From positions 1-61,168 of the forward strand of contig JAKSIU010000015.1 of assembly GCA_024398615.1 (NCBI GenBank): a stretch of 61,168 nucleotides of DNA, given 5' to 3'. The position numbers were made by a program, and so were the translations under genes. The notes beneath the pieces were generated by a model, which was not told the DNA's origin, ran no database searches, and saw only the letters and a program-made list of their open reading frames with translations. Below are positions 1 through 61,168 of this stretch, one piece after another. Source of the stretch: Bacteroidaceae bacterium (GTDB lineage Bacteria > Bacteroidota > Bacteroidia > Bacteroidales > Bacteroidaceae). Position 1 is the first letter of the stretch. The number at the start of each line of letters is the position of its first letter.

Positions 1-6
1 ATCCAC

Positions 7-3000
7 TCACCGCGGCTCCTCAATATCGATTGAGCCGATGTATATGATTTTGTGGGCGCCACTGATGACTGTCTGTCCGTTCATCGGCCTTTGCACAGGA
101 CGTCCTGACAGGTCAATGAACGTCTCTTCATTGACCGATGACACCGGTTCCACCCTGTTGGAACAGTCTAAGGAAATGGTACAGGATTCCAGATCCACCA
201 CAATGTGATGGGTTCCGGCCAGGACCTTGAAACTGGCATCAAATCCGGGAATCAGGGATGCATGGTCACCGCCATTCAGGAAACAGTCACTGTAAGGAGC
301 ACCCAGACGGTTTGCATTGAAAACGTTCCAATCGCTGTCAAGCACCGTGCCGATGCAGAAATAGCCGTATCCACCACCCGCATCGGACACCACAACATTG
401 CCCTCATGACAGCCGTCACTGCGCAATGTCAGCAAAGCCGATGCCTGTGCCGGATTCCAGGTGCCGTCAGAACCGACAATGTAGAGATTCTGCGGCTTTT
501 CCGGTTCTCCGCTTGCGATGTTCCATCCCGAAGGCAGCTGCTGCAGCCATGACGAATAGTCGGCACCGTCAGGGATTACCAGTCTGCCTGATGAAGCGAT
601 ATCGCAGAACGCTTCATCGGCAAGTTCTGGAGCTGTCTTTGCCATACAGGTTATTTCCTTAAGGGCTGTATTGAAATCAAAGGCAGAATATCCTATATAT
701 TGCAGACTCTCAGGAAGTCTGACTGATTCCAGATGCGAGCACATGTCAAAGGCCATACCAGGAATGACGGAAATGCCTTCGGACAATTCTATCTGTCTGA
801 TACTATTTTTCAGGAAGCTCCACGAACCGGTGGTGGCATTATAGTATTTTGGCATGACACCGTATCCTTCAACGCTCAACAGCCCGGTAGTGTAATCGAA
901 ATCAAAACTGAATCCACGGCTTTCTACATCTACATTGTCAAGTCCGATTATCTCCCATGAATCGGTCAGTTGGGACTGCCACGATGAGTAGTCACTGCCC
1001 TTGGGAACGACAATCACTCCTGAGCGGGCTGACTTGAACAGCATCTGGGCGCTGGTCCAGTCCAGTGGCTGACTGGCATGGCATCGGATCAGAGAGAGTG
1101 ATGAACATCCTGCAAAGGCGTTATTGTCAATGGTTTCCAGGCTGGCAGGCAGTGTCACCGACTCCAATGATTTCAGATTAAGGAACAGCCTTTCGGGAAT
1201 TTTCACGATACCCTCGCCAATGACCACATTCCTTATATAAGAACTGCAGTCTGCCCATGGAATATTGACTTCGCTCCATATCATGCGACCTTTACCACTT
1301 ATAGTCAGTGTACCTGTAGCACCTTCAAATGACCATTCAAGACAATCCGGCAAACCGTTTTCTTCACGGATGTCAAAAGCGCTCCACAGAGGCTGCGTCC
1401 TGTACATGTCACCAGTACCTTCAGGGACATACAATATCACTTTTTTCCTGTCAAGTGCTCCGAACATATCATCACTCAGCATGATACCGTCAAACGATGT
1501 CCAGGCAACATGAATCGTTTCCAGTCTATCGATGCCATTGAAGATGTCGCTTGAGATGTAGTTCACCGATGCCGGAATAGCCACATTCTTGAGGAAATGA
1601 CAACCCTGAAATGCTCTGGCCCCGATTGAACATGTACCGTCAGGAACAACGATTTCCGCAAGTCGTCTTGAGTTCTGGAAAGCAGCCGAACCGATTTCTG
1701 ACAACGACTCCGTTCCGGCAAAAGACAAGGAAATGACGCTGCTGTTGTAGAATGCGCAGTAGTCAATGCTTCTGACATTCTTTCCAAGCGAAACGGAATT
1801 CAGACTGCTGCATGAACTGAATGCCTTTTCTCCGATGGAGGTGACCTTGTAGACCTTGTCCCCGACAGTAATCTCATCGGGAACGGTTACTGCACCGCTG
1901 TAGCTGTCACCTTTCTTGTTTCTGGTCGTGACTGTAGCTTCGGCCTTCTGTATGTCAAGCAGATAATACAGATTGTCAACCTTATACACGCCATCATCCA
2001 TGGGATTGACAAGATTGCCGTTTGTCCATGTCTTGACCCCGTCTGTAACGTCAAGATCCACAACGGACTGGTATATGGGGTCATGGCGGTAGACATTCCA
2101 CTCCTGTCCTTCAACACGGCCGACCATATATACATGATAGCTGCCGTCAGGAACAGGTTCATCCAATGTGAATTCATGGGCATTACCGCGAAGAGGACCG
2201 ACCTGACAGTATGATATTTCGCCATTGGCCACATTCTCCAACGCCAGTCCCAGTTCCAGGTTTACCTCGGAGTACGAACGGAAACCGGCACAGTAGAACT
2301 GTGATGATGAAACCCTCAGTGTATTGCCTGACACCCAGAGGAAATCATCCCCAAGGAACATGGTAGGATTTCCCTTTCCGCCATGGTTCTTCTCTATTCC
2401 ATAGTAAATCTGCTTGCCTGTTTCCCATCCTGTAGCATTGCTTGCAAACCAGCCGTTGGAGTCGCCATCCCATCCGAAATTGAAATGGAACAGTCCCTGA
2501 CCGTCATATCCGTCACATACGAACATGTGCCCGGCTGCACCGGGAGCAGGGTCACCTGTGCAGATTACCGGACGGCCGGCTGCAAGTTCACTGCGAAGTA
2601 CACTCTCCCACTCTTCGACTGTACAGTTTCCGAAAGAAAGGTTGCATATATTCCGGTCATAATCGAAGAACTCGGTCAGTTCATAACCGTTGAACGATGC
2701 ACCGCTTCCAGACGTATTGTAATTAGAATTCAGAGCTATGCCTATATCGTGCATCAGCAATGCAACGGCATCGGCCTGTTCCTGAGTGTATGATGCTTTG
2801 GAGTAATCGGGTACCATAAGGTCCCAGCGATATTCGGAACTGCTGAAATCTGCGCTGAGAGTCTGTCCCTTCCATTCGTAACTGTAACTTCCCCGTCCAT
2901 TTTCAGGCCAACGGTGATACATCATTATCTGTGCCAGCGCAACGGGTTCACAACCTGCAGGGCAATGTTTTGTCACCCCATTCCCATCAACATATGTCGG

Positions 3001-3495
3001 GGTCATTCCATTATACGGTACATTCTGTCCCCAGGCAATATCTCCAAGAAGCGGTTCGACCATGGCAGGCAGTTCTGAAGCCGATGCAACCGCGTTTGAA
3101 AGAACCGCCCGTGATGGTACGGCTGACGGATGGGGCTGTTCTGAAGCATTGCGCATACGGCTGATTCCTTCAATATAGCCGTCAAGCACGCTGTTCAATT
3201 GAGAAGAAACATTCTGCGGGTCATAACTGCCACTGTCGCTGTAGCCAAGAATCCGGCGCGAAGTGCAGTCATCGGCCGATACTATCACATAACCTCCGTC
3301 CGTGCGGTTGAAAACATACAGGGCGGCAGTGCCATCCCGGCCCAGTGTGATGGCATCGGATATTACACCCTGCACGGGATGAAGAAACTGAACGGCCGTA
3401 CGGCGTGCCTCGTCTACTGTTACGGTCTCTGCAGCCAACGGCATTGTGAGCGTAAGGAACAGGAGTGTGGAAATGGTCTGCAATGGATGTTTCAT
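7..3495 (-). CDS. Secreted C10-family cysteine protease (streptopain/interpain-like) with leucine-rich repeats
   Basis: 1162 residues. A signal peptide (about 1-22) is followed by a Spi-like propeptide (about 23-115, VDEARRTAVQF and GYVIVSADD typical of C10 zymogens) and a C10 catalytic domain (about 145-370). The likely nucleophile is Cys182 in GCEPVALAQIMMYH and the catalytic His is His323 in GHMFVCDGYD, followed by NFGWDG. Residues about 540-1000 hold BspA-type LRR_5 repeats (SIGEKAFSSCSSL style) interleaved with other segments. About 1005-1110 resembles SusE/SusF-type starch-binding domains (YIVGSDGTWNP). The end (DLSGRPVQRP ... KIIYI) looks like a degenerate type A sorting tail. The motif around the Cys is GCEPVA instead of the usual GCVATA. 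A close paralogue lies two genes upstream, so gene duplication is likely. Export and proteolysis are inferred from family. Confidence 0.9.
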   Translation of the reverse strand: MKHPLQTISTLLFLTLTMPLAAETVTVDEARRTAVQFLHPVQGVISDAITLGRDGTAALYVFNRTDGGYVIVSADDCTSRRILGYSDSGSYDPQNVSSQLNSVLDGYIEGISRMRNASEQPHPSAVPSRAVLSNAVASASELPAMVEPLLGDIAWGQNVPYNGMTPTYVDGNGVTKHCPAGCEPVALAQIMMYHRWPENGRGSYSYEWKGQTLSADFSSSEYRWDLMVPDYSKASYTQEQADAVALLMHDIGIALNSNYNTSGSGASFNGYELTEFFDYDRNICNLSFGNCTVEEWESVLRSELAAGRPVICTGDPAPGAAGHMFVCDGYDGQGLFHFNFGWDGDSNGWFASNATGWETGKQIYYGIEKNHGGKGNPTMFLGDDFLWVSGNTLRVSSSQFYCAGFRSYSEVNLELGLALENVANGEISYCQVGPLRGNAHEFTLDEPVPDGSYHVYMVGRVEGQEWNVYRHDPIYQSVVDLDVTDGVKTWTNGNLVNPMDDGVYKVDNLYYLLDIQKAEATVTTRNKKGDSYSGAVTVPDEITVGDKVYKVTSIGEKAFSSCSSLNSVSLGKNVRSIDYCAFYNSSVISLSFAGTESLSEIGSAAFQNSRRLAEIVVPDGTCSIGARAFQGCHFLKNVAIPASVNYISSDIFNGIDRLETIHVAWTSFDGIMLSDDMFGALDRKKVILYVPEGTGDMYRTQPLWSAFDIREENGLPDCLEWSFEGATGTLTISGKGRMIWSEVNIPWADCSSYIRNVVIGEGIVKIPERLFLNLKSLESVTLPASLETIDNNAFAGCSSLSLIRCHASQPLDWTSAQMLFKSARSGVIVVPKGSDYSSWQSQLTDSWEIIGLDNVDVESRGFSFDFDYTTGLLSVEGYGVMPKYYNATTGSWSFLKNSIRQIELSEGISVIPGMAFDMCSHLESVRLPESLQYIGYSAFDFNTALKEITCMAKTAPELADEAFCDIASSGRLVIPDGADYSSWLQQLPSGWNIASGEPEKPQNLYIVGSDGTWNPAQASALLTLRSDGCHEGNVVVSDAGGGYGYFCIGTVLDSDWNVFNANRLGAPYSDCFLNGGDHASLIPGFDASFKVLAGTHHIVVDLESCTISLDCSNRVEPVSSVNEETFIDLSGRPVQRPMNGQTVISGAHKIIYIGSIDIEEPR

Positions 3496-3522
3496 ATCTT
3501 CAAATTGTATCAGTCCGTAAAA

Positions 3523-3981
3523 TCAGTGAAATAGGCCGACGATCTGTTCAAGATATATGGCATCGGTCTCATTGAATGTGTTGAGATGGCGGCTGTCAAT
3601 GTCAAGCACGGCCATTACCTTGCCGTTCCTCCACACGGGCACCACTATCTCGCTGCGTGACTGGCTGCTGCATGCAATGTGTCCGGGAAACTGCTCGACA
3701 TCGGGTACGATGACCGTCTCTCCGCGCTGCCAGGCAGTACCGCAGACTCCGCGGCCCAGTCCTATGCGCGTACAGGCAATGGGGCCCTGGAACGGTCCCA
3801 GCACCAGCTGCTCCACCCCATCCTTTCCGGGACGGACTATGTAGAATCCGGTCCACCAGAAGCCCATGGTCTCATGGACCAGTGCCGCAAGATTGGCCAT
3901 GTTGGCAATCATGTCGCTCTCACCTTCGACAAGCGACCGGGCCTCTTTCAGCAGCTGGACGTATTTATCCTGTTTTTCCAT
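3523..3981 (-). CDS. msrC: Free methionine-(R)-sulfoxide reductase, GAF domain
   Basis: 152 residues, a single GAF domain of the fRMsr type. It shows GPFQGPIAC, GLGRGVCGTAW and FPGHIACSSQSRSEIVVP, which carry the three family cysteines (Cys70, Cys80, Cys104 here, matching the E. coli fRMsr cysteines). The enzyme reduces free methionine-R-sulfoxide in the cytosol and is recycled by thioredoxin. The start is 3 bases after the stop of the upstream C10 protease and its stop is 27 bases before the next C10 protease, so all three are probably cotranscribed. The pairing of a cytosolic repair enzyme with two exported cysteine proteases is odd; no functional link can be proved from sequence. Confidence 0.93.
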   Translation of the reverse strand: MEKQDKYVQLLKEARSLVEGESDMIANMANLAALVHETMGFWWTGFYIVRPGKDGVEQLVLGPFQGPIACTRIGLGRGVCGTAWQRGETVIVPDVEQFPGHIACSSQSRSEIVVPVWRNGKVMAVLDIDSRHLNTFNETDAIYLEQIVGLFH

Positions 3982-3984
3982 TCC

Positions 3985-6639
3985 CTATTCTGAGATGTAT
4001 ATGTATTTGTAACCTCCACTGATGACTGTCTGTCCACCAATAGGTCTTTGCACCGGACGTCCAGAAAGGTCAATGAACTTTTCTTCATTCTGCATTGTTA
4101 CCGTTTCCACCTTATCGGGACAGTCAAAGGAAATGGTACAGGTTTTCAGATCCACCACAATGTGATGGGTTCCGGCCTGCGCCTTGAAACTGGCGTCATA
4201 TCCATTCACATAATGGCATACGGTTCCGCCTGTGAGAAGATAATCGTTTTCCGGGGCGCCCAGACGGTAAGCATTGAAAACGCCCCAATCTTCTGATTTT
4301 TCTGTTCCGAGGCAGAAATAGCCGTATCCCCCACCGGCATCGGTCACGGTGATGTCACCGCCATAACATCCGTCACTGCGCAATGTCAGCAAGGCCGATG
4401 GCTGCGACGGTTCCCAAATGCCGTCACATCCCAACACATAGATGCATTCCTCCTGAGGTTCAGGGGCAGGCGCTTCACCATCATCTATGATAATACAATC
4501 TCCGAATATTCCAGAGTTGCGATATACATCAGCGTAGCCTTCTGGCACATGAACTGTCAAAGCGGCAGCGTCTATGCCGTCATCCTTAAAGTCAGCATTC
4601 CAGTATACATTGTCAAGTGAAGTCCAGCCAAGATACAGGTTCTTCAAGTACCCACTGCCGGCAAAACAACCTCCACTGACACTATAGACCGATGACGGAA
4701 TGGTCAGACTCTCAAGGCCGGTACTCTGGAAGGCACTCTTACTCAGATATTTTGTACCCTGAGGCAGAACCATACTCTTCAGATTGAAGCATCCGTTGAA
4801 TGCCCAACCGCCGACAGTGGTCAGGAGGCTGCCTTCAGCAATGGATACTGAAGACAATGAATTACAACCACCGAAGCACCCCATTCCAAGCTCAGTGACA
4901 TTCGCACCGACTTTCACAGATGTCAAATCGGCACAATACTCGAATGCACGTTCCCCTACGGCAGTCACTCTGAATGTGCTGCCATTGTACTCAATGACAT
5001 CCGGAATGATGACATCGCCATGATAACTGTTGCCCTTTGAATTGCGGCGGGTCATGGTAGCCTGACCGTTATCATAGTCAAGCAGATAGTAGCAGTCTTC
5101 AATCTGGACGGCACCGTTTTCTATCGGGTCCAGAATATTGTTGTTGGCCCAAGTCTTCACTCCGTTTTCAACTGTCAGGTCCACGACAAGCTGTCTGAGG
5201 CTATTGTGGAAGAATGTCTGCCACTCCTGTCCGGCAATACGACCTACCGGGTAAACAAGATATGAGCCATCCAAAGGAACCTCGTCAAATACGACCTGTG
5301 TCCAATAGACAGAACTGCGGGAATTTGAAGAATATTTCGGATAATATGTCACCTTGCCGTCAGCCTTGTTCTCAAGAGCCAGTCCTAGTTCCAAAGGAAC
5401 AGCCTCATCTCCACGCAACCCCACGCATGCCAGATCCATGTTGCCTGTCAGAATGTTGCCTTCAACCCACATGAAATCATCTTCGAGATGAAGGGACAGG
5501 GCCCCTGTTCCGCCACAATTCTTCTGCACCCCGTACAACATGGAAGGTGAAGCATCAAAACCGGTTGCAGTACTGGCAAACCATCCGTTGTTCGATCCGT
5601 CCCAACCGAAATTGTAATGGAAAAATCCATCGGAATCATACCCGTCACATACGAACTCATGACCACCGGCTTGACTGCCACCCGAAATCAGGACAGGACG
5701 GCCGTCGGCCAGCTCACTGCGCAGAACGCCCTCCCATTCCTCTACAGTGCAGCAATCACCGTTTGCACACTTCAAGTTTCTGTCATAGCCAAAGAATTCC
5801 GCCAGTTCATAACCTTTCAATGACGCACCGCTGCCGGACTCATTGTAACCCATGCGCAGAGCTATTCCCAAATCGTGCATGAGCAGAGCTACAGCATTGG
5901 CCTGGTCGTTGGAATATCCGCCTTTGTAATCTGGCAGCATAAGGTCCCATCGGTAGGTCGACTTGCTGAAATCGGCACTTAATGTCTGCCCTTCGAATAC
6001 ATAGCTGTTGCTGCCACGACCCTGCAGAGGCCAGCGGTGATACATCATGACCTGTGCTATGGCAGTAGCCACACAACCTGTAACGTAATGGACCGGTTCT
6101 TCGGAATATGGTGAAATATATGTCGGGGTCATACGGTTGTATGGTTCCCCCTGGCCCCACTCTATTTCACCAAGCAGAGGTTCCACACTTGAAGGCATTG
6201 AACCCGATGCCTTGCCTGGAACAGGGCTCTGGAGCACCAATGATTTTTCACGTTCCGATGCGTCACGCATATGTCCGATACCGGCAGCATATGTTTCCAG
6301 CACATTCTTCAAAGGCGATGACGTGTCGTCAGGATCATAGCATCCGCGGTCACTCCAACCCAAGATCTGCCTTGGGGTATCGTCATCGGCCGACACAATC
6401 ACATACCCACCGCCCTCGCGATTGAAAACGTATAATGCACTTTGACCGTTATAATACATAGTCCCGGCATCAGTCAGGATATAAGCGGCGATTGACGATC
6501 TTGTTGCGGCACTACTGCTGCGTGTCACATACTCAATGGCTGTCTGGCGTGCCTCGTCAATTGATACCACATCGGCTTTTGCCGTCATTGGAAGTACCAA
6601 TGTCAGCAGAGCAAGAACCACACGTGCATCTACCCTCAT
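3985..6639 (-). CDS. Secreted C10-family cysteine protease, paralogue
   Basis: 884 residues from the ATG at 6639; an in-frame start further upstream would add 27 residues that spoil the signal peptide, so the inner start is preferred. Signal peptide about 1-22 (ALLTLVLPMTAKA), Spi-like propeptide about 23-125, catalytic domain with Cys189 in GCVATAIAQVMMYH and His327 in GGHEFVCDGYD followed by NFGWDG. A shorter BspA-like LRR block (about 590-720) follows, then a SusE/F-like domain (YVLGCDGIWEP) and a terminal DLSGRPVQRP tail almost identical to that of the gene at 7-3495. Compared with that paralogue it keeps the canonical GCVATA motif and lacks the second LRR block. Family precedent is interpain A of Prevotella intermedia and the C10 proteases of Bacteroides fragilis. 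Confidence 0.92.
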   Translation of the reverse strand: MRVDARVVLALLTLVLPMTAKADVVSIDEARQTAIEYVTRSSSAATRSSIAAYILTDAGTMYYNGQSALYVFNREGGGYVIVSADDDTPRQILGWSDRGCYDPDDTSSPLKNVLETYAAGIGHMRDASEREKSLVLQSPVPGKASGSMPSSVEPLLGEIEWGQGEPYNRMTPTYISPYSEEPVHYVTGCVATAIAQVMMYHRWPLQGRGSNSYVFEGQTLSADFSKSTYRWDLMLPDYKGGYSNDQANAVALLMHDLGIALRMGYNESGSGASLKGYELAEFFGYDRNLKCANGDCCTVEEWEGVLRSELADGRPVLISGGSQAGGHEFVCDGYDSDGFFHYNFGWDGSNNGWFASTATGFDASPSMLYGVQKNCGGTGALSLHLEDDFMWVEGNILTGNMDLACVGLRGDEAVPLELGLALENKADGKVTYYPKYSSNSRSSVYWTQVVFDEVPLDGSYLVYPVGRIAGQEWQTFFHNSLRQLVVDLTVENGVKTWANNNILDPIENGAVQIEDCYYLLDYDNGQATMTRRNSKGNSYHGDVIIPDVIEYNGSTFRVTAVGERAFEYCADLTSVKVGANVTELGMGCFGGCNSLSSVSIAEGSLLTTVGGWAFNGCFNLKSMVLPQGTKYLSKSAFQSTGLESLTIPSSVYSVSGGCFAGSGYLKNLYLGWTSLDNVYWNADFKDDGIDAAALTVHVPEGYADVYRNSGIFGDCIIIDDGEAPAPEPQEECIYVLGCDGIWEPSQPSALLTLRSDGCYGGDITVTDAGGGYGYFCLGTEKSEDWGVFNAYRLGAPENDYLLTGGTVCHYVNGYDASFKAQAGTHHIVVDLKTCTISFDCPDKVETVTMQNEEKFIDLSGRPVQRPIGGQTVISGGYKYIYISE

Positions 6640-6668
6640 ATTTATACTCTTTGTTTGTCGTTTGTGCG

Positions 6669-6676
6669 TAAAGTTA
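6669..6676 (-). promoter_or_regulatory. Possible -7 element for the C10 protease operon
   Basis: The minus strand reads TAACTTTA, one base off the Bacteroidetes TAnnTTTG element, about 30 bases before the ATG at 6639. No clear -33 TTTG was found; the spot where it would lie falls inside the palindromic repeat. Confidence 0.35.
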
Positions 6677-6691
6677 AGAAAAAAAGCTGAA

Positions 6692-6778
6692 ATCCGAACA
6701 GGGGACAGGTTCCGTTCCAAGGCTTAGGAACGGAACCTGTCCCCTGTTCGGATGTCCCCTGTTCGGATCTGTTCGGGT
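6692..6778. repeat. REP-like palindrome with 27-bp perfect arms plus partial direct repeats
   Basis: Arms 6692-6718 and 6727-6753 are exact reverse complements around an 8-base centre (AAGGCTTA). The right arm's last 16 bases (TGTCCCCTGTTCGGAT, 6738-6753) recur at 6753-6768, and CTGTTCGGG recurs at 6770-6778. The GGGGACAGGTTCC core resembles REP sequences mobilised by REP-associated tyrosine transposases (RAYT); no such transposase is in the window. It sits between two genes read in the same direction, directly after the DUF1015 stop, so it may also end or stabilise that transcript. Confidence 0.85.
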
Positions 6779-6779
6779 A

Positions 6780-8027
6780 TCAATCAAGCGAGTGAATGAC
6801 CAGGCCGGAACGGAGCTTGGGCTCGAACCAGGTGGTCTTGGGGGGCATGATATTGCCGGTATCGGCTATGTCCATGAGCTGCTTCATCGAGACGGGATAG
6901 AGGGCAAGAGCCATCTTCATCTCACCGCTGTCAACGCGCTTCTTCAGTTCGCCGAGACCGCGTATGCCGCCTACGAAATCAATTCTCTTGTCACGGCGCA
7001 GATCCTTGATTCCCAACAGTTTGTCAAGGATGAGATTCGATGAGATGGTCACATCAAGAACACCGATGGGATCACTGTCGTCAAATGTGCCGGGCTTGGC
7101 GGTAAGCTTGTACCACATGCCTTCAATATACAGTGAGAAGGTATGGAGCGCAGCCGGCTTGAAAATGTCGGCACCCATCTTCTCAACGGTGAAATCGGCC
7201 TCCAGAGCTGCCAGGAACTGCTGTGCGCTCATGCCGTTCAGGTCTTTCACCACGCGGTTGTAGTCTATGATTGTGAGCTGGCTGGCCGGGAAACATACTG
7301 CCATGAAATAGTTGTATTCCTCATTGCCCTTATGGTTGGGGTTGAGGCGTGCCTTCTCGGCACCTACAAGAGCGGCAGCGGCCGAACGGTGATGTCCGTC
7401 AGCGATGTACAGGGAAGGAATCTGTGCGAAACGCTCTGTCACTGTGGCAATATCCTGATCCTGGTCAATTATCCAGAGCTGATGACGGAAGCCGTCACCG
7501 GGAGCGATATAATCATATTCGGGAGCAGCTGCGGTATATTTTGCAACCAGACTGTCCAGAACGGAATCATCGGGATAAGCAAAGAACACCGGCTCGATGT
7601 TGGCATTGTTCACACGAACGTGCTTCATGCGGTCCTCCTCCTTGTCGGCACGGGTAAGTTCGTGCTTCTTGATGTTGCCCTTGAGATAATCTTCGACGTA
7701 TGCGCAGACCACCAGACCGTACTGGGTCTTGCCGTTCATGGTCTGGGCATAGATGTAGTACTGTTCCTTGTCGTCACGTACCAGCCATCCGTTCTTCTGG
7801 AACTTGGCAAAGTTCTGGGCAGCCTTTTCATAAACGCGGGGATCGGTCTCTTCGGCAATGGGGTCAAAATCTATCTCAGGCTTGATGATATGATAGAGCG
7901 ACATTTCGTTACCCTGAGCCTCGGCGCGGGCTTCTTCTGAATTAAGCACGTCATACGGACGGCTCTGGACCTTTTCTACAAGGTTCTTTGGCGGGCGGAT
8001 GCCCTGGAATGGTTTGATTACTGCCAT
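6780..8027 (-). CDS. DUF1015 family protein of the serine operon
   Basis: 415 residues, full-length DUF1015 (starts AVIKPFQGIRPPKNLVEKVQSRPYDVLN; carries YIADGHHRSAAA). The family has no firmly established reaction known to me, although members are found beside serA and serC in many Bacteroidetes and in other phyla. The ATG overlaps the serA stop by one base (TAATG), so translation is probably coupled and the protein likely acts in or beside serine synthesis; that role is inference from context. No signal peptide or membrane segment. A palindromic repeat follows the stop. Confidence 0.88.
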   Translation of the reverse strand: MAVIKPFQGIRPPKNLVEKVQSRPYDVLNSEEARAEAQGNEMSLYHIIKPEIDFDPIAEETDPRVYEKAAQNFAKFQKNGWLVRDDKEQYYIYAQTMNGKTQYGLVVCAYVEDYLKGNIKKHELTRADKEEDRMKHVRVNNANIEPVFFAYPDDSVLDSLVAKYTAAAPEYDYIAPGDGFRHQLWIIDQDQDIATVTERFAQIPSLYIADGHHRSAAAALVGAEKARLNPNHKGNEEYNYFMAVCFPASQLTIIDYNRVVKDLNGMSAQQFLAALEADFTVEKMGADIFKPAALHTFSLYIEGMWYKLTAKPGTFDDSDPIGVLDVTISSNLILDKLLGIKDLRRDKRIDFVGGIRGLGELKKRVDSGEMKMALALYPVSMKQLMDIADTGNIMPPKTTWFEPKLRSGLVIHSLD

Positions 8028-8947
8028 TATCTGTTAACCATGAACTTGGTGCAACCCTCGTTGATGAAACCGACAATCTGCTTTGCAGCGGCGATGCCTG
8101 CGTTGATGTTGGCCTCGGCGGTCTGGGCACCCATCTTCTTGGGAGTTGCAAAGAAGCGGTCAGCGAACAGTTCGGCAAACTTGTCCGATGCTGCCGGAGC
8201 AATGTCCGACACGAACTTCATGTCGTCCCTCTCCTGCATGAGCTGGATGAGCTCGTCCTCGTTGATGATTTCCTTGCGGGCCGAGTTGACCAGGACGGCT
8301 CCCTTCGGCATGAGGCTTACAAGAGTGCGTCCGATAGACTTCTTTGTCTCGTCAGTTGCAGGCAGATGCAGTGAGATGAACTGACAGGTCCTGTACATTT
8401 CCTCAACGCTGTCAACTGCGTGTACACCGGCAGCCTCAATGACTTCCTTGGGGCAGTATGCGTCATATGCGTAAACGTCCATGCCGAATCCCTTGGCAAT
8501 GCGGGCCACGTTGCGGCCTACGTTACCGAATGCGTGGATACCAAGCTTCTTGCCCATGAGTTCGATGCCCGATGTTCCGTTGTAGAAATTGCGTACTGCA
8601 TAGACCATGAGTCCAAAGACAAGCTCTGCCACGGCGTTGGCGTTCTGTCCCGGAGTGTTCATGACACATACTCCGTGGGCGGTTGCGCTTGTCAGGTCAA
8701 CGTTGTCGTATCCGGCTCCGGCGCGTACTACGATCTTGAGCTGCTTGGCGGCATTGAAGACCTCATCATCGATGATGTCACTGCGGATGATGATTGCATC
8801 GGCATCGGCTACAGCTGCAAGAAGAGCTGACTTTTCAGTATACTTCTCCAGAAGAGCCAGTTCGAAACCGGCACCTTCAATAACTTCCCTGATTCCGTCT
8901 ACTGCAACCTTTGCGAAAGGTTTGCTTGTTGCAACAAGAACTTTCAT
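8027..8947 (-). CDS. serA: D-3-phosphoglycerate dehydrogenase, short form
   Basis: 306 residues. It oxidises 3-phosphoglycerate to 3-phosphohydroxypyruvate, the first step of serine synthesis. It has the substrate-domain start, VVRAGAGYDNVD, the NAD-binding segment GIHAFGNVG and the catalytic-Arg segment NSARKEII. The ACT regulatory domain of longer SerA proteins is absent. Where most 2-hydroxyacid dehydrogenases have PH(I/V)GGxT with the catalytic His, this protein reads PKKMGAQT, so that His is replaced by Lys; as I recall, this is shared by Bacteroides SerA, which suggests a lineage trait and not decay. Middle gene of serC-serA-DUF1015, 22 bases after serC. Confidence 0.93.
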   Translation of the reverse strand: MKVLVATSKPFAKVAVDGIREVIEGAGFELALLEKYTEKSALLAAVADADAIIIRSDIIDDEVFNAAKQLKIVVRAGAGYDNVDLTSATAHGVCVMNTPGQNANAVAELVFGLMVYAVRNFYNGTSGIELMGKKLGIHAFGNVGRNVARIAKGFGMDVYAYDAYCPKEVIEAAGVHAVDSVEEMYRTCQFISLHLPATDETKKSIGRTLVSLMPKGAVLVNSARKEIINEDELIQLMQERDDMKFVSDIAPAASDKFAELFADRFFATPKKMGAQTAEANINAGIAAAKQIVGFINEGCTKFMVNR

Positions 8948-8969
8948 GACTGTAATATGATAAGGTTAA

Positions 8970-10034
8970 TCAATGTTTGGCTTCAAATTCCTTCATGCAG
9001 GCAATGAGGGCATCAACGCTCTCCATTGGCAGTGCATTGTAGCACGATGCGCGGAAACCGCCTACTGAACGGTGTCCCTTGATTCCGACCATGCCCTGAC
9101 CCTGAGCGAACTTCAGGAAATCGGCCTCCAGTTCGGCGTATTCGGGAGCCATTACCCAGCAGAGGTTCATGTATGAACGGTCCTCTTCCTTGGCGGTGCC
9201 CACGAACAGCTTGTTGCGGTCAATCTCGCTGTACAGCTTGGCGGCACGTGCCTCGGCGCGCTTTGCCATTTCCTTCACACCACCCTGAGCCTTGAGCCAG
9301 CGCAGTGATTCCATGGCTGCGTAGATGGTGAATGTGGGAGGTGTGTTGAACATTGAACCGTTGTCAATGTGAGTCTGATAGTTCAGCATTGTGGGGATAT
9401 AGCGCTCAACCTTGCCAAGAGCATCGTTCTTTACAATCACGAAAGCCATGCCTGAAGGAGCCAAATTCTTCTGTGCGCCACCATAGATGCAGTTGTACTT
9501 GCTGACATCGATGGGACGTGAGAAGATGTCCGATGACATATCGGAAATGAGTGGCACGGGGCTGTCAAGATCCTTGCGGATTTCAGTTCCGTAGATGGTG
9601 TTGTTGGTCGTGAAGTGGAAATAGTCGGCATCGGCCGGGATTTCGAAATTCTTGGGTATGAATGTATAGTTTGCATCGGCCGAGCTGGCAACTTCAACAA
9701 CTTCACCGAAAGCCTTGGCTTCCTTCATGGCCTTCTTGGCCCACACACCGGTGTTCAGATAAGCGGCCTTCTTGTTGAGGAAGTTGAACGGAACGCGGCA
9801 GAATTCCATGCTGGCGCCACCTGCCAGGAACAGTACTGAATAACCTTCGGGGACATCCAGAATCTCCTTGACCAGAGCCTCGGCCTCGTCAACGATGGGC
9901 TGGAATTCCTTTGAACGGTGACTGATTGAAAGAAGTGAAATGCCTGTGCCGGCGAAATCCTGTACTGCCTGGGCTGACTTCTCAATCACTTCCTGCGGAA
10001 GAACTGCAGGACCTGCGCAAAAATTATGCTTCAT
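8970..10034 (-). CDS. serC: Phosphoserine aminotransferase
   Basis: 354 residues from the ATG at 10034 ([16 protein letters not shown], the classical SerC start); an in-frame upstream start would overlap the promoter. It converts 3-phosphohydroxypyruvate and glutamate to phosphoserine with PLP, and may also act in pyridoxal synthesis. The PLP lysine is in [12 protein letters not shown], and the carboxy end has [16 protein letters not shown], the family signature. First gene of the serine operon, driven by the promoter at 10071-10102. No serB phosphatase is seen in the window. Confidence 0.96.
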
Positions 10035-10070
10035 ATCTAAAGAATTTGTTAGTGTTTCAAATAAGCGCTG

Positions 10071-10102
10071 CAAAGGTACCCCCTTATTTCCATCAAAACA
10101 AA
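10071..10102 (-). promoter_or_regulatory. Promoter of serC-serA-DUF1015 (-7 and -33)
   Basis: On the minus strand TACCTTTG lies at 10071-10078 and TTTG at 10099-10102, with a 20-base spacer: a full match to the Bacteroidetes -33/-7 promoter layout. Transcription would begin around 10064, about 30 bases before the serC ATG. The intergenic stretch 10103-10290 beyond it is AT-rich and shows nothing else I recognise. Confidence 0.75.
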
Positions 10103-10298
10103 TATTTCCGTATCAAAAATTACGAAATTATCCAAGAATAGCAAATATTTTGCAAGCAAACAACCCAACTATTATTACACATTGCAACTATATGCGCGAT
10201 TTTACTTTCAATTTGCCAATTTCAGCAACCAACAGCAATGAAAAGATTACATTTTGTAACTGAAATGAATCATTGATTTAAAAAGTAACATTTTTTCT

Positions 10299-10306
10299 TA
10301 TGTTTG
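10299..10306 (+). promoter_or_regulatory. -7 element for the metallophosphoesterase gene
   Basis: TATGTTTG matches TAnnTTTG. A possible -33 TTG is at 10273-10275, with a somewhat long spacer. Transcription from here would start near 10312, which rules out the most upstream in-frame ATG at 10300 and favours the ATG at 10327. Confidence 0.55.
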
Positions 10307-10326
10307 CAGAAATTATGAATTGTATT

Positions 10327-12282
10327 ATGAAACATTGTATTGGAAAAGCAATAACTGCAGGTCTGGCATCGGTTTCCATGATGCTGATGAATATTCAGAC
10401 CGTTCAGGCTCAGGACAATGATGAGCAGCCGCTGCTGACAATTGGATGTCTGACCGACTTTCACATTGAGGGCCAGTTCCTGAACTATGCCAATCCCGGA
10501 CAGACCGATGGTGTAAGACTCAGGCAGACAACCGTCAGGGCCATTGAGGGGATGAAGCAGGAGGGTGTTGACATGATGCTCCTGGGCGGTGACTACACCA
10601 GTCTGACCACCGTCGACAAGGCCAACTGGAGCACGGCGCAGCAGCTCCTGGTCGATACAATTCGAAGCGTGTTCGGGGACAGGCAGTACAGACCTGCGGT
10701 TTACGTTACCGGCAATCATGAATACCAGGCTACGGGCGACACCGGCAACAAATGGTACAAGGGTTCGACCGGAAGCACAAAGGGCTGGAATTCAGGCGAC
10801 TACTACAGCTGGCCCATGAAGCAGGACATAGGCGGACTGGCACAGGACGAATGTTTCTACGAAACGGCTGGAGGGATGTCGCTTCTGGCCGCATTCCACT
10901 ACAATATTCTTGGAGTCGATGTTGTGGCGCTGAACACGGCATCGTGCTTCTTCTCAAACGCCAGCAGCTACAGCTACACCATGAATTCGGCCAGATGGTG
11001 CGTGGAAAAAATTGATGCGCTTTATGCCGATGACCCCGACCGTACGGTCTTTTTCGTAATCCATATTCCGTTCAACGACAGCAACTCACTGAGTTCCGGC
11101 AAAGGAATCAAAGGTGAAAGCGGGGTTCCGGACTACCTGAAGAAAGGACTTGCAAAGCACCCGAACCTGATAATGCTGTACGGTCATGACCACGGCGGGA
11201 ACAACGCCATGATCCAAGCAAAGACATCGCAGAGGGTGACCCGATACGATGCTGACGGAAATAAGATTGCCACGAACGATTCGCTGCACGTTGACGGCAC
11301 AATGCCGGGCGACGTTTACGTTTCCCCATCGGAAGAGCCCTTCACACCGTTCCTCTGCCTGAGAAACGTAGGCAACGGCAAGTACATAGGCAAGGACGAT
11401 GACGACCATGGGGACGATGCTCTGAACGGCAGTTATCTGAACATGATGACCATGCCGCACCCTGTGACTGTCACACGCAGCGGACTCCTTTTCCCTCACA
11501 ACGGCAGCACCTATTACCTGCAGTCCAACAGCAGCGGCAACTTCTCGGCCAAGACATCCAGTGCCCAGAGTTACCTGTATCAGGTTGAAGAACCGGAGCT
11601 GTATGCTAAGTCCATTACCGGAACTCTTGCAACTGACATAACCGAAGGAAATTACTACATCATTACCCAGAACGGCTTTGCTCTGGGCAACACCAGAAAT
11701 ACCGATTCCAACTACCGTCGGGTCATAGGATTCAAGCCCTCAGGTTATTCGGCAGGAGCCACCGGCATTTTGCTTAACACGACCGACAACTACGCGTACA
11801 TATACAAATGCGAAAAGGTGACGGAACAGCCCAAACCCGTCCTGGACCCCGGTCGTGAGTCGTTCTTCTCCATTTTCATGGGCAGTCTGCGCTATCACAC
11901 CGACAGTTTCAACCCCAACGGCGACTACGAGGATTCGTCATCCAAGGAACCGGTAATTGTCCAGGGTCTGGTAATAAAGCTGTTCAGCGACCGCATTGAG
12001 TTCCGCATGAAGAACTACGGCCAGTCCGGCATTACCAGAAACGGCATCACAATAGAAAAGGAGCCTGCACCCTACACCGTTTTCCGCCAGGTGAAACTGG
12101 TATCCCCCACCCCGACAAGCATTGCCGCTCCTGAGACCGATGCCCCGCTATTCCAGACCAATGGCAGGATCTACGACTTGTCAGGCAAGGAAGTCAGCCC
12201 AGTCAACAACGGCGCAAGCTTCGGCGGCCGAAACCGCAACAGCCTGAGAATCAGCAACGGCCACAAGTACCTGGAGCGCTGA
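10327..12282 (+). CDS. Exported calcineurin-type metallophosphoesterase
   Basis: 651 residues from the ATG at 10327, chosen because it places a clean signal peptide (MKHCIGKAITAGLASVSMMLM ... QAQ) at the start and lies downstream of the -7 box. The five metal-binding motifs of the superfamily are present in order: DFH, GGDY, GNHE, the His of FFVIHIPF, and GHDHG. About residues 340-610 are not recognised; they contain repeated short beta-type segments and may be a binding domain. The end reads IYDLSGKEV ... SLRISNGHKYLER, similar to the tails of the two C10 proteases. The substrate is unknown. It stands alone on the plus strand, converging on the nqr operon. Confidence 0.85.
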   Translation: MKHCIGKAITAGLASVSMMLMNIQTVQAQDNDEQPLLTIGCLTDFHIEGQFLNYANPGQTDGVRLRQTTVRAIEGMKQEGVDMMLLGGDYTSLTTVDKANWSTAQQLLVDTIRSVFGDRQYRPAVYVTGNHEYQATGDTGNKWYKGSTGSTKGWNSGDYYSWPMKQDIGGLAQDECFYETAGGMSLLAAFHYNILGVDVVALNTASCFFSNASSYSYTMNSARWCVEKIDALYADDPDRTVFFVIHIPFNDSNSLSSGKGIKGESGVPDYLKKGLAKHPNLIMLYGHDHGGNNAMIQAKTSQRVTRYDADGNKIATNDSLHVDGTMPGDVYVSPSEEPFTPFLCLRNVGNGKYIGKDDDDHGDDALNGSYLNMMTMPHPVTVTRSGLLFPHNGSTYYLQSNSSGNFSAKTSSAQSYLYQVEEPELYAKSITGTLATDITEGNYYIITQNGFALGNTRNTDSNYRRVIGFKPSGYSAGATGILLNTTDNYAYIYKCEKVTEQPKPVLDPGRESFFSIFMGSLRYHTDSFNPNGDYEDSSSKEPVIVQGLVIKLFSDRIEFRMKNYGQSGITRNGITIEKEPAPYTVFRQVKLVSPTPTSIAAPETDAPLFQTNGRIYDLSGKEVSPVNNGASFGGRNRNSLRISNGHKYLER

Positions 12283-12296
12283 AGAAAATGGCCCGA

Positions 12297-12350
12297 TAGT
12301 GCGTGGAACCCACGGGATTGCTTACCGCAAGGAAGCGTATTCAGTGAGTG
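12297..12350 (-). repeat. Single diverged copy of the 102-bp repeat family
   Basis: Read on the plus strand, this stretch (GTGCGTGGAACCCACGGGAT, then TGCTTACCGCAAGGAAGCGTATT, then GTGAGTG) aligns with the reverse complement of part of the array unit at 60798-61168 (GTGCGTGAATCCCGCGGGAT, then TGCTCACCGCGAGGGAACGTATT, then GTGAGCG). It lies between the converging ends of the metallophosphoesterase and nqrF, next to the terminator. Confidence 0.7.
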
Positions 12351-12382
12351 AAAAAGGGCGGTGGAAATGCTCCACCGCCCTT
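12351..12382 (-). terminator. Intrinsic terminator of the nqr operon
   Basis: A perfect 12-base-pair stem (12354-12365 with 12371-12382) around a 5-base loop; on the minus strand it is followed by a run of T (five). It lies 34 bases past the nqrF stop. It may also stop transcription from the metallophosphoesterase on the plus strand. Confidence 0.85.
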
Positions 12383-12416
12383 GAAATGTACCGCCAATTG
12401 CGTTCGGATTTGCGGA

Positions 12417-13685
12417 TTATGCGCCGAAGTTGTCGAACATGATATCCTTGGGCTCGACACCGAGTGAATCCAGAAGATCCAGAACGGTCTTGGCCATCAT
12501 GGGAGGTCCGCAGAGGTAGTACTCTATATCTTCAGGAGCCTCGTGCTGCTTCAGATAGGTGTCACCCATGACCGGAGCAATGAAGCCTGCGGTGTATTTG
12601 ACGCCCATGGCATCGGCCTTTGGATCAGGACGGTCCAGAGCCAGATGGAAATGGAAGTTCGGATATTCCTGCTCGAGAGCCAGGAAATCGTCCATGAAGA
12701 ATACTTCGTCAATGGCACGTGCGCCGTAGAAGTAATGCATTTCGCGGTCACGTGTGTGCAAGGTCTTGAGCATGTGCATGATCTGTGCACGCAGAGGAGC
12801 CATACCGGCACCGCCGCCTACCCATATCATCTCCTTCTTGGAGTCGAAACGCGGATGGAATTCGCCGTAAGGGCCGCTCATGATAACCTTGTCTCCAGGT
12901 TTGAGGCTGAAGATATAGGTTGAAGCGATACCGCAAGGTACATCCATGAAGCCGGGACCCTGATCCTTTGGCTTGAAAGGAGGAGTTGCAATACGGACGG
13001 TCAGAGTGATGATGTCGCCCTCATCAGGATAGTTGGCCATTGAATAGGCGCGGATGGTAGGTTCTTCGTTCTTCTGTTTCAGATTGAAGAGACCGAACTT
13101 CTCCCATGCCGGAATGTAAAGGTCACCAATGAGCGAGCGGTCAAAATCGGCATAATTGAGGTCGTATGCAGGAATCTTGATCTGTGCGTATGAGCCCGGA
13201 ACAAAGTTCATGTGTTCACCTGCAGGCAGCTTGACCTTGAACTCCTTGATGAATGTGGCCACGTTCCTGTTGGAGATGACTTCACACTCCCACTCCTTGA
13301 CACCCATGACGCTCTCGGGAACCTTGATTGCAAGATCTCCCTTGACCTTGCACTGACATCCCAGACGCCAGTTGTCCTTAATCTGCTTGCGTGTGAAATG
13401 GCCCTTCTCGGAATCCAGGATTTCACCGCCGCCTTCAACAACCTGACACTTGCACTGGCCGCAAGAACCCTTGCCGCCGCAGGCCGATGGAAGAAAGACG
13501 CCATTCTCAGCGAGTGTACTCAGAAGACTTGCTCCTGAATTCACTTCCAGTTCCTTGTCACCGTTGATGGTGACCTTGACCTTACCGGAAGCAACGAGGT
13601 ACTTCTTTGCCACCAGCAGTATGACTACCAGCAGCATGATAACGGCCAGGAACACTACTATGCTTGATACATATAAGTTGTTCAT
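12417..13685 (-). CDS. nqrF: Na+-translocating NADH:quinone reductase subunit F
   Basis: 422 residues. The electron entry subunit of Na+-NQR: NADH passes a hydride to FAD, then to a 2Fe-2S centre. An N-terminal membrane helix (about 6-27) anchors it. The ferredoxin-like domain has Cys69, Cys75, Cys78 and Cys110 (ACGGKGSCGQC ... LGC). The FAD motif is RAYSMAN (212-218), the NADH-binding segment VGGGAGMAPLR (289-299), and the family tail DNFGA ends the protein. Last gene of nqrABCDEF, 12 bases after nqrE, followed by a terminator. Confidence 0.97.
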   Translation of the reverse strand: MNNLYVSSIVVFLAVIMLLVVILLVAKKYLVASGKVKVTINGDKELEVNSGASLLSTLAENGVFLPSACGGKGSCGQCKCQVVEGGGEILDSEKGHFTRKQIKDNWRLGCQCKVKGDLAIKVPESVMGVKEWECEVISNRNVATFIKEFKVKLPAGEHMNFVPGSYAQIKIPAYDLNYADFDRSLIGDLYIPAWEKFGLFNLKQKNEEPTIRAYSMANYPDEGDIITLTVRIATPPFKPKDQGPGFMDVPCGIASTYIFSLKPGDKVIMSGPYGEFHPRFDSKKEMIWVGGGAGMAPLRAQIMHMLKTLHTRDREMHYFYGARAIDEVFFMDDFLALEQEYPNFHFHLALDRPDPKADAMGVKYTAGFIAPVMGDTYLKQHEAPEDIEYYLCGPPMMAKTVLDLLDSLGVEPKDIMFDNFGA

Positions 13686-13697
13686 ATTACACCTTAT

Positions 13698-14306
13698 TTA
13701 GATTGAGAGACCTGAGAAGCACATGAATGCCATAGCCATCAGACCTACGGTAATGAATGTAATGCCAACACCCTTCAACGGTTTTGGAACGTCACTGTAT
13801 TCCAGCTTTTCACGGATGGCAGCCAGGCAGACGATTGCCAGAGCCCAGCCGATACCTGAACCGAGAGCGAATGCTATGGAGTCACCGAAGCAGGTGATTG
13901 CCTGTGAGTTCGATGCATCCATGACGATGCGCTGCTGCATGAACAGGCTGCCGCCCATGATGGCGCAGTTCACTGCAATAAGGGGCAGGAAGATACCGAG
14001 TGAAGCGTAGAGTGACGGTGAGAACTTCTCGACCACCATTTCAACGAGCTGTACGATACCTGCAATGACTGCAATGAACAGGATGAAACTCAGGAATCCG
14101 AGACCCAGAGGATCCAGGACCTTTGTCTGAAGCAGGTAGTTGACAGGAAGAGTGATGAGTTGTACGAAAATAACAGCCAGACCAAGTCCCAGAGCTGTCT
14201 TCACATTCTTACTGACGGCAAGGAATGAACACATGCCCAGGAAGAAGGCGAATATCATGTTGTCGACGAATATCGACCTTACAAGAAGACTGAAAAAATG
14301 TTCCAT
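13698..14306 (-). CDS. nqrE: Na+-translocating NADH:quinone reductase subunit E
   Basis: 202 residues, six predicted membrane segments. NqrE and NqrD are homologous, inverted-topology subunits that together form the sodium path and, in recent structures, hold a 2Fe-2S centre between them. [33 protein letters not shown] at the start (a family hallmark; the Cys in FLGMCSF is the cluster ligand) supports the call. Sits 22 bases after nqrD. Confidence 0.96.
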
Positions 14307-14328
14307 AGTTTTTCTTTTGCTCTAGAGA

Positions 14329-14949
14329 TTATTTTTCCTGAAGATCCTTGTTCTTTGAACGGTGAATCCAGATGATGCAGCCCACCAGGATCAGTGCCAT
14401 AGGAGGCATGATCATAAGGCCGTTGTTCATATAGCCGTGGTCATAGCACCACTGCGGTATGATCTGGAATCCAAGAAGCTTGCCGCTTCCAAAGAGTTCA
14501 CGGACAAAAGCCACAACAACCAGAATGGCTGCATAACCGAGTCCGTTGCCGATTCCGTCAAGGAATGAATCCCAAGGACCGTTCTGCATGGCATATGCCT
14601 CCAGACGTCCCATAAGGATACAGTTGGTAATGATAAGTCCGATATAGACGGACAGCTGGACACTCACGTCGTATGCGAAAGCCTTGAGGATTTCGCTTAC
14701 TATTGTAACCAGGGCTGCAACGACAACAAGCTGCACGATGATACGGATACGGTTAGGTATGGTATTGCGCAGCAGTGAGATGATGACGTTTGACATAGCC
14801 ACGATAACTGTTACTGAGAGACCCATCACGATAGCCGGCTTGAGCTGGGCGGTGACGGCCAGTGCTGAACAGATACCCAGAATCTGGACTACAACGGGAT
14901 TGTTTACCCAAATTGGCTGCTTGAGAGCCTCGTTGTTATTTTTTGCCAT
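14329..14949 (-). CDS. nqrD: Na+-translocating NADH:quinone reductase subunit D
   Basis: 206 residues, multi-pass. The start region has PIWVNNPVVVQILGICSALAVT, with the conserved LGICSALAVT cysteine segment, and RLEAYAMQNGP in the middle, both typical of NqrD. Partner of NqrE in the membrane. It follows nqrC by 11 bases. Confidence 0.96.
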   Translation of the reverse strand: MAKNNNEALKQPIWVNNPVVVQILGICSALAVTAQLKPAIVMGLSVTVIVAMSNVIISLLRNTIPNRIRIIVQLVVVAALVTIVSEILKAFAYDVSVQLSVYIGLIITNCILMGRLEAYAMQNGPWDSFLDGIGNGLGYAAILVVVAFVRELFGSGKLLGFQIIPQWCYDHGYMNNGLMIMPPMALILVGCIIWIHRSKNKDLQEK

Positions 14950-14960
14950 AGCTATTCCGG

Positions 14961-15782
14961 TTATTTAGCGTTCAGGAATGGAAGGTACGATGTGAGCACC
15001 TTATTAATCATATTGTTCACACCGGTCGATGTGATGGTTGCACCGGTTACGCCGTCAACCTGGAACGGGGAATTCTTGTCTGCCTTGCCGAACTTGACGA
15101 CCTGCAGGGCGACCTTTCCGTTATCTGTCACAATCTTGCCGGGGAAACGGCTCTGGAACAGAGGAGCGGCAATCTCGCCACCCAGACCGGGAGTCTCACT
15201 TGCATGTGAGAAATACACGCCGTCAACTGTTGTGCGGTCTTCATCAAGAGCAATGTAGCCCCAGATTACACCCCACAGGCCAAGACCGTTCATAGGAATG
15301 ACGTACTTGGTCTGACCGTTGACTTCGGCCTCGAACACATGAAGACGGTTTGCATCGTATTCAGCGCTGTAGCCTGTGCAGAACTCTCCGTCATAGGGAA
15401 CCAGTGATCCGTCGGCCTGCATGAGCATGTCGGCCTTGATGGTCGATGCGTATGCTGCAGCGACATCAGCCTGGTCCTTGATGTTCAGAGCTGACAGAAT
15501 CTGCGCCTTGGTGTCGTTGATGACATTGGCGGTCTGACGTTCCTTGAGTGTTGATGACACGAACACCAGCAGGAAGGCCACCAGAATGACCATTACAGCT
15601 GCGTAGATGATGGTATATACGTTGCTGCTGGTATCAATGCCCTTCTTCTTGGGTGCTGCGTCAGCTTCAGTAATCTCTTCGAACTCGCTTTTGGGTGCAC
15701 TGCACATAGGGCACTTCTCAGGAGCTTCGTTTCCTTCGTGGACATAGCCACAAACCTTACATTTGAATTTTTTCGTAGCCAT
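14961..15782 (-). CDS. nqrC: Na+-translocating NADH:quinone reductase subunit C with N-terminal rubredoxin-like domain
   Basis: 273 residues. Residues 1-35 form a rubredoxin-like iron site of the rubrerythrin type: Cys8-X2-Cys11 ([11 protein letters not shown]) and Cys24-X2-Cys27 (EKCPMCSAP). An acidic, lysine-rich linker (about 35-50), one membrane helix (about 54-76) and the periplasmic FMN-binding domain follow. The covalent FMN motif is TGATIT (246-251), with Thr251 the likely attachment site. Standard NqrC proteins begin just before the membrane helix. By NqrC topology the extra domain would face the cytoplasm, opposite the FMN. There is no frameshift or alternative start between the two parts, so the fusion is real in this assembly. 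It may carry electrons or stabilise the complex; neither is shown. Confidence 0.94.
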
Positions 15783-15787
15783 AATCC

Positions 15788-16954
15788 TTATTTCTTTACA
15801 AGTCTTGAAGCTCTCTTCCTGACGTTCTTCTGCACTACGCAGTAGTCAATGAGAGGAGCGAAGCAGTTCATAAGCAGAATAGCCAGCATCATGCCTTCGG
15901 GATAACCCGGGTTCATGACGCGGATGGTAATGGCCATGGCACCGATAAGCAGACCGTAGATCCACTTGCCGCATTCGGTACGAGCCGATGTGACAGGATC
16001 AGTTGCCATGAAGACTGCACCGAAGCAGAAGCCGCCTACGCAGATGTGCTCATACCAGGGCATTGCGGCCATTGCATTGTCAGGACCCCACTGGTTATAG
16101 ACCAGAGCCATGGCGATGCCGCCCACAAATACTGAGAGCATTGTCTTCCAGCTTGCGATTCCGGTGTAGAGCAGAAGCAGTGCACCAAGGCCGATGGCGA
16201 TGACGCTTGTCTCACCTACTGAACCCGGGATGAAGCCCCAGACCATATCCATTGTGAATTCGGGAGCGACTGCAGTGGTTGATGCAGTGCCGAGGGCTGT
16301 GGCGGCTGTCATGCCGTCGATGTTGGCGCCCAGTCCGCAGATTGCATGGTCGACGACCCATACTGCGTCACCTGAAATGACTGAAGGATAAGCGAAGAAG
16401 ATGAATGCACGTGTAATCAGAGCCACGTTCAGGAAGTTCATGCCTGTACCGCCGAAGATTTCCTTTGCGAAGATGACCGAGAAGGCCACAGCAACGGCAA
16501 GAATCCACAGAGGACATGTTGCAGGAACGATAAGGGGAATGATGAAGCCCGATACCAGATAACCTTCCTGGATTTCCTCGTGCTTCCACTGGGCGACGAT
16601 GAACTCGATTGTCAGACCTACGACGTACGATACGATGAGTCTTGGCAGAACGGCCAGGAATCCGAACCAGAACTTGTTCCAGAATGTTGCCTGGTCAAGA
16701 AGTCCTGCCAGAGCAAAATGCTGGTAACCTACATTGTACATACCGAACAGGAGTGCAGGACACAGTGCAATGACCACCATGATCATCATACGCTTTGAGT
16801 CAAACGAGTCATGGATGTTGCTGCCGTTCTTTGCAGTGGTGTTCGGAACGAAAAGGAAGGTCTCGAAACCTTCGAATACCGAACGGAAAGCATGCAGTTT
16901 GCCGCCTTCCTCGAATTTCGGTTTGATGCTGTCTATGTAATTTCTCAAACTCAT
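15788..16954 (-). CDS. nqrB: Na+-translocating NADH:quinone reductase subunit B
   Basis: 388 residues, about ten membrane helices. NqrB holds a covalent FMN and riboflavin and is the main ion-translocating subunit. The FMN site reads [10 protein letters not shown] (213-222), with Thr219 the likely flavin attachment; it differs from the commoner SGAT form but the Thr is kept. Lies 5 bases before nqrC and 13 bases after nqrA. Confidence 0.96.
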
Positions 16955-16967
16955 GACACTTCAGGAT

Positions 16968-18317
16968 TTAGGCCATTTCGGCACGCAGGTTATTCAAGCC
17001 TTCGCGTACAATGCGCTGAAGCTCGAGTTTTGAAGAATCGACGAACTCACACAGGGCAAAATCCTCAGGAGCGACCTCATAGATACCGTATGCCTCCATC
17101 TTGTCGATGTTGCCGGTAATGATGGCCTTGATGAGATACTCGGGGAAAATGTCCATCGGGAAGACCTTGTCGTATTCATTTGACATGATCATGTGGCGTT
17201 CACCACCCTTGATACGTGCGTCAATCGAATACTGTTTCTTGCATGAGAGCCATGAGAAGAAGGTGCGGCTGACGCTGAACTGGTTGAAGCGCGGAGCTAT
17301 CCAGCCCATGAATTCGTTAACGTCGTCACCTTCGGGGATGACTGTCACCATGTTTGCGAAAGCGCCCAGGTAGTCTTCCTTTGCAGCCTTTGCACCGGTA
17401 AGCACATTACCGTTGATGATGCGGATGTGTTCCGTGCGGTTAAGACGGCCGTCCAGGACCGATGCAAGACTTGCACCGACCTTTACCTTGGCATACGATG
17501 GCTTTGCTATCTCCTCACCTGCAACGGCAATGGTACGTGTCATGTCGACAATGCCCTTGTTGAACAGGCGTCCTATGAAAATCACGACTTCAGGATCGAT
17601 TGTCCAGACCACCTCACCCTTGTTGACCGGGCTGATATGGTTGATCTGTACACCTACGTTGCCTGCCGGATGTGCACCCTTGAAGGCATATACATCGACG
17701 TTCTTGGCCTGTGTCAGAGTCTGACTGGTCTGGTCTGCGCTGATTCCCAGAGTTGTGGGAGCGATCTTTGCCAGAGCGCTCAGACCTGTCTGGAAGTCAA
17801 GTTCACTGCCCTGAAGGACGAATTCAAAATCAGGGGCAAGAGGTTTTGAATCAAAAGCCGATACGAAGATACCGCGCGGCTTGTCCTCGGGATTTGCAAT
17901 CACGTCATAGGGACGCTGACGCAGGAAACCGAACAGGCCGGCTTCCATGAGTGATTTCTTAACCTCTTCGCCAGAGAGCGACTGGACGCTCTTGGTTCCG
18001 AACTGAACATACGCCTGCTCGGCATCGGGCTTGACCACAATGCTCAGCACCTTGCGGCGTGCGCCACGGTTCACGGCAACGACCTCACCGCTGACCGGTG
18101 AAACGAATTTCACCTCAGGGTGGTTCTTGTCAACGAACAGGGCTTCGCCGGCCTTGACTGTCTGCTGCTCCTTCACCACCGGCTTGGGAGTCACGCCGGT
18201 AAAGTCATCGGGACAAAGTGCATACTGCCCCGCTGTCTCCACCTGGGTGATTTCCTTTGCAGGAGTGCCCAGCAACCTGATGTCCAGACCTTTTCGTAAA
18301 CGAATGATTTCTGCCAT
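16968..18317 (-). CDS. nqrA: Na+-translocating NADH:quinone reductase subunit A
   Basis: 449 residues, a soluble cytoplasmic subunit related to RnfC but without its iron-sulphur motifs; it is implicated in quinone binding. The start, IIRLRKGLDIRLLGTP, and the internal FSWLSCKKQYSIDARIKGGERHMIMSNEYDKVFPMDI segment are family-typical. First gene of a six-gene operon. A plain Na+ pump of this kind is the usual main respiratory entry in anaerobic Bacteroidales. Confidence 0.96.
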   Translation of the reverse strand: MAEIIRLRKGLDIRLLGTPAKEITQVETAGQYALCPDDFTGVTPKPVVKEQQTVKAGEALFVDKNHPEVKFVSPVSGEVVAVNRGARRKVLSIVVKPDAEQAYVQFGTKSVQSLSGEEVKKSLMEAGLFGFLRQRPYDVIANPEDKPRGIFVSAFDSKPLAPDFEFVLQGSELDFQTGLSALAKIAPTTLGISADQTSQTLTQAKNVDVYAFKGAHPAGNVGVQINHISPVNKGEVVWTIDPEVVIFIGRLFNKGIVDMTRTIAVAGEEIAKPSYAKVKVGASLASVLDGRLNRTEHIRIINGNVLTGAKAAKEDYLGAFANMVTVIPEGDDVNEFMGWIAPRFNQFSVSRTFFSWLSCKKQYSIDARIKGGERHMIMSNEYDKVFPMDIFPEYLIKAIITGNIDKMEAYGIYEVAPEDFALCEFVDSSKLELQRIVREGLNNLRAEMA

Positions 18318-18374
18318 TTTGTTGTTTGTTGGATATTTGTTGAATGTTAATATGAATACTCATTAAAACGGGCG

Positions 18375-18382
18375 CGAAGTTA
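18375..18382 (-). promoter_or_regulatory. Possible -7 element of the nqr operon
   Basis: The minus strand reads TAACTTCG, one base off TAnnTTTG, about 58 bases before the nqrA ATG. No convincing -33 was seen. It is the best candidate in the 195-base divergent gap to the TamB-like gene. Confidence 0.4.
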
Positions 18383-18498
18383 ATAAAATAATAGCATACG
18401 CGCACTACATGCAGGTACTATGTTTTCAACAAGTGGATAATGATATACCGGATATTCATTTTTCGGGCTGTCAGACACAACATTTCGCAAACAAGAGT

Positions 18499-18506
18499 TA
18501 TTTTTG
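18499..18506 (+). promoter_or_regulatory. -7 element immediately at the TamB-like gene start
   Basis: TATTTTTG is a perfect TAnnTTTG. It includes the TTG at 18504 that would otherwise be taken as the start codon, so if this promoter is used that TTG cannot be translated and the message is close to leaderless. Confidence 0.5.
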
Positions 18507-18512
18507 CAGATT

Positions 18513-21500
18513 GTGAAATTCGGCAAAGTTCTACATATCATTGCACTGGTTCTGGTACTGCTGCTGGTTCTGTGCTGTTTTCTGGCCAACAGCCGGAGTG
18601 TTCAGCGTAAGGCTGCTGAACTCGTCTCCAACGTTGCACAGAAGGCCACGGGAACCGATGTCAGCGCCGGGAGTGTCCGATTTGTATACCCATTCGGCAT
18701 TGAAATTGAAGAATTCACACTATTTGACATGCAGAACGACACACTTCTGCATGCCGGTCAGGCAACCATTCATTTCAAGCCCGTCAAACTTCTCAAGAAG
18801 AAGCTGGTAATCAGTTCCGTTCAGCTTATCCGCCCTGACATCAGACTTTATACGGACAGTATAGGCGGGACCTCCAATTTTGCATTCCTGTTCAACGGAA
18901 AGAAAAAGTCCGACAGCCCGTCACAACTGGATGTTCAGGCCAACTCCATTATCGTGAAGAACGCTTCCCTGCGATATGACGTTCTTGACCTGCCTCAGAC
19001 TCCAGGCATCTTCAACAGCAATCATCTGGCAGTCACGGAACTGAGCACCGGACTGGCGCTGAAGGTTCTCAACTCCGATACATTATCCCTGATTGTCCGG
19101 AACCTGAGCGCCAAAGAACAGTCCGGTCTGGAACTCGTCTCCGCAGAAGGTTCCCTTTCTGCAGGAGCACATTCGATCAAGGCATCGGGACTTGAATTCA
19201 AGATGCCATCAAGCAGTCTTGAGATCCCGACAATCCTGGCCGGAAGCGGGATCAGGGAACTGGGGAATGGCATTCCCGACTTCAATGCAGAAATCAAGAC
19301 CACTCTTACGGGAAAAGATTTTGCACCGCTTTTCCCATGGGCATCCGATATGGGTTCCGCCTCGGCCAGTTTCACAGCATCGGGAAACAGCGGTCTGATA
19401 AGTATTGACAACCTGGTGCTGAACAGCGGGAACACAGTCAAGGCAAGAGGAAATGCAGACATCGGACTGGACAGTCTGAACAGGATCTCCAAAGCACGTG
19501 CAGAACTGACTGCAGATGTGGGCAATGGTTTCAACGATTGGTTCGACAGGACGTTCTCGGGATTAGGCCTGCGACTTCCAGAAGGTCTGGACAGTCTTGA
19601 CGGCAGCTCTCTGACAGCACAAGCAAACATGAAGGGTTCCGATTTGGAAGCAAGTCTTGAGCTGAAATCCGAACTTGGCAACCTGAGTGCCCAGGCGCAC
19701 GGAAAGGACGGTCTGTACACAGCACATGCAGAAGCTGAGAACGCCCGTCTCGACAGAATACTCGGTACGGACAATCTGGGAACATGCAGTCTTCTGGCTG
19801 ATGCCGAGTTCAAGAATGACAGCACAGGCCTGTCAGGCACAGCCACAATGAAATCCGGCAGAGCAAGCATAGGGGGATATGTCTACAACGGCATTGGAGC
19901 GACAATCGACTTTGCCGGAAACAACATTTCAGCAGCTGTAAATTATTCCGACAAGAACGGGGCCATTTCAGCAACAGCGGGAACCGGCGGAAAAGGAAAG
20001 GATTCCTATTGGGCCAAGATCAACGCCAGCGACGTGAACCTTTGGGAATTCAGTAAGGGGAAACTGGACAGTCTCACTGTTTCAGGTATATTTGAAGCCA
20101 ATGCCAAGGGCAACGGCATTGATAATCTGGATGGCCGTCTGAATATTGAAAATCTTTCTTTCAGACGTCCTGATGGCAGGTCATGGGAAGCAGGCGATCT
20201 GGAAGCCAGTATCTCAGGAAACGGTCCGAACGACTCCCGTGCAATTACAGTAAGGTCCGATTTCCTTAATGCCTCAATGCTTGGAGACTACAGACTTTCA
20301 ACACTGTTCAAGTCAGTGACCGAACTTGTAGAGCCAATGCTTCCGATTATGGATCATGTTTTGGGCAGCAAGTCTGAAAACACAAAAAAACAAGACAACA
20401 GTCTGGTCCTGAAGGCAACCGTATCAAATCTGGATTTCATGGATGTCCTGTTAAATCGGCCAATGTCTCTGGATGGTGATGCAATAATTGACGTTGACCT
20501 CTGCGACAGGTCCGGTTCCATGTCGGCCGGCATTTCCGTACCGGGAGCGACAATTGGACAGAACCTGATTTCCGACGCACGCATCAGCATGAATATCCTG
20601 GGTGACAGTCTGCGGACCAACATAGCCGGACATTTCACTTCTCAGGAATTGGACGCCCGTCTGAATTCACGGCTGGTGGCCAGCGCAGATAAGCCTGACG
20701 TAATAAAGGCCGATCTGAATCTGAAGGATTCCAAGACGCATAGCAGCATTCCTACCCACACGGATATACATTTATTCGAGGATAATGATAATAAGATAGG
20801 AGTAGGACTTGTCATGCAGCCAACCACCCTAACCTATAAAGGAAACGTCTGGAGCCTTTCGCTCGACAGTCTTCAGGCTGCCGATGGCAACATTGATATC
20901 AGCAGGCTGCTGCTTAAGGGAGAATCCCAGCAGCTGGCCGCCAACGGCACGATTTCGGCCGATTCCACCAGAATACTTGAACTGAACTTCGATCACATGG
21001 ACATTTACGAGACCATGTCCCTGTTCTCCAAGAATGAGCCGGATCTGAAGGGTACCGCCTCAGGAGAGCTGCAACTGGCCGGTATTCTGGACAAACCGGC
21101 ATTCGGCGGCAATCTGGCCATTGACAGTCTGATGTTTGGAGGTTCGCTGTTCGGAGATATGGATGCCGAGTTAAGTTGGAACAGAGCTCTTTCACTGATT
21201 GACATTTCAGGTATGGCAAAGGACAGCATCAACGGAACCGCCACAGGAATCAGCGGATTCTTCAGGCCCAATGACTCATACCTTGACATGACCATCAATG
21301 CGAACCACACCGACATCGGGTTCCTCAGCAAATGGACCAGTTCGATATTCTCGGACATAGGTGGCAGAACGACCGGAGAGATTCGCATGTTCGGTCCATT
21401 AAGCGAACTGGACCTTGACGGCAACACTGTTCTGGAAGACGCGCATCTCGATATTGAAAGCATTGGAGCAAGGTTCATAATCAGGCATGACGCGATGCAG

Positions 21501-22862
21501 TTCAAACCAGGAGAGATACTGTTCAGCAACATCAACTTATTTGATGCCAATGGGCATGACGGACTCATGGACTGCACGCTCACCCACAACCATTTCCACA
21601 ACTGGAATGTCGATCTGAATGCAAGCGTGACAGACATGCTGGTTCTCAACATGCCGGAATCCGAGAAGAGCAGCATTTTCGCAACGGTATATGCCGAGGG
21701 TGACGTCCGCATGCGCTTCGACGAGACGAACGGGATTGACCTGAAGGTCGATGCCCGTACCGCAAACGGCACAAGGTTCGGCTTCAAGCCCACCGACAGC
21801 GACACTGAAGTCTACGGCTTCCTGACCATTGTGGATCGCGCCGCCCTTGCATCGGAATTCGAGAATACAGGAACCATTTCACTTGCCCCCGCCACCCCCG
21901 CAAAGAAGACAGGTCTGAATCTTGACCTTAACATACAATGTGACAATTCGGCCGTAATGGACCTGTCGCTGGGTTCTCTTACCGGTCTGATGCGCGGCCA
22001 GGGCAACATTCAGGTCAAATACGGTTCGATTGACGGGCTTGTACTGAACGGTCTCTACAACTTGAGTTACGGCCAGTGTTCCCTGTCACTTGAAGATCTG
22101 ATACGCAAGGATTTCATGCTGGGCGAAGGCAGCTATGTCAGGTTCAACGGTTCACCAATGGATACCGAGCTCCACCTCATGACTTATCACAACGTCAATT
22201 CCGTATCAATATACGATCTTGATCCAAGCTCGTCAACCAACGGCAACGTAAGGGTACGCTGTCTCATGGATGTGACAGGAACAGCCGGTGAACCGAAACT
22301 GTCATTCGACGTTGACATGCCCAGTGGAACATCACAGGAAAAGGACATTCTGGCCAGCGCGACAGCCACAGACGAACAGCGCAACATCCAGTTCATGTAC
22401 CTTCTGGCCATAGGACGCTTCTATTCATACGACTTCGGCAACGGTCTGTCAAACAACATGTCACCGTCAACCATGGAATCAATCCTGAATTCGGCAGTGA
22501 GTGGCCAGGTCAACAATGTCCTGTCTTCAATTCTGGGTTCCGAGAACATATCCCTGTCAAGCAACCTGAGCGCCAGCAGTTACCTGTCAAACGATGCCAC
22601 CAACCTGAACAACAGAGAACTGGAAGGCATTCTGGAAGCCCACCTGCTTGACAACCGGTTGCTGGTGAACGGCAATTTCGGATACCGCGAGAACACCATC
22701 AACAACACCTCCAGCTTCATTGGTGACGTTGAGGCCCGTTATCTGCTGTTCCCGCGCTACGGCATCAGCCTGAAGGGTTACAACAAGAGCAACGACAAGT
22801 ACTTCTCAAAAACCACCCTTACCACTCAGGGCATAGGTCTGGTCTTCGAAAGGGATTTCTAA
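18513..22862 (+). CDS. TamB-like translocation and assembly module protein (DUF490)
   Basis: About 1449 residues. One N-terminal membrane helix (IIALVLVLLLVLCCFLA) anchors it; the rest is a very long run of beta-strand-rich, AsmA/TamB-type repeats, ending with the DUF490/TamB C-terminal region (GQVNNVLSSILG ... RYLLFPRYGISLKGYNKS ... GIGLVFERDF). The family bridges inner and outer membrane and acts in outer-membrane protein assembly or lipid transport. The start is uncertain: TTG at 18504 lies inside a -7 promoter element, so GTG at 18513 (VKFGKVLH) is preferred. No ATG exists before the membrane helix. Divergent from nqrA; no TamA-like gene is in the window. Confidence 0.87.
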   Translation: MKFGKVLHIIALVLVLLLVLCCFLANSRSVQRKAAELVSNVAQKATGTDVSAGSVRFVYPFGIEIEEFTLFDMQNDTLLHAGQATIHFKPVKLLKKKLVISSVQLIRPDIRLYTDSIGGTSNFAFLFNGKKKSDSPSQLDVQANSIIVKNASLRYDVLDLPQTPGIFNSNHLAVTELSTGLALKVLNSDTLSLIVRNLSAKEQSGLELVSAEGSLSAGAHSIKASGLEFKMPSSSLEIPTILAGSGIRELGNGIPDFNAEIKTTLTGKDFAPLFPWASDMGSASASFTASGNSGLISIDNLVLNSGNTVKARGNADIGLDSLNRISKARAELTADVGNGFNDWFDRTFSGLGLRLPEGLDSLDGSSLTAQANMKGSDLEASLELKSELGNLSAQAHGKDGLYTAHAEAENARLDRILGTDNLGTCSLLADAEFKNDSTGLSGTATMKSGRASIGGYVYNGIGATIDFAGNNISAAVNYSDKNGAISATAGTGGKGKDSYWAKINASDVNLWEFSKGKLDSLTVSGIFEANAKGNGIDNLDGRLNIENLSFRRPDGRSWEAGDLEASISGNGPNDSRAITVRSDFLNASMLGDYRLSTLFKSVTELVEPMLPIMDHVLGSKSENTKKQDNSLVLKATVSNLDFMDVLLNRPMSLDGDAIIDVDLCDRSGSMSAGISVPGATIGQNLISDARISMNILGDSLRTNIAGHFTSQELDARLNSRLVASADKPDVIKADLNLKDSKTHSSIPTHTDIHLFEDNDNKIGVGLVMQPTTLTYKGNVWSLSLDSLQAADGNIDISRLLLKGESQQLAANGTISADSTRILELNFDHMDIYETMSLFSKNEPDLKGTASGELQLAGILDKPAFGGNLAIDSLMFGGSLFGDMDAELSWNRALSLIDISGMAKDSINGTATGISGFFRPNDSYLDMTINANHTDIGFLSKWTSSIFSDIGGRTTGEIRMFGPLSELDLDGNTVLEDAHLDIESIGARFIIRHDAMQFKPGEILFSNINLFDANGHDGLMDCTLTHNHFHNWNVDLNASVTDMLVLNMPESEKSSIFATVYAEGDVRMRFDETNGIDLKVDARTANGTRFGFKPTDSDTEVYGFLTIVDRAALASEFENTGTISLAPATPAKKTGLNLDLNIQCDNSAVMDLSLGSLTGLMRGQGNIQVKYGSIDGLVLNGLYNLSYGQCSLSLEDLIRKDFMLGEGSYVRFNGSPMDTELHLMTYHNVNSVSIYDLDPSSSTNGNVRVRCLMDVTGTAGEPKLSFDVDMPSGTSQEKDILASATATDEQRNIQFMYLLAIGRFYSYDFGNGLSNNMSPSTMESILNSAVSGQVNNVLSSILGSENISLSSNLSASSYLSNDATNLNNRELEGILEAHLLDNRLLVNGNFGYRENTINNTSSFIGDVEARYLLFPRYGISLKGYNKSNDKYFSKTTLTTQGIGLVFERDF

Positions 22863-22883
22863 CCAGCATTCCGCGTTGCGGCG

Positions 22884-24878
22884 TTATCTCTGAATCACGT
22901 AAATGGTAAAGCAGTAAGGCTCAATGGTTGTGGACATTGCAGTACCTTTTGCAGTGGCTTCCATGCTTTCAGGAGCAAATCCGGCCTTCACAGGTACAAT
23001 GTTCTGAGGTTCGTCAAGCGTATTGTCCTCATAGAGTTTGTCCGTTGTCAGTCTGATACTCTCAATGCCCTTGACAGCCTCTTTCCTTTTCAGTCCGGTG
23101 AAATTGAGAACCAGATCCTGCGCCTTGTCTGTGGTATTGACCACCTTGACATATATCTTGTCACCATCCTGTACGGCACTGGCGAAAAGTCCGTTCTGTC
23201 CATCTGCTCCGGTCACATTGGCTCCATTCATTGTCAACGGCAGCACGTTCCGGCCCTTGTACTGGCCGTAGAGCTGCTGAACATGCCAGCTGACCGTACG
23301 CATGGACCTGAGATTGTCATACCAGATAAGGTCGGGACGCCACTGCCAGCCCTCCACATGTGCAAACAGAGGGGCGTAGGTGGCCATATGGACAACATCG
23401 GCATTGCGTTCCAGACCGGTCATGAATGCAGCTTCAAGGAGTGATGCATAGAAGTGATTCCATTTCTTTCCGGTAGCATGGCAGGCATATTCGCCGGCAA
23501 AGACCTTTGGACCCTTGCGACTGTAATTGTCATAGCGGGCACCCTGGGCGAGGAACCAGTTGTACGGACGATAGAAGTGTTCGTCAACAAGGTCTGCACC
23601 AAGTCTTGTCATTTCCGGCCAGAGATAATCGAACTGGTCACCTTCGGAATTCGGACCTGACGAACCGACAATGTTTATTTCCGGATATTTTGCCCTGATG
23701 GCATCAATGAACGGCTCAAGATGTTCCAGATAGAGAGCATCCCACTGTTCATTGCCAATACCTATGTACTTCATATTGAACGGTTCCGGATGACCCATCT
23801 CGGCACGCAGCTTGCCCCACTGGGAATCCGCAGGACCGTTAGCGAACTCAATGAGGTCAAGGGCATCCTGAATGTACGGCTGAAGCTCTTCAACAGGAAC
23901 GTGGGCATCGGCATTCTCGTTCTGGAACTGACAGGCAAGACCGCAGCTCAGGATTGGAAGCGGTTCAGCACCTATTTCCTCTGAAAGCTGGAAGAACTCG
24001 AAGAAGCCAAGTCCATAGCTCTGGTAATAGTCCGGATAGAATCTGTGCGGGAAGGTATATTCCCAGCGGTTCTCGTTGAGCGGACGGTTCTCAACCGGGC
24101 CAACGCTGTTTTTCCAGTTGTATCTGGTTTCAAGATCAGTTCCTTCAACAATACATCCTCCTGGGAAGCGGAACACTCCCGGATGCAGATCATACAAGGC
24201 CTGGGCCAGGTCCTTACGCATACCGTTTTCATGGCCCATCCATGTATCTACAGGAAAAAGCGAAACATGCTCAAGGTCAACGGCACCATTCCTGCTTTCC
24301 AGGAAAATACGCAGAATGGCCTTGGGATCTGTCTTCGGTGCAGTAATGACTACCTGATACTTCTTCCACTCTTTGGATTCAACAACAACGCGGTTCTGTG
24401 TATAGAACTGGTTCTCGCCCATTGAAGCAGGATCTATGAGCTCAATGCGAAGTGTCTCTCTTCCACCGTCAGGAACTCGCGCCCAGACTGAGAAACGGTA
24501 TTTCTCACCCTGTTTCAGTCCGATGCCGAAGAATCCCTCGTTATCCAGTCCGGTCCATTTGTGAGGATGTCCGGGTTCGGAAAGACGTACATAATGCGGA
24601 TTGCGCTCGAACGGGCCGTCTTCACGCACTTCCACCTTGCCGAATGCCTTCCAGCCCTGCAGATGGTCCTGAGGGAACTCGAACGAACGGTTCTTGACCA
24701 GTTCGGCATAAAGACCGCCGTCAGCGGCGAAATTGATATCCTCAAAGAATATTCCGTACATGGTAGGCTGTAATGGAGCGCCCACCTTCTTCAGATTGAT
24801 GTCAAGCTGACTGACCTGAGCGTTGGCTGCCAGTGTCAGCGATACAGCCAAAGCGCAGAGAATGTTTTTCCTAATCAT
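22884..24878 (-). CDS. Alpha-L-arabinofuranosidase, GH51
   Basis: 664 residues from the ATG at 24878, which gives a clean signal peptide (MIRKNILCALAVSLTLAANAQ); a longer reading adds 23 residues of no sense. A carbohydrate-binding-like segment (about 70-190) precedes the GH51 barrel and a C-terminal beta-sandwich. The acid/base Glu377 is in GIGNEQW and the nucleophile Glu463 in FAGEYACH, both in their family contexts. It releases arabinose from arabinan or arabinoxylan, probably in the periplasm. Lies 11 bases after proS, so it may be cotranscribed with it, an unusual pairing. Converges on the TamB-like gene. Confidence 0.94.
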   Translation of the reverse strand: MIRKNILCALAVSLTLAANAQVSQLDINLKKVGAPLQPTMYGIFFEDINFAADGGLYAELVKNRSFEFPQDHLQGWKAFGKVEVREDGPFERNPHYVRLSEPGHPHKWTGLDNEGFFGIGLKQGEKYRFSVWARVPDGGRETLRIELIDPASMGENQFYTQNRVVVESKEWKKYQVVITAPKTDPKAILRIFLESRNGAVDLEHVSLFPVDTWMGHENGMRKDLAQALYDLHPGVFRFPGGCIVEGTDLETRYNWKNSVGPVENRPLNENRWEYTFPHRFYPDYYQSYGLGFFEFFQLSEEIGAEPLPILSCGLACQFQNENADAHVPVEELQPYIQDALDLIEFANGPADSQWGKLRAEMGHPEPFNMKYIGIGNEQWDALYLEHLEPFIDAIRAKYPEINIVGSSGPNSEGDQFDYLWPEMTRLGADLVDEHFYRPYNWFLAQGARYDNYSRKGPKVFAGEYACHATGKKWNHFYASLLEAAFMTGLERNADVVHMATYAPLFAHVEGWQWRPDLIWYDNLRSMRTVSWHVQQLYGQYKGRNVLPLTMNGANVTGADGQNGLFASAVQDGDKIYVKVVNTTDKAQDLVLNFTGLKRKEAVKGIESIRLTTDKLYEDNTLDEPQNIVPVKAGFAPESMEATAKGTAMSTTIEPYCFTIYVIQR

Positions 24879-24889
24879 ACGGACAGGGA

Positions 24890-26374
24890 TCAATAAGAGC
24901 GGGCAAACAGCACGCGGCGGTGTGACGGCTGGCCGGTGTAGACGCACTTGCCTTCTTCGGTGGTATCGAAGTCCATCGGAATGCAGCGGATGGTTGCCTT
25001 GGTCTCTTCCTTGATCTTGGCTTCAGTTTCAGGAGTGCCGTCCCAGTGTGCCAGGACAAAGTTTCCGGCTTCAATCTGAGCCTTGAAATCGTCATAGCTG
25101 TCAACCTTGACCATGCGTGAGTCGCGCCATGCCTTTGCCTTCTCGAAAATGGCCTTCTGGATGTCGTCAAGCAGAGCGGGAATGGTATTCTCAAGACCTT
25201 CAAACTGAACGGTCTCCTTCTCAAGGGTGTCACGGCGCATCAGTTCCACTGTACCGGCCTCAAGGTCACGCATACCCAGAGCCAGACGCACGGGAACGCC
25301 CTTGACCTCATAATCGGCGAACTTGAAGCCCGGACGCTTGTTGTCGGCGTCATCGTACTTCACGCTGATGCCCTTGGCGCGCAATGCATCGACAAGCACG
25401 TTGACCTTTGCACTGATCTTTTCAAGGTCTTCGGCGGTCTTGTATATAGGAACTATAACTACCTGGATAGGAGCGAGTTTCGGCGGCAGGACCAGACCGT
25501 TGTCATCGGAATGGGCCATGATCAGGGCGCCCATGAGACGGGTTGAGACGCCCCAGCTGGTAGCCCACACGTAGTCAAGCTTGTTGTCCTTGTCAACGAA
25601 CTGGACATCGAATGCCTTTGCAAAATTCTGGCCGAGGAAGTGCGATGTTCCGCACTGCAGGGCCTTGCCGTCCTGAGTCATGGATTCGATGGTATATGTG
25701 TCAAGAGCACCCGCAAAACGCTCGGTCTCGGACTTGACGCCACGGACAACCGGAACTGCCATGTAACCTTCCACGAAATCGCGGTATACGGTCTGCATGC
25801 GGCGTGCCTCCTGCTCGGCCTCCTCACGGGTGGCGTGTGCGGTATGACCCTCCTGCCACAGGAATTCGGCTGTGCGCAGGAACAGACGCGGACGCATTTC
25901 CCAGCGCATCACGTTGGCCCACTGGTTGCACAGGATAGGCAGGTCACGGTATGACTTGATCCAGTTCTTGTATGTAGCCCAGATGATGGTTTCCGATGTA
26001 GGACGGACAATGAGCTCCTCTTCCAGCTTGGCTGCGGGATCGACTATCACTCCGCTTCCGTCTTCGGCATTCTTGAGGCGGTAGTGTGTGACCACGGCAC
26101 ATTCCTTGGCAAAGCCCTCGACGTGTTCGGCTTCGCGGCTGAGATATGACTTGGGGATAAGCAGTGGGAAATATGCGTTGACATGGCCGGTCTCCTTGAA
26201 TTTGTCGTCCAGAGTGCGCTGTATCTTCTCCCAGATGGCGTATCCGTAAGGCTTGATTACCATACATCCGCGCACAGGTGCCTGCTCGGCCAGATCGGCC
26301 TTTACAACCAGTTCATTGTACCACTGTGAATAGTTTTCACTTCTCTTAGTCAGGTCTTTGAGTTCTTTTGCCAT
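24890..26374 (-). CDS. proS: Prolyl-tRNA synthetase, short eukaryote/archaeal-like type
   Basis: 494 residues. It attaches proline to tRNA-Pro. The length and start ([47 protein letters not shown]) belong to the archaeal/eukaryote-like ProRS class, which lacks the editing insertion of the long bacterial form; this class is the usual one in Bacteroidetes. Class II motifs are seen ([30 protein letters not shown] with motif 2). Ends RRVLFARSY, a family-typical C-terminal tyrosine. Confidence 0.96.
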
Positions 26375-26408
26375 ATCCTTATTTTGTATTATTTACATTT
26401 TCGGTCCG

Positions 26409-26416
26409 CAAATTTA
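26409..26416 (-). promoter_or_regulatory. -7 element of proS
   Basis: Minus-strand TAAATTTG, a perfect TAnnTTTG, 34 bases before the proS ATG. No clear -33 was seen. Confidence 0.6.
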
Positions 26417-26437
26417 CTCATTTCAAAATATAAAACG

Positions 26438-26445
26438 TATAATTG
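26438..26445 (+). promoter_or_regulatory. Possible -7 element of the T9SS plug gene
   Basis: TATAATTG, one base off TAnnTTTG, only 4 bases before the ATG at 26450. If used, the message would be nearly leaderless, so this is weak. Confidence 0.25.
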
Positions 26446-26449
26446 CCGC

Positions 26450-27727
26450 ATGAAACGGACACTTTTGACTGCAATCCTGCTCTCCATAGCACTTTTCCCA
26501 AAGGCCGATGCCGCCGGACCGGCTGAAGCCGATGGCACCAGGGCCGGTTCATGGGCCGTCAGCCTGTCGGACCATATCATGACCCCGCGCATAATCGCCT
26601 GCGATGACTGGACCCTGCCACCCGTCATTGAACTGGACGGGGACGGCTCGCTGGAATTCTCCTTTGACGGAATGTCACACGACATGCACCGCTACACTTA
26701 CCACATAGTCCACTGCGATGCCTGCTGGAATCAGACAGACCTGCTCTACTCGGAATATATGGACGGTTTTGACAACGAGTACATTGACAGTTGGGAGATA
26801 TCGCAGAACACTACATTTGAATATACCCATTACAGCCTCTCCTTCCCCAACGGGATGAACCGGCCGAAACTGTCTGGCAACTACATGCTGTCAGTCCTGG
26901 ATGACGAAATCCCGGTGGCACAATTCCGTTTCTGCGTGGTGGAGCCTCTGACCGAGCTCAAGGCATCGGCTTCCAGCATCACCGACATTGACACCCGTGG
27001 GAAGCACCAGCAGGTGGTGACATCGGCCGACCTGGAACGTCTCCAGTGCCATAACCCCAAAGAGGAGCTCAAACTCACGGTGATGCAGAACCTCAGGTTC
27101 GACAATGCGGCAAGTGCTGTCTCACCCGATTTCGTTACGGGCAGCAGCGTCTTCTGGCAGCATTGCGAACCGCTCATTTTCCCTGCCGGTAACGGTTTCC
27201 GCCGCTTTGAGATTACCGATGTGTACACCAACATGCGCGGAGTTGAAAGGATTGCCTTCAACAATCCGCACTATCACGCCTACCTGACACGGGATATGAT
27301 ACGCCGCAGTTTCAGTCATGACGATGACCACCGGGGCCTGTTCTACGTACGCAGCACCGCAACCGGAGTCAGCGACTTCGACACCGAATCGGACTATGTG
27401 ATTGTCCACTTCACGCTTGACAGCCCCGAACTTGACGGTGGAGCCCCCTACCTATTCTTCCAGTACGATGCCGCCGCCCTGTCACCCCGCTACCGCATGG
27501 AGTACGATGCAGAGGGACACAGTTATACCCTGAGCGTCCCGCTCAAGACGGGTGCCTACGACTACCAGTACCTGTGGGTTCCTGAAACAGCGGCAAAGGG
27601 CGAGACCGGCCGCATTGAAGGCGACTGGTACGAGACCGCCAACTCTTATCTGGTTCTGCTGTACCAGCGCCGTCCCGGCGAACGCTATGACCGTCTTGTA
27701 TCGGTCTCCTCTGCCGCCGTCAGGTAA
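26450..27727 (+). CDS. Type IX secretion system plug-like protein (DUF5103)
   Basis: 425 residues from the ATG at 26450, chosen for its signal peptide (MKRTLLTAILLSIALFPKADA); the longer in-frame reading overlaps the proS promoter. The body matches the DUF5103 pattern: DHIMTPRI, a beta-rich first domain with DMHRYTYHIVHCDACW and SGNYMLSVLDD, then a second beta domain ending in GDWYETANSYLVLLYQRRPGERYDRLV. This family contains the Plug protein that caps the SprA translocon of the type IX system in Flavobacterium johnsoniae. No other T9SS gene is in the window. The assignment to DUF5103 is strong; the T9SS role here is by family knowledge. Confidence 0.85.
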   Translation: MKRTLLTAILLSIALFPKADAAGPAEADGTRAGSWAVSLSDHIMTPRIIACDDWTLPPVIELDGDGSLEFSFDGMSHDMHRYTYHIVHCDACWNQTDLLYSEYMDGFDNEYIDSWEISQNTTFEYTHYSLSFPNGMNRPKLSGNYMLSVLDDEIPVAQFRFCVVEPLTELKASASSITDIDTRGKHQQVVTSADLERLQCHNPKEELKLTVMQNLRFDNAASAVSPDFVTGSSVFWQHCEPLIFPAGNGFRRFEITDVYTNMRGVERIAFNNPHYHAYLTRDMIRRSFSHDDDHRGLFYVRSTATGVSDFDTESDYVIVHFTLDSPELDGGAPYLFFQYDAAALSPRYRMEYDAEGHSYTLSVPLKTGAYDYQYLWVPETAAKGETGRIEGDWYETANSYLVLLYQRRPGERYDRLVSVSSAAVR

Positions 27728-27750
27728 GACCTGTACCGGAAACGGCAGGG

Positions 27751-29067
27751 TTATTCCCCCTTATCAGCAGGGAGGACGTGATCGAGTACAAGCGCCAGAA
27801 TAAAGATTATTGCAACGCAGTTTTCAGCGAAAACGGTTTTTATTATCTGCGGGAATATGTCGAAGATGGCCGGTACCTGAGTGAATCCCAGACCGATGGT
27901 CAGAGAAGTGGAGACCACCATCATATTGTGTCTGGTCAGACTGCACTTGGTAATCATGTTGAAACCGGCAACCAGAATCGAGCCCAGAATCATAATTGTA
28001 CAGCCGCCAAGAACAGCCTGAGGAATACTTGTCAGCAGCACGCCGACAGCAGGGAAGAGACCGGCCAGAATCATAAGGACAGCACCTGTCGCTACTGCAA
28101 AACGGTTTACCACACGTGTAACCACGGCCAGTCCTATGTTCTGACTGAACGATGTGATTGGAGTACAGCCGAACATGCCCGCTACGGAACTGACAAAACC
28201 GTCACACGCAATAGTACCGGACAGTTCCCTTTGTGTAATGTCACGGTTCATGGCCGATGAGGTGAGAGCTGTGGTGTCACCTATTGTCTCTGTTGCGGAT
28301 ACCAGGAAAATACATATGATGGACAGAATTGCGCCAAGATCGAATTCCGGTTTGAATGGCAGAATCTTTGGCAGTGCCACGATGCCGACGCCCTCAAATG
28401 AAAGGTCAACCATACCCATAAATGCAGCAGCCACATAGCCCACAATGAGACCGCCCAGTACCGAAAGTGATTTGAGATAGCCCTTGCCCCAGGCTGAGAA
28501 GACAAGACAGGAAATCAGAGTCACCGTACCCACTGTCCAGTTCCGTGCCGAGCCGAAATCCCGGGCACCCTGACCGCCGGCAAAGGAGTTTGCCCCAATT
28601 ACAAGAAGCGAGAAACCTATGCCGGTCACCACTGTTGCAGCAACAATAGGGGTAATGTACTTTATCCAGTACTTTGCGAACAGGCCCAGAAGCCCTTCAA
28701 TAATACCTCCAATTATGACTGCTCCCATAAGGACTCCCATGCCCTGAGTGGTGGCAATGACAATCGAAAGCGACAGGAATGTGAAGCTGATGCCCATGAC
28801 CACCGGCAGGCGTGAACCAATCTTCCAGACCGGATAGAGCTGGATGAAAGTACCTATTCCGGCTACAATCATGGCATTCTGCACCAGACTGGCAGTGAGG
28901 GCATTGTCAAGACCTGCAATACCGGCAAGGATAATGATGGGAGTTACATTTGAAACGAACATGGCCAGCACATGCTGCAGGCCGAACGGAATGGCTCTTC
29001 CAATGCTGACTGTTCCGTCCAGACTATACAGATTATTCTCAGACTCGTTCATACTACCTATCTTCAT
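27751..29067 (-). CDS. Uracil/xanthine permease family transporter (NCS2)
   Basis: 438 residues, about 12-14 membrane helices. Typical NCS2 segments are seen: GLQHVLAMFVSNVTPI near the start, and the TSSAMNRD ... GCTPITSFSQNIG stretch with the conserved Asn-Gly-Gln-type region. Its start overlaps the xpt stop by four bases (ATGA), which with xpt argues that the substrate is xanthine or a related purine. Probably a proton symporter for purine uptake. Family members take xanthine, uracil or urate, so the exact substrate is inferred from context. Confidence 0.91.
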   Translation of the reverse strand: MKIGSMNESENNLYSLDGTVSIGRAIPFGLQHVLAMFVSNVTPIIILAGIAGLDNALTASLVQNAMIVAGIGTFIQLYPVWKIGSRLPVVMGISFTFLSLSIVIATTQGMGVLMGAVIIGGIIEGLLGLFAKYWIKYITPIVAATVVTGIGFSLLVIGANSFAGGQGARDFGSARNWTVGTVTLISCLVFSAWGKGYLKSLSVLGGLIVGYVAAAFMGMVDLSFEGVGIVALPKILPFKPEFDLGAILSIICIFLVSATETIGDTTALTSSAMNRDITQRELSGTIACDGFVSSVAGMFGCTPITSFSQNIGLAVVTRVVNRFAVATGAVLMILAGLFPAVGVLLTSIPQAVLGGCTIMILGSILVAGFNMITKCSLTRHNMMVVSTSLTIGLGFTQVPAIFDIFPQIIKTVFAENCVAIIFILALVLDHVLPADKGE

Positions 29068-29678
29068 TTTTGTCTGTTTCCAATTGAATAAGTATTGTTG
29101 TCACCTCTGAAACGTATCATGTGCCTGTCAGCATCCATCTCATCTATTATTGCAACCGATTCCACACGGTATCCTCTGGAACGCAGCATGTCTCCTCCAC
29201 CCTGGAAGCCCTTTTCTATGGCTATTCCGCAGCCTGCAACCTGAGCTCCAGCCTGTCTGACAATATCCGTCAGAGCCCGGAGCGCCTCTCCGTTTGCCAG
29301 AAAGTCATCAATGACCAGCACCTTGTCATGAGGCTGAATATACTTGGCCGATACGAACACGGCATTTTCAGTCTTGTGCGTGTATGAATAGCACCTGGAC
29401 GAACAGACATCGCCGTCAACGTTCAGGCTTGCCGATTTCTTGGCAAACAGCATGGGAACATGGAGCTGCATGGCAGCCAGACATGCCAGAGCTATTCCAC
29501 TGGCCTCTATGGTCAGTACTTTGGTAAATGACACCCCGCTGTAGCGGCTAAGAATCTCCTGAACTATCCTTATGGAAAAGTCTGCATCAACAAGATGATT
29601 CAGGAAGCAGTCAACCTTAAGTATGTTTCCCGCTTTCAGACTACCCTCCTTTACAATTCTCTCTTCAAGGAAATTCAT
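29064..29678 (-). CDS. xpt: Xanthine phosphoribosyltransferase
   Basis: 204 residues from the ATG at 29678 (MNFLEERIVKEGSL, the usual Xpt start); nine upstream residues in the longer reading are not family-like. It makes XMP from xanthine and PRPP. The PRPP loop is VLVIDDFLANGEAL, the purine-specific segment IEASGIALA, and FQGGGDMLRSRGY follows. It is the middle gene of a HAD phosphatase-xpt-permease unit. Firmicute xpt-pbuX operons are often governed by a purine riboswitch; I see no such element here. Confidence 0.94.
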   Translation of the reverse strand: MNFLEERIVKEGSLKAGNILKVDCFLNHLVDADFSIRIVQEILSRYSGVSFTKVLTIEASGIALACLAAMQLHVPMLFAKKSASLNVDGDVCSSRCYSYTHKTENAVFVSAKYIQPHDKVLVIDDFLANGEALRALTDIVRQAGAQVAGCGIAIEKGFQGGGDMLRSRGYRVESVAIIDEMDADRHMIRFRGDNNTYSIGNRQK

Positions 29679-29697
29679 AACTTTTAAAAAGTGAATA

Positions 29698-30339
29698 TCA
29701 TACAATAATGGGAACCATATCCGGGAGTGTACTTACAATATAGGTAGCGCCCGCTGCATGAAGTTCATCTTCACTTCCAAAACCGCAGAGAACGCCTATT
29801 GAGGGAATACCGTTGGTGTTGGCTCCCTCTATGTCATGGTGGCGGTCGCCGACCATTACCGGAGTGCAGCCCTCAGGCAGGGATTTCAGTGCGATGGTCA
29901 TAATCTCATCCTTGCGGCTCAGCTTTTCGTCCATTGAAGCGCCGAATACGCCGTCAAAATACTGCAGCAGACCGAAATGTTCAATTATGCGGCGGGCGTA
30001 CGGCTCTGGCTTGGAGGTACACAGAACTATGCGGCAGCCGGCCTCCTTCAGAATCCTGAGGGTATCCTCACAGCCGTCCAGAAGCGTGTTCTCATAGAGT
30101 CCGCGTGTCGAAAAGTATTCGCGATAATCCTCCAGAGCCACTTTGGATTCAGCAGCTGAAAAGCCACAGAACTTTTCAAACGATTCAAGAAGCGGAGGAC
30201 CTATGAATCGGTACAGGTCCGACCTGTCAGTCACGGTTATGCCACGTTTGGAAAGCGCGTGCATAATGGAATTGGTTATACCCAGCGACGGATCTGTCAG
30301 GGTTCCATCCAAATCGAACAATATGGTGTTGAATCTCAT
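29698..30339 (-). CDS. HAD-superfamily phosphatase (Gph/PpaX-like)
   Basis: 213 residues from the ATG at 30339 (MRFNTILFDLDGTL). HAD motif I DLDGT, motif II CTSK, and motif III/IV with KDEIM and VGDRHHDIEGA are in place, with a C1 helical cap. Family members hydrolyse phosphoglycolate, pyrophosphate or nucleoside monophosphates. Lying 19 bases before xpt and the purine permease, it may act on a nucleotide, but that is inference. Confidence 0.85.
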   Translation of the reverse strand: MRFNTILFDLDGTLTDPSLGITNSIMHALSKRGITVTDRSDLYRFIGPPLLESFEKFCGFSAAESKVALEDYREYFSTRGLYENTLLDGCEDTLRILKEAGCRIVLCTSKPEPYARRIIEHFGLLQYFDGVFGASMDEKLSRKDEIMTIALKSLPEGCTPVMVGDRHHDIEGANTNGIPSIGVLCGFGSEDELHAAGATYIVSTLPDMVPIIV

Positions 30340-30372
30340 TATTCTAAAGCCGGAAGCGCGAAAAAGGATTTG

Positions 30373-30380
30373 CAAAACTA
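30373..30380 (-). promoter_or_regulatory. -7 element of the HAD-xpt-permease operon
   Basis: Minus-strand TAGTTTTG, perfect TAnnTTTG, 33 bases before the ATG at 30339. Back to back with the rarA element at 30403-30410. Confidence 0.6.
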
Positions 30381-30402
30381 TTCAAAAAACAGCAGAAAAC
30401 GC

Positions 30403-30410
30403 TACTTTTG
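30403..30410 (+). promoter_or_regulatory. -7 element of rarA
   Basis: TACTTTTG, perfect TAnnTTTG, 32 bases before the rarA ATG. The short leader also has a TAAGGAG sequence about 9 bases before the ATG, an unusually good Shine-Dalgarno match for this phylum. Confidence 0.6.
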
Positions 30411-30442
30411 CGGATGTAATAAACATTAAGGAGAGAGCGCAT

Positions 30443-31711
30443 ATGCAGCCGTTAGCCGAAAGAATGAGACCTAAGTCCCTGGACGATTACGTGGGACAGC
30501 AGCATCTGGTGGGACCGGGGGCCGTCCTGCGGCGCATGATCGATTCCGGACGCATATCGTCGTTCATCCTCTGGGGACCTCCAGGAACAGGCAAGACCAC
30601 TCTGGCACAGATCGTGGCCAATCGTCTGGAACTCCCGTTCAGTACGCTGAGCGCTGTAACAGCCGGTGTCAAGGATGTCCGCGACGTCATTGAACGTTCG
30701 CGCATGAACCCGTTGTTCCGCACCAAAGGCAGTCCCATCCTGTTCATCGATGAGATTCACCGTTTCAACAAGGCCCAGCAGGACTCGCTTCTCGGCGCCG
30801 TGGAGCGCGGAGACATAACGCTGATTGGCGCGACAACTGAAAACCCGTCGTTCGAGGTCATACGCCCGCTTCTGTCACGAATGCAGGTCTATGTACTGAA
30901 CTCACTTGAAAAGGACGACCTGCTGAAACTGCTGGACCGTGCCGTAAAGACCGATGTCCTGTTGCGTGAACGTCATATAGAACTGCGCGAGACTACCGCC
31001 ATGATGCGCTTCTCGGGCGGTGACGCACGCAAGCTGCTGAATATTCTGGAGCTGGTTGTAGAGTCATGCGGTGACGGCGATGCCATCATAACCGACAAGC
31101 TGGTCACCGAATGCCTGCAGCAAAACCCGCTGGCCTACGACAAGGACGGCGAGATGCACTACGACATAATATCGGCCTTCATAAAATCCATTCGCGGAAG
31201 TGACCCCGATGCCGCCCTGTACTGGCTGGCCCGTATGGTTCAGGCAGGCGAAGACCCGGCTTTCATTGCCCGACGCCTGATTATCTCTGCAAGCGAGGAT
31301 GTCGGACTGGCCAATCCAAATGCACTGCTTCTGGCCAACGCCGCGTTTGATGCCGTAATGAAGATAGGATGGCCCGAAGGCCGCATTCCCCTGGCCGAAG
31401 CCACAGTCTATCTGGCTACCAGTCCTAAGAGCAACTCGGCCTACATGGGTATAAACGCTGCTCTTGAGAATGTGGGACAGACAGGCAATCTGCCTGTACC
31501 GCTCCATCTGAGGAACGCCCCTACCCAACTCATGCAGGAACTTGGTTACGGAACCGAATACAAGTACGCCCACGACTATCAGGACCATTACGTGAAACAG
31601 CAGTATCTGCCCGATGCACTGGCAGGCACAACGTTCTGGACAGCCCAGAACAATCAGCAGGAACTCAAGATCAAGGAACGCATGGACGCGCTCAAATCCC
31701 GTCCTGAATAA
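30443..31711 (+). CDS. rarA: Replication-associated recombination protein A (AAA+ ATPase)
   Basis: 422 residues from the ATG at 30443 ([24 protein letters not shown], the family start). An upstream in-frame reading runs 100 codons through the promoter region and the divergent gene and is not real. Walker A is GPPGTGKTT, Walker [11 protein letters not shown], sensor 1 [11 protein letters not shown]. The C-terminal oligomerisation region has [21 protein letters not shown]. It acts at stalled replication forks, interacting with SSB. Its stop lies four bases from that of the converging glycosyltransferase. Confidence 0.95.
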
Positions 31712-31715
31712 TCCG

Positions 31716-32702
31716 TCAATCAGCAGAAGTACATTTGCAGAAAGCGGCCAGACGGTAAAGTTTGTAGAACGAGAACAGCTTCAGACTTGGATGGCGGCCT
31801 GTAAGGTTCGCCGTAATGCTCTTGTCAAAACATTTTCCAATAGCCAGAATAAGTCCTGTCAGGTGGAGACGTTCCAGACGGCGGTAGCATGACAGAAGGC
31901 TCGAGCCCTCTCCTATCCTGTCCATATTCTCATAAAGATTCCAGACAGCGGTATCGGTCTTTGCAAGATATGTCCGGCTGTCTTCCAGCCCTACATGCAC
32001 CAACGGATTGTCAATATGCAGGATGGGCACATTCCTGCGTTTGAGTTCCATTCCGAACAGGACATCCTCATAGCCGTATCTGGAAAATGATTCATCAAAG
32101 CGTATAGCGTTGAAGCAAGTCGAATCAATCAGGAACGAGAATGGTGTAAACCGGTCATAGGGTTCAATACAGCGATAGGCCGCTGAACGTTTTCTGTCAG
32201 CATTCTTCTCATATCTATAGCGCAGTTCCATTCCTTTGGCCGGAAGTGTATCGGGGTGTTTCAATCCGCCACATACCACCTGGACCCTACCCTCGCCGGA
32301 GTCCGATGCTGACCCCGCCGCATTCAGGTATTCTTCCAGAAAGGAACAACTGCACAGTTCAGCATCACAGTCAATGAAAAGCAGTTTGTCGAACCTTGCC
32401 TTGTCGGCCATGAAGTTGCGTACCGCAGCCCTTCCAATGTTATGCTCCAAAGCGAAATACCGGCAGCAGGACAGCCCTTGAACCGAAGCTGCGACCTTGT
32501 CACGAAGAATGGCCCGGCTGGAACAGTCATCGGCAACAATCAGTTCAAATCCGAAATTGGCCTGACTGTCCCTGGAGCGCTTCTCAAGCAGACGCATTCC
32601 CTGCTCATACAGTCCGGAGAGCAAGGCAGAACTGTCCCAGTCATAGACCGGGACCAGCACAGAGAGTCCTTTTTCAAGGCCGGCATTCACTTTTCCATCC
32701 AT
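31716..32702 (-). CDS. Family 2 glycosyltransferase
   Basis: 328 residues. The GT-A fold start is SVLVPVYDWDSSALLSGL, with the nucleotide-binding ELIVADDCSS, the metal-binding DCD in LLFIDCDAEL, and a galactosyltransferase-type FDESFSRYGYEDVLFGMELKRR near the middle. It has no membrane helix. Family members add sugars in polysaccharide or glycolipid synthesis. No other capsule or LPS gene is near, so the product is unknown. It has its own -7 element and overlaps nothing; stop converges with rarA. Confidence 0.85.
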   Translation of the reverse strand: MDGKVNAGLEKGLSVLVPVYDWDSSALLSGLYEQGMRLLEKRSRDSQANFGFELIVADDCSSRAILRDKVAASVQGLSCCRYFALEHNIGRAAVRNFMADKARFDKLLFIDCDAELCSCSFLEEYLNAAGSASDSGEGRVQVVCGGLKHPDTLPAKGMELRYRYEKNADRKRSAAYRCIEPYDRFTPFSFLIDSTCFNAIRFDESFSRYGYEDVLFGMELKRRNVPILHIDNPLVHVGLEDSRTYLAKTDTAVWNLYENMDRIGEGSSLLSCYRRLERLHLTGLILAIGKCFDKSITANLTGRHPSLKLFSFYKLYRLAAFCKCTSAD

Positions 32703-32736
32703 TTCAGAAACACATCCAATTCATGACTGACAGAAG

Positions 32737-32744
32737 CAAAGGTA
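32737..32744 (-). promoter_or_regulatory. -7 element of the glycosyltransferase gene
   Basis: Minus-strand TACCTTTG, perfect TAnnTTTG, 34 bases before the ATG at 32702 and just past the upstream gene's stop, so this gene may be transcribed on its own. Confidence 0.6.
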
Positions 32745-32751
32745 GTGAAAT

Positions 32752-33480
32752 TCAGGAAACTTCAGTACCATACAGGGCAAAGTCGCCGCGGGCGGGATCA
32801 TCGGGCCATATCTGTGCCATGGCGCGGGTTATTTCAACAGCGGTCTTCAGGTCGGCGTTTCTGCGTGCGGTCAGGCCGAGGCGGGTCGCAATCTGATAGA
32901 CATGCGTATCAAGCGGAATGACCAGAGCCGACGGGGTAACCGATGTCCATATTCCGAAATCCACAGGACTGTCCTCACGCACCATCCAACGCAGGAACAT
33001 GTAAAATCTTTTATTGGCCGACGGACTGTCCGGAACCGGAATGCCCTCAACACCTTCAAAGAAAAGGCACAGCGAGCGTACCCCTTCGGCAAGGGTATTC
33101 TTCCCTGCAAAGAATTCCTCCATGCTGTCCATAGTCTCATAGGCCGATGCCATTCTGCTGCACAGCATCCAGTAATCGGACCATTTGTAGAAACGGTACA
33201 GACATGCATTGGGATCCGATTCAAGATTCTCCCATGCATGCGAAACGATGAAGCGGTACGGACCGCCAGCAGCATCCATTAATGTATGAAGTTTTTCCAA
33301 TACTCCCAGAAACACCCTACGGCTTCCGTATGCCATCCAGGCCGATATGAAGCCCGACACCTCGATATCCCGGCGGTCAGTGTAACGATGAGGGAATCTG
33401 ACAGGGTCCGTATCAATAAAAGCAGCCGTTTCGTTACGCAGGGCAGCCGCCATAAGTTCGCGTTTGAGTGATTCGTCCAT
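32752..33480 (-). CDS. TIGR02757-like protein of unknown function
   Basis: 242 residues from the ATG at 33480 (MDESLKRELMAAALRNETAAFIDTDPVRFPHRYTDRRD). A longer in-frame reading of 132 extra residues crosses two promoters and the glnS start and is rejected. The pattern PVRFPHRY, DIEVSGFISAWMAYGSR, KRFYMFLRWMVR and PLDTHVYQIATRLGL is that of the conserved bacterial family TIGR02757, which has a helix-rich fold distantly like HhH-GPD glycosylases. Function is unknown. Confidence 0.82.
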   Translation of the reverse strand: MDESLKRELMAAALRNETAAFIDTDPVRFPHRYTDRRDIEVSGFISAWMAYGSRRVFLGVLEKLHTLMDAAGGPYRFIVSHAWENLESDPNACLYRFYKWSDYWMLCSRMASAYETMDSMEEFFAGKNTLAEGVRSLCLFFEGVEGIPVPDSPSANKRFYMFLRWMVREDSPVDFGIWTSVTPSALVIPLDTHVYQIATRLGLTARRNADLKTAVEITRAMAQIWPDDPARGDFALYGTEVS

Positions 33481-33511
33481 TTTCAGATACTTTTTTCTGG
33501 CAATTGCATTG

Positions 33512-33519
33512 CAAAAATA
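33512..33519 (-). promoter_or_regulatory. -7 element of the TIGR02757-like gene
   Basis: Minus-strand TATTTTTG, perfect TAnnTTTG, 31 bases before the ATG at 33480, divergent from the glnS element at 33554-33561. Confidence 0.6.
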
Positions 33520-33553
33520 GTGAACAGCCGCCATTATTACGTTCCAAAAAGCA

Positions 33554-33561
33554 TAACTTTG
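33554..33561 (+). promoter_or_regulatory. -7 element of glnS
   Basis: TAACTTTG, perfect TAnnTTTG, 37 bases before the glnS ATG. Confidence 0.6.
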
Positions 33562-33598
33562 CAACTTCAAAACAGAAATAACTAAAATAGGTATACAT

Positions 33599-35338
33599 AT
33601 GGCAGAGAACACTGCAACAGAAAGCACAGAGAAGAAGAGTCTCAACTTCATTGAGGAGATGGTTGAAAAGGATCTGGCCGAAGGCAAGAACGGAGGTCGC
33701 GTACAGACCCGCTTCCCGCCAGAACCGAACGGATACCTGCACATAGGCCACGCCAAGGCCATCTGCATGGATTTCGGCATGGCAGCCAAGCACGGAGGCA
33801 TCTGCAACCTGCGTTTTGACGACACCAACCCCACAAAGGAGGACACCGAGTACGTTGACGCCATCAAGGAGGACATCCAGTGGCTTGGCTTCCAGTGGGC
33901 GAACGAGTTCTATGCATCGGACTACTTCCAGCAGCTCTGGGACTTTGCCGTCGAACTCATCAAGGAGGGCAAGGCATATATTGACGAGCAGCCGCAGGAG
34001 GCCATTCTGGCACAGAAGGGCACCCCAACCCAGCCCGGCCAGAACAGCCCGTACCGCGACCGTCCCATCCAGGAGAATCTGGACCTGTTCTACAAGATGA
34101 ACAGCGGCGAACTTGAAGAGGGTTCAATGGTACTGCGTGCCAAGATTGACATGGCCCACAACAACATGCTTTTCCGCGACCCGATCATCTACCGCATAGT
34201 CAAGACCCCGCACCACCGCACCGGCACAAAGTGGAAGGCATACCCGATGTATGACTTCGCCCACGGTCAGAGCGACTTCTTCGAGGGTGTCACACATTCA
34301 CTGTGCACACTTGAGTTTGTTCCCCACCGTCCGCTTTACGACCTGTTCATTGACTGGCTCAAGAAGGGTCAGGACCTTGACGACAACCGCCCGCGCCAGA
34401 CCGAATTCAACAAGCTGAACCTCAACTACACACTGCTCTCGAAGCGTAACCTGCTGGCTCTGGTACAGAACGGCATGGTATCGGGCTGGGACGATCCCCG
34501 CATGCCGACCATCTGCGGTTACCGCCGCCGCGGCTACACCCCCGAATCAATACGCATGTTCGTTGACCGCATAGGCTACACCAAGTTCGATGCCCTGAAC
34601 GACATGGCTCTTATGGAAAGTGCCATCCGCGAGGACCTGAACCGCCGCGCCACACGCGTATCGGCTGTCATCAATCCCGTCAAGCTCATTGTCACCAACT
34701 ATCCTGAAGGCAAGACCGAACAGCTTGAGGCCATCAACAACCCCGAAGATCCGGAAGCCGGCAGCCACACCATAACATTCAGCCGCGAACTCTGGATTGA
34801 ACGCGATGACTACATGGAGAACGCTCCCGCCAAATACTTCCGCCTTACCGAAGGCCGCGAGGTACGTCTCAAGAGCGCATACATCGTTCTCTGCACCGGC
34901 TGTAAGAAGGATGCCGACGGCAATGTCGAAGAGGTCTACTGCGAATACATTCCCAATACCAAGACCGGCGAATCGGACTGCAACCGCCGTGCCAAGGGCA
35001 CTATCCATTGGGTCAGCGCCGCACACTGCATCAAGGCCGAGGTCCGTCTGTACGACCGTCTATGGAAGGTCGAGAACCCGCGCGACGAGCTTTCACGCCT
35101 GCGCGAGGAAGGAATGGATCCTATCGAGGCCCTCAAGCAGATGAAGAATCCGGATTCACTGGAAATCCGCGAGAACTGCTACGTCGAACAGTTCCTGGCC
35201 GACACGAAACCGCTGGATCATTTCCAGTTCCAGCGCATAGGTTATTTCTGCACCGACAAGGACTCGACCGCAGACCACCTGATATTCAACCGCACCGTTT
35301 CACTCAAGGACACCTGGAGCAAGGTCAAGGACAAGTAA
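33599..35338 (+). CDS. glnS: Glutaminyl-tRNA synthetase
   Basis: 579 residues, class I synthetase. HIGH motif in PPEPNGYLHIGHAKAI, KMSKS counterpart in LLSKRNL, and the tRNA-binding YDFAHGQSDFFEGVTHSLCTLEF segment. A two-domain anticodon-binding beta-barrel end is intact (GYFCTDKDSTADHLIFNRTVSLKDTW). Ends directly at the TPR gene start with no gap. First gene of glnS-TPR-dedA-cyuA. Confidence 0.97.
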   Translation: MAENTATESTEKKSLNFIEEMVEKDLAEGKNGGRVQTRFPPEPNGYLHIGHAKAICMDFGMAAKHGGICNLRFDDTNPTKEDTEYVDAIKEDIQWLGFQWANEFYASDYFQQLWDFAVELIKEGKAYIDEQPQEAILAQKGTPTQPGQNSPYRDRPIQENLDLFYKMNSGELEEGSMVLRAKIDMAHNNMLFRDPIIYRIVKTPHHRTGTKWKAYPMYDFAHGQSDFFEGVTHSLCTLEFVPHRPLYDLFIDWLKKGQDLDDNRPRQTEFNKLNLNYTLLSKRNLLALVQNGMVSGWDDPRMPTICGYRRRGYTPESIRMFVDRIGYTKFDALNDMALMESAIREDLNRRATRVSAVINPVKLIVTNYPEGKTEQLEAINNPEDPEAGSHTITFSRELWIERDDYMENAPAKYFRLTEGREVRLKSAYIVLCTGCKKDADGNVEEVYCEYIPNTKTGESDCNRRAKGTIHWVSAAHCIKAEVRLYDRLWKVENPRDELSRLREEGMDPIEALKQMKNPDSLEIRENCYVEQFLADTKPLDHFQFQRIGYFCTDKDSTADHLIFNRTVSLKDTWSKVKDK

Positions 35339-36421
35339 ATGAAGGACGATTCGGCATCGTACTATGACAGTCAGGAGTTCAAGGACCTGCTGGAGGCATA
35401 CGAAACCATGCTGAACGAAGGAGGCAATGCCTACTTTGACAGCATGGATCTGGCCAGTATTGCCGAATACTACACCCTTTCGGGCGAACTTGACAAATCC
35501 GATGCCGCCATCGAATTCGGACTGGTCCAGCACCCCATGGACCCTGACATACTCATTGCCAAGTCATGCAATCTGCTGCAGCGCGGCCAGACGGACCAGG
35601 CGCGGGTAATATCGGAGTCCATCACGGAAACTGACAACCAGGAACTCATGTATCTGAAGGGATGCATCGAGTTGGCCAGTTCAAACAGCACAGGAGCAGA
35701 CTTTTACTTCCAGAAGGCTGCAACCATGAGCGACAGTGACCCGGGCATGTACAACGACATAATAGTCAAGTTCATGGACAACCACGAATACGAGCTGTGC
35801 CAGCAGTGGCTTGACGAAGCCATCATTCTGGACCCGGATTCGCGCAACTTCATAGAACTGCAGGCCGACCTGTACTTTGACACCGGTCAGACTGACAATG
35901 CTATTGCCGTATACGACCATCTGCTTGACGAGTTTCCTTTCGACAGCTACTATTGGGAACAGATGGGACGCATCTATTACGAGAAAGGTGATTACGCCAA
36001 GGCAAGAGAATGCTTCGAGTACATCGAGGCCATTGATACCGACAACAAGTCAGCCCGGATGATGAAAGCCAGCTGCATATTCAGTCTGGAACAATGGGAT
36101 CAGGCATTCGACATCTACAGTCAGTTGCTGGCTCAGGACCCCGATTCCTATACCCTTCTGTATTATTGCGGCCGCTGTCTGTTCGAAGCAGGCCGATACG
36201 AACATGCCCTGCCCTATTTCCAGAAGTCGTTTGAAAGTCTGAGCAGCGAGCAGGATGACGAGATTCCCACCGAAATGCTTGTCGAGCTGTTCGCTTACAT
36301 GTGCCACTGCGCCTATCACATGGGCAATACCCGGCTTACGCTCTCATATCTTACTGACGGTCTGGCTCTTAACCCCGAAGACAGCATGCTGTTGGAGATA
36401 AAGGAAAAAATTGGAATATGA
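35339..36421 (+). CDS. Tetratricopeptide repeat protein
   Basis: 360 residues, no signal peptide. At least five TPR-like helical pairs can be read between about 50 and 355 (for example YDHLLDEFPFDSYYWEQMGRIYYEKGDYAKARECFEYIEAIDTDN). The ATG immediately follows the glnS stop and its stop overlaps the dedA start by four bases, so translation is coupled along the operon. TPR proteins act as binding scaffolds; the partner is unknown. Confidence 0.88.
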   Translation: MKDDSASYYDSQEFKDLLEAYETMLNEGGNAYFDSMDLASIAEYYTLSGELDKSDAAIEFGLVQHPMDPDILIAKSCNLLQRGQTDQARVISESITETDNQELMYLKGCIELASSNSTGADFYFQKAATMSDSDPGMYNDIIVKFMDNHEYELCQQWLDEAIILDPDSRNFIELQADLYFDTGQTDNAIAVYDHLLDEFPFDSYYWEQMGRIYYEKGDYAKARECFEYIEAIDTDNKSARMMKASCIFSLEQWDQAFDIYSQLLAQDPDSYTLLYYCGRCLFEAGRYEHALPYFQKSFESLSSEQDDEIPTEMLVELFAYMCHCAYHMGNTRLTLSYLTDGLALNPEDSMLLEIKEKIGI

Positions 36422-37062
36422 TATCGACATTTCTGCAATGGTGCCTTGATCACCTTAACTACTGGACCATCACGCTTCTCATGACCATTGAGAGTTCGTT
36501 CATCCCGTTTCCATCGGAGGTGGTCATTCCCCCCGCCGCATATCACGCAGCGGCCGGAGCCCCTATGAGCGTGCCGCTCATTATCCTTTTCGGAACCATA
36601 GGAGCATGTATGGGTGCTCTAATCAACTATTTTCTGTCACTTTGGATAGGCAAGCCCATTGTCTATGCATTTGCAGACAGCCGTCTTGGACACATGCTTC
36701 TGCTTGACAGTGCAAAAATCCGCAAGGCCGAAGACTATTTCAACGAACATGGCGCAGTTTCAACTTTTGTAGGTCGTCTGATCCCGGCCATACGCCAGCT
36801 CATATCCATACCGGCCGGTCTGGCCCGCATGCCATTAGGCAGGTTCATAGGTTTCACTGCACTGGGAGCCGGCATCTGGAATACCGTGTTGGCCCTGCTG
36901 GGCTATTTCCTGCACCGTGCTGTTCCTGAGGACCAGCTCATCGACACCGTAACCCGCTACAGCCACGAGATTGGCTACTCCATACTGGCAATCGTAGTGG
37001 CAGTGATTGCTATACTCATAATAAAGAACAGAAAGAACCATAAAAAGTCAGAACTGAAATGA
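36418..37062 (+). CDS. DedA/SNARE-associated family membrane protein
   Basis: 214 residues with about five membrane segments. The family motifs are ESSFIPFPSEVV and FVGRLIPAIRQLISIPAGL. DedA members move lipid carriers (undecaprenyl phosphate) or phospholipids across the inner membrane; the substrate here is unknown. The C-terminal tail is basic (KNRKNHKKSELK). Overlaps both neighbours by four bases. Confidence 0.9.
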   Translation: MISTFLQWCLDHLNYWTITLLMTIESSFIPFPSEVVIPPAAYHAAAGAPMSVPLIILFGTIGACMGALINYFLSLWIGKPIVYAFADSRLGHMLLLDSAKIRKAEDYFNEHGAVSTFVGRLIPAIRQLISIPAGLARMPLGRFIGFTALGAGIWNTVLALLGYFLHRAVPEDQLIDTVTRYSHEIGYSILAIVVAVIAILIIKNRKNHKKSELK

Positions 37063-38360
37063 CCGAAGAAATAAAGAAGACCCTTGACATCCTCGCCGAA
37101 GAGATTGTACCGGCCGAGGGCTGTACCGAACCCATTGCACTTGCATACGCAGCTTCACTTGTAACCGACACTCTTGACCACAAGATTCCGGACAGCATGA
37201 CCGTGTTCCTTTCAGGCAACATGATAAAGAACGTGAAGAGCGTCCACATTCCCAATACCGATGACAAGGTCGGCATTGAGTATGCCGTAGCCATGGGTGC
37301 CATTCTGGGTGACAGCAGCCGCAAGCTCATGGTCATTTCAGACGTCGACCGCAGCCGTATGCCGCTGGTCGGCAAATATGTTGAGGAGAACCACATCAAG
37401 GTCAAGCTGGAGAAGGACTGCCCCAAGCTGTACATCAGGATTGAGGCCCTTGCAGGATTCGACAGCGTGACGGTCGAGATATCGGACTTCCACACCAACG
37501 TGTCCAAGCTGGTCAAGAACGGAGCCAATCTGCTTTCAAAGACCGATGCCGGACTGAACAGGCGCTGCGATCTGAACGAAGAGCACACCGACCGCAGTTT
37601 CCTGACAACGCAGAAGATCTGCGACATTGCTGACAGCATTGACCTGAACCTCATTGAGCCGCTTTTCTCAAAGGTCATACGCTATAACTCGGCCATTGCC
37701 GATGAAGGCCTGACACGCACTTACGGCATAGCCATAGGCAAGACCATCTACGAGGGAATCAGCGAAGGGGCATACGGCAACGACCTCAAAAACAATCTGG
37801 CCGGATACGCCGCAGCCGGAAGCGACGCCCGCATGAGCGGATGTCCGCTGCCGGTCATGACAACCAGCGGAAGCGGCAACCAGGGCATGACCTGCAGTCT
37901 GCCCATCATCAAGTTCTGCCGCATGAAGGGATTCGACCATGAGCGTCTGGTACGTTCGCTGTTCGTGTCGCACATGATAACCATCCACATCAAGGAGGTT
38001 ATTGGACGTCTGTCGGCCTATTGCGGAGCCATGGCTGCAAGCGCAGGTGTTGCCGGAGCGTTGTGCTATGCTGACCGCCTTTCAGTAAAGCAGGTGAAGA
38101 TGGCCGTAGAGACCACTCTGGCCACCGTCTCGGGCATAATCTGCGACGGAGCCAAGAGTTCGTGCGCCACCAAGATTGCCACCGGTGTGTCAATGGCTGT
38201 CGATGCCTACCACTCGGCCCGCAAGAACCGCGGTCTGCTGTACGGTGACGGCATAGTCGGTGCAGACATTGAATCGACCATTGACAATGTGGGTACCCTG
38301 GGATCCGATGGAATGAGCGTCACCGATGACGTCATCCTGGACATCATGATGACCGAATAA
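37059..38360 (+). CDS. cyuA: L-cysteine desulfidase / UPF0597 [4Fe-4S] protein
   Basis: 433 residues. The family breaks cysteine to pyruvate, ammonia and hydrogen sulfide (archaeal CdsB, enterobacterial CyuA/YhaM) and is related to L-serine dehydratase. Cys22 (EGCTEP), Cys322 (SAYCGAMAAS), Cys362 and Cys369 (GIICDGAKSSC) have the same 40- and 7-residue spacings as the Methanocaldococcus CdsB cluster ligands as I remember them. Overlaps dedA by four bases. Its stop abuts the stop of the converging cysE, so a cysteine breakdown gene ends where the synthesis operon ends. Confidence 0.9.
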   Translation: MTEEIKKTLDILAEEIVPAEGCTEPIALAYAASLVTDTLDHKIPDSMTVFLSGNMIKNVKSVHIPNTDDKVGIEYAVAMGAILGDSSRKLMVISDVDRSRMPLVGKYVEENHIKVKLEKDCPKLYIRIEALAGFDSVTVEISDFHTNVSKLVKNGANLLSKTDAGLNRRCDLNEEHTDRSFLTTQKICDIADSIDLNLIEPLFSKVIRYNSAIADEGLTRTYGIAIGKTIYEGISEGAYGNDLKNNLAGYAAAGSDARMSGCPLPVMTTSGSGNQGMTCSLPIIKFCRMKGFDHERLVRSLFVSHMITIHIKEVIGRLSAYCGAMAASAGVAGALCYADRLSVKQVKMAVETTLATVSGIICDGAKSSCATKIATGVSMAVDAYHSARKNRGLLYGDGIVGADIESTIDNVGTLGSDGMSVTDDVILDIMMTE

Positions 38361-39122
38361 TCAGATTTCAGCTGAATCCTGCGCGTCGCGGATCTCCACG
38401 GCACGTCCCTGACGGATTATCGAGCAGGGCGGGACATCGTGCGTGAGCCAGATGTTACCGCCCACTATTGTGTCATGGCCTATGGTCACCCTGCCAAGAA
38501 TCGATGTGTTGGAATATACTGTCACATTGTCTTCCAGTATTGGATGACGCGGCTTGTCTATGGGATGTCCCTGCTCGTCGTAGCTGAACGACTTGGCACC
38601 CAGTGTCACGCCCTGATACAGCATGACGTGATTTCCAATAATGCTTGTCGCACCGACCACGACACCTGTACCATGGTCAATGGCAAAGTATTCGCCTATT
38701 GTGGCCGCCGGATGGATATCAATTCCTGTGGCGCTGTGAGCCATCTCCGTGAGAATGCGCGGAATGCGCGGAACACCCAGCTCATGCAGACAGTGTGCGG
38801 AACGGTAGTTCAGCATGACCTTGACCAACGGGTAGCACAGGACCACCTCACCCAAGTCACGCACGGCCGGATCATTATGGGCAACGGCCTGGACATCGGT
38901 ATTCAGCAGACGTCCTATCTCAGGTAAGGCATTCACAAAACTCTGCGCCACGGCCGGAGCTGCAGTCTCGGCCATCACCGTCGGCAGCTGGTCAAGGAGA
39001 ATCTCGCGGATTGCAGCCGGACCGTCAGTCCACTTGGGCACATCGGAATAATCGGGAAAGATCACGTACTTGACAAGATCCATCATCCGTTCCAGTTCTC
39101 TGGTACTTGTCGATTTGTTCAT
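38361..39122 (-). CDS. cysE: Serine O-acetyltransferase (EpsC-type)
   Basis: 253 residues. It makes O-acetylserine from serine and acetyl-CoA. A helical N-terminal domain (about 1-115) precedes the left-handed parallel beta-helix (GIDIHPAATIGEYFAIDHGTGVVVGAT ... NVTVYSNTSILGRVTIGH). The catalytic His is in IDHGTG. The long form with this N-terminus is the EpsC family common in Bacteroidetes. Last of mscS-cysK-cysE, 18 bases after cysK. Converges on cyuA with no intergenic base. Confidence 0.93.
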   Translation of the reverse strand: MNKSTSTRELERMMDLVKYVIFPDYSDVPKWTDGPAAIREILLDQLPTVMAETAAPAVAQSFVNALPEIGRLLNTDVQAVAHNDPAVRDLGEVVLCYPLVKVMLNYRSAHCLHELGVPRIPRILTEMAHSATGIDIHPAATIGEYFAIDHGTGVVVGATSIIGNHVMLYQGVTLGAKSFSYDEQGHPIDKPRHPILEDNVTVYSNTSILGRVTIGHDTIVGGNIWLTHDVPPCSIIRQGRAVEIRDAQDSAEI

Positions 39123-39140
39123 AGGTACTATATGTGTATT

Positions 39141-40055
39141 TCAGTCAAAAATTCCAGTCGAGAGATAGCGCTCACCGGTATCGGGCATGAGCACCACTAT
39201 CATTTTGCCCTCGTTCTCGGGCAATGAGGCCAGTTCGCGGGCTGCATGATATGCGGCACCTGACGATATGCCCACCAGCAGGCCGCGTTCGCGTGCCAGA
39301 AAGCGGGTTGCGGCAAAGGCATCGCTGTCAGTGACGGTCACCACCCGGTCAACCGCTTCCGGATTGTATGTTTCAGGAATGAAATTGGCTCCTATTCCCT
39401 GTATGCCATGCGCTCCGCTCACGCCCTTCGTGATTACAGGCGATGCGGCTGGCTCCATGGCCACCACTTCTATGCTGCTGTTGAAACGCTTGAGTCCCAG
39501 TCCGGTGCCACTCACGGTTCCTCCGGTGCCGGTGCCGGCAACGAAGATATCCACCTGTCCTTCAGTCTGACGCCATATCTCAAGGGCTGTAGTCTCTTCA
39601 TGGACTTTGGGATTGGCCGGGTTGGTGAACTGCCCAAGAATGACCGCTCCGGGAATTTCAGCGCACAGCTCATCGGCCTTGGCTATTGCACCCTTCATGC
39701 CCTGGTCCCCGGGAGTGAGAACAATCTCAGCCCCGTAAGCCGCCAGCAGTTTGCGGCGTTCAAGACTCATGGTGTCAGGCATGGTCAGGACAGTGCGGTA
39801 ACCATGCTGGCGTCCAATCCATGCCAGCCCCACTCCGGTATTGCCGCTTGTCGGCTCAATGATGGTACCGCCAGGCTGCAGAAGGCCGCGACTCTCGGCA
39901 TCAAGAATCATGGCCATGGCAGTACGGTCCTTTACACTGCCTCCCGGATTGAAGCATTCCAGCTTGGCTACAATGCGTGCCTTCTGTCCTTGGACCGGCG
40001 CAATCTCCAGCAGCGGTGTATTACCGACAAGTTCTGTCAGACTATTGAATATCAT
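39141..40055 (-). CDS. cysK: Cysteine synthase (O-acetylserine sulfhydrylase)
   Basis: 304 residues from the ATG at 40055 (MIFNSLTELVGNTPLLEI); a GTG one codon earlier is an alternative. It makes cysteine from O-acetylserine and sulfide with PLP. The PLP lysine is in NPGGSVKDRTA, the substrate loop is TSGNTG, and the phosphate loop GTGTGGT. The start overlaps the mscS stop by one base (TGATG). The following cysE supplies its substrate, a classic pairing. Confidence 0.96.
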   Translation of the reverse strand: MIFNSLTELVGNTPLLEIAPVQGQKARIVAKLECFNPGGSVKDRTAMAMILDAESRGLLQPGGTIIEPTSGNTGVGLAWIGRQHGYRTVLTMPDTMSLERRKLLAAYGAEIVLTPGDQGMKGAIAKADELCAEIPGAVILGQFTNPANPKVHEETTALEIWRQTEGQVDIFVAGTGTGGTVSGTGLGLKRFNSSIEVVAMEPAASPVITKGVSGAHGIQGIGANFIPETYNPEAVDRVVTVTDSDAFAATRFLARERGLLVGISSGAAYHAARELASLPENEGKMIVVLMPDTGERYLSTGIFD

Positions 40056-40996
40056 CACTTTAAAAGATCTTTCAACCCGTTCTTAAGCTGAATGTCCATG
40101 TGAGGGAATGCAAAGCTTATGCCGTTCTTCGGAAGTTCGGTATAGGCCAGATTATTAATATCATATTTGACACTCCAGTAGTCATCGGCATTGGTCCAGT
40201 ACCACACCGTGAACTCCACGTTGCTGTCGTTCATGGCAGTGAGTGAGGCCGACGGATCCTTTGCACCAGGAGTCGAAGCATCCAGCACGCGGGCATCGGA
40301 CTTTACCAGAGAGAGCAGCAGATCAATGCATTTCCGGGAATCAGTACCGTATTCGACTGTCACCTTCATGTCCAGCCGACGTATGGGATGATGGAAAATG
40401 TTCTCAATAGTGCCGTTTGACAGGACTCCATTAGGAATTACAATCACCCTATTGTCACGCGTACGGATCTTCGTGTGGAAGATGGACAGTTCTGTTACCG
40501 TTCCCTCCAGCCCCTGCGCGCGTATGTAATCACCAGCCTTGAACGGCTTGAAAATGAGCAGCATGATTCCTCCGGCAAAGTTCGATACGGTACCGCTCAG
40601 TGCCATTCCGACAGCCATTCCGCCAGCAGCCAGCAATGCAGCCAGCGACGTTGTGTTAATGCCCAGCGTGGCAATGGTCAGCGTAATGAGCAGCAGCGTA
40701 AGAGTTATGGAAACCAGCGATGTCACAAACGTCGCCAAAGTCTTCTCGGTATTGCGGCGTTCGAACCGGCGTTCCACACCATTTCTGATTCGGCGTATCA
40801 GCCATGCACCGATGGCATAGATGATTAATGCCGCAACCAGTTTGAGCCCGAAATCGATGAATTTGCCAACAAGTTCCTTCATGAAGACATCAGGGTCTGA
40901 CTTGGCCTTTTCCATGATTGTCTCTGCGGCAATCTTGAGACTGTCACTGACACCGGAATACCGCGCAGGATCAACGGCAATTGACTGTAAAAACAT
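40055..40996 (-). CDS. mscS: Small-conductance mechanosensitive channel
   Basis: 313 residues. Three membrane helices span about 45-135, the third being the Gly/Ala-rich pore helix (LAALLAAGGMAVGMALSGTVSNFAGGIMLLIFKPFKAGDYI). The beta domain follows (GTVTELSIFHTKIRTRDNRVIVIPNG) then an alpha/beta tail. It opens under osmotic downshock. A longer N-terminus than E. coli MscS has a short amphipathic region. First gene of a unit with cysK and cysE, possibly just sharing a promoter. Confidence 0.92.
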   Translation of the reverse strand: MFLQSIAVDPARYSGVSDSLKIAAETIMEKAKSDPDVFMKELVGKFIDFGLKLVAALIIYAIGAWLIRRIRNGVERRFERRNTEKTLATFVTSLVSITLTLLLITLTIATLGINTTSLAALLAAGGMAVGMALSGTVSNFAGGIMLLIFKPFKAGDYIRAQGLEGTVTELSIFHTKIRTRDNRVIVIPNGVLSNGTIENIFHHPIRRLDMKVTVEYGTDSRKCIDLLLSLVKSDARVLDASTPGAKDPSASLTAMNDSNVEFTVWYWTNADDYWSVKYDINNLAYTELPKNGISFAFPHMDIQLKNGLKDLLK

Positions 40997-41018
40997 AAGC
41001 TTACCAATAATTCAGCTG

Positions 41019-41026
41019 CAAATATA
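41019..41026 (-). promoter_or_regulatory. -7 element of mscS-cysK-cysE
   Basis: Minus-strand TATATTTG, perfect TAnnTTTG, 22 bases before the mscS ATG. The plus-strand element at 41038-41045 lies only 11 bases away, so the two promoters overlap. Confidence 0.6.
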
Positions 41027-41037
41027 GCGAAAATGCC

Positions 41038-41045
41038 TATTTTTG
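41038..41045 (+). promoter_or_regulatory. -7 element of the sugar acetyltransferase gene
   Basis: TATTTTTG, perfect TAnnTTTG, 30 bases before the ATG at 41076. Confidence 0.6.
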
Positions 41046-41075
41046 CGTATCACATAACCGATATTGAACATTGTC

Positions 41076-41672
41076 ATGACCCGCAAGGAAGAACTGGAAC
41101 AGAACCCCGCCCTGAGGCAGGAACTGGACAAGATGATGGCCGGGCTGCCCTACGATGCCCACACCCCTGAAATGTACGCCTACCGCGATGAAGTCAAGAA
41201 GCTTCTGCGCCGCCTCAACATAACCGAATACCACGAGCCATCCATGCGCGACATTCTGCACGAACTGCTGCCCAACTGCGCCCCGGACGTGTATTTCGAA
41301 CCGCCCTTCTATTGCGATTACGGCAGTCTGATCCATGCCCAGGAGGGAGTATTCGTGAATTTCGGCTGCACGGTGCTTGACGGCGGAGGCGTTTATATAG
41401 GCCGACACACCCTGATAGCCCCGAGCGTGAACATCTTCACGGCCGGACATCCGCTGGATGCCGATGAGCGCGACCATTGGGAATACTGCAAACCGGTACA
41501 CATTGGCGAACGCTGCTGGATAGGCGGAGGCGTGACCATCTGCCCCGGTGTGACCATAGGCGACCGTTCGGTCATTGGAGCCGGAGCCGTAGTGGTGCAT
41601 GACATCCCGGCTGACAGTCTGGCCGTTGGCAACCCTGCCCGCGTAATCCGCAAACTCAACGTAAAGGAATAA
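41076..41672 (+). CDS. Maltose/galactoside O-acetyltransferase-like protein
   Basis: 198 residues from the ATG at 41076 (MTRKEELEQNPALRQ); four upstream residues in the longer reading begin with TTG. The Mac N-terminal domain (about 1-55) precedes a left-handed beta-helix with hexapeptide repeats (FGCTVLDGGGVYIGRHTLIAPSVNIFTAGH) and the catalytic His in TAGHPLDADERD. It moves acetyl from acetyl-CoA to a sugar. It is 19 bases before the oxidoreductase gene, so both may act on the same sugar. Confidence 0.9.
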   Translation: MTRKEELEQNPALRQELDKMMAGLPYDAHTPEMYAYRDEVKKLLRRLNITEYHEPSMRDILHELLPNCAPDVYFEPPFYCDYGSLIHAQEGVFVNFGCTVLDGGGVYIGRHTLIAPSVNIFTAGHPLDADERDHWEYCKPVHIGERCWIGGGVTICPGVTIGDRSVIGAGAVVVHDIPADSLAVGNPARVIRKLNVKE

Positions 41673-41691
41673 ACATCAAATACTTACAACT

Positions 41692-42669
41692 ATGCATAAC
41701 GGAAAGGTTGGAATAATTGGAACCGGCTGGATAGCCGACATGATGGCCCGCACCCTGACAGGCATCGACCCCAAGATGAAATACGCAGTAGCTTCAAGAA
41801 CACTGGAAAAGGCACAGCAGTTTGCCGCACAATGGGGATTCGAAAAGGCTTACGGCTCATACCGCGAACTGGTCGAGGACCCCGAGGTGGAACTGGTCTA
41901 TGTAGCCACACCGCATTCGCACCACTATGACAATTCCGTCATGGCAATTGAAGCCGGAAAGCCGGTCCTGTGCGAAAAGGCCTTCACCGCCAATGCCCGT
42001 CAGGCCGATGCCCTGCTCAACCTTGCCCACAAGAAGGGTGTCTTCATTACCGAGGCTATCTGGACACGCTACATGCCGCTGTCGGCACAGATACGTCAGG
42101 TCATGGAAAGCGGAATCATAGGACAACCCCGCCTGCTCAACGCCAGTCTGTGCTACATGATGGAATTCAAGGAGCGTATCCTCCGCCCCGACCTGTGCGG
42201 CGGCGCCCTGCTGGACCTTGGAGTCTACAGCATCAACTTTGCCCGCATGTACTTTGGGAAGGATGTTGTGGCCCGGTCAACATCGTGCGTAAAAGGAACC
42301 ACGGGCATGGACATGTACAACGCCATAAGCTGGACCTACCGTGACGGCCGTGTGGCCAACATCCAGTCAAGCACCATGGGCCTGTGCGGCCGCATAGGCC
42401 AGATTTGCGGTACCGAGGGCTACATCATAGTCGACAACATCAACTGCCCCCAGAAGTTCACCGTATTCAAGGACTATGAATCCATTGCCGTCTATGACAA
42501 GCCCGCCGGCCAGATAACCGGCTACGAGTATCAGGTTCTGGCATCGTTCGACGCCATTGACCGCGGCCTCATGGAATCGCCCTACATGCCGCACCAGGAA
42601 ACCCTGGACATAATGAAGCTCATGGATTCGCTCCGCAAGGAATGGGGCGTGGTCTACCCTATGGACTAA
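41692..42669 (+). CDS. Gfo/Idh/MocA family oxidoreductase
   Basis: 325 residues. The Rossmann motif is VGIIGTGWIADMMARTL, the Lys motif CEKAFTANARQA, and DLGVYSINFARMYFGKD the second-domain signature. It probably oxidises or reduces a sugar or polyol with NAD(P). The sugar is unknown. Second gene after the acetyltransferase; followed by an 11-base-pair hairpin. Confidence 0.9.
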   Translation: MHNGKVGIIGTGWIADMMARTLTGIDPKMKYAVASRTLEKAQQFAAQWGFEKAYGSYRELVEDPEVELVYVATPHSHHYDNSVMAIEAGKPVLCEKAFTANARQADALLNLAHKKGVFITEAIWTRYMPLSAQIRQVMESGIIGQPRLLNASLCYMMEFKERILRPDLCGGALLDLGVYSINFARMYFGKDVVARSTSCVKGTTGMDMYNAISWTYRDGRVANIQSSTMGLCGRIGQICGTEGYIIVDNINCPQKFTVFKDYESIAVYDKPAGQITGYEYQVLASFDAIDRGLMESPYMPHQETLDIMKLMDSLRKEWGVVYPMD

Positions 42670-42738
42670 TAAACTTGGAGAAATTTAAACATTCTTAACC
42701 ATTTCAATTGTAACATTCGGTTGATTTCAATGACTTGT

Positions 42739-42764
42739 AATGGCTATTCACACGAATAGCCATT
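42739..42764 (+). terminator. Hairpin after the oxidoreductase gene
   Basis: AATGGCTATTC and GAATAGCCATT form an 11-base-pair perfect stem with the loop ACAC. The following bases (GCTATCTTATTGTTT) are T-rich but not a clean T run, so termination is likely, not certain. Confidence 0.6.
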
Positions 42765-42802
42765 GCTATCTTATTGTTTCACAACCCCCAAAACCAATCA
42801 GA

Positions 42803-43171
42803 ATGAACTCAATTGAAAATTTCCTGTTTGGTCCGTTAGGCCAATCATTCAGTATAATCAAGCAGAAAGGAAAGTTATTTACATCCAAGGACTTTATGCC
42901 GCTCACGCCAGACAAGGTGGAAAAATTCAATGAATTGAGCGGAATGCATGAAACAAGTCTGTTCTGTATAGGTATTCTGAATAACGGCAAAATCATTGAA
43001 ATAGTCAACGAACTTGAAATGCTGTCTCTGATTCAAGCTTCAGAATTCATAAGAAATACCGTCCGGGAAATGAATCCACAACTGTCCCAAGAAAAGCAAA
43101 TCATTGATGCTTTTGACCAGGAGTTCCATTTCATCACCAACATCAAGGTTGAATCAAAAATTTACAAGTAA
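42803..43171 (+). CDS. Small protein of unknown function
   Basis: About 122 residues from the ATG at 42803 (MNSIENFLFGPLGQSFSIIK). An earlier in-frame ATG at 42740 lies inside the preceding hairpin and is unlikely. I do not recognise a family. It has no signal peptide or membrane segment and shows alternating short helices and strands. The DNA is visibly more AT-rich than its neighbours, which with the repeats that follow suggests an accessory or recently acquired gene. Its real status as a gene is moderately supported by the codon pattern and length. Confidence 0.55.
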   Translation: MNSIENFLFGPLGQSFSIIKQKGKLFTSKDFMPLTPDKVEKFNELSGMHETSLFCIGILNNGKIIEIVNELEMLSLIQASEFIRNTVREMNPQLSQEKQIIDAFDQEFHFITNIKVESKIYK

Positions 43172-43175
43172 TGAC

Positions 43176-43316
43176 ATGGAACACTGGGAGACTGATGTGC
43201 TCGGTCAGAGACTTGGCCACGCCGTAAAGGATTCGCTGAAGGATTCACGTTCAGCGTTCAAAATCAGGTATCAGTATTGTCAAGATGGCAGAATGTGGGT
43301 TTTTTGTCATCTCTGA
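43176..43316 (+). CDS. Possible 46-residue peptide
   Basis: From ATG at 43176 (MEHWETDVLGQRLGHAVKDSLKDSR ...), 4 bases after the stop of the small unknown gene. The last third of the reading frame runs through the first hairpin repeat at 43283-43312, and it is not recognisable, so it may be a chance frame. Listed for completeness. Confidence 0.2.
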   Translation: MEHWETDVLGQRLGHAVKDSLKDSRSAFKIRYQYCQDGRMWVFCHL

Positions 43317-43617
43317 TTTGGCGCCATGGGGAAGGTGCAACATGAGGAAAATGGGTCGAACCTGCGTACCCCTGTCAGAAGGCCTTCTGGGCGGGTTTTT
43401 CATTGTGCGGCGGAAAGTGCGCCCGCGTGCTTCCAGCTAGCGAACCATTTCATCAAAAACAAGATGACAAAATATGGGGTTCTTGTCATCTCACTGGAAT
43501 ACATGTCATGGCTGACAATATAATACCCCCGTAAGAAGGTATTCTGGATGGGGTGCAATGTTGAGAAGATTCTGTTTCATAACATGAGATGACAAAAATG
43601 GCATTAATTGCCATCTC
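43283..43617. repeat. Three short hairpins built on AGATGACAA/TTGTCATCT
   Basis: Hairpin 1 pairs 43283-43290 (AGATGGCA) with 43305-43312 (TGTCATCT). Hairpin 2 pairs 43462-43470 (AGATGACAA) with 43483-43491 (TTGTCATCT). Hairpin 3 pairs 43586-43595 (GAGATGACAA) with 43608-43617 (TTGCCATCTC) with one mismatch, and has an inner ATGGCA/TGCCAT stem. Between them, CCCCTGTCAGAAGGCCTTCTGG (43372-43393) and CCCCCGTAAGAAGGTATTCTGG also resemble one another, so a longer unit may have been duplicated and then drifted. No gene was found in 43317-44019. Confidence 0.65.
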
Positions 43618-43673
43618 GTCTTATACGTGAGTGCGGTTTGAGTGCGGATTACCATACTTCGTGTCCGCGGCAT

Positions 43674-43922
43674 TTTTGCATGATGGATGGTGGGATGTGC
43701 GGACTTTCCGTGGAATGGCCGCCGAGCGCCAAGGCCTTTCAGGCGTGAAGAAACGCGGCTGTCTGAGCGGCCAAGCCGCGAGTTCCGCGTTTCAGCCTGA
43801 AAGACCGAAGGAGCAGGCCATGGAGCGGCAGTCCGCACATCCCACCATCCATCATGCAAAACCTGTATTCAATAATAATGATATCGGATATCAGCAATCC
43901 CCACTATATTTCGACTGAGCCG
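43674..43922. repeat. Palindromic element, copy 1, with downstream tail
   Basis: The core 43674-43861 (188 bp) has perfect 32-base inverted ends (beginning TTTTGCATGATGGATGG, ending CCATCCATCATGCAAAA) and an inner stem pairing CTTTCAGGC with GCCTGAAAG, topped by GCGGC-CAA-GCCGC. It is followed by a tail shared with copy 2, ending ATTTCGACTGAGCCG at 43921. Both strands carry open frames through the palindrome, but these arise from its symmetry. The element lies between a plus-strand gene end and the end of the minus-strand GH43 gene. See copy 2 at 54258-54502. Confidence 0.85.
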
Positions 43923-43943
43923 GTTATTCTTTAAAAAACAAAT

Positions 43944-43977
43944 AAAAGCGTCCTCCCGATATGGAAAGACGCCTTTT
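43944..43977 (-). terminator. Terminator of the GH43 pair
   Basis: AAAAGCGTC (43944-43952) pairs with GACGCCTTTT (43968-43977, one bulged C); on the minus strand the stem is followed by TTTTATTTG. Lies 43 bases after the GH43 stop. Confidence 0.7.
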
Positions 43978-44019
43978 GCATTCCTGATTTCAAACGATAT
44001 CTGATACTGTCAGACAGAA

Positions 44020-45300
44020 TCAGTACAGACGTTCGCCAAGAACCAGTTTGTCACCGCTGTCGTCAACGGTCCAGATCTGTGGCTTGCGCTGGCCGCTTTC
44101 GCCTTCAGCGTGGTGCACGGAATAGAGCAGCTTGCCCTCGAAAGTGCGGAACAGCATGCCGTGACCTGAGTTGTCACCCTTGAAGGCCTTCTCTTCCTGA
44201 ACCCACGGACCCTTGATGCTGCCGCTTGTCGAATAGGCAATGCCCTGAGCGTAACGGTTCTCGCCCCAGCTTGACCAAAGCATGCCAAGAACGCCTGTCT
44301 GCGTGCGGAACAGCTGCGGGCCATCGGTCACCCAACCCGGCATCTTCATGCCGAAGGTGGCTTCGCCGATTGAGCTCATTTCCTTTGACCATGGAGCCTC
44401 GCTGGCACGGAAGATGGTTGTAGGATTGGCTGTGCGGTACTTGAGGTCCTTTGTCAGAGGCATATACGCCATTGTACCGTCAATGAGCTGTGTCCATTCG
44501 TGTACGAACACCATATATACGGTATCGTTCTCCTCATAAAGAGTTCCGTCAATGATGTCCCAGTCAGTCGGGCCAAGGCAGAAAGTGGAATCCTGAACCA
44601 GCGGCTTGTACGGACCGTCAACCTTGTCCGATACCAGCAGCATGGTCTGGTTCAGAGGCACGTTGTAACGTCTTGGAACCTGTTCGATGCATACACCGTG
44701 GTTGTTCCATGTTCCTGCATAGTAATACTTGCCGTTGAACTTGTGGATTTCGGCAGCTGCAACGAAATTGCCCTGCATCCAGGTTCCTGAGAGGTCAATC
44801 ACGTTGTACGGGCCTTCCCAGTTCTGCAGATCCTTGCTCTTGTACAGGGCACCGCCTGTGCTGGTCAGCCAGTAGGTCTTGGTTTCGGGATCCGGATAGA
44901 TGAAAGGATCACTCATTGACATGTCTTCCAGTTTCTGTATACGGGTCTGCTGTGCGGGACGCTGGCCACCGCCGAAGCCGCCCATACCGCCAAAACCGCC
45001 GAACCCTCCGAAACCGCCCATGGCGGGAGCACCCTGACCTGCAGGAGCACCCTGACCTGCGGGAGCACCCTGACCTGCGGGAGCACCCTGGGGACGGCGG
45101 ACCTGACCGGCCTGACCACCCTGACCGGGCTGCGGGGTACGGATCATTCCGCCAAAGTTCCTCTGACCGGGATTGGCAGGAGGAGCCTGTTCACCGCGCG
45201 GTACGTTGACAATCTTCTCATTGGTAAAATCCTGCTGGGCAAGCATCGGACTCACACATCCGGCTGCCAGAAGCAAAACGGCAATAGTTTGTTTTCTCAT
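44020..45300 (-). CDS. GH43 family glycoside hydrolase with low-complexity N-terminal linker
   Basis: 426 residues. A signal peptide (MRKQTIAVLLLAAGCVSPMLA) is followed by a 90-residue low-complexity stretch rich in Gly, Pro, Gln and Ala: four copies of about GAPAGQ, then GGFGGFGGFGGMGGFGGG. The five-bladed GH43 domain begins near SDPFIYPDPETKTYWL (first catalytic Asp). TDWDIIDGTLY holds the second Asp, and SSIGEATFGMKMPGW the likely catalytic Glu. Family members split arabinose or xylose side chains. Lies 29 bases after the other GH43 and shares its promoter. A linker of this type between signal and enzyme is unusual. Confidence 0.88.
   Translation of the reverse strand: MRKQTIAVLLLAAGCVSPMLAQQDFTNEKIVNVPRGEQAPPANPGQRNFGGMIRTPQPGQGGQAGQVRRPQGAPAGQGAPAGQGAPAGQGAPAMGGFGGFGGFGGMGGFGGGQRPAQQTRIQKLEDMSMSDPFIYPDPETKTYWLTSTGGALYKSKDLQNWEGPYNVIDLSGTWMQGNFVAAAEIHKFNGKYYYAGTWNNHGVCIEQVPRRYNVPLNQTMLLVSDKVDGPYKPLVQDSTFCLGPTDWDIIDGTLYEENDTVYMVFVHEWTQLIDGTMAYMPLTKDLKYRTANPTTIFRASEAPWSKEMSSIGEATFGMKMPGWVTDGPQLFRTQTGVLGMLWSSWGENRYAQGIAYSTSGSIKGPWVQEEKAFKGDNSGHGMLFRTFEGKLLYSVHHAEGESGQRKPQIWTVDDSGDKLVLGERLY
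45023..45092. repeat. 18-bp tandem repeat inside the GH43 linker
   Basis: GCGGGAGCACCCTGACCT repeats 3.8 times at 18-base steps (45023, 45041, 45059, 45077), with one base change in the second copy. It codes the repeated GAPAGQ segment on the minus strand, and its length would vary easily by slippage. Confidence 0.9.
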
Positions 45301-45329
45301 AATCTATAATTGTTAATTGTTCAGTCGAT

Positions 45330-46751
45330 TCATTCAATCGGGGTGTATGTGAACTTGACCAGTCTGGCCCCCTCGGTAGTCAAGTATGCCGGTCTCAGAG
45401 CAAAGAAGCCCTTATAGGTATTGTGATGGTAACTGGAGACATCCTTGTCAGATTCCAGCTGGAACCAGTCGGTTCCGTTGCGGCTTGTCCACACTGTAGC
45501 CAGATTGCCGCGGTTTTCAATCTTGATGAATGCCTTTGACAAGGCCGATGACAGGGCATCGTCAGCGTCCATTCCCATTCTGGTTCCAAAGTACGCATCC
45601 TCGTTGTAGAACAGGTAGAGACCTGCCTGCCCGTTGCCTCCAATCTCAAATTCGGCGCAGATGCTGTAGTTCCCGTCAATCGCAGTGGTCGTCATGAGCG
45701 TTCCTCCTGCCACATCCTCGAATCCGGGTTTTCCGTCAACACCCGGTTCCCATTTGGCCCACATGATCGGGTTGTCGTAATCACGCAGATACGAGTAACC
45801 GGCCTGCAGGCCACCGTTCTCCCACAGGGAACCGTCTTCCTGTGCAGCCACAGGCCATCCGTCCTTTGTCCATTTCACGCTCTCTATCATGGTGCTGCGG
45901 CCCAGAGTGTGGAAACCGTTGCGATATGAGTGATAGACAACATACCAGTTGCCCTGAGCATCGTCAATAATGGTTCCGTGACCTTTGGACCACCACCGCT
46001 CATCGGCAGAATATGTATGGATCATAGGATTGTACGGAGAATTCTCCCACGGACCGGTAGCGCTCTTGCTGCGGGCCACCACAACCATGTGGCTGGTCTC
46101 GGGACCGGCTGTTCCGCCTTCGGCAGTAACCAGATAGAACCAGTCGCCGCGTTTGAACAGCTTGGGTGACTCAAGCCAGAAGCCCTCGGTTACCCAGTCT
46201 TCGGGGAACTGCCATCCGGTATAGGATGTCTCGGGCTTTCCCACTACCGAAAGACCGTCATCGGTCAGTCGGGCCAATATCAACGGTGCATTGCCGTCTG
46301 AAAGGTACAGATAATGCTTTCCGTCATCGCCCAGGACATGTCCGGGATCTATTCCGTTGGCATCAAGCCGTATCGGCTCGCTCCATGGTCCCTCAATCCT
46401 GTCGGCTGTGACGACAAAGTTAAGTCCGTTGCTTGTGGGATAGTAGATGTAGTACTTGCCGTTCACCTTGCAGAGTTCCGGAGCGAAGATCGAATAATCC
46501 TGCCCCTCCACCGCACGTGCCACGGGTTCCCAGGTCAGCAGATCGGTGGAATGCCAGATAAGCAGTCCTGGATAGTAGGTGAAGCATGAATGGGTCATGT
46601 AGAAGTCATTGCCCTCGCGCATGATGCTGGGATCCGGATAGTCACCGGGAAAAATGCAGGTCTTGACGAGTCTGACATCACTGCCCCCACCTGCACAGGC
46701 GGCAAGGATCATGGCCCCGAAAGCCATAGTCAGAATTTGTTTGCCTTTCAT
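45330..46751 (-). CDS. GH43 arabinofuranosidase/xylosidase lipoprotein
   Basis: 473 residues. Lipobox LAAC at Cys19 gives a lipoprotein. The GH43 propeller starts with FPGDYPDPSIMREGNDFYMTHS, IDPGHVLGDDGKHYLYLSDG holds the second Asp, and TEGFWLESPKLFKRGDWFYL the catalytic Glu. A C-terminal beta-sandwich (about 320-473) resembles the GH43 C2/DUF1349 domain. Family activity is on xylan or arabinan. First gene of a two-gene unit with the GH43 that follows it on the minus strand. Confidence 0.92.
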   Translation of the reverse strand: MKGKQILTMAFGAMILAACAGGGSDVRLVKTCIFPGDYPDPSIMREGNDFYMTHSCFTYYPGLLIWHSTDLLTWEPVARAVEGQDYSIFAPELCKVNGKYYIYYPTSNGLNFVVTADRIEGPWSEPIRLDANGIDPGHVLGDDGKHYLYLSDGNAPLILARLTDDGLSVVGKPETSYTGWQFPEDWVTEGFWLESPKLFKRGDWFYLVTAEGGTAGPETSHMVVVARSKSATGPWENSPYNPMIHTYSADERWWSKGHGTIIDDAQGNWYVVYHSYRNGFHTLGRSTMIESVKWTKDGWPVAAQEDGSLWENGGLQAGYSYLRDYDNPIMWAKWEPGVDGKPGFEDVAGGTLMTTTAIDGNYSICAEFEIGGNGQAGLYLFYNEDAYFGTRMGMDADDALSSALSKAFIKIENRGNLATVWTSRNGTDWFQLESDKDVSSYHHNTYKGFFALRPAYLTTEGARLVKFTYTPIE

Positions 46752-46784
46752 ATAGGATAATTTGTCTTATTACATACGAACGTT

Positions 46785-46815
46785 CAAAAGTAATCTTAAA
46801 AAACAAAATCTCAAA
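46785..46815 (-). promoter_or_regulatory. Promoter of the GH43 pair (-7 and -33)
   Basis: Minus-strand TACTTTTG at 46785-46792 and TTTG at 46812-46815, spacer 19 bases: a full -33/-7 match, 33 bases before the ATG at 46751. Confidence 0.7.
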
Positions 46816-46824
46816 CGAATGGGC

Positions 46825-46832
46825 TATATTTG
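46825..46832 (+). promoter_or_regulatory. -7 element of the unknown exported protein
   Basis: TATATTTG, perfect TAnnTTTG, 18 bases before the ATG at 46851; it lies 9 bases from the -33 of the GH43 promoter, so the divergent promoters overlap. Confidence 0.6.
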
Positions 46833-46850
46833 CGCATCAAATCAGCAATT

Positions 46851-47942
46851 ATGAAGAAATTTTTCAGTCTTATATGCCTTCTGTCATTGACAGTCAATGC
46901 AGTTGCCCAGACCCAGTACCAGGATGTAGCCAAAGTTCTTGAACAGCTTGATGCCGTAATGATGACCAAGGACAGCAGTTCCAGGTCAAAGCTCAAGAAG
47001 ATTGACTTTGAGGATAACGGCTATTCCATTGAATCGTACTTCAAGATGAATTCCATAGAACCCGGCAATCCGGTTTTCTTCTCGAATTCAAGTGACCGCA
47101 AGCTCATTCTCGTGGGCAAGGCCACAAAGGCCGATAAGGCACTGACCGTGAACGGAGTCCGTTTCCAGAAGGACGGAACCATGCTGTACGGACTGTTCCA
47201 AGTTTCCAATTCCGATGACGGCAGCATCTCATACCGTCCGCGCAAGGCCGGTCCGCTTGAAATAACCGACATTGACCTTACTTTCGTAAGCGGCAGCGAC
47301 TATGGTACACCGGTCATTCTGGATTTCAAGAACAGCAACGTGTATCTTGACGGCAAAACCGGAAAGAGCGGCTGGCTTTCCCTGACCGCACACATAAAGA
47401 ACCCGTCGACTTTTGACTATGACCTGGCAACCGTCCGCAACACGCTTCTCACAATGAAGGACAATGTGGAGATCGAGTACGGTGACCGCATATTCAACGG
47501 AAGCGTATCGACCCGCAAGGTTGATGGCAAACCCATCCAGATCACTCCGCTTGAAGGATACAGCACCTGTACTGACGGCCGCACGCTGACAGTCAGGAGC
47601 AACGGCAAGAATCTGGAGATGACCATTGCCCGCAGCGGGGAGAAGGACCGCCGTCTGTCTGTTCCCCTGTCACAGCTTACCGAACAGGAATGGTGGAATC
47701 AGGCACGCATAGAGGAACTGTATGCCCAGAATCTGGAGAAGGAAAAGCAGCGCTCACAGGCCAAGGGCAGCAAGACACAGGAAGCAAAGCCGTCAGAGCC
47801 TGTCATTGCAGCCGCAAGCCAGGAACAGGTTCAGGATGAAACTCCGTCAAAGCAGCACAGCATAGGCCTCATTGCCGGAATTGCAGCCGGCATACTGATC
47901 ATACTTGCCGCACTCCTGCTTTCCAGGAAAAAACGCAAATGA
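46851..47942 (+). CDS. Exported protein of unknown function with C-terminal membrane anchor
   Basis: 363 residues from the ATG at 46851 (MKKFFSLICLLSLTVNAVAQ, a signal peptide); the longer reading crosses the -7 box. The body (about 20-300) is beta-rich with no motif I recognise. A Lys/Gln/Ser/Pro-rich linker (about 300-335) leads to a C-terminal helix (GLIAGIAAGILIILAALLL) and the basic end SRKKRK. This layout suggests a single-pass inner-membrane protein with its body in the periplasm. It lies divergent from the GH43 pair and converges on the GH3, so a role in glycan handling is possible but unproved. Confidence 0.75.
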   Translation: MKKFFSLICLLSLTVNAVAQTQYQDVAKVLEQLDAVMMTKDSSSRSKLKKIDFEDNGYSIESYFKMNSIEPGNPVFFSNSSDRKLILVGKATKADKALTVNGVRFQKDGTMLYGLFQVSNSDDGSISYRPRKAGPLEITDIDLTFVSGSDYGTPVILDFKNSNVYLDGKTGKSGWLSLTAHIKNPSTFDYDLATVRNTLLTMKDNVEIEYGDRIFNGSVSTRKVDGKPIQITPLEGYSTCTDGRTLTVRSNGKNLEMTIARSGEKDRRLSVPLSQLTEQEWWNQARIEELYAQNLEKEKQRSQAKGSKTQEAKPSEPVIAAASQEQVQDETPSKQHSIGLIAGIAAGILIILAALLLSRKKRK

Positions 47943-47976
47943 GACTGCTGCGGTACTGAAACCGCCATCACTGTTT

Positions 47977-50385
47977 TCAGTCCAGGATGTTGGGTGAATC
48001 CCACTTCTTGTCGGCAGTACATGTTGCCGGAACTGACATTCCGCCGCATGTGAACACGAAATCGCCCTTTTCGAGAACCCATTTGCCATCGGCACCCACA
48101 AAAGCAAGGGAGCTGACCGGTATCGTTGCCTTAACGGTACGGCTCTCACCCGGTTCAAGCGATACCTTCTCAAAAGAGCACAGACGGCGGCAGTCCGGCA
48201 CAATCGAAGCCACAAGATCGCTGCTGTAGAACAGCACACTCTCCTTGCCTGCCATACGGCCGGTGTTACGCACGTTCACTGAAAGGGTAATGAAATCGCC
48301 GGGAGCGAATTCCGCCTTGTCAATGCGGAGGTCCGAGTACTCGAAAGCGGTGTAACTCAGACCGAATCCGAAAGGCCACATCTGAGTGACCTTGGCATCA
48401 TAGTCATACGCGCCAGCCATGGTCGAAGTCTGTTCGCTGACCTTGTAGTCGTAATTGATAAGGGAATTGATCTCTTTCGGATAGGTGCATGGCAGTTTTC
48501 CACTGAAATTGGCATCGCCGGCCAGGAGCATAGCAAGTGCATCGGCTCCGTAGTTGCCAGGCAGCAGAATGTCCACGACAGCACCTGCAAGCGGTTCAAT
48601 GTCAGTCACAAGGCGAGGACGGCCCTCGTTGAGTATCAGCACTACCGGCTTACCGGTTGCAGCCAGGGCTTTGACAAGGTCGCGCTGGTTCTGACTGAGC
48701 CACAGGTCTGTCAGATTGCCCGGAGTCTCGCAGTACGAGTTCTCGCCTATGCAGGCCACAATGACATCGGCCTCGGCGGCTGCAGCCACTGCCCTTTCAA
48801 TGTCGGGAGTGTTCTCGGCATCGTAAGACCCGCTTTCACGATAGGTCACGCCCTGCTCCAGAATCACATTGTCCTTGCCGAAACGGTTGCACATAGCCTC
48901 GTATATGGTGTTGTAATGACGGGCTATGTCTTCAGTGTTCGATCCCTGCCATGTATAGGTCCAGCCACCGTTCAGACAACGCATGCTGTTTGCATTGGGA
49001 CCGGCAAGCAGTATACGCGTTCCTTCCTTAAGCGGCAGAATGCCATTGTTCTTGAGCAGGATTTCAGCTTCGAGTGCGGCATCCAGCGATTTCATTGCGA
49101 ATGAATCGCATGCGAACAGCGGATAGTCATCGGGATTGCTGTCAGGCATGTCGAAAAGACCCAGACGATATTTTACGCGAAGAATCCTGCGGACAGCATC
49201 GTCAATGCGCTCCATGCTCACGGCACCCTCTTCCACCAGTTCCTTGAGAAGAACGCAGAAATCGGTGCTGTACGGGTCCATGCTCATGTCTATTCCGGCA
49301 TTAATGGCAATACGTATGGCATCCTTCTTGTCCTTGGCCACCTTTTCTCGGGTATAGAGATTGTCAATATCGGCCCAGTCGGTCAGAATCATGCCGTCCC
49401 AATTCAGGTCTTCCTTGAGCCATTCCGTCAGGAAACGGTGGCTGGCATGCACCGGAACGCCATTGATTGAAGCCGAATTGACCATGACGGTAAGCGCACC
49501 GGCCTCGATTGCAGCCTTGAACGGTTCAAAGTACTTCTGGCGCAGCATAGGTTCCGATATGTACGCGGGTGTACGGTCCTTGCCAGAGAATGGAGCTCCA
49601 TAACCGAAATAATGCTTGACCGATACAGCCACATTGTATTTGCCAAGATGATTCGGATCGTCACCCTGATAGCCTCGGACCAAAGCACGGGCCATCTCGG
49701 ACTCCAGAAGCGGATCCTCGCCGTAGCTCTCCCAGATACGCGACCAACGCGGATCACGGCCCAGGTCAAGTGTCGGGTTGAACACCCAGGGACAGTCTGC
49801 AGCACGGCTCTCGTAAGCACATATCTGCCCCATGACCGTTGCAAGGCTCGGATTGAATGTCGCTGCCAGCGCTATCGGCTGAGGGAAAATGGTCGCGCCC
49901 TGCACGTATGATGCCCCATGGTTCTGGTCCAGTCCGTATATTGTCGGAATGCCAAGATTACGCATGGAAATGTCCTGCATCACCGGCACAGCCTTCTGGA
50001 ACTCGCCCAAGGTAAGTGCGGTTCCCGGTACATTGAGAATGGAACCCACCCGGTACCTTGCAATTGTCGAATCCAGTTTAAGGGAGTCTATGCTCCAGCC
50101 CATTTCTAACCGGCCACCCTTCATGGCGAACGTCTGACGCCCCAGCTGTCCAAGGTCAAGCTGCAGCATCTGACCCACCTTGTCATCCAGGGTCATGCCT
50201 TTCAGAGTATTCTCCACCTCCTTCTCAATCTGCGCGTCTCGCGGAATTGACGGACTATGCCGATTCTGCGGATTCTGCGCCATACGGCTTGTTCCGCAGC
50301 TCAGAAAATACAATGTAACAAACAGTATTACAGTTGATAGCAAAGCTTTACCTAAAGCTAAATACTTTAAAGATTTTCCTTTCAT
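47977..50385 (-). CDS. GH3 beta-glycosidase lipoprotein
   Basis: 802 residues. A hydrophobic leader ends in the lipobox LSC (Cys30). It has the GH3 (alpha/beta)8 barrel with GLDQNHGASYV, the KHYFGYG signature, and the nucleophile Asp in MILTDWADIDN. The alpha/beta sandwich follows (VIVACIGENSYCETPGNLTDL), with a fibronectin-III-like end. It cuts beta-linked glucose or xylose from oligosaccharides. Lies 18 bases after the metallopeptidase, so the two are probably cotranscribed. Confidence 0.93.
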   Translation of the reverse strand: MKGKSLKYLALGKALLSTVILFVTLYFLSCGTSRMAQNPQNRHSPSIPRDAQIEKEVENTLKGMTLDDKVGQMLQLDLGQLGRQTFAMKGGRLEMGWSIDSLKLDSTIARYRVGSILNVPGTALTLGEFQKAVPVMQDISMRNLGIPTIYGLDQNHGASYVQGATIFPQPIALAATFNPSLATVMGQICAYESRAADCPWVFNPTLDLGRDPRWSRIWESYGEDPLLESEMARALVRGYQGDDPNHLGKYNVAVSVKHYFGYGAPFSGKDRTPAYISEPMLRQKYFEPFKAAIEAGALTVMVNSASINGVPVHASHRFLTEWLKEDLNWDGMILTDWADIDNLYTREKVAKDKKDAIRIAINAGIDMSMDPYSTDFCVLLKELVEEGAVSMERIDDAVRRILRVKYRLGLFDMPDSNPDDYPLFACDSFAMKSLDAALEAEILLKNNGILPLKEGTRILLAGPNANSMRCLNGGWTYTWQGSNTEDIARHYNTIYEAMCNRFGKDNVILEQGVTYRESGSYDAENTPDIERAVAAAAEADVIVACIGENSYCETPGNLTDLWLSQNQRDLVKALAATGKPVVLILNEGRPRLVTDIEPLAGAVVDILLPGNYGADALAMLLAGDANFSGKLPCTYPKEINSLINYDYKVSEQTSTMAGAYDYDAKVTQMWPFGFGLSYTAFEYSDLRIDKAEFAPGDFITLSVNVRNTGRMAGKESVLFYSSDLVASIVPDCRRLCSFEKVSLEPGESRTVKATIPVSSLAFVGADGKWVLEKGDFVFTCGGMSVPATCTADKKWDSPNILD

Positions 50386-50403
50386 TCCGGTAGTATTTGA
50401 CTG

Positions 50404-52461
50404 TTATTTTCCAACGATAGCACGAACGGCATCCAGTACCGATGACACTCCCACCACATCACCTGTAGCATTCTTCATCCAGGCATTCGGAGTGAGACGT
50501 CCCAGGTGGTATATGCGCTCCAGTTCGCGGGCAAAATCCTGAGGATCCTCAAAAGCGGCAAGGTGCTCCTCAAGCTGATACTGCACCATGTGGCCGTAAG
50601 GATAGGCCGGCAGATACATCGGAGCATTGACCATGTGCGAATAGATTGCCAGAATGGGACAGTCATGCGTTCCAAGCACCGGTTCGTAATAGCTGTTCCA
50701 TACATCCCTGGCAATTTCAATGACGGCATCACGCAACTGGACGGCATCAGCATCGGGATTGTCATACAGCCACTGCCACATGCGCATATCGACCACACTG
50801 ACACCCATTATCTCATACATGCCCCAGAAGATGTCAAGGGTGATGTCATCGTCCATACCGTGACGTCCGTAACCCAGCAGCTGCAGGTCGCGGTACTGGA
50901 ACAGGAAGGCCATGGCCTCGGTGAACGCTGTATTGGGCACGCCGGAAAGCATGTAATGGTCTATGTCGTACATGTCAAGCACGGCTTCGACAGCATGGCC
51001 GAACTCGTGTACACAGATGTTGTAGCCCTTGTAGTCCATGCCCTGGGTGCCTATACGGGTACGTACACGGGCAGGCTCCCATCGGCCCAGCATGGGCCAT
51101 TCGTGACCGGAGCCGCGGGCGCCCTCCACCACTATGTGACTGGCAATGCTTTCGGCCTTCTCCTGGCTGAATCCAAGGTTGACAAGCTGTCTGGGCATGT
51201 CCTTCTCAAAGTCATGGGCCGATGCATACAGCCGTCTGGTCTGCTCGGTGAGCACATCCTCAGGCATGGAAGAACGCGGTTTGAAGCCATCGTACCATAT
51301 ATCATAGGGCCTCAGTTCGCGTCCCAGACGCTTTGCAATGAGTTTGCCCACTTCCTTGACCTGGTCCGATGCCATGACCTGCTGGAACAGACGCAGCATC
51401 TCGGCCTGAGGGACCTCCAGACCGCCATCAAAGTTGCGGACAATGGCTGTCGGCATGGACGGTTCGTAACGGTCCTGCTCCTGGAATGCGTGGAACTGGT
51501 CCAGAATGTACCGGTAACGGGCGGCACCCTCCGGCTCCAGGCTCACCTCCTGATGGTCCGATGCACGGAACACCCTGTTGGAGTACGGCTGCCAGATGTA
51601 ATCAGGATTGTTCACGACCAGCGCAGGAATATCCTGACAGACAATCCGCTCCATCACCTTGAATATCATCTCCTGCTTTTCCCGGGCATTGGGAACATCG
51701 GCATAATTGCTCTTGAGTTCATCCCTGAGGTTCCAGTGTGAAAGCAACACCATATCTTTTGGAAACAGCACACGGCCGTCATCTGTCTCCAGATGGTCCA
51801 TGAGTATGTTATAACCTGCAATATAGTTCTCTGCAGCCTGATAGGTTCCGTTGACCATCTGGCTGACACGTGCCGGAACCCGGCTGGTGAACATGTCACC
51901 AAGGCGCAGGTATGCCCATTCCTGACGGCTCCACTCCCCGCTTCCGGCATTCTTCTCCTCAAGACTGTAGAAAGGAAAGTTCAAGACCGTGATGAACGCC
52001 ACCTTGTTCTCGAACATGTCATCCACGAAATGCGCAGTGGGGCTGTAAGAACCGAATATGTAGTCTATGTCGGTCAGCGTATCGCCTTCAAGCACTGTAG
52101 GCTTCTGCAGATCGACCGTCAGCATGTCATTGTAGCACAGGTACTGCTCAAAAGCACGTGACAGTTTCACGGCAAGCAGTTCGCGCTCAGCCGGATCAGC
52201 CTTGAAGTTGTCTTTGACGAACTGAATGAAATCGGCCTCGCTGCCGTCGCTCTCACGCCATAGTCCAGCAGCCTGGCCAACACCCCGTCCAAGGCGTTCA
52301 GAGATGCTGGAATCATTTACAGAATTACTTTCTAAAACTGAATTAATTGCTTGATAACAAGCGTCTTTTGAAATGTTTGACAAGTCATTCTCATTTTGGG
52401 TCCGCATGCACGATGCAAACAGCATGACGAGCGCGAACAGGGTGGATAATCTGCGTTTCAC
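50404..52461 (-). CDS. Gluzincin-type metallopeptidase lipoprotein
   Basis: 685 residues, lipobox FASC at Cys18. The zinc motif HEFGH lies at 485-489 and the third ligand is probably Glu515 in FTEAMAF, as in gluzincins (M3/M2-like fold, mostly helical). I do not recognise the exact family; related lipoproteins occur in Bacteroides. The first 50 mature residues are encoded by DNA more AT-rich than the rest. A divergent promoter with nnrD lies upstream. It probably acts on peptides or proteins in the periplasm. Confidence 0.75.
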   Translation of the reverse strand: MKRRLSTLFALVMLFASCMRTQNENDLSNISKDACYQAINSVLESNSVNDSSISERLGRGVGQAAGLWRESDGSEADFIQFVKDNFKADPAERELLAVKLSRAFEQYLCYNDMLTVDLQKPTVLEGDTLTDIDYIFGSYSPTAHFVDDMFENKVAFITVLNFPFYSLEEKNAGSGEWSRQEWAYLRLGDMFTSRVPARVSQMVNGTYQAAENYIAGYNILMDHLETDDGRVLFPKDMVLLSHWNLRDELKSNYADVPNAREKQEMIFKVMERIVCQDIPALVVNNPDYIWQPYSNRVFRASDHQEVSLEPEGAARYRYILDQFHAFQEQDRYEPSMPTAIVRNFDGGLEVPQAEMLRLFQQVMASDQVKEVGKLIAKRLGRELRPYDIWYDGFKPRSSMPEDVLTEQTRRLYASAHDFEKDMPRQLVNLGFSQEKAESIASHIVVEGARGSGHEWPMLGRWEPARVRTRIGTQGMDYKGYNICVHEFGHAVEAVLDMYDIDHYMLSGVPNTAFTEAMAFLFQYRDLQLLGYGRHGMDDDITLDIFWGMYEIMGVSVVDMRMWQWLYDNPDADAVQLRDAVIEIARDVWNSYYEPVLGTHDCPILAIYSHMVNAPMYLPAYPYGHMVQYQLEEHLAAFEDPQDFARELERIYHLGRLTPNAWMKNATGDVVGVSSVLDAVRAIVGK

Positions 52462-52488
52462 TTAACTGTATTTAATGAATTGGGAACC

Positions 52489-52520
52489 CAAAAATAGGCA
52501 TACTTTTTAGAATCGGCAAA
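52489..52520 (-). promoter_or_regulatory. Promoter of the metallopeptidase-GH3 unit (-7 and -33)
   Basis: Minus-strand TATTTTTG at 52489-52496 and TTTG at 52517-52520 with a 20-base spacer, a full match; 27 bases before the ATG at 52461. Confidence 0.7.
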
Positions 52521-52531
52521 ATTGAAAGCAT

Positions 52532-52539
52532 TACATTTG
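52532..52539 (+). promoter_or_regulatory. -7 element of nnrD
   Basis: TACATTTG, perfect TAnnTTTG, 29 bases before the ATG; divergent with, and 11 bases from, the -33 of the metallopeptidase promoter. Confidence 0.6.
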
Positions 52540-52568
52540 CAGTCAGACAACAAAGGATAGATTCAAAT

Positions 52569-53516
52569 ATGACTGAAATTACGGAAGAATTCTTGAAAAA
52601 GATTCTGTTATGGCGCATAAATGATTCACACAAAGCTAATTATGGTCATTTGCTCATTATAGCCGGATGTCAGAATATGCCAGGTGCTGCAGTACTGGCA
52701 ACAACCGCAGCACTACAGTCCGGATGCGGCCTTGTCACACTCCATTCCACTGAAAGGGCACTGGATTCGGCAGCGGTCAACTGTCCGTCGGCCATGCTTT
52801 CCTACAATCCGGGAAACTGCATAAGCGAAATGCCTGCCAACATGGACAAATACAGCGCCATCTGCATAGGTCCAGGTATCGGACAGTCACCGGAGACATC
52901 CAATGTGCTATCCAATATCCTTACATTCAGCAAATCATCGGGAATTCCCCTACTCATAGATGCCGATGCACTGAATTTGTTGGCTAAAAAACCCGATGAA
53001 ATGGTAAATATTGGCGAATGGTCAATATTAACGCCACACCCAGGGGAACTTCGCAGGCTCTTCAAAGGAATGGAATCCCTTGATGACAACATTTTTCACA
53101 ATACCGGAAAGTTGCCCGAAGTAAAGGAAAACATCGGTGAAAAGGACAAAAACAATTCGTCTTCCTATAGTGCGAATACCCCTATTGAAAACGCTATTTT
53201 TGATTTGTGTAAAGTGACGAATTCCACAATAATTGCCAAGGGATATCTCAGCAAGGTATTTTCCCCATCTGGCAAAATTTTCAAAAATAGCACAGGAGGT
53301 CCAGGACTGGCCAAGGCAGGCAGTGGAGATGTGCTGTCCGGACTTACAGCAGGACTTATGGCAAGAGGCTATATTGGAGTCAATGCCGCGCTTTTAGGCA
53401 CTTGGATACACGGAAAGGCAGGAGATATCCTGTCAGAACAGCGGACAATGGAAAGTTTCAGCAGTTTTGACCTTGCGAACAACCTTTTTCAGGCGTTCAA
53501 ACTGTTGTATCAATAA
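52569..53516 (+). CDS. nnrD: ADP-dependent (S)-NAD(P)H-hydrate dehydratase, stand-alone
   Basis: 315 residues. A ribokinase-like fold with the family end KAGSGDVLSGLTAGLMARG and the start GHLLIIAGCQNMPGAAVLAT. It repairs damaged NAD(P)H hydrates. Residues about 180-210 (NIFHNTGKLPEVKENIGEKDKNNSSSYSANT) form a low-complexity insert between the conserved HPGEL region and the nucleotide-binding KG segment that is longer than usual. The epimerase partner NnrE, often fused in the bacterial Nnr protein, is absent here. The gene is AT-rich compared with its neighbours. 31 bases ahead of cobB. Confidence 0.9.
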   Translation: MTEITEEFLKKILLWRINDSHKANYGHLLIIAGCQNMPGAAVLATTAALQSGCGLVTLHSTERALDSAAVNCPSAMLSYNPGNCISEMPANMDKYSAICIGPGIGQSPETSNVLSNILTFSKSSGIPLLIDADALNLLAKKPDEMVNIGEWSILTPHPGELRRLFKGMESLDDNIFHNTGKLPEVKENIGEKDKNNSSSYSANTPIENAIFDLCKVTNSTIIAKGYLSKVFSPSGKIFKNSTGGPGLAKAGSGDVLSGLTAGLMARGYIGVNAALLGTWIHGKAGDILSEQRTMESFSSFDLANNLFQAFKLLYQ

Positions 53517-53547
53517 GAAATATTCATACAACAATGCAAACACGAAT

Positions 53548-54276
53548 ATGGAGGAAAAGAAGAAACTGGTAGTCCTGAGCGGCTCAGGAATCAGTGCAGA
53601 GAGCGGCATTTCCACATTCCGCGGAGGAAACGGACTCTGGGACAACGAACCTGTCGAGGCAGTTGCCACAATTGAAGGATGGTACCGCGATCCCGCACGT
53701 GTAATAAGGTTCTATAATGAAAGGCGCGCCCAGCTGGCTACTGTAGAGCCCAACCGGGCCCACATCATACTGAAGGAACTTGAAGAACGGTTTGACGTGA
53801 CCGTAGTGACCCAGAACGTGGACAATCTTCATGAACGCGCCGGAAGCAGCAACATAATACATCTGCACGGAGAACTCACGAAAGTACGTCCCGTTGACTG
53901 CTACACCGACCAGGACTTCTACAGCACTAGGTACGTGACCGACATAGGCTACTCCCCCATCAGCCTTGGTGACAAGGGAGGTCCGCACAACACCCAGCTC
54001 AGGCCCCACATAGTCTGGTTCGGAGAACAGGTCCCCAATCTGGAATACGCCGCCCAGGCCGTCTCAGAGGCCGACATCCTGCTGATAGTCGGCACATCCA
54101 TGCAGGTCTATCCCGCAGCAGGTCTGTACCATTATGCCCCATCCCGCTGCCGCATCTTCATGATAGACCCGGATTCTGCCGCAGCAGCCCACGTAAGCCA
54201 GGTGACCCACATCCGCGAAGCCGCCACCACCGGCATGGAGCGCTTCCGTGAACTGCTGGATACATGTTTTGCATGA
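53548..54276 (+). CDS. cobB: NAD-dependent protein deacylase, class III sirtuin without zinc cysteines
   Basis: 242 residues from the ATG at 53548 (MEEKKKLVVLSGSGISAESG). Sirtuin motifs GSGISAESGISTFRG, TQNVDNLHERAGS, IIHLHGEL (catalytic His107). Tyr56 and Arg59 (FYNERR) match the YxxR pair that marks desuccinylase-type class III sirtuins. The four zinc cysteines usually seen past the HGEL region are missing (only one Cys in KVRPVDCYT). The last codons and the stop lie inside the palindromic element that begins at 54258. Confidence 0.92.
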   Translation: MEEKKKLVVLSGSGISAESGISTFRGGNGLWDNEPVEAVATIEGWYRDPARVIRFYNERRAQLATVEPNRAHIILKELEERFDVTVVTQNVDNLHERAGSSNIIHLHGELTKVRPVDCYTDQDFYSTRYVTDIGYSPISLGDKGGPHNTQLRPHIVWFGEQVPNLEYAAQAVSEADILLIVGTSMQVYPAAGLYHYAPSRCRIFMIDPDSAAAAHVSQVTHIREAATTGMERFRELLDTCFA

Positions 54277-54502
54277 TGGATGGGTGGCTATGCGGACTTT
54301 CCGTGGAATGGCCGCCAAGCGACAAGGTTTTCCAGGCGTGAAGAAACGCGGCTGTTTGAAGCGGCGGAGCCGCGAGTTCCGCGTTTCAGCCTGGAAAGCC
54401 GCAGGAGCAGGCCATGGAGCGGCAGTCCGCACAGCCACCCATCCATCATGCAAAACCTGTATCCAAAATGAGATCAGCCCCCACTGAATTTCGACTGAGC
54501 CG
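54258..54502. repeat. Palindromic element, copy 2, with downstream tail
   Basis: The core 54267-54455 (189 bp) has 32-base inverted ends with one mismatch, and outer flanks GGATACA (54258-54264) and TGTATCC (54458-54464) extend the pairing. It shares with copy 1 (43674-43922) the inner stem, the apical GCGGC/GCCGC hairpin and the tail ending ATTTCGACTGAGCCG. Several positions differ between copies but keep pairing. It contains the cobB stop codon and lies between cobB and the converging efflux operon, followed by a terminator. Confidence 0.85.
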
Positions 54503-54546
54503 AAAAAAAGCCGGACCACCAATCATCACTGGCGGTCCGGCCTTTT
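54503..54546 (-). terminator. Terminator of the efflux operon, probably two-way
   Basis: GCCGGACCACCA (54510-54521) pairs with TGGCGGTCCGGC (54530-54541) around an 8-base loop, with one mismatch. T runs follow on the minus strand (seven) and, shorter, on the plus strand (four), so it probably serves both directions. Confidence 0.85.
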
Positions 54547-54570
54547 GAAAATTGGGGCTGGCCCCATTTA

Positions 54571-57500
54571 TCACTTTTCCTTGCGGTGGAAAATCTTATA
54601 GACTACGGGGACTACCACCAGGGTAAGCATGGTGGAAAGTGTCATGCCGCCTATGATGACCCAACCTATGCCGTTTCTCAGCTCTGCTCCGGAACCGCTT
54701 GCCACGGCCACCGGAATCATGCCGATTACGGTTGACAGGGCTGTCATGAGAATCGGGCGTGTACGCAGGCGTACGGCCTCCAGAAGGGCCTTGTCCATTC
54801 TCTCGCTGTAGCTCATGCCGCTGTCCGTATCAAGCGCAAGCTGCTCGTTGGCAAAGTCAACCAGCAGAATGGCGTTCTTGGCCACCAGACCTATCAGCAT
54901 GACCAGACCCAGCATTGCATAGATGTTCATGGACGTTCCGGACAGGGCGAGCGCCAGAATGGCACCCAGAATGGAGAACGGTATGGAGAACATGACCACA
55001 AGCGGATCGACCCAGTTGTTGTACAGCACCACCATGGCCAGATACATGAGAATCATGCTCAGCATCATGGCCACTCCCATCACGCTCATGGAATCCATCA
55101 TGGACTTCATGTCACCCACGGTCTCCATGCTCATGCCCATCTCGCTTGCCTTGGCCTCGACCTTTTCCATGAACTGGGCCGATGCGGCACCTGCCGAAAT
55201 ACCGGCCACATTGGAACTGATTGTCACCGAGGGATTCCTGTTATAGCGTTCCAGACGGTTCGGACCCGTTCCAAGACTCACCTGAGCGAACTGATCAAGC
55301 GTAATACGGCTGCCCTGGGCGTTCACGAACGTCAGATTCGACACATCGTCAATGCTTTCCCTGTACATGCGGTCAGCGCGTATGTTGATGTCGTACTCGT
55401 AGTCATTACGCACGAACTTGATCTGCGTATTGCCCTGGAATGCCATCTGCATGGTCAGACCGACCGCATCGAGCGTCAGGCCCAGAGCCGACATCTTTTC
55501 GCGGTCCACGACCACCTGCACCTCAGGCATGCCGCTGCCGGTCGAAATCTGCTGCTGGAGCGTTCCTGGAATTGAACGCATGGCATCCAGCGCGTATTCG
55601 GCAAAGACGGCCACAGAATCGGCCTGAGTGCCCGAAATCACGTATTCCAAGGCCGATGAGTTACCGCTTCCGTGCAGCGTGGCGGCGAACATCCTTACCT
55701 TGGCGTCCACCAGATAGCTCTCAAGCTGCTTCTGAAGCGGTGCAATGTATCTCTTGACATGTCTGTCACGTTCCGATGGCGGAACCATCCTGACGTTAAT
55801 CTGAGCCATGTACGGCGTTCCCTGCGTGTTCTGGTCGTTGCTGCTTGTCAGACCCACCATTGTCACGCACTCGACTATCTCGGGCTTGTCCAGAAGCCAC
55901 GATTCGGCCTTTGCCACCATTGCACCCGACTCCTCTATTGAAATGTCCTTCGGCATCTCTATTATGGTCGAGAACTCGCTCTGATCGACATCGGGCATGA
56001 ATTCAAATCCTATGAATCCACCGGGGAAAAGTCCGCAAATAAGCACGGTGAGCACTATCACTGAAATGCCTACCCAGCGCTTGTGCCCCAGTGACCAGGA
56101 AAGGATACCTGCCACCCAGTCGGCAAAACGCTGCACCTGACGTTCAAACCACATCAGGAAGCGTCCCGAGGTGCGATTCCCGTCAAGCACCTCAAGCTTT
56201 CCGTAACGTGATGTCATGAGCGGCACCAGAGTCAGAGCGCTCAGCAGACTGAACAGGATAGCGAATACAATCACACCGCAGAACTGGCGCAGGATATCCG
56301 ATACCAGACTGTCAGTCAATGCAATAGGCAGGAATACCACAACCAGTACTATAGTCACCGTGATGACCGTCATGCCAATCTCGCGCATGGCATCGATGGT
56401 TGCCTGGACAGGCGTCTTGCCCATCTCCATGTGTCGGTAAACGTTCTCGATCACCACAATGGCATCGTCAACCAGCACACCTATGACGACCGACAGGCCC
56501 AGCAGTGACATCAGGTTCAGCGTGAAGCCGAACAGCTTCATGCCTATGAAAGCGCCAATTAAAGAAAGCGGCACTACAAGCATGACTATCAAAGCATTAC
56601 GCCAGTTATGCAGGAATACCAGAATGACCAGGGTCACCAGTATTATGGCCAGCAGCAGGTCAACGAGCACCGAACTGATTGAGGCCCGCGTGAACTCGCT
56701 GGTATCGGACACTATCTGCATCTGCAGGTTCTCGGCCTTGAACGAATTCTCCAGCTGGGCCATTGCCTCGCTGACACGGTCACTGAGGTCGATGGCGTTG
56801 GCATCGGACTGCTTGAATATGTTCAGCAGCACCGCTTCCCTGCCGTTCACACGGGCCAGCTTGTTCACTTCCTTGGTGGTCTCGACCACGTCGGCAACAT
56901 CCTGCAGGCGTATCTGAGTGCCGTTCGGCATGGTCATGAGTACCAGACTGCGGATTTCTTCAACACTGAGCAGCTTGCCTGACAGACGGATGGAGGTGCT
57001 GGTATTCTCGTTCTTCAGACTTCCGGTCGGGAAATCAAGGTTTGCGGCACGCAGGGAGCCCATGATCTGCACCGGAGTCAGTCCAAGAGCACGCATTGCC
57101 TCCATGTCCAGGTTGACCTGGATTTCACGCGGATGCAGGCCCACGGCATCGACCTTCGCCATGCCCTGTATGCGCAGCATTTCCGGAACCAGACGGTGTT
57201 CCACAAGGTCGCTGAAATCGGCCGTCTCAAGGTCGCTGGTCACTGACAGAGTCATTACCGACTTGTCATCGATGGTCATTTTGTTGATCATCGGAGACAG
57301 GATTCCCGACGGCAGCTCAGCCTTCTTGGAGTCGATCTTGTTCTGGGCATCGGATATGGATTTGTCAATGTCGGTACCGTAAACGAATGATACAAAGACC
57401 ATTGACATGCCTTCGAACGAGTAGGACCGCATGGATTCCACACCCTGAAGCGATGACAGAGCGTCTTCAAGCTTGCGCGTAAGCGAGCTCTCCACCTCCT

Positions 57501-57669
57501 GTGGCGATGCGCCCGGATAAACCACCTGCACGTTCATTGACGGCGGCGTGAACTTGGGCATGAGTTCGGCCTGCAGGGACGAAAATCCCAGATAGCCCAG
57601 AATGGCTATCACCAGGAACAGCACAATCACATAGATCGGCCTCCTGATTGAAAGTTCTGATATCTTCAT
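54571..57669 (-). CDS. RND-family multidrug efflux transporter (AcrB/HAE1-like)
   Basis: 1032 residues, twelve membrane segments in two halves with two large periplasmic loops. Start ISELSIRRPIYVIVLFLVIAILGYLGF; the proton-relay Asp pair is in GVLVDDAIVVIENVYRH. End LRNGIGWVIIGGMTLSTMLTLVVVPVVY is family-typical. It takes proton-driven substrates from periplasm or inner membrane and passes them to the adaptor and TolC-like channel next to it. Follows the adaptor gene by 18 bases and is last in the operon. Substrates are unknown. Confidence 0.96.
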   Translation of the reverse strand: MKISELSIRRPIYVIVLFLVIAILGYLGFSSLQAELMPKFTPPSMNVQVVYPGASPQEVESSLTRKLEDALSSLQGVESMRSYSFEGMSMVFVSFVYGTDIDKSISDAQNKIDSKKAELPSGILSPMINKMTIDDKSVMTLSVTSDLETADFSDLVEHRLVPEMLRIQGMAKVDAVGLHPREIQVNLDMEAMRALGLTPVQIMGSLRAANLDFPTGSLKNENTSTSIRLSGKLLSVEEIRSLVLMTMPNGTQIRLQDVADVVETTKEVNKLARVNGREAVLLNIFKQSDANAIDLSDRVSEAMAQLENSFKAENLQMQIVSDTSEFTRASISSVLVDLLLAIILVTLVILVFLHNWRNALIVMLVVPLSLIGAFIGMKLFGFTLNLMSLLGLSVVIGVLVDDAIVVIENVYRHMEMGKTPVQATIDAMREIGMTVITVTIVLVVVFLPIALTDSLVSDILRQFCGVIVFAILFSLLSALTLVPLMTSRYGKLEVLDGNRTSGRFLMWFERQVQRFADWVAGILSWSLGHKRWVGISVIVLTVLICGLFPGGFIGFEFMPDVDQSEFSTIIEMPKDISIEESGAMVAKAESWLLDKPEIVECVTMVGLTSSNDQNTQGTPYMAQINVRMVPPSERDRHVKRYIAPLQKQLESYLVDAKVRMFAATLHGSGNSSALEYVISGTQADSVAVFAEYALDAMRSIPGTLQQQISTGSGMPEVQVVVDREKMSALGLTLDAVGLTMQMAFQGNTQIKFVRNDYEYDINIRADRMYRESIDDVSNLTFVNAQGSRITLDQFAQVSLGTGPNRLERYNRNPSVTISSNVAGISAGAASAQFMEKVEAKASEMGMSMETVGDMKSMMDSMSVMGVAMMLSMILMYLAMVVLYNNWVDPLVVMFSIPFSILGAILALALSGTSMNIYAMLGLVMLIGLVAKNAILLVDFANEQLALDTDSGMSYSERMDKALLEAVRLRTRPILMTALSTVIGMIPVAVASGSGAELRNGIGWVIIGGMTLSTMLTLVVVPVVYKIFHRKEK

Positions 57670-57687
57670 GATGAACTCCGGTTTTCG

Positions 57688-58734
57688 TTATTCCACAACA
57701 GTTACCTGAGTGCCGTCGGCCACATTCATGAGACCGGCAACAATGATTTCGTCATTCTCCTTCAGTCCTGAAAGAATCTCGACCATGTCACCGCTCATAT
57801 CACCAAGCTGGACCTGCTGCCGGACAGCCTTGCCGCCCTGCACCTTATATACGTTAGCGGCCTTGGCGCTGCCTACAATGGCCTTTCTGGGCACCAGAAT
57901 ACCCTGCGCTTCACTTGCATCGGTGAACTGGACCTTCATGTACATGCCAATCTGAAGATTCTCGTCATTGTCAAGTACAATCTCGACCGGATAGTTCAGA
58001 CCACGGTCTGTCTTGATTCCCACAAAACTTATCTCGCCCGTGAATTCACGTTCCGGAGTTCCGCCCTTCAAGGTAACCTTCTGCCCCTTTTCAAGCATGC
58101 GTACCCTTGATTCAGGCACATTGCAGGTCAGTTTCAGACGGCTGTCATCGACAATGTCAAAAAGCGGTGCGTTCGGAGCGATCAGCGAACCCGGCTCAAC
58201 GTAACGCATGTTGATGGTACCGGCCATAGGAGACTTCACGGTAGCATCGGCCAGACGCTTGGCGCTTACCGTAAGGCGGCTCTCGGCTGCCGTAAGCTGC
58301 GTCCTTATGTTATCAAGCTGCTGGCTTGTCACGCCTCCGGCCTCATTGGCACGGGCAAAGCGCTGCTCGTCCTTCTTCAGGGCCTCGTATGCCGCCTTGT
58401 TGGCGTTATAATCGGCCTGCAGGAGCTCCTTGTCAATCTCAAGCAGAACCTGTCCCCTGCTGACCTTCGAGCCGTTCACAACGTGAATCTTCACCACCCT
58501 GCCCTGCACGTCACTTACAAAGTTCAGTTCGTTCAGAGCCTGGGTCACGCCATTTGAAGTGAAATCATGGCCGAAGACCTCATTGCGGACCTTCATGGTA
58601 CGGACCTTGACATCGGTACCTGCATCGGCCACCTCCTGCGCCTGTTCACTTATATTTGCCTTGTTCCTGTACAGAAGATATCCTGCTCCTGCAACAATCA
58701 CAGCCACTATGGCAATTCCTGTAATCTTCTTCAT
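57688..58734 (-). CDS. RND efflux periplasmic adaptor (membrane fusion protein)
   Basis: 348 residues from the ATG at 58734 (MKKITGIAIVAVIVAGAGYLLY, a membrane anchor rather than a lipobox); the longer reading starts eight residues earlier. Coiled-coil hairpin about 100-160 is split by VTSQQLDNIRTQLTAAESRL, between lipoyl-like halves (VKIHVVNGSKVSRGQVLLEID and ATVKSPMAGTINMRYVEPGSLI). Bridges the RND pump and the outer-membrane channel. It follows the channel gene by 10 bases. Confidence 0.94.
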   Translation of the reverse strand: MKKITGIAIVAVIVAGAGYLLYRNKANISEQAQEVADAGTDVKVRTMKVRNEVFGHDFTSNGVTQALNELNFVSDVQGRVVKIHVVNGSKVSRGQVLLEIDKELLQADYNANKAAYEALKKDEQRFARANEAGGVTSQQLDNIRTQLTAAESRLTVSAKRLADATVKSPMAGTINMRYVEPGSLIAPNAPLFDIVDDSRLKLTCNVPESRVRMLEKGQKVTLKGGTPEREFTGEISFVGIKTDRGLNYPVEIVLDNDENLQIGMYMKVQFTDASEAQGILVPRKAIVGSAKAANVYKVQGGKAVRQQVQLGDMSGDMVEILSGLKENDEIIVAGLMNVADGTQVTVVE

Positions 58735-58744
58735 ATCTTTTGTT

Positions 58745-60112
58745 TTATTTATTATCAATCAATTCATTAATGGTACCGCTTGCTTTCTTCAGATCAATGT
58801 ATGCCTTGACTCCGCCGCTAAGTGCGTTCACATAATTCATCTGAGACTGCACCAGCTGTGACTGTGCGTTCAGCAGATCGCTCAATGACGAAATGCCTTC
58901 ATCGAAGTTCACCTGGGTAACGTCAAACACCTTCTGGGCAAGCTCCTTGTTCTCCCTCTGGGCCGATACCGCCCTCATCTGCTGCTCCAGCTGGCCGCTG
59001 GCGTTCGCCCAGTTCATTTCAAGCGACTGGGTCATTGCAGCCTCATCATGGTGTGATTTCTCAATCTCAAGCTTTGCCTTGCGCACTTTGGAACTGTTGG
59101 AAAAGCCTGTGAAAAGGGGCATTTTCAGATTCAGCGACAACATCGACACCGGGAAATGATAGAATGTCTCGCCCTTGAAGTCATCACCCATGTAATTCAT
59201 CGAGTAGTTCCCCACCAGATTAACTACTGGCAAAAAGGCATATACAGCCTGCTTGTGTTGCAGCCCCAACATGTTCTGCTGCTCCTTGAGCATCCTGTAA
59301 GCTGGAATTGATTCAATACGGAAATCAGGCCTGGAAGCCAGCATAAGCATGTTTTCCATGTCATCGGACTCCAGTTTGCAAATTACCGGGTCGGAATCCG
59401 ATTCCTGCCCCATCTGCAGCTTGAGCAGTTTCTTCTGCACGTCAAGCGCCTGTGCCATCGATGCGCGTTCGGTCTCCAGATTGGTCCTGGACACCTTGAT
59501 GCGGCCGGCATCGACCTCACGCATAAGACCGTTCTCCATATTGGCGTTCACCACCCCAAGTGTCTTGTCAAGAAGTCCAATGCTGAAATCGAACTGGTCC
59601 AGCGCGTATTCAAGCACCTGAATGGCGTAATAAATCTGCGCAGTCTGTGCAATCACGTCATCGGTGGTCATCTGCAGACCCAGATCGGCCATTTTCTTCG
59701 ATTCGTCAGCAATTGCCAACGCGTTGAAAATAGAGAAGTTGACAATCTGCTGGGCGACACTTGCCCCCCAGTTCGCCGAATAGTCCATACCCATGCTCAC
59801 GGTCATGTACTTTGGAGCATTGGGGTCCTGCATGGCTGCAGGCATCATGCTGTTAACAAAGTTCGGCATGGCGAATGTCGTCTTCTGGAAATTGTCTGTG
59901 ATTCCGGCCGATGCGCTGATCTGCGGCAGCAGCGAACCCACGACCTCCTTCTTCGCCAGAACGGCGGTTTCAATGCCCAACCGGTCCTTCTGGATTGACC
60001 GGTTGTGCTCAACCGCATACTCAAGACACTGCCCCAGTGACAGTTCCTGAGCTGTAGCTGCAGCTGGAATCACCAATCCCAACAGCAACAGTCTGATTCC
60101 TTCAAATTTCAT
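58745..60112 (-). CDS. TolC-family outer-membrane efflux channel
   Basis: 455 residues with a signal peptide (MKFEGIRLLLLGLVIPAAATA). The two OEP repeats are helical, with LSLGQCLEYAVEHNRSIQ at the start of the first and the second near SLNLKMPLFTGFSNSSKVRKAKLEIEKSHHD. It forms the exit duct of the pump. Located 36 bases after the tetR stop. Confidence 0.94.
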   Translation of the reverse strand: MKFEGIRLLLLGLVIPAAATAQELSLGQCLEYAVEHNRSIQKDRLGIETAVLAKKEVVGSLLPQISASAGITDNFQKTTFAMPNFVNSMMPAAMQDPNAPKYMTVSMGMDYSANWGASVAQQIVNFSIFNALAIADESKKMADLGLQMTTDDVIAQTAQIYYAIQVLEYALDQFDFSIGLLDKTLGVVNANMENGLMREVDAGRIKVSRTNLETERASMAQALDVQKKLLKLQMGQESDSDPVICKLESDDMENMLMLASRPDFRIESIPAYRMLKEQQNMLGLQHKQAVYAFLPVVNLVGNYSMNYMGDDFKGETFYHFPVSMLSLNLKMPLFTGFSNSSKVRKAKLEIEKSHHDEAAMTQSLEMNWANASGQLEQQMRAVSAQRENKELAQKVFDVTQVNFDEGISSLSDLLNAQSQLVQSQMNYVNALSGGVKAYIDLKKASGTINELIDNK

Positions 60113-60148
60113 TTCTAACAGGTTTTGGTTATTATCTTATTCCTTTTT

Positions 60149-60706
60149 TCAAAGCAGCAGAGCCTTCAGATTGAAGTCGATGACCTGACTGAAATACTCC
60201 TCATAAGTGCAGACTCCTCCCTTCATGACCTCCTTATGGAAGAAACTGAATATGGAGTATGCCACAAAACGCGCCATCAGTCCGGCATCGATCTCCGTCC
60301 TGTAGACGCCCTGTTCCTGACCCCGCAGTATATTGCCGCGCAGTCTTTCCTCAAACAGTTCGGTACCACTGTTATGTCTGTCATTAGCTATTCCCGGATA
60401 GTTCTCCATCAGATCACGGGTAAAGACATGCGAAGCATCCCTGAAGAACTGCCACATACCCAGAATGCCGTCACGGAAGCCCTGCTCCACCGGCACCGAG
60501 CTGTCATCCAGACACGCCGTAAGCCCACGGAATTCCTGGAACAGCCGTTCCATGCACTTCTCCATCAATTCGTCCTTGGAGCTGAACCTGTTGTAGAGGG
60601 TCTTTCTGGTAACCCCTATCCCATCGGCAATGGCATCCATGGAAAGCCCCAGTCCATCGGTCTTTATAAGTTCGATGACCGCATCCAAATACTTTTCTTC
60701 TTTCAT
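60149..60706 (-). CDS. TetR-family transcriptional regulator of the efflux operon
   Basis: 185 residues from the ATG at 60706 (MKEEKYLDAVIELIKTDGLG); a TTG two codons earlier is rejected because transcription likely begins near 60719. The helix-turn-helix (LSMDAIADGIGVTRKTLYNRFSSKDELMEKCMERLF) is canonical TetR; the larger C-terminal part binds an unknown ligand. First gene in the operon, so it probably represses its own operon through the inverted repeat at 60728-60761 until a substrate binds. Confidence 0.93.
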   Translation of the reverse strand: MKEEKYLDAVIELIKTDGLGLSMDAIADGIGVTRKTLYNRFSSKDELMEKCMERLFQEFRGLTACLDDSSVPVEQGFRDGILGMWQFFRDASHVFTRDLMENYPGIANDRHNSGTELFEERLRGNILRGQEQGVYRTEIDAGLMARFVAYSIFSFFHKEVMKGGVCTYEEYFSQVIDFNLKALLL

Positions 60707-60725
60707 GTCCAATATTGCAAGCGCC

Positions 60726-60761
60726 CAAAATTACACAATCAAATTAAAAACTGTGTAATTT
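60726..60761 (-). promoter_or_regulatory. tetR-efflux promoter overlapped by an inverted-repeat operator
   Basis: A perfect 10-base inverted repeat, AAATTACACA (60728-60737) and TGTGTAATTT (60752-60761), around a 14-base spacer. The minus-strand -7 element TAATTTTG occupies 60726-60733 and overlaps the first arm by six bases, so a protein bound here would block RNA polymerase. No clear -33 was seen. It is the natural operator of the adjacent TetR regulator; binding itself is inferred. Confidence 0.65.
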
Positions 60762-60797
60762 ACGAGCGAATTTTGCCATATTATGGACATTTTGCTA

Positions 60798-61168
60798 AAT
60801 ACGCTCCCTCGCGGGATCTCGCGGTGAGCAATCCCGCGGGATTCACGCACGGGACAGCCATTTGGAACACCGCGGTGAGTGGATTGCCGTGATTCGCTCA
60901 CGGAATGGAAATACGCTCCCTCGCGGCGAGCAATCCCACGGGTTTCACGCACGGGATGACCATTTGAAGAGCCACGGTGAGTGGATTGCCGTGATTCGCT
61001 CACGGAACGGGAATACGTTCCCTCGCGGTGAGCAATCCCGCGGGATTCACGCACGGGACAACCATTTGGAAAACCGCGGTGAGTGGATGACCCCGATTCG
61101 CTCACGGAATGGAAATACGTTCCCTCGCGGTGAGCAATCCCGCGGGATTCACGCACGGGACAACCATT
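60798..61168. repeat. 102-bp tandem repeat array running off the window end
   Basis: Unit starts (AATACG) at 60798, 60910, 61012 and 61114: steps of 112, 102 and 102 bases, the first longer by a ten-base duplication (CTCGCGGGATCTCGCGG). Each unit holds two related half-units of about 51 bases, one with the 14-base palindrome AATCCCGCGGGATT (GTGAGC before, CACGCAC after) and one with GTGAG ... CTCAC. The period is a multiple of three, giving open frames on the minus strand with a 34-residue repeat, which are not credible proteins. Nothing like spacers of a CRISPR is present. It is cut by the window end. Confidence 0.9.

Follow-up and report, generated by a model that had tools for sequence, protein, structure and literature searches.

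The two palindromes found in the window, the 61,168-nucleotide stretch of DNA analysed here, are members of a dispersed, lineage-specific family, whose full and partial copies number at least 26 in the genome of their Bacteroidaceae host. Three observations define this family and its relatives. The arms of the palindrome stay complementary while their sequence turns over; one tip motif, CTGTYTGAGCG-loop-CGAGTT (also written CTGTNTGAGCG-loop-CGAGTT), caps long hairpins of distant bacteria whose stems are unrelated; and, in MAGs of distant lineages, the hairpin lies within elements that end in terminal inverted repeats and are flanked by exact duplications of 8 bp of target. We give about an even chance to the explanation that the element is a non-autonomous mobile repeat built around a long, imperfectly paired hairpin whose tip is conserved. 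Taken as a group, the capped palindromes look like an undescribed, widespread sort of non-autonomous mobile hairpin, similar to REPs and MITEs.

Copy 1 and copy 2 have the same layout, with the following features:

43665..43673, plus strand: left flank box CCGCGGCAT (consensus CCGCGACAT), immediately 5' of the copy 1 palindrome
43674..43861, plus strand: copy 1, capped palindrome; the motif strand is the plus strand
43674..43705, plus strand: copy 1, 5' outer arm, 32 nt, 100% complementary to 43830-43861
43735..43744, plus strand: copy 1, inner stem, 5' side CCTTTCAGGC, opposite 43795-43804
43751..43758, plus strand: copy 1, below-tip stem AAACGCGG, opposite 43785-43792 CCGCGTTT
43759..43784, plus strand: copy 1, conserved hairpin tip CTGTCTGAGCGGCCAAGCCGCGAGTT
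43795..43804, plus strand: copy 1, inner stem, 3' side GCCTGAAAGA
43830..43861, plus strand: copy 1, 3' outer arm, 32 nt, partner of 43674-43705
43862..43898, plus strand: copy 1, right segment of the larger repeat, present in part of the copies
43899..43921, minus strand: copy 1, terminal-repeat-like end GGCTCAGTCGAAATATAGTGGGG, read on the minus strand
54267..54455, plus strand: copy 2, capped palindrome
54267..54298, plus strand: copy 2, 5' outer arm
54352..54378, plus strand: copy 2, hairpin tip variant CTGTTTGAAGCGGCGGAGCCGCGAGTT
54424..54455, plus strand: copy 2, 3' outer arm
54479..54501, minus strand: copy 2, terminal-repeat-like end GGCTCAGTCGAAATTCAGTGGGG

An earlier, sequence-only reading of this DNA had described two palindromes with 32-base inverted ends and a nested inner stem, and that description holds for both copies. 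Their folds score z = -11.89 (copy 1) and -12.55 (copy 2), values reached in 0 of 200 shuffles each. The repeat continues 3' of the copy 1 palindrome as far as 43922, where the 23-nt terminal-repeat-like end CCCCACTATATTTCGACTGAGCC at 43899-43921 has a near-identical counterpart beside copy 2 at 54479-54501. In a flank alignment inspected by eye, the left flank box is common to most aligned copies and absent from copy 2 and from one further copy, L030. Both window copies are single rather than in doublets, and neither has a target-site duplication, as the earlier reading had noted. The first bases of copy 2 form the stop codon of ORF 53467-54276, which we take to be sirtuin-like.

The two copies differ in the 5' outer arm (43691-43698, TGGGATGT, in copy 1 versus 54284-54291, GTGGCTAT, in copy 2), and the arm opposite reads ACATCCCA in copy 1 versus ACAGCCAC in copy 2. 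Three of these differences are matched across the stem (T.A to G.C, G.C to T.A and A.T to C.G), as the sequence-only reading had pointed out, and every one is a transversion; a fourth, G to A, is unmatched, so that copy 2 has an A.C mismatch there. The two matched changes that it had also reported in the inner stem are present as well; both are transitions, accompanied by one position that is C.A in one copy and T.G in the other.

The host assembly (2.46 Mb, 72 contigs, about 82% complete) was searched with copy 1, which returned 19 full-length and two near-full places (on contigs C45 and C14), together with five partial copies (C71, C64, C16, C67:40337 and C56:16200); reverse-strand and tip-only matches were obtained apart from these. 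The suspicion that the palindrome is a dispersed repeat was thus correct. None of 60 further genomes (36 from the genus, 24 from the order) yielded the whole element. The search of related genomes that had been suggested earlier succeeded only for the tip: one congener, G030, carries a single long hairpin that has the tip region alone in common with the window element. Searches of plasmids and phages gave no match to the window element; for a Variovorax element, they returned one Variovorax record. The ORF left of copy 2 has relatives in 33 of 36 congeners, and in the nine congener loci examined (of 29 fetched, over 420 bases) the palindrome is absent downstream of this ORF and no shared downstream sequence was recognised that would mark the empty site. 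Two loci, L039 and L040, appear by eye to be head-to-head fusions of two palindrome 3' halves that lack the tip, an arrangement that inverted rearrangement would produce.

Alignment of the 21 full and near-full copies confirmed that pairing is retained as the sequence changes: 95.9% of 1522 cells are paired, and both bases are substituted at 23 of 73 pairs (80 cells). When the partner is shifted by 1-3 columns, pairing falls to 35-39%. The covariation score of the aligned copies, a check that the sequence-only reading had proposed, is 0.174 versus 0.066 in shuffles, and 0 of 500 shuffles reach any of five measures. In 17 of the 21 copies (all except L016, L022, L028 and L029), the copy's own 3' arm pairs with its 5' arm at least as well as the 3' arm of any other copy, and the mean arm duplex energy is -62.8 for own arms versus -41.5 for crossed ones.

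The manner of change differs between the outer and the inner helices. In the outer helix of the 17 well-aligned copies in clean register (L030-L033 left out), double-change cells number 38 of transversion type versus 3 of transition type, with 4 wobble and 8 mismatch cells; inclusion of L030-L033 gives 53, 14, 8 and 27, partly through misregister in these four copies. In the inner helices of all 21 copies, double cells comprise 10 transitions and 0 transversions, next to 12 wobbles and 16 mismatches. The unit counted here is the cell, and neighbouring columns do not vary independently; the adjacent double changes in alignment columns 19-25 are probably few events. Counted instead by pair-column variants, the ratio of transversions to transitions is 11:3 in the outer helix of the 17 copies versus 0:4 in the inner helices. 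Pairwise comparison of the outer arms of the 17 copies yields 485 double versus 156 single differences. Of the 11 single-sided variants, 10 are confined to one copy each; of the 14 double ones, 6 recur in more than one copy. Three copies (L018, L024 and L026) have mirrored indels, that is, length changes in both arms.

Ordinary compensation goes through G.U and mismatched intermediates. The transversion-rich double changes, the mirrored indels and the scarcity of intermediates together suggest that one arm is copied from the other, and, judging by the substitution pattern, copied patches would explain the changes in the outer arms better than stepwise compensation. The inner helices look like ordinary compensation. 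The earlier idea that the palindrome maintains itself through a copying mechanism is the better fit for the outer arms. The proposed mechanism is that the arms fold on each other and one serves as template for the other, which would leave mirrored patches in the outer arms; such rewriting might occur by template switching at the hairpin as the element is replicated or transposed, while a putative protein recognising the folded form would keep the tip and the internal loops constant. The pattern is not universal. It is absent in two sets from distant MAGs, S144/M17, where singles outnumber doubles (39 wobbles and 23 mismatches versus 9 and 5 doubles), and G455 (12 wobble and 12 mismatch cells versus 4 doubles). 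It is partial in the Variovorax-type set (42 transversion, 19 transition, 13 wobble and 23 mismatch cells) and in the Veillonellaceae set (48, 29, 23 and 14, respectively). The outer arms constitute a natural record of paired changes, so that arm-to-arm copying is testable in many-copy genomes.

The tip consists of an internal loop, CTGTYTGA ... GAGTT, above a GC stem. The same tip caps two further families of hairpins of about 220 nt in the host genome, with unrelated arms. The second family is found twice on contig C6 (L037:2001-2036 and 3336-3371) and at G000:C1:138996, C33:17971 and C34:102177, with arms of the type GGTGGAACGGAAACCGCCACC...; the third is on contig C17, and by eye the three families have no common arm. 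A scan of 84,980 species genomes returned at least 109 tip stretches. By eye, many of the inspected ones sit at the apex of long dispersed palindromes, and several others resemble matches in coding sequence (for example, L079, L091, L116, L132 and L145). Tip-capped dispersed hairpins with unrelated stems occur in Proteobacteria, Bacillota and an acidobacterium. A relaxed motif is present in 32 of the 36 genomes behind the chosen loci and has no match in the other four; the richest genomes hold 211, 144, 111, 27, 22, 16 and 13 copies. The reversed-pattern control gave 0 in 35 of the 36 genomes, including the three MAGs with 211, 144 and 111 tips, and 1 in the remaining genome. Within the Variovorax genus group, the motif is present in 41 of 61 genomes, with one reversed-control match in one genome. 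The strict motif was found in 0 of 394 other genomes drawn from the host phylum, so the motif is rare near the host. Viral contigs gave eight stretches, of which, by eye, six resemble matches in coding sequence and two (L184 and L187) resemble the Variovorax-type hairpin.

The stem below the tip covaries between loci. In 32 chosen loci, the six pairs of the below-tip stem form in 152 of 192 positions, a number reached in 0 of 5000 partner shuffles (mean 122.7, largest 140). Pairs 3-5 are partly set by the search pattern; pairs 1 and 2, which the pattern leaves free, form in 25 and 24 of the 32 loci and show GC, AT, CG and TA combinations. The invariance of the tip is itself partly ascertainment, since the search pattern prescribed the motif. 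Global folds of 24 loci, compared with shuffled flanks by a crude measure that counts every pair spanning the tip, lie above the shuffled mean in 22 (L129 and L147 fall below it) and above the largest of 30 shuffles in 9. By eye, four loci (L083, L085, L140 and L158) have a second internal loop, GAGNANCGCAG-like on both strands, about 25-40 nt below the tip. Also by eye, the capped hairpin of several loci, namely L077 and L120 in Variovorax and L192-L211 of Veillonellaceae type, is succeeded by a second one, TTTCTTT..ACTTTCTTT[loop]AAAGAAAGT.

The units that carry the hairpin differ among lineages: they are MITE-like elements in distant MAGs and inverted doublets in Variovorax. Short elements with ends of the GTAACT.TTCAGC type enclose the hairpin in G455 and in loci assigned by sequence to the Deltaproteobacteria MAG type (S144_17 and M17). 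Among 21 distant-MAG frames chosen for having both ends (GTA.CT.TTCAGC-type), 12 have an exact 8-bp target duplication and 17 have one with at most one mismatch. Such GTAAC ends with 8-bp duplications are, we presume, IS66-like. In the host genome, a search with up to two mismatches over 900 bases left and 400 bases right of each copy showed that 3 of 21 copies (L019, L021 and L027) are flanked by a 13-nt end on both sides, 10 on one side and 8 on neither; the right end, of type CCCCACTAAATTTCGACTGAGCC, is present in 10 of 21 copies and the left end in 6 of 21. L021 has the ends GGCTCACCCGAAA/TTTCGGGTGAGCC and a clean 8-bp target duplication, GAAATAGT, the only one among the three two-ended copies, as L019 and L027 have none. 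The proposal of a MITE-like repeat, made earlier from the window, is partly supported, by L021, and finds no clean case among the other host copies. Four of the 37 genus genomes have ends of the form GGCTCAGTSGAAA...GTGGGG, which often lie at the edge of a contig, as multi-copy elements tend to. The segment left of the palindrome varies among copies, so that the unit is mosaic; in L026, a fragment of another copy is nested there. In Variovorax, 34 close tip pairs, drawn from part of the listed tip places, are oriented '-+' in 29 cases, '--' in 3, '++' in 2 and '+-' in 0.

The element resembles the MITEs of DDE insertion sequences in its terminal inverted repeats and 8-bp duplications (distant MAGs and L021), and is unlike them in its long interior hairpin and in a tip common to elements with different ends and hosts. 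On the explanation that we prefer, a non-autonomous mobile repeat built on a capped hairpin, MITE-like units with GGCTCA...TGAGCC ends would have carried the hairpin inside them as they spread through the host genome, mobilised in trans by an end-recognising transposase that may now be lost or unassembled. We lean towards DNA rather than RNA as the folded strand, because outer-arm changes rarely go via G.U and because orientation to genes varies between lineages.

A broader version of this explanation, which we hold tentatively, makes the capped long hairpins a distinct class of mobile hairpin across phyla, with a widespread tip-recognising enzyme and arms regenerated by copying themselves. 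It would explain why, in one Legionellaceae MAG, loci L102 and L278 have about 65 nt around the tip in common and outer arms that are unrelated yet perfectly paired, and why the three host families have a common tip and different arms. A 17-base tip on otherwise unrelated repeats implies that one recogniser serves them all or that the core is highly mobile. Tip sharing spans Proteobacteria, Bacillota, an acidobacterium and the window's host, and is absent from Rfam and from the papers searched. Searches of the open literature by sequence and by description did not recognise the repeat among the matches listed; it may carry an older name. The sequence-only reading had overlooked the tip, which links the element to long hairpins of other phyla.

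It is unlikely, in our estimate, that the hairpin is a structured non-coding RNA, mobile or a host gene, with a protein-bound tip and loops and spread through MITE carriage. Conserved loops and covarying stems are what structured RNAs in Rfam also display, and the inner helices compensate by transitions only; the outer-arm double changes in the window family are mainly of transversion type. Rfam has no match at gathering score in the window, and at E-values up to 5 over 10 loci it gave nine matches, none overlapping the tip hairpin. Strand asymmetry of G.T versus A.C cells was assessed in sets of 26, 14, 29 and 23 sequences, composed of fetched loci with long flanks, no N and a family-marking word. 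The S144/M17 set has a G.T:A.C ratio of 39:9 on the motif strand and 14:14 on the other strand, as an RNA would. However, the window family is near-equal on both strands (9:6 and 10:5), and the remaining small sets give 12:7 and 4:5 (G455), 6:4 and 3:6 (Variovorax-type) and 4:2 and 7:5 (Veillonellaceae), so that as a test of RNA versus DNA the asymmetry is weak and inconsistent across families. The lineage-dependent orientation relative to genes also argues against an RNA.

A little harder to credit is a REP- or REPIN-like system, in which the hairpin would be the single-stranded DNA substrate of a HuH transposase (Y1, RAYT-type) acting in trans, with the tip as recognition site and doublets as the mobile form. 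Like REPs and REPINs (BIMEs) with their RAYTs, the element is a dispersed, non-autonomous extragenic palindrome in many copies, and the inverted doublets of Variovorax recall REPINs. REPs are described as palindromes of 20-40 nt with a GTAG or CGTC tag (PMC3733652), whereas the hairpin is 188 nt long with internal loops in the window and about 80-230 nt in other lineages, and no such tag is found at the foot of either window copy. The 8-bp target duplications with terminal repeats in other genomes also speak against this system; HuH elements are not known to make target duplications. Y1_Tnp matches are present in 12 of 18 tip-bearing genomes, eight of them, the host included, with a single match, but controls have them in 5 of 14, so the former count is not telling. 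Six of the 18 have no Y1_Tnp match, one of these with 144 tips, although several are MAGs and may be incomplete. The sequence-only reading had suggested looking for a Y1 transposase with matching ends; the fetched flanks of 18 of 19 Y1 loci, including the one in the host genome (L042), are without a tip hairpin, and in the sole exception, L278, the Y1 fragment is broken. We therefore file the element as a non-autonomous palindromic mobile repeat that differs from REPs in size, tag and gene linkage.

The searches turned up no mobilising enzyme for the capped hairpin. By eye, the ORF list for positions 38000-61168 contains no transposase, in agreement with the sequence-only reading. IS66 (PF03050) matches occur in 9 of 18 tip-bearing genomes, the host not among them, and in 4 of 14 controls; 30 IS66 loci have no tip hairpin in their flanks, and the GTAAC..TTCA-type end is absent from the four IS66 and two Y1 loci examined for it. 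A recurrent neighbouring transposase was sought by eye in the 25 largest groups of 368 ORFs within 1.6 kb of tips, and none was seen. The largest groups are mostly the repeats' own frames, with RND-transporter-like frames in four loci and a response regulator in three.

That the element is an ordinary MITE family of one insertion sequence, with the tip elsewhere a matter of convergence or coincidence, is quite improbable. The terminal repeats and target duplication of L021 fit such a family. So does congener G014, in which a similar terminal end lies about 36 bases past an ORF weakly like an IS4 transposase (57 bits versus a 250-bit cut-off in NCBIfam, no Pfam match); this link of the element ends to an insertion sequence rests on one ORF in one congener, as relatives of the ORF were found in one of four genomes searched, G014 itself, and not in the host assembly. 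Coincidence is hard to reconcile with up to 211 motif matches in genomes whose reversed-pattern control is empty, with two more host families that carry the same tip on unrelated arms, or with a below-tip stem that covaries between loci.

It is very improbable that the palindrome is a bidirectional terminator or insulator at gene 3' ends, mobile but retained for that use: the right-hand gene is directed towards the element in 20 of 25 host copies (L035, at a contig end, omitted) and, where both neighbours are known, 11 of 21 are convergent and 2 divergent, but several copies already adjoin a separate intrinsic-terminator-like hairpin (by eye), right-hand neighbours of low-GC loci in other lineages show no preferred direction (14:12 and 5:5), the left-hand gene is directed away from the element in 16 of 22 S144-type loci, and the ORF caller behind these counts is crude, having missed the ORF left of copy 2.

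Several further features were noticed around the palindromes. The ORF adjoining copy 2 on its right, 54571-57669, is presumably RND-transporter-like, and the RND-like frames that cluster near tips in four loci of other genomes (L126, L168, L180 and L086) probably resemble it by coincidence. In the second capped family, the two copies on contig C6 bracket an ORF with RAEG repeats near its C-terminus. Upstream of copy 1, three copies of a 33-nt stretch lie at 43281-43617, each by eye a small hairpin, AGATGACAAAA...TTTTGTCATCTC, and similar stretches are found left of some other copies. At the far end of the window, positions 60818-61168 hold a tandem array of a 102-bp unit in 3.4 copies, which runs up to the window end and overlaps a repetitive ORF on the minus strand (60731-61156).
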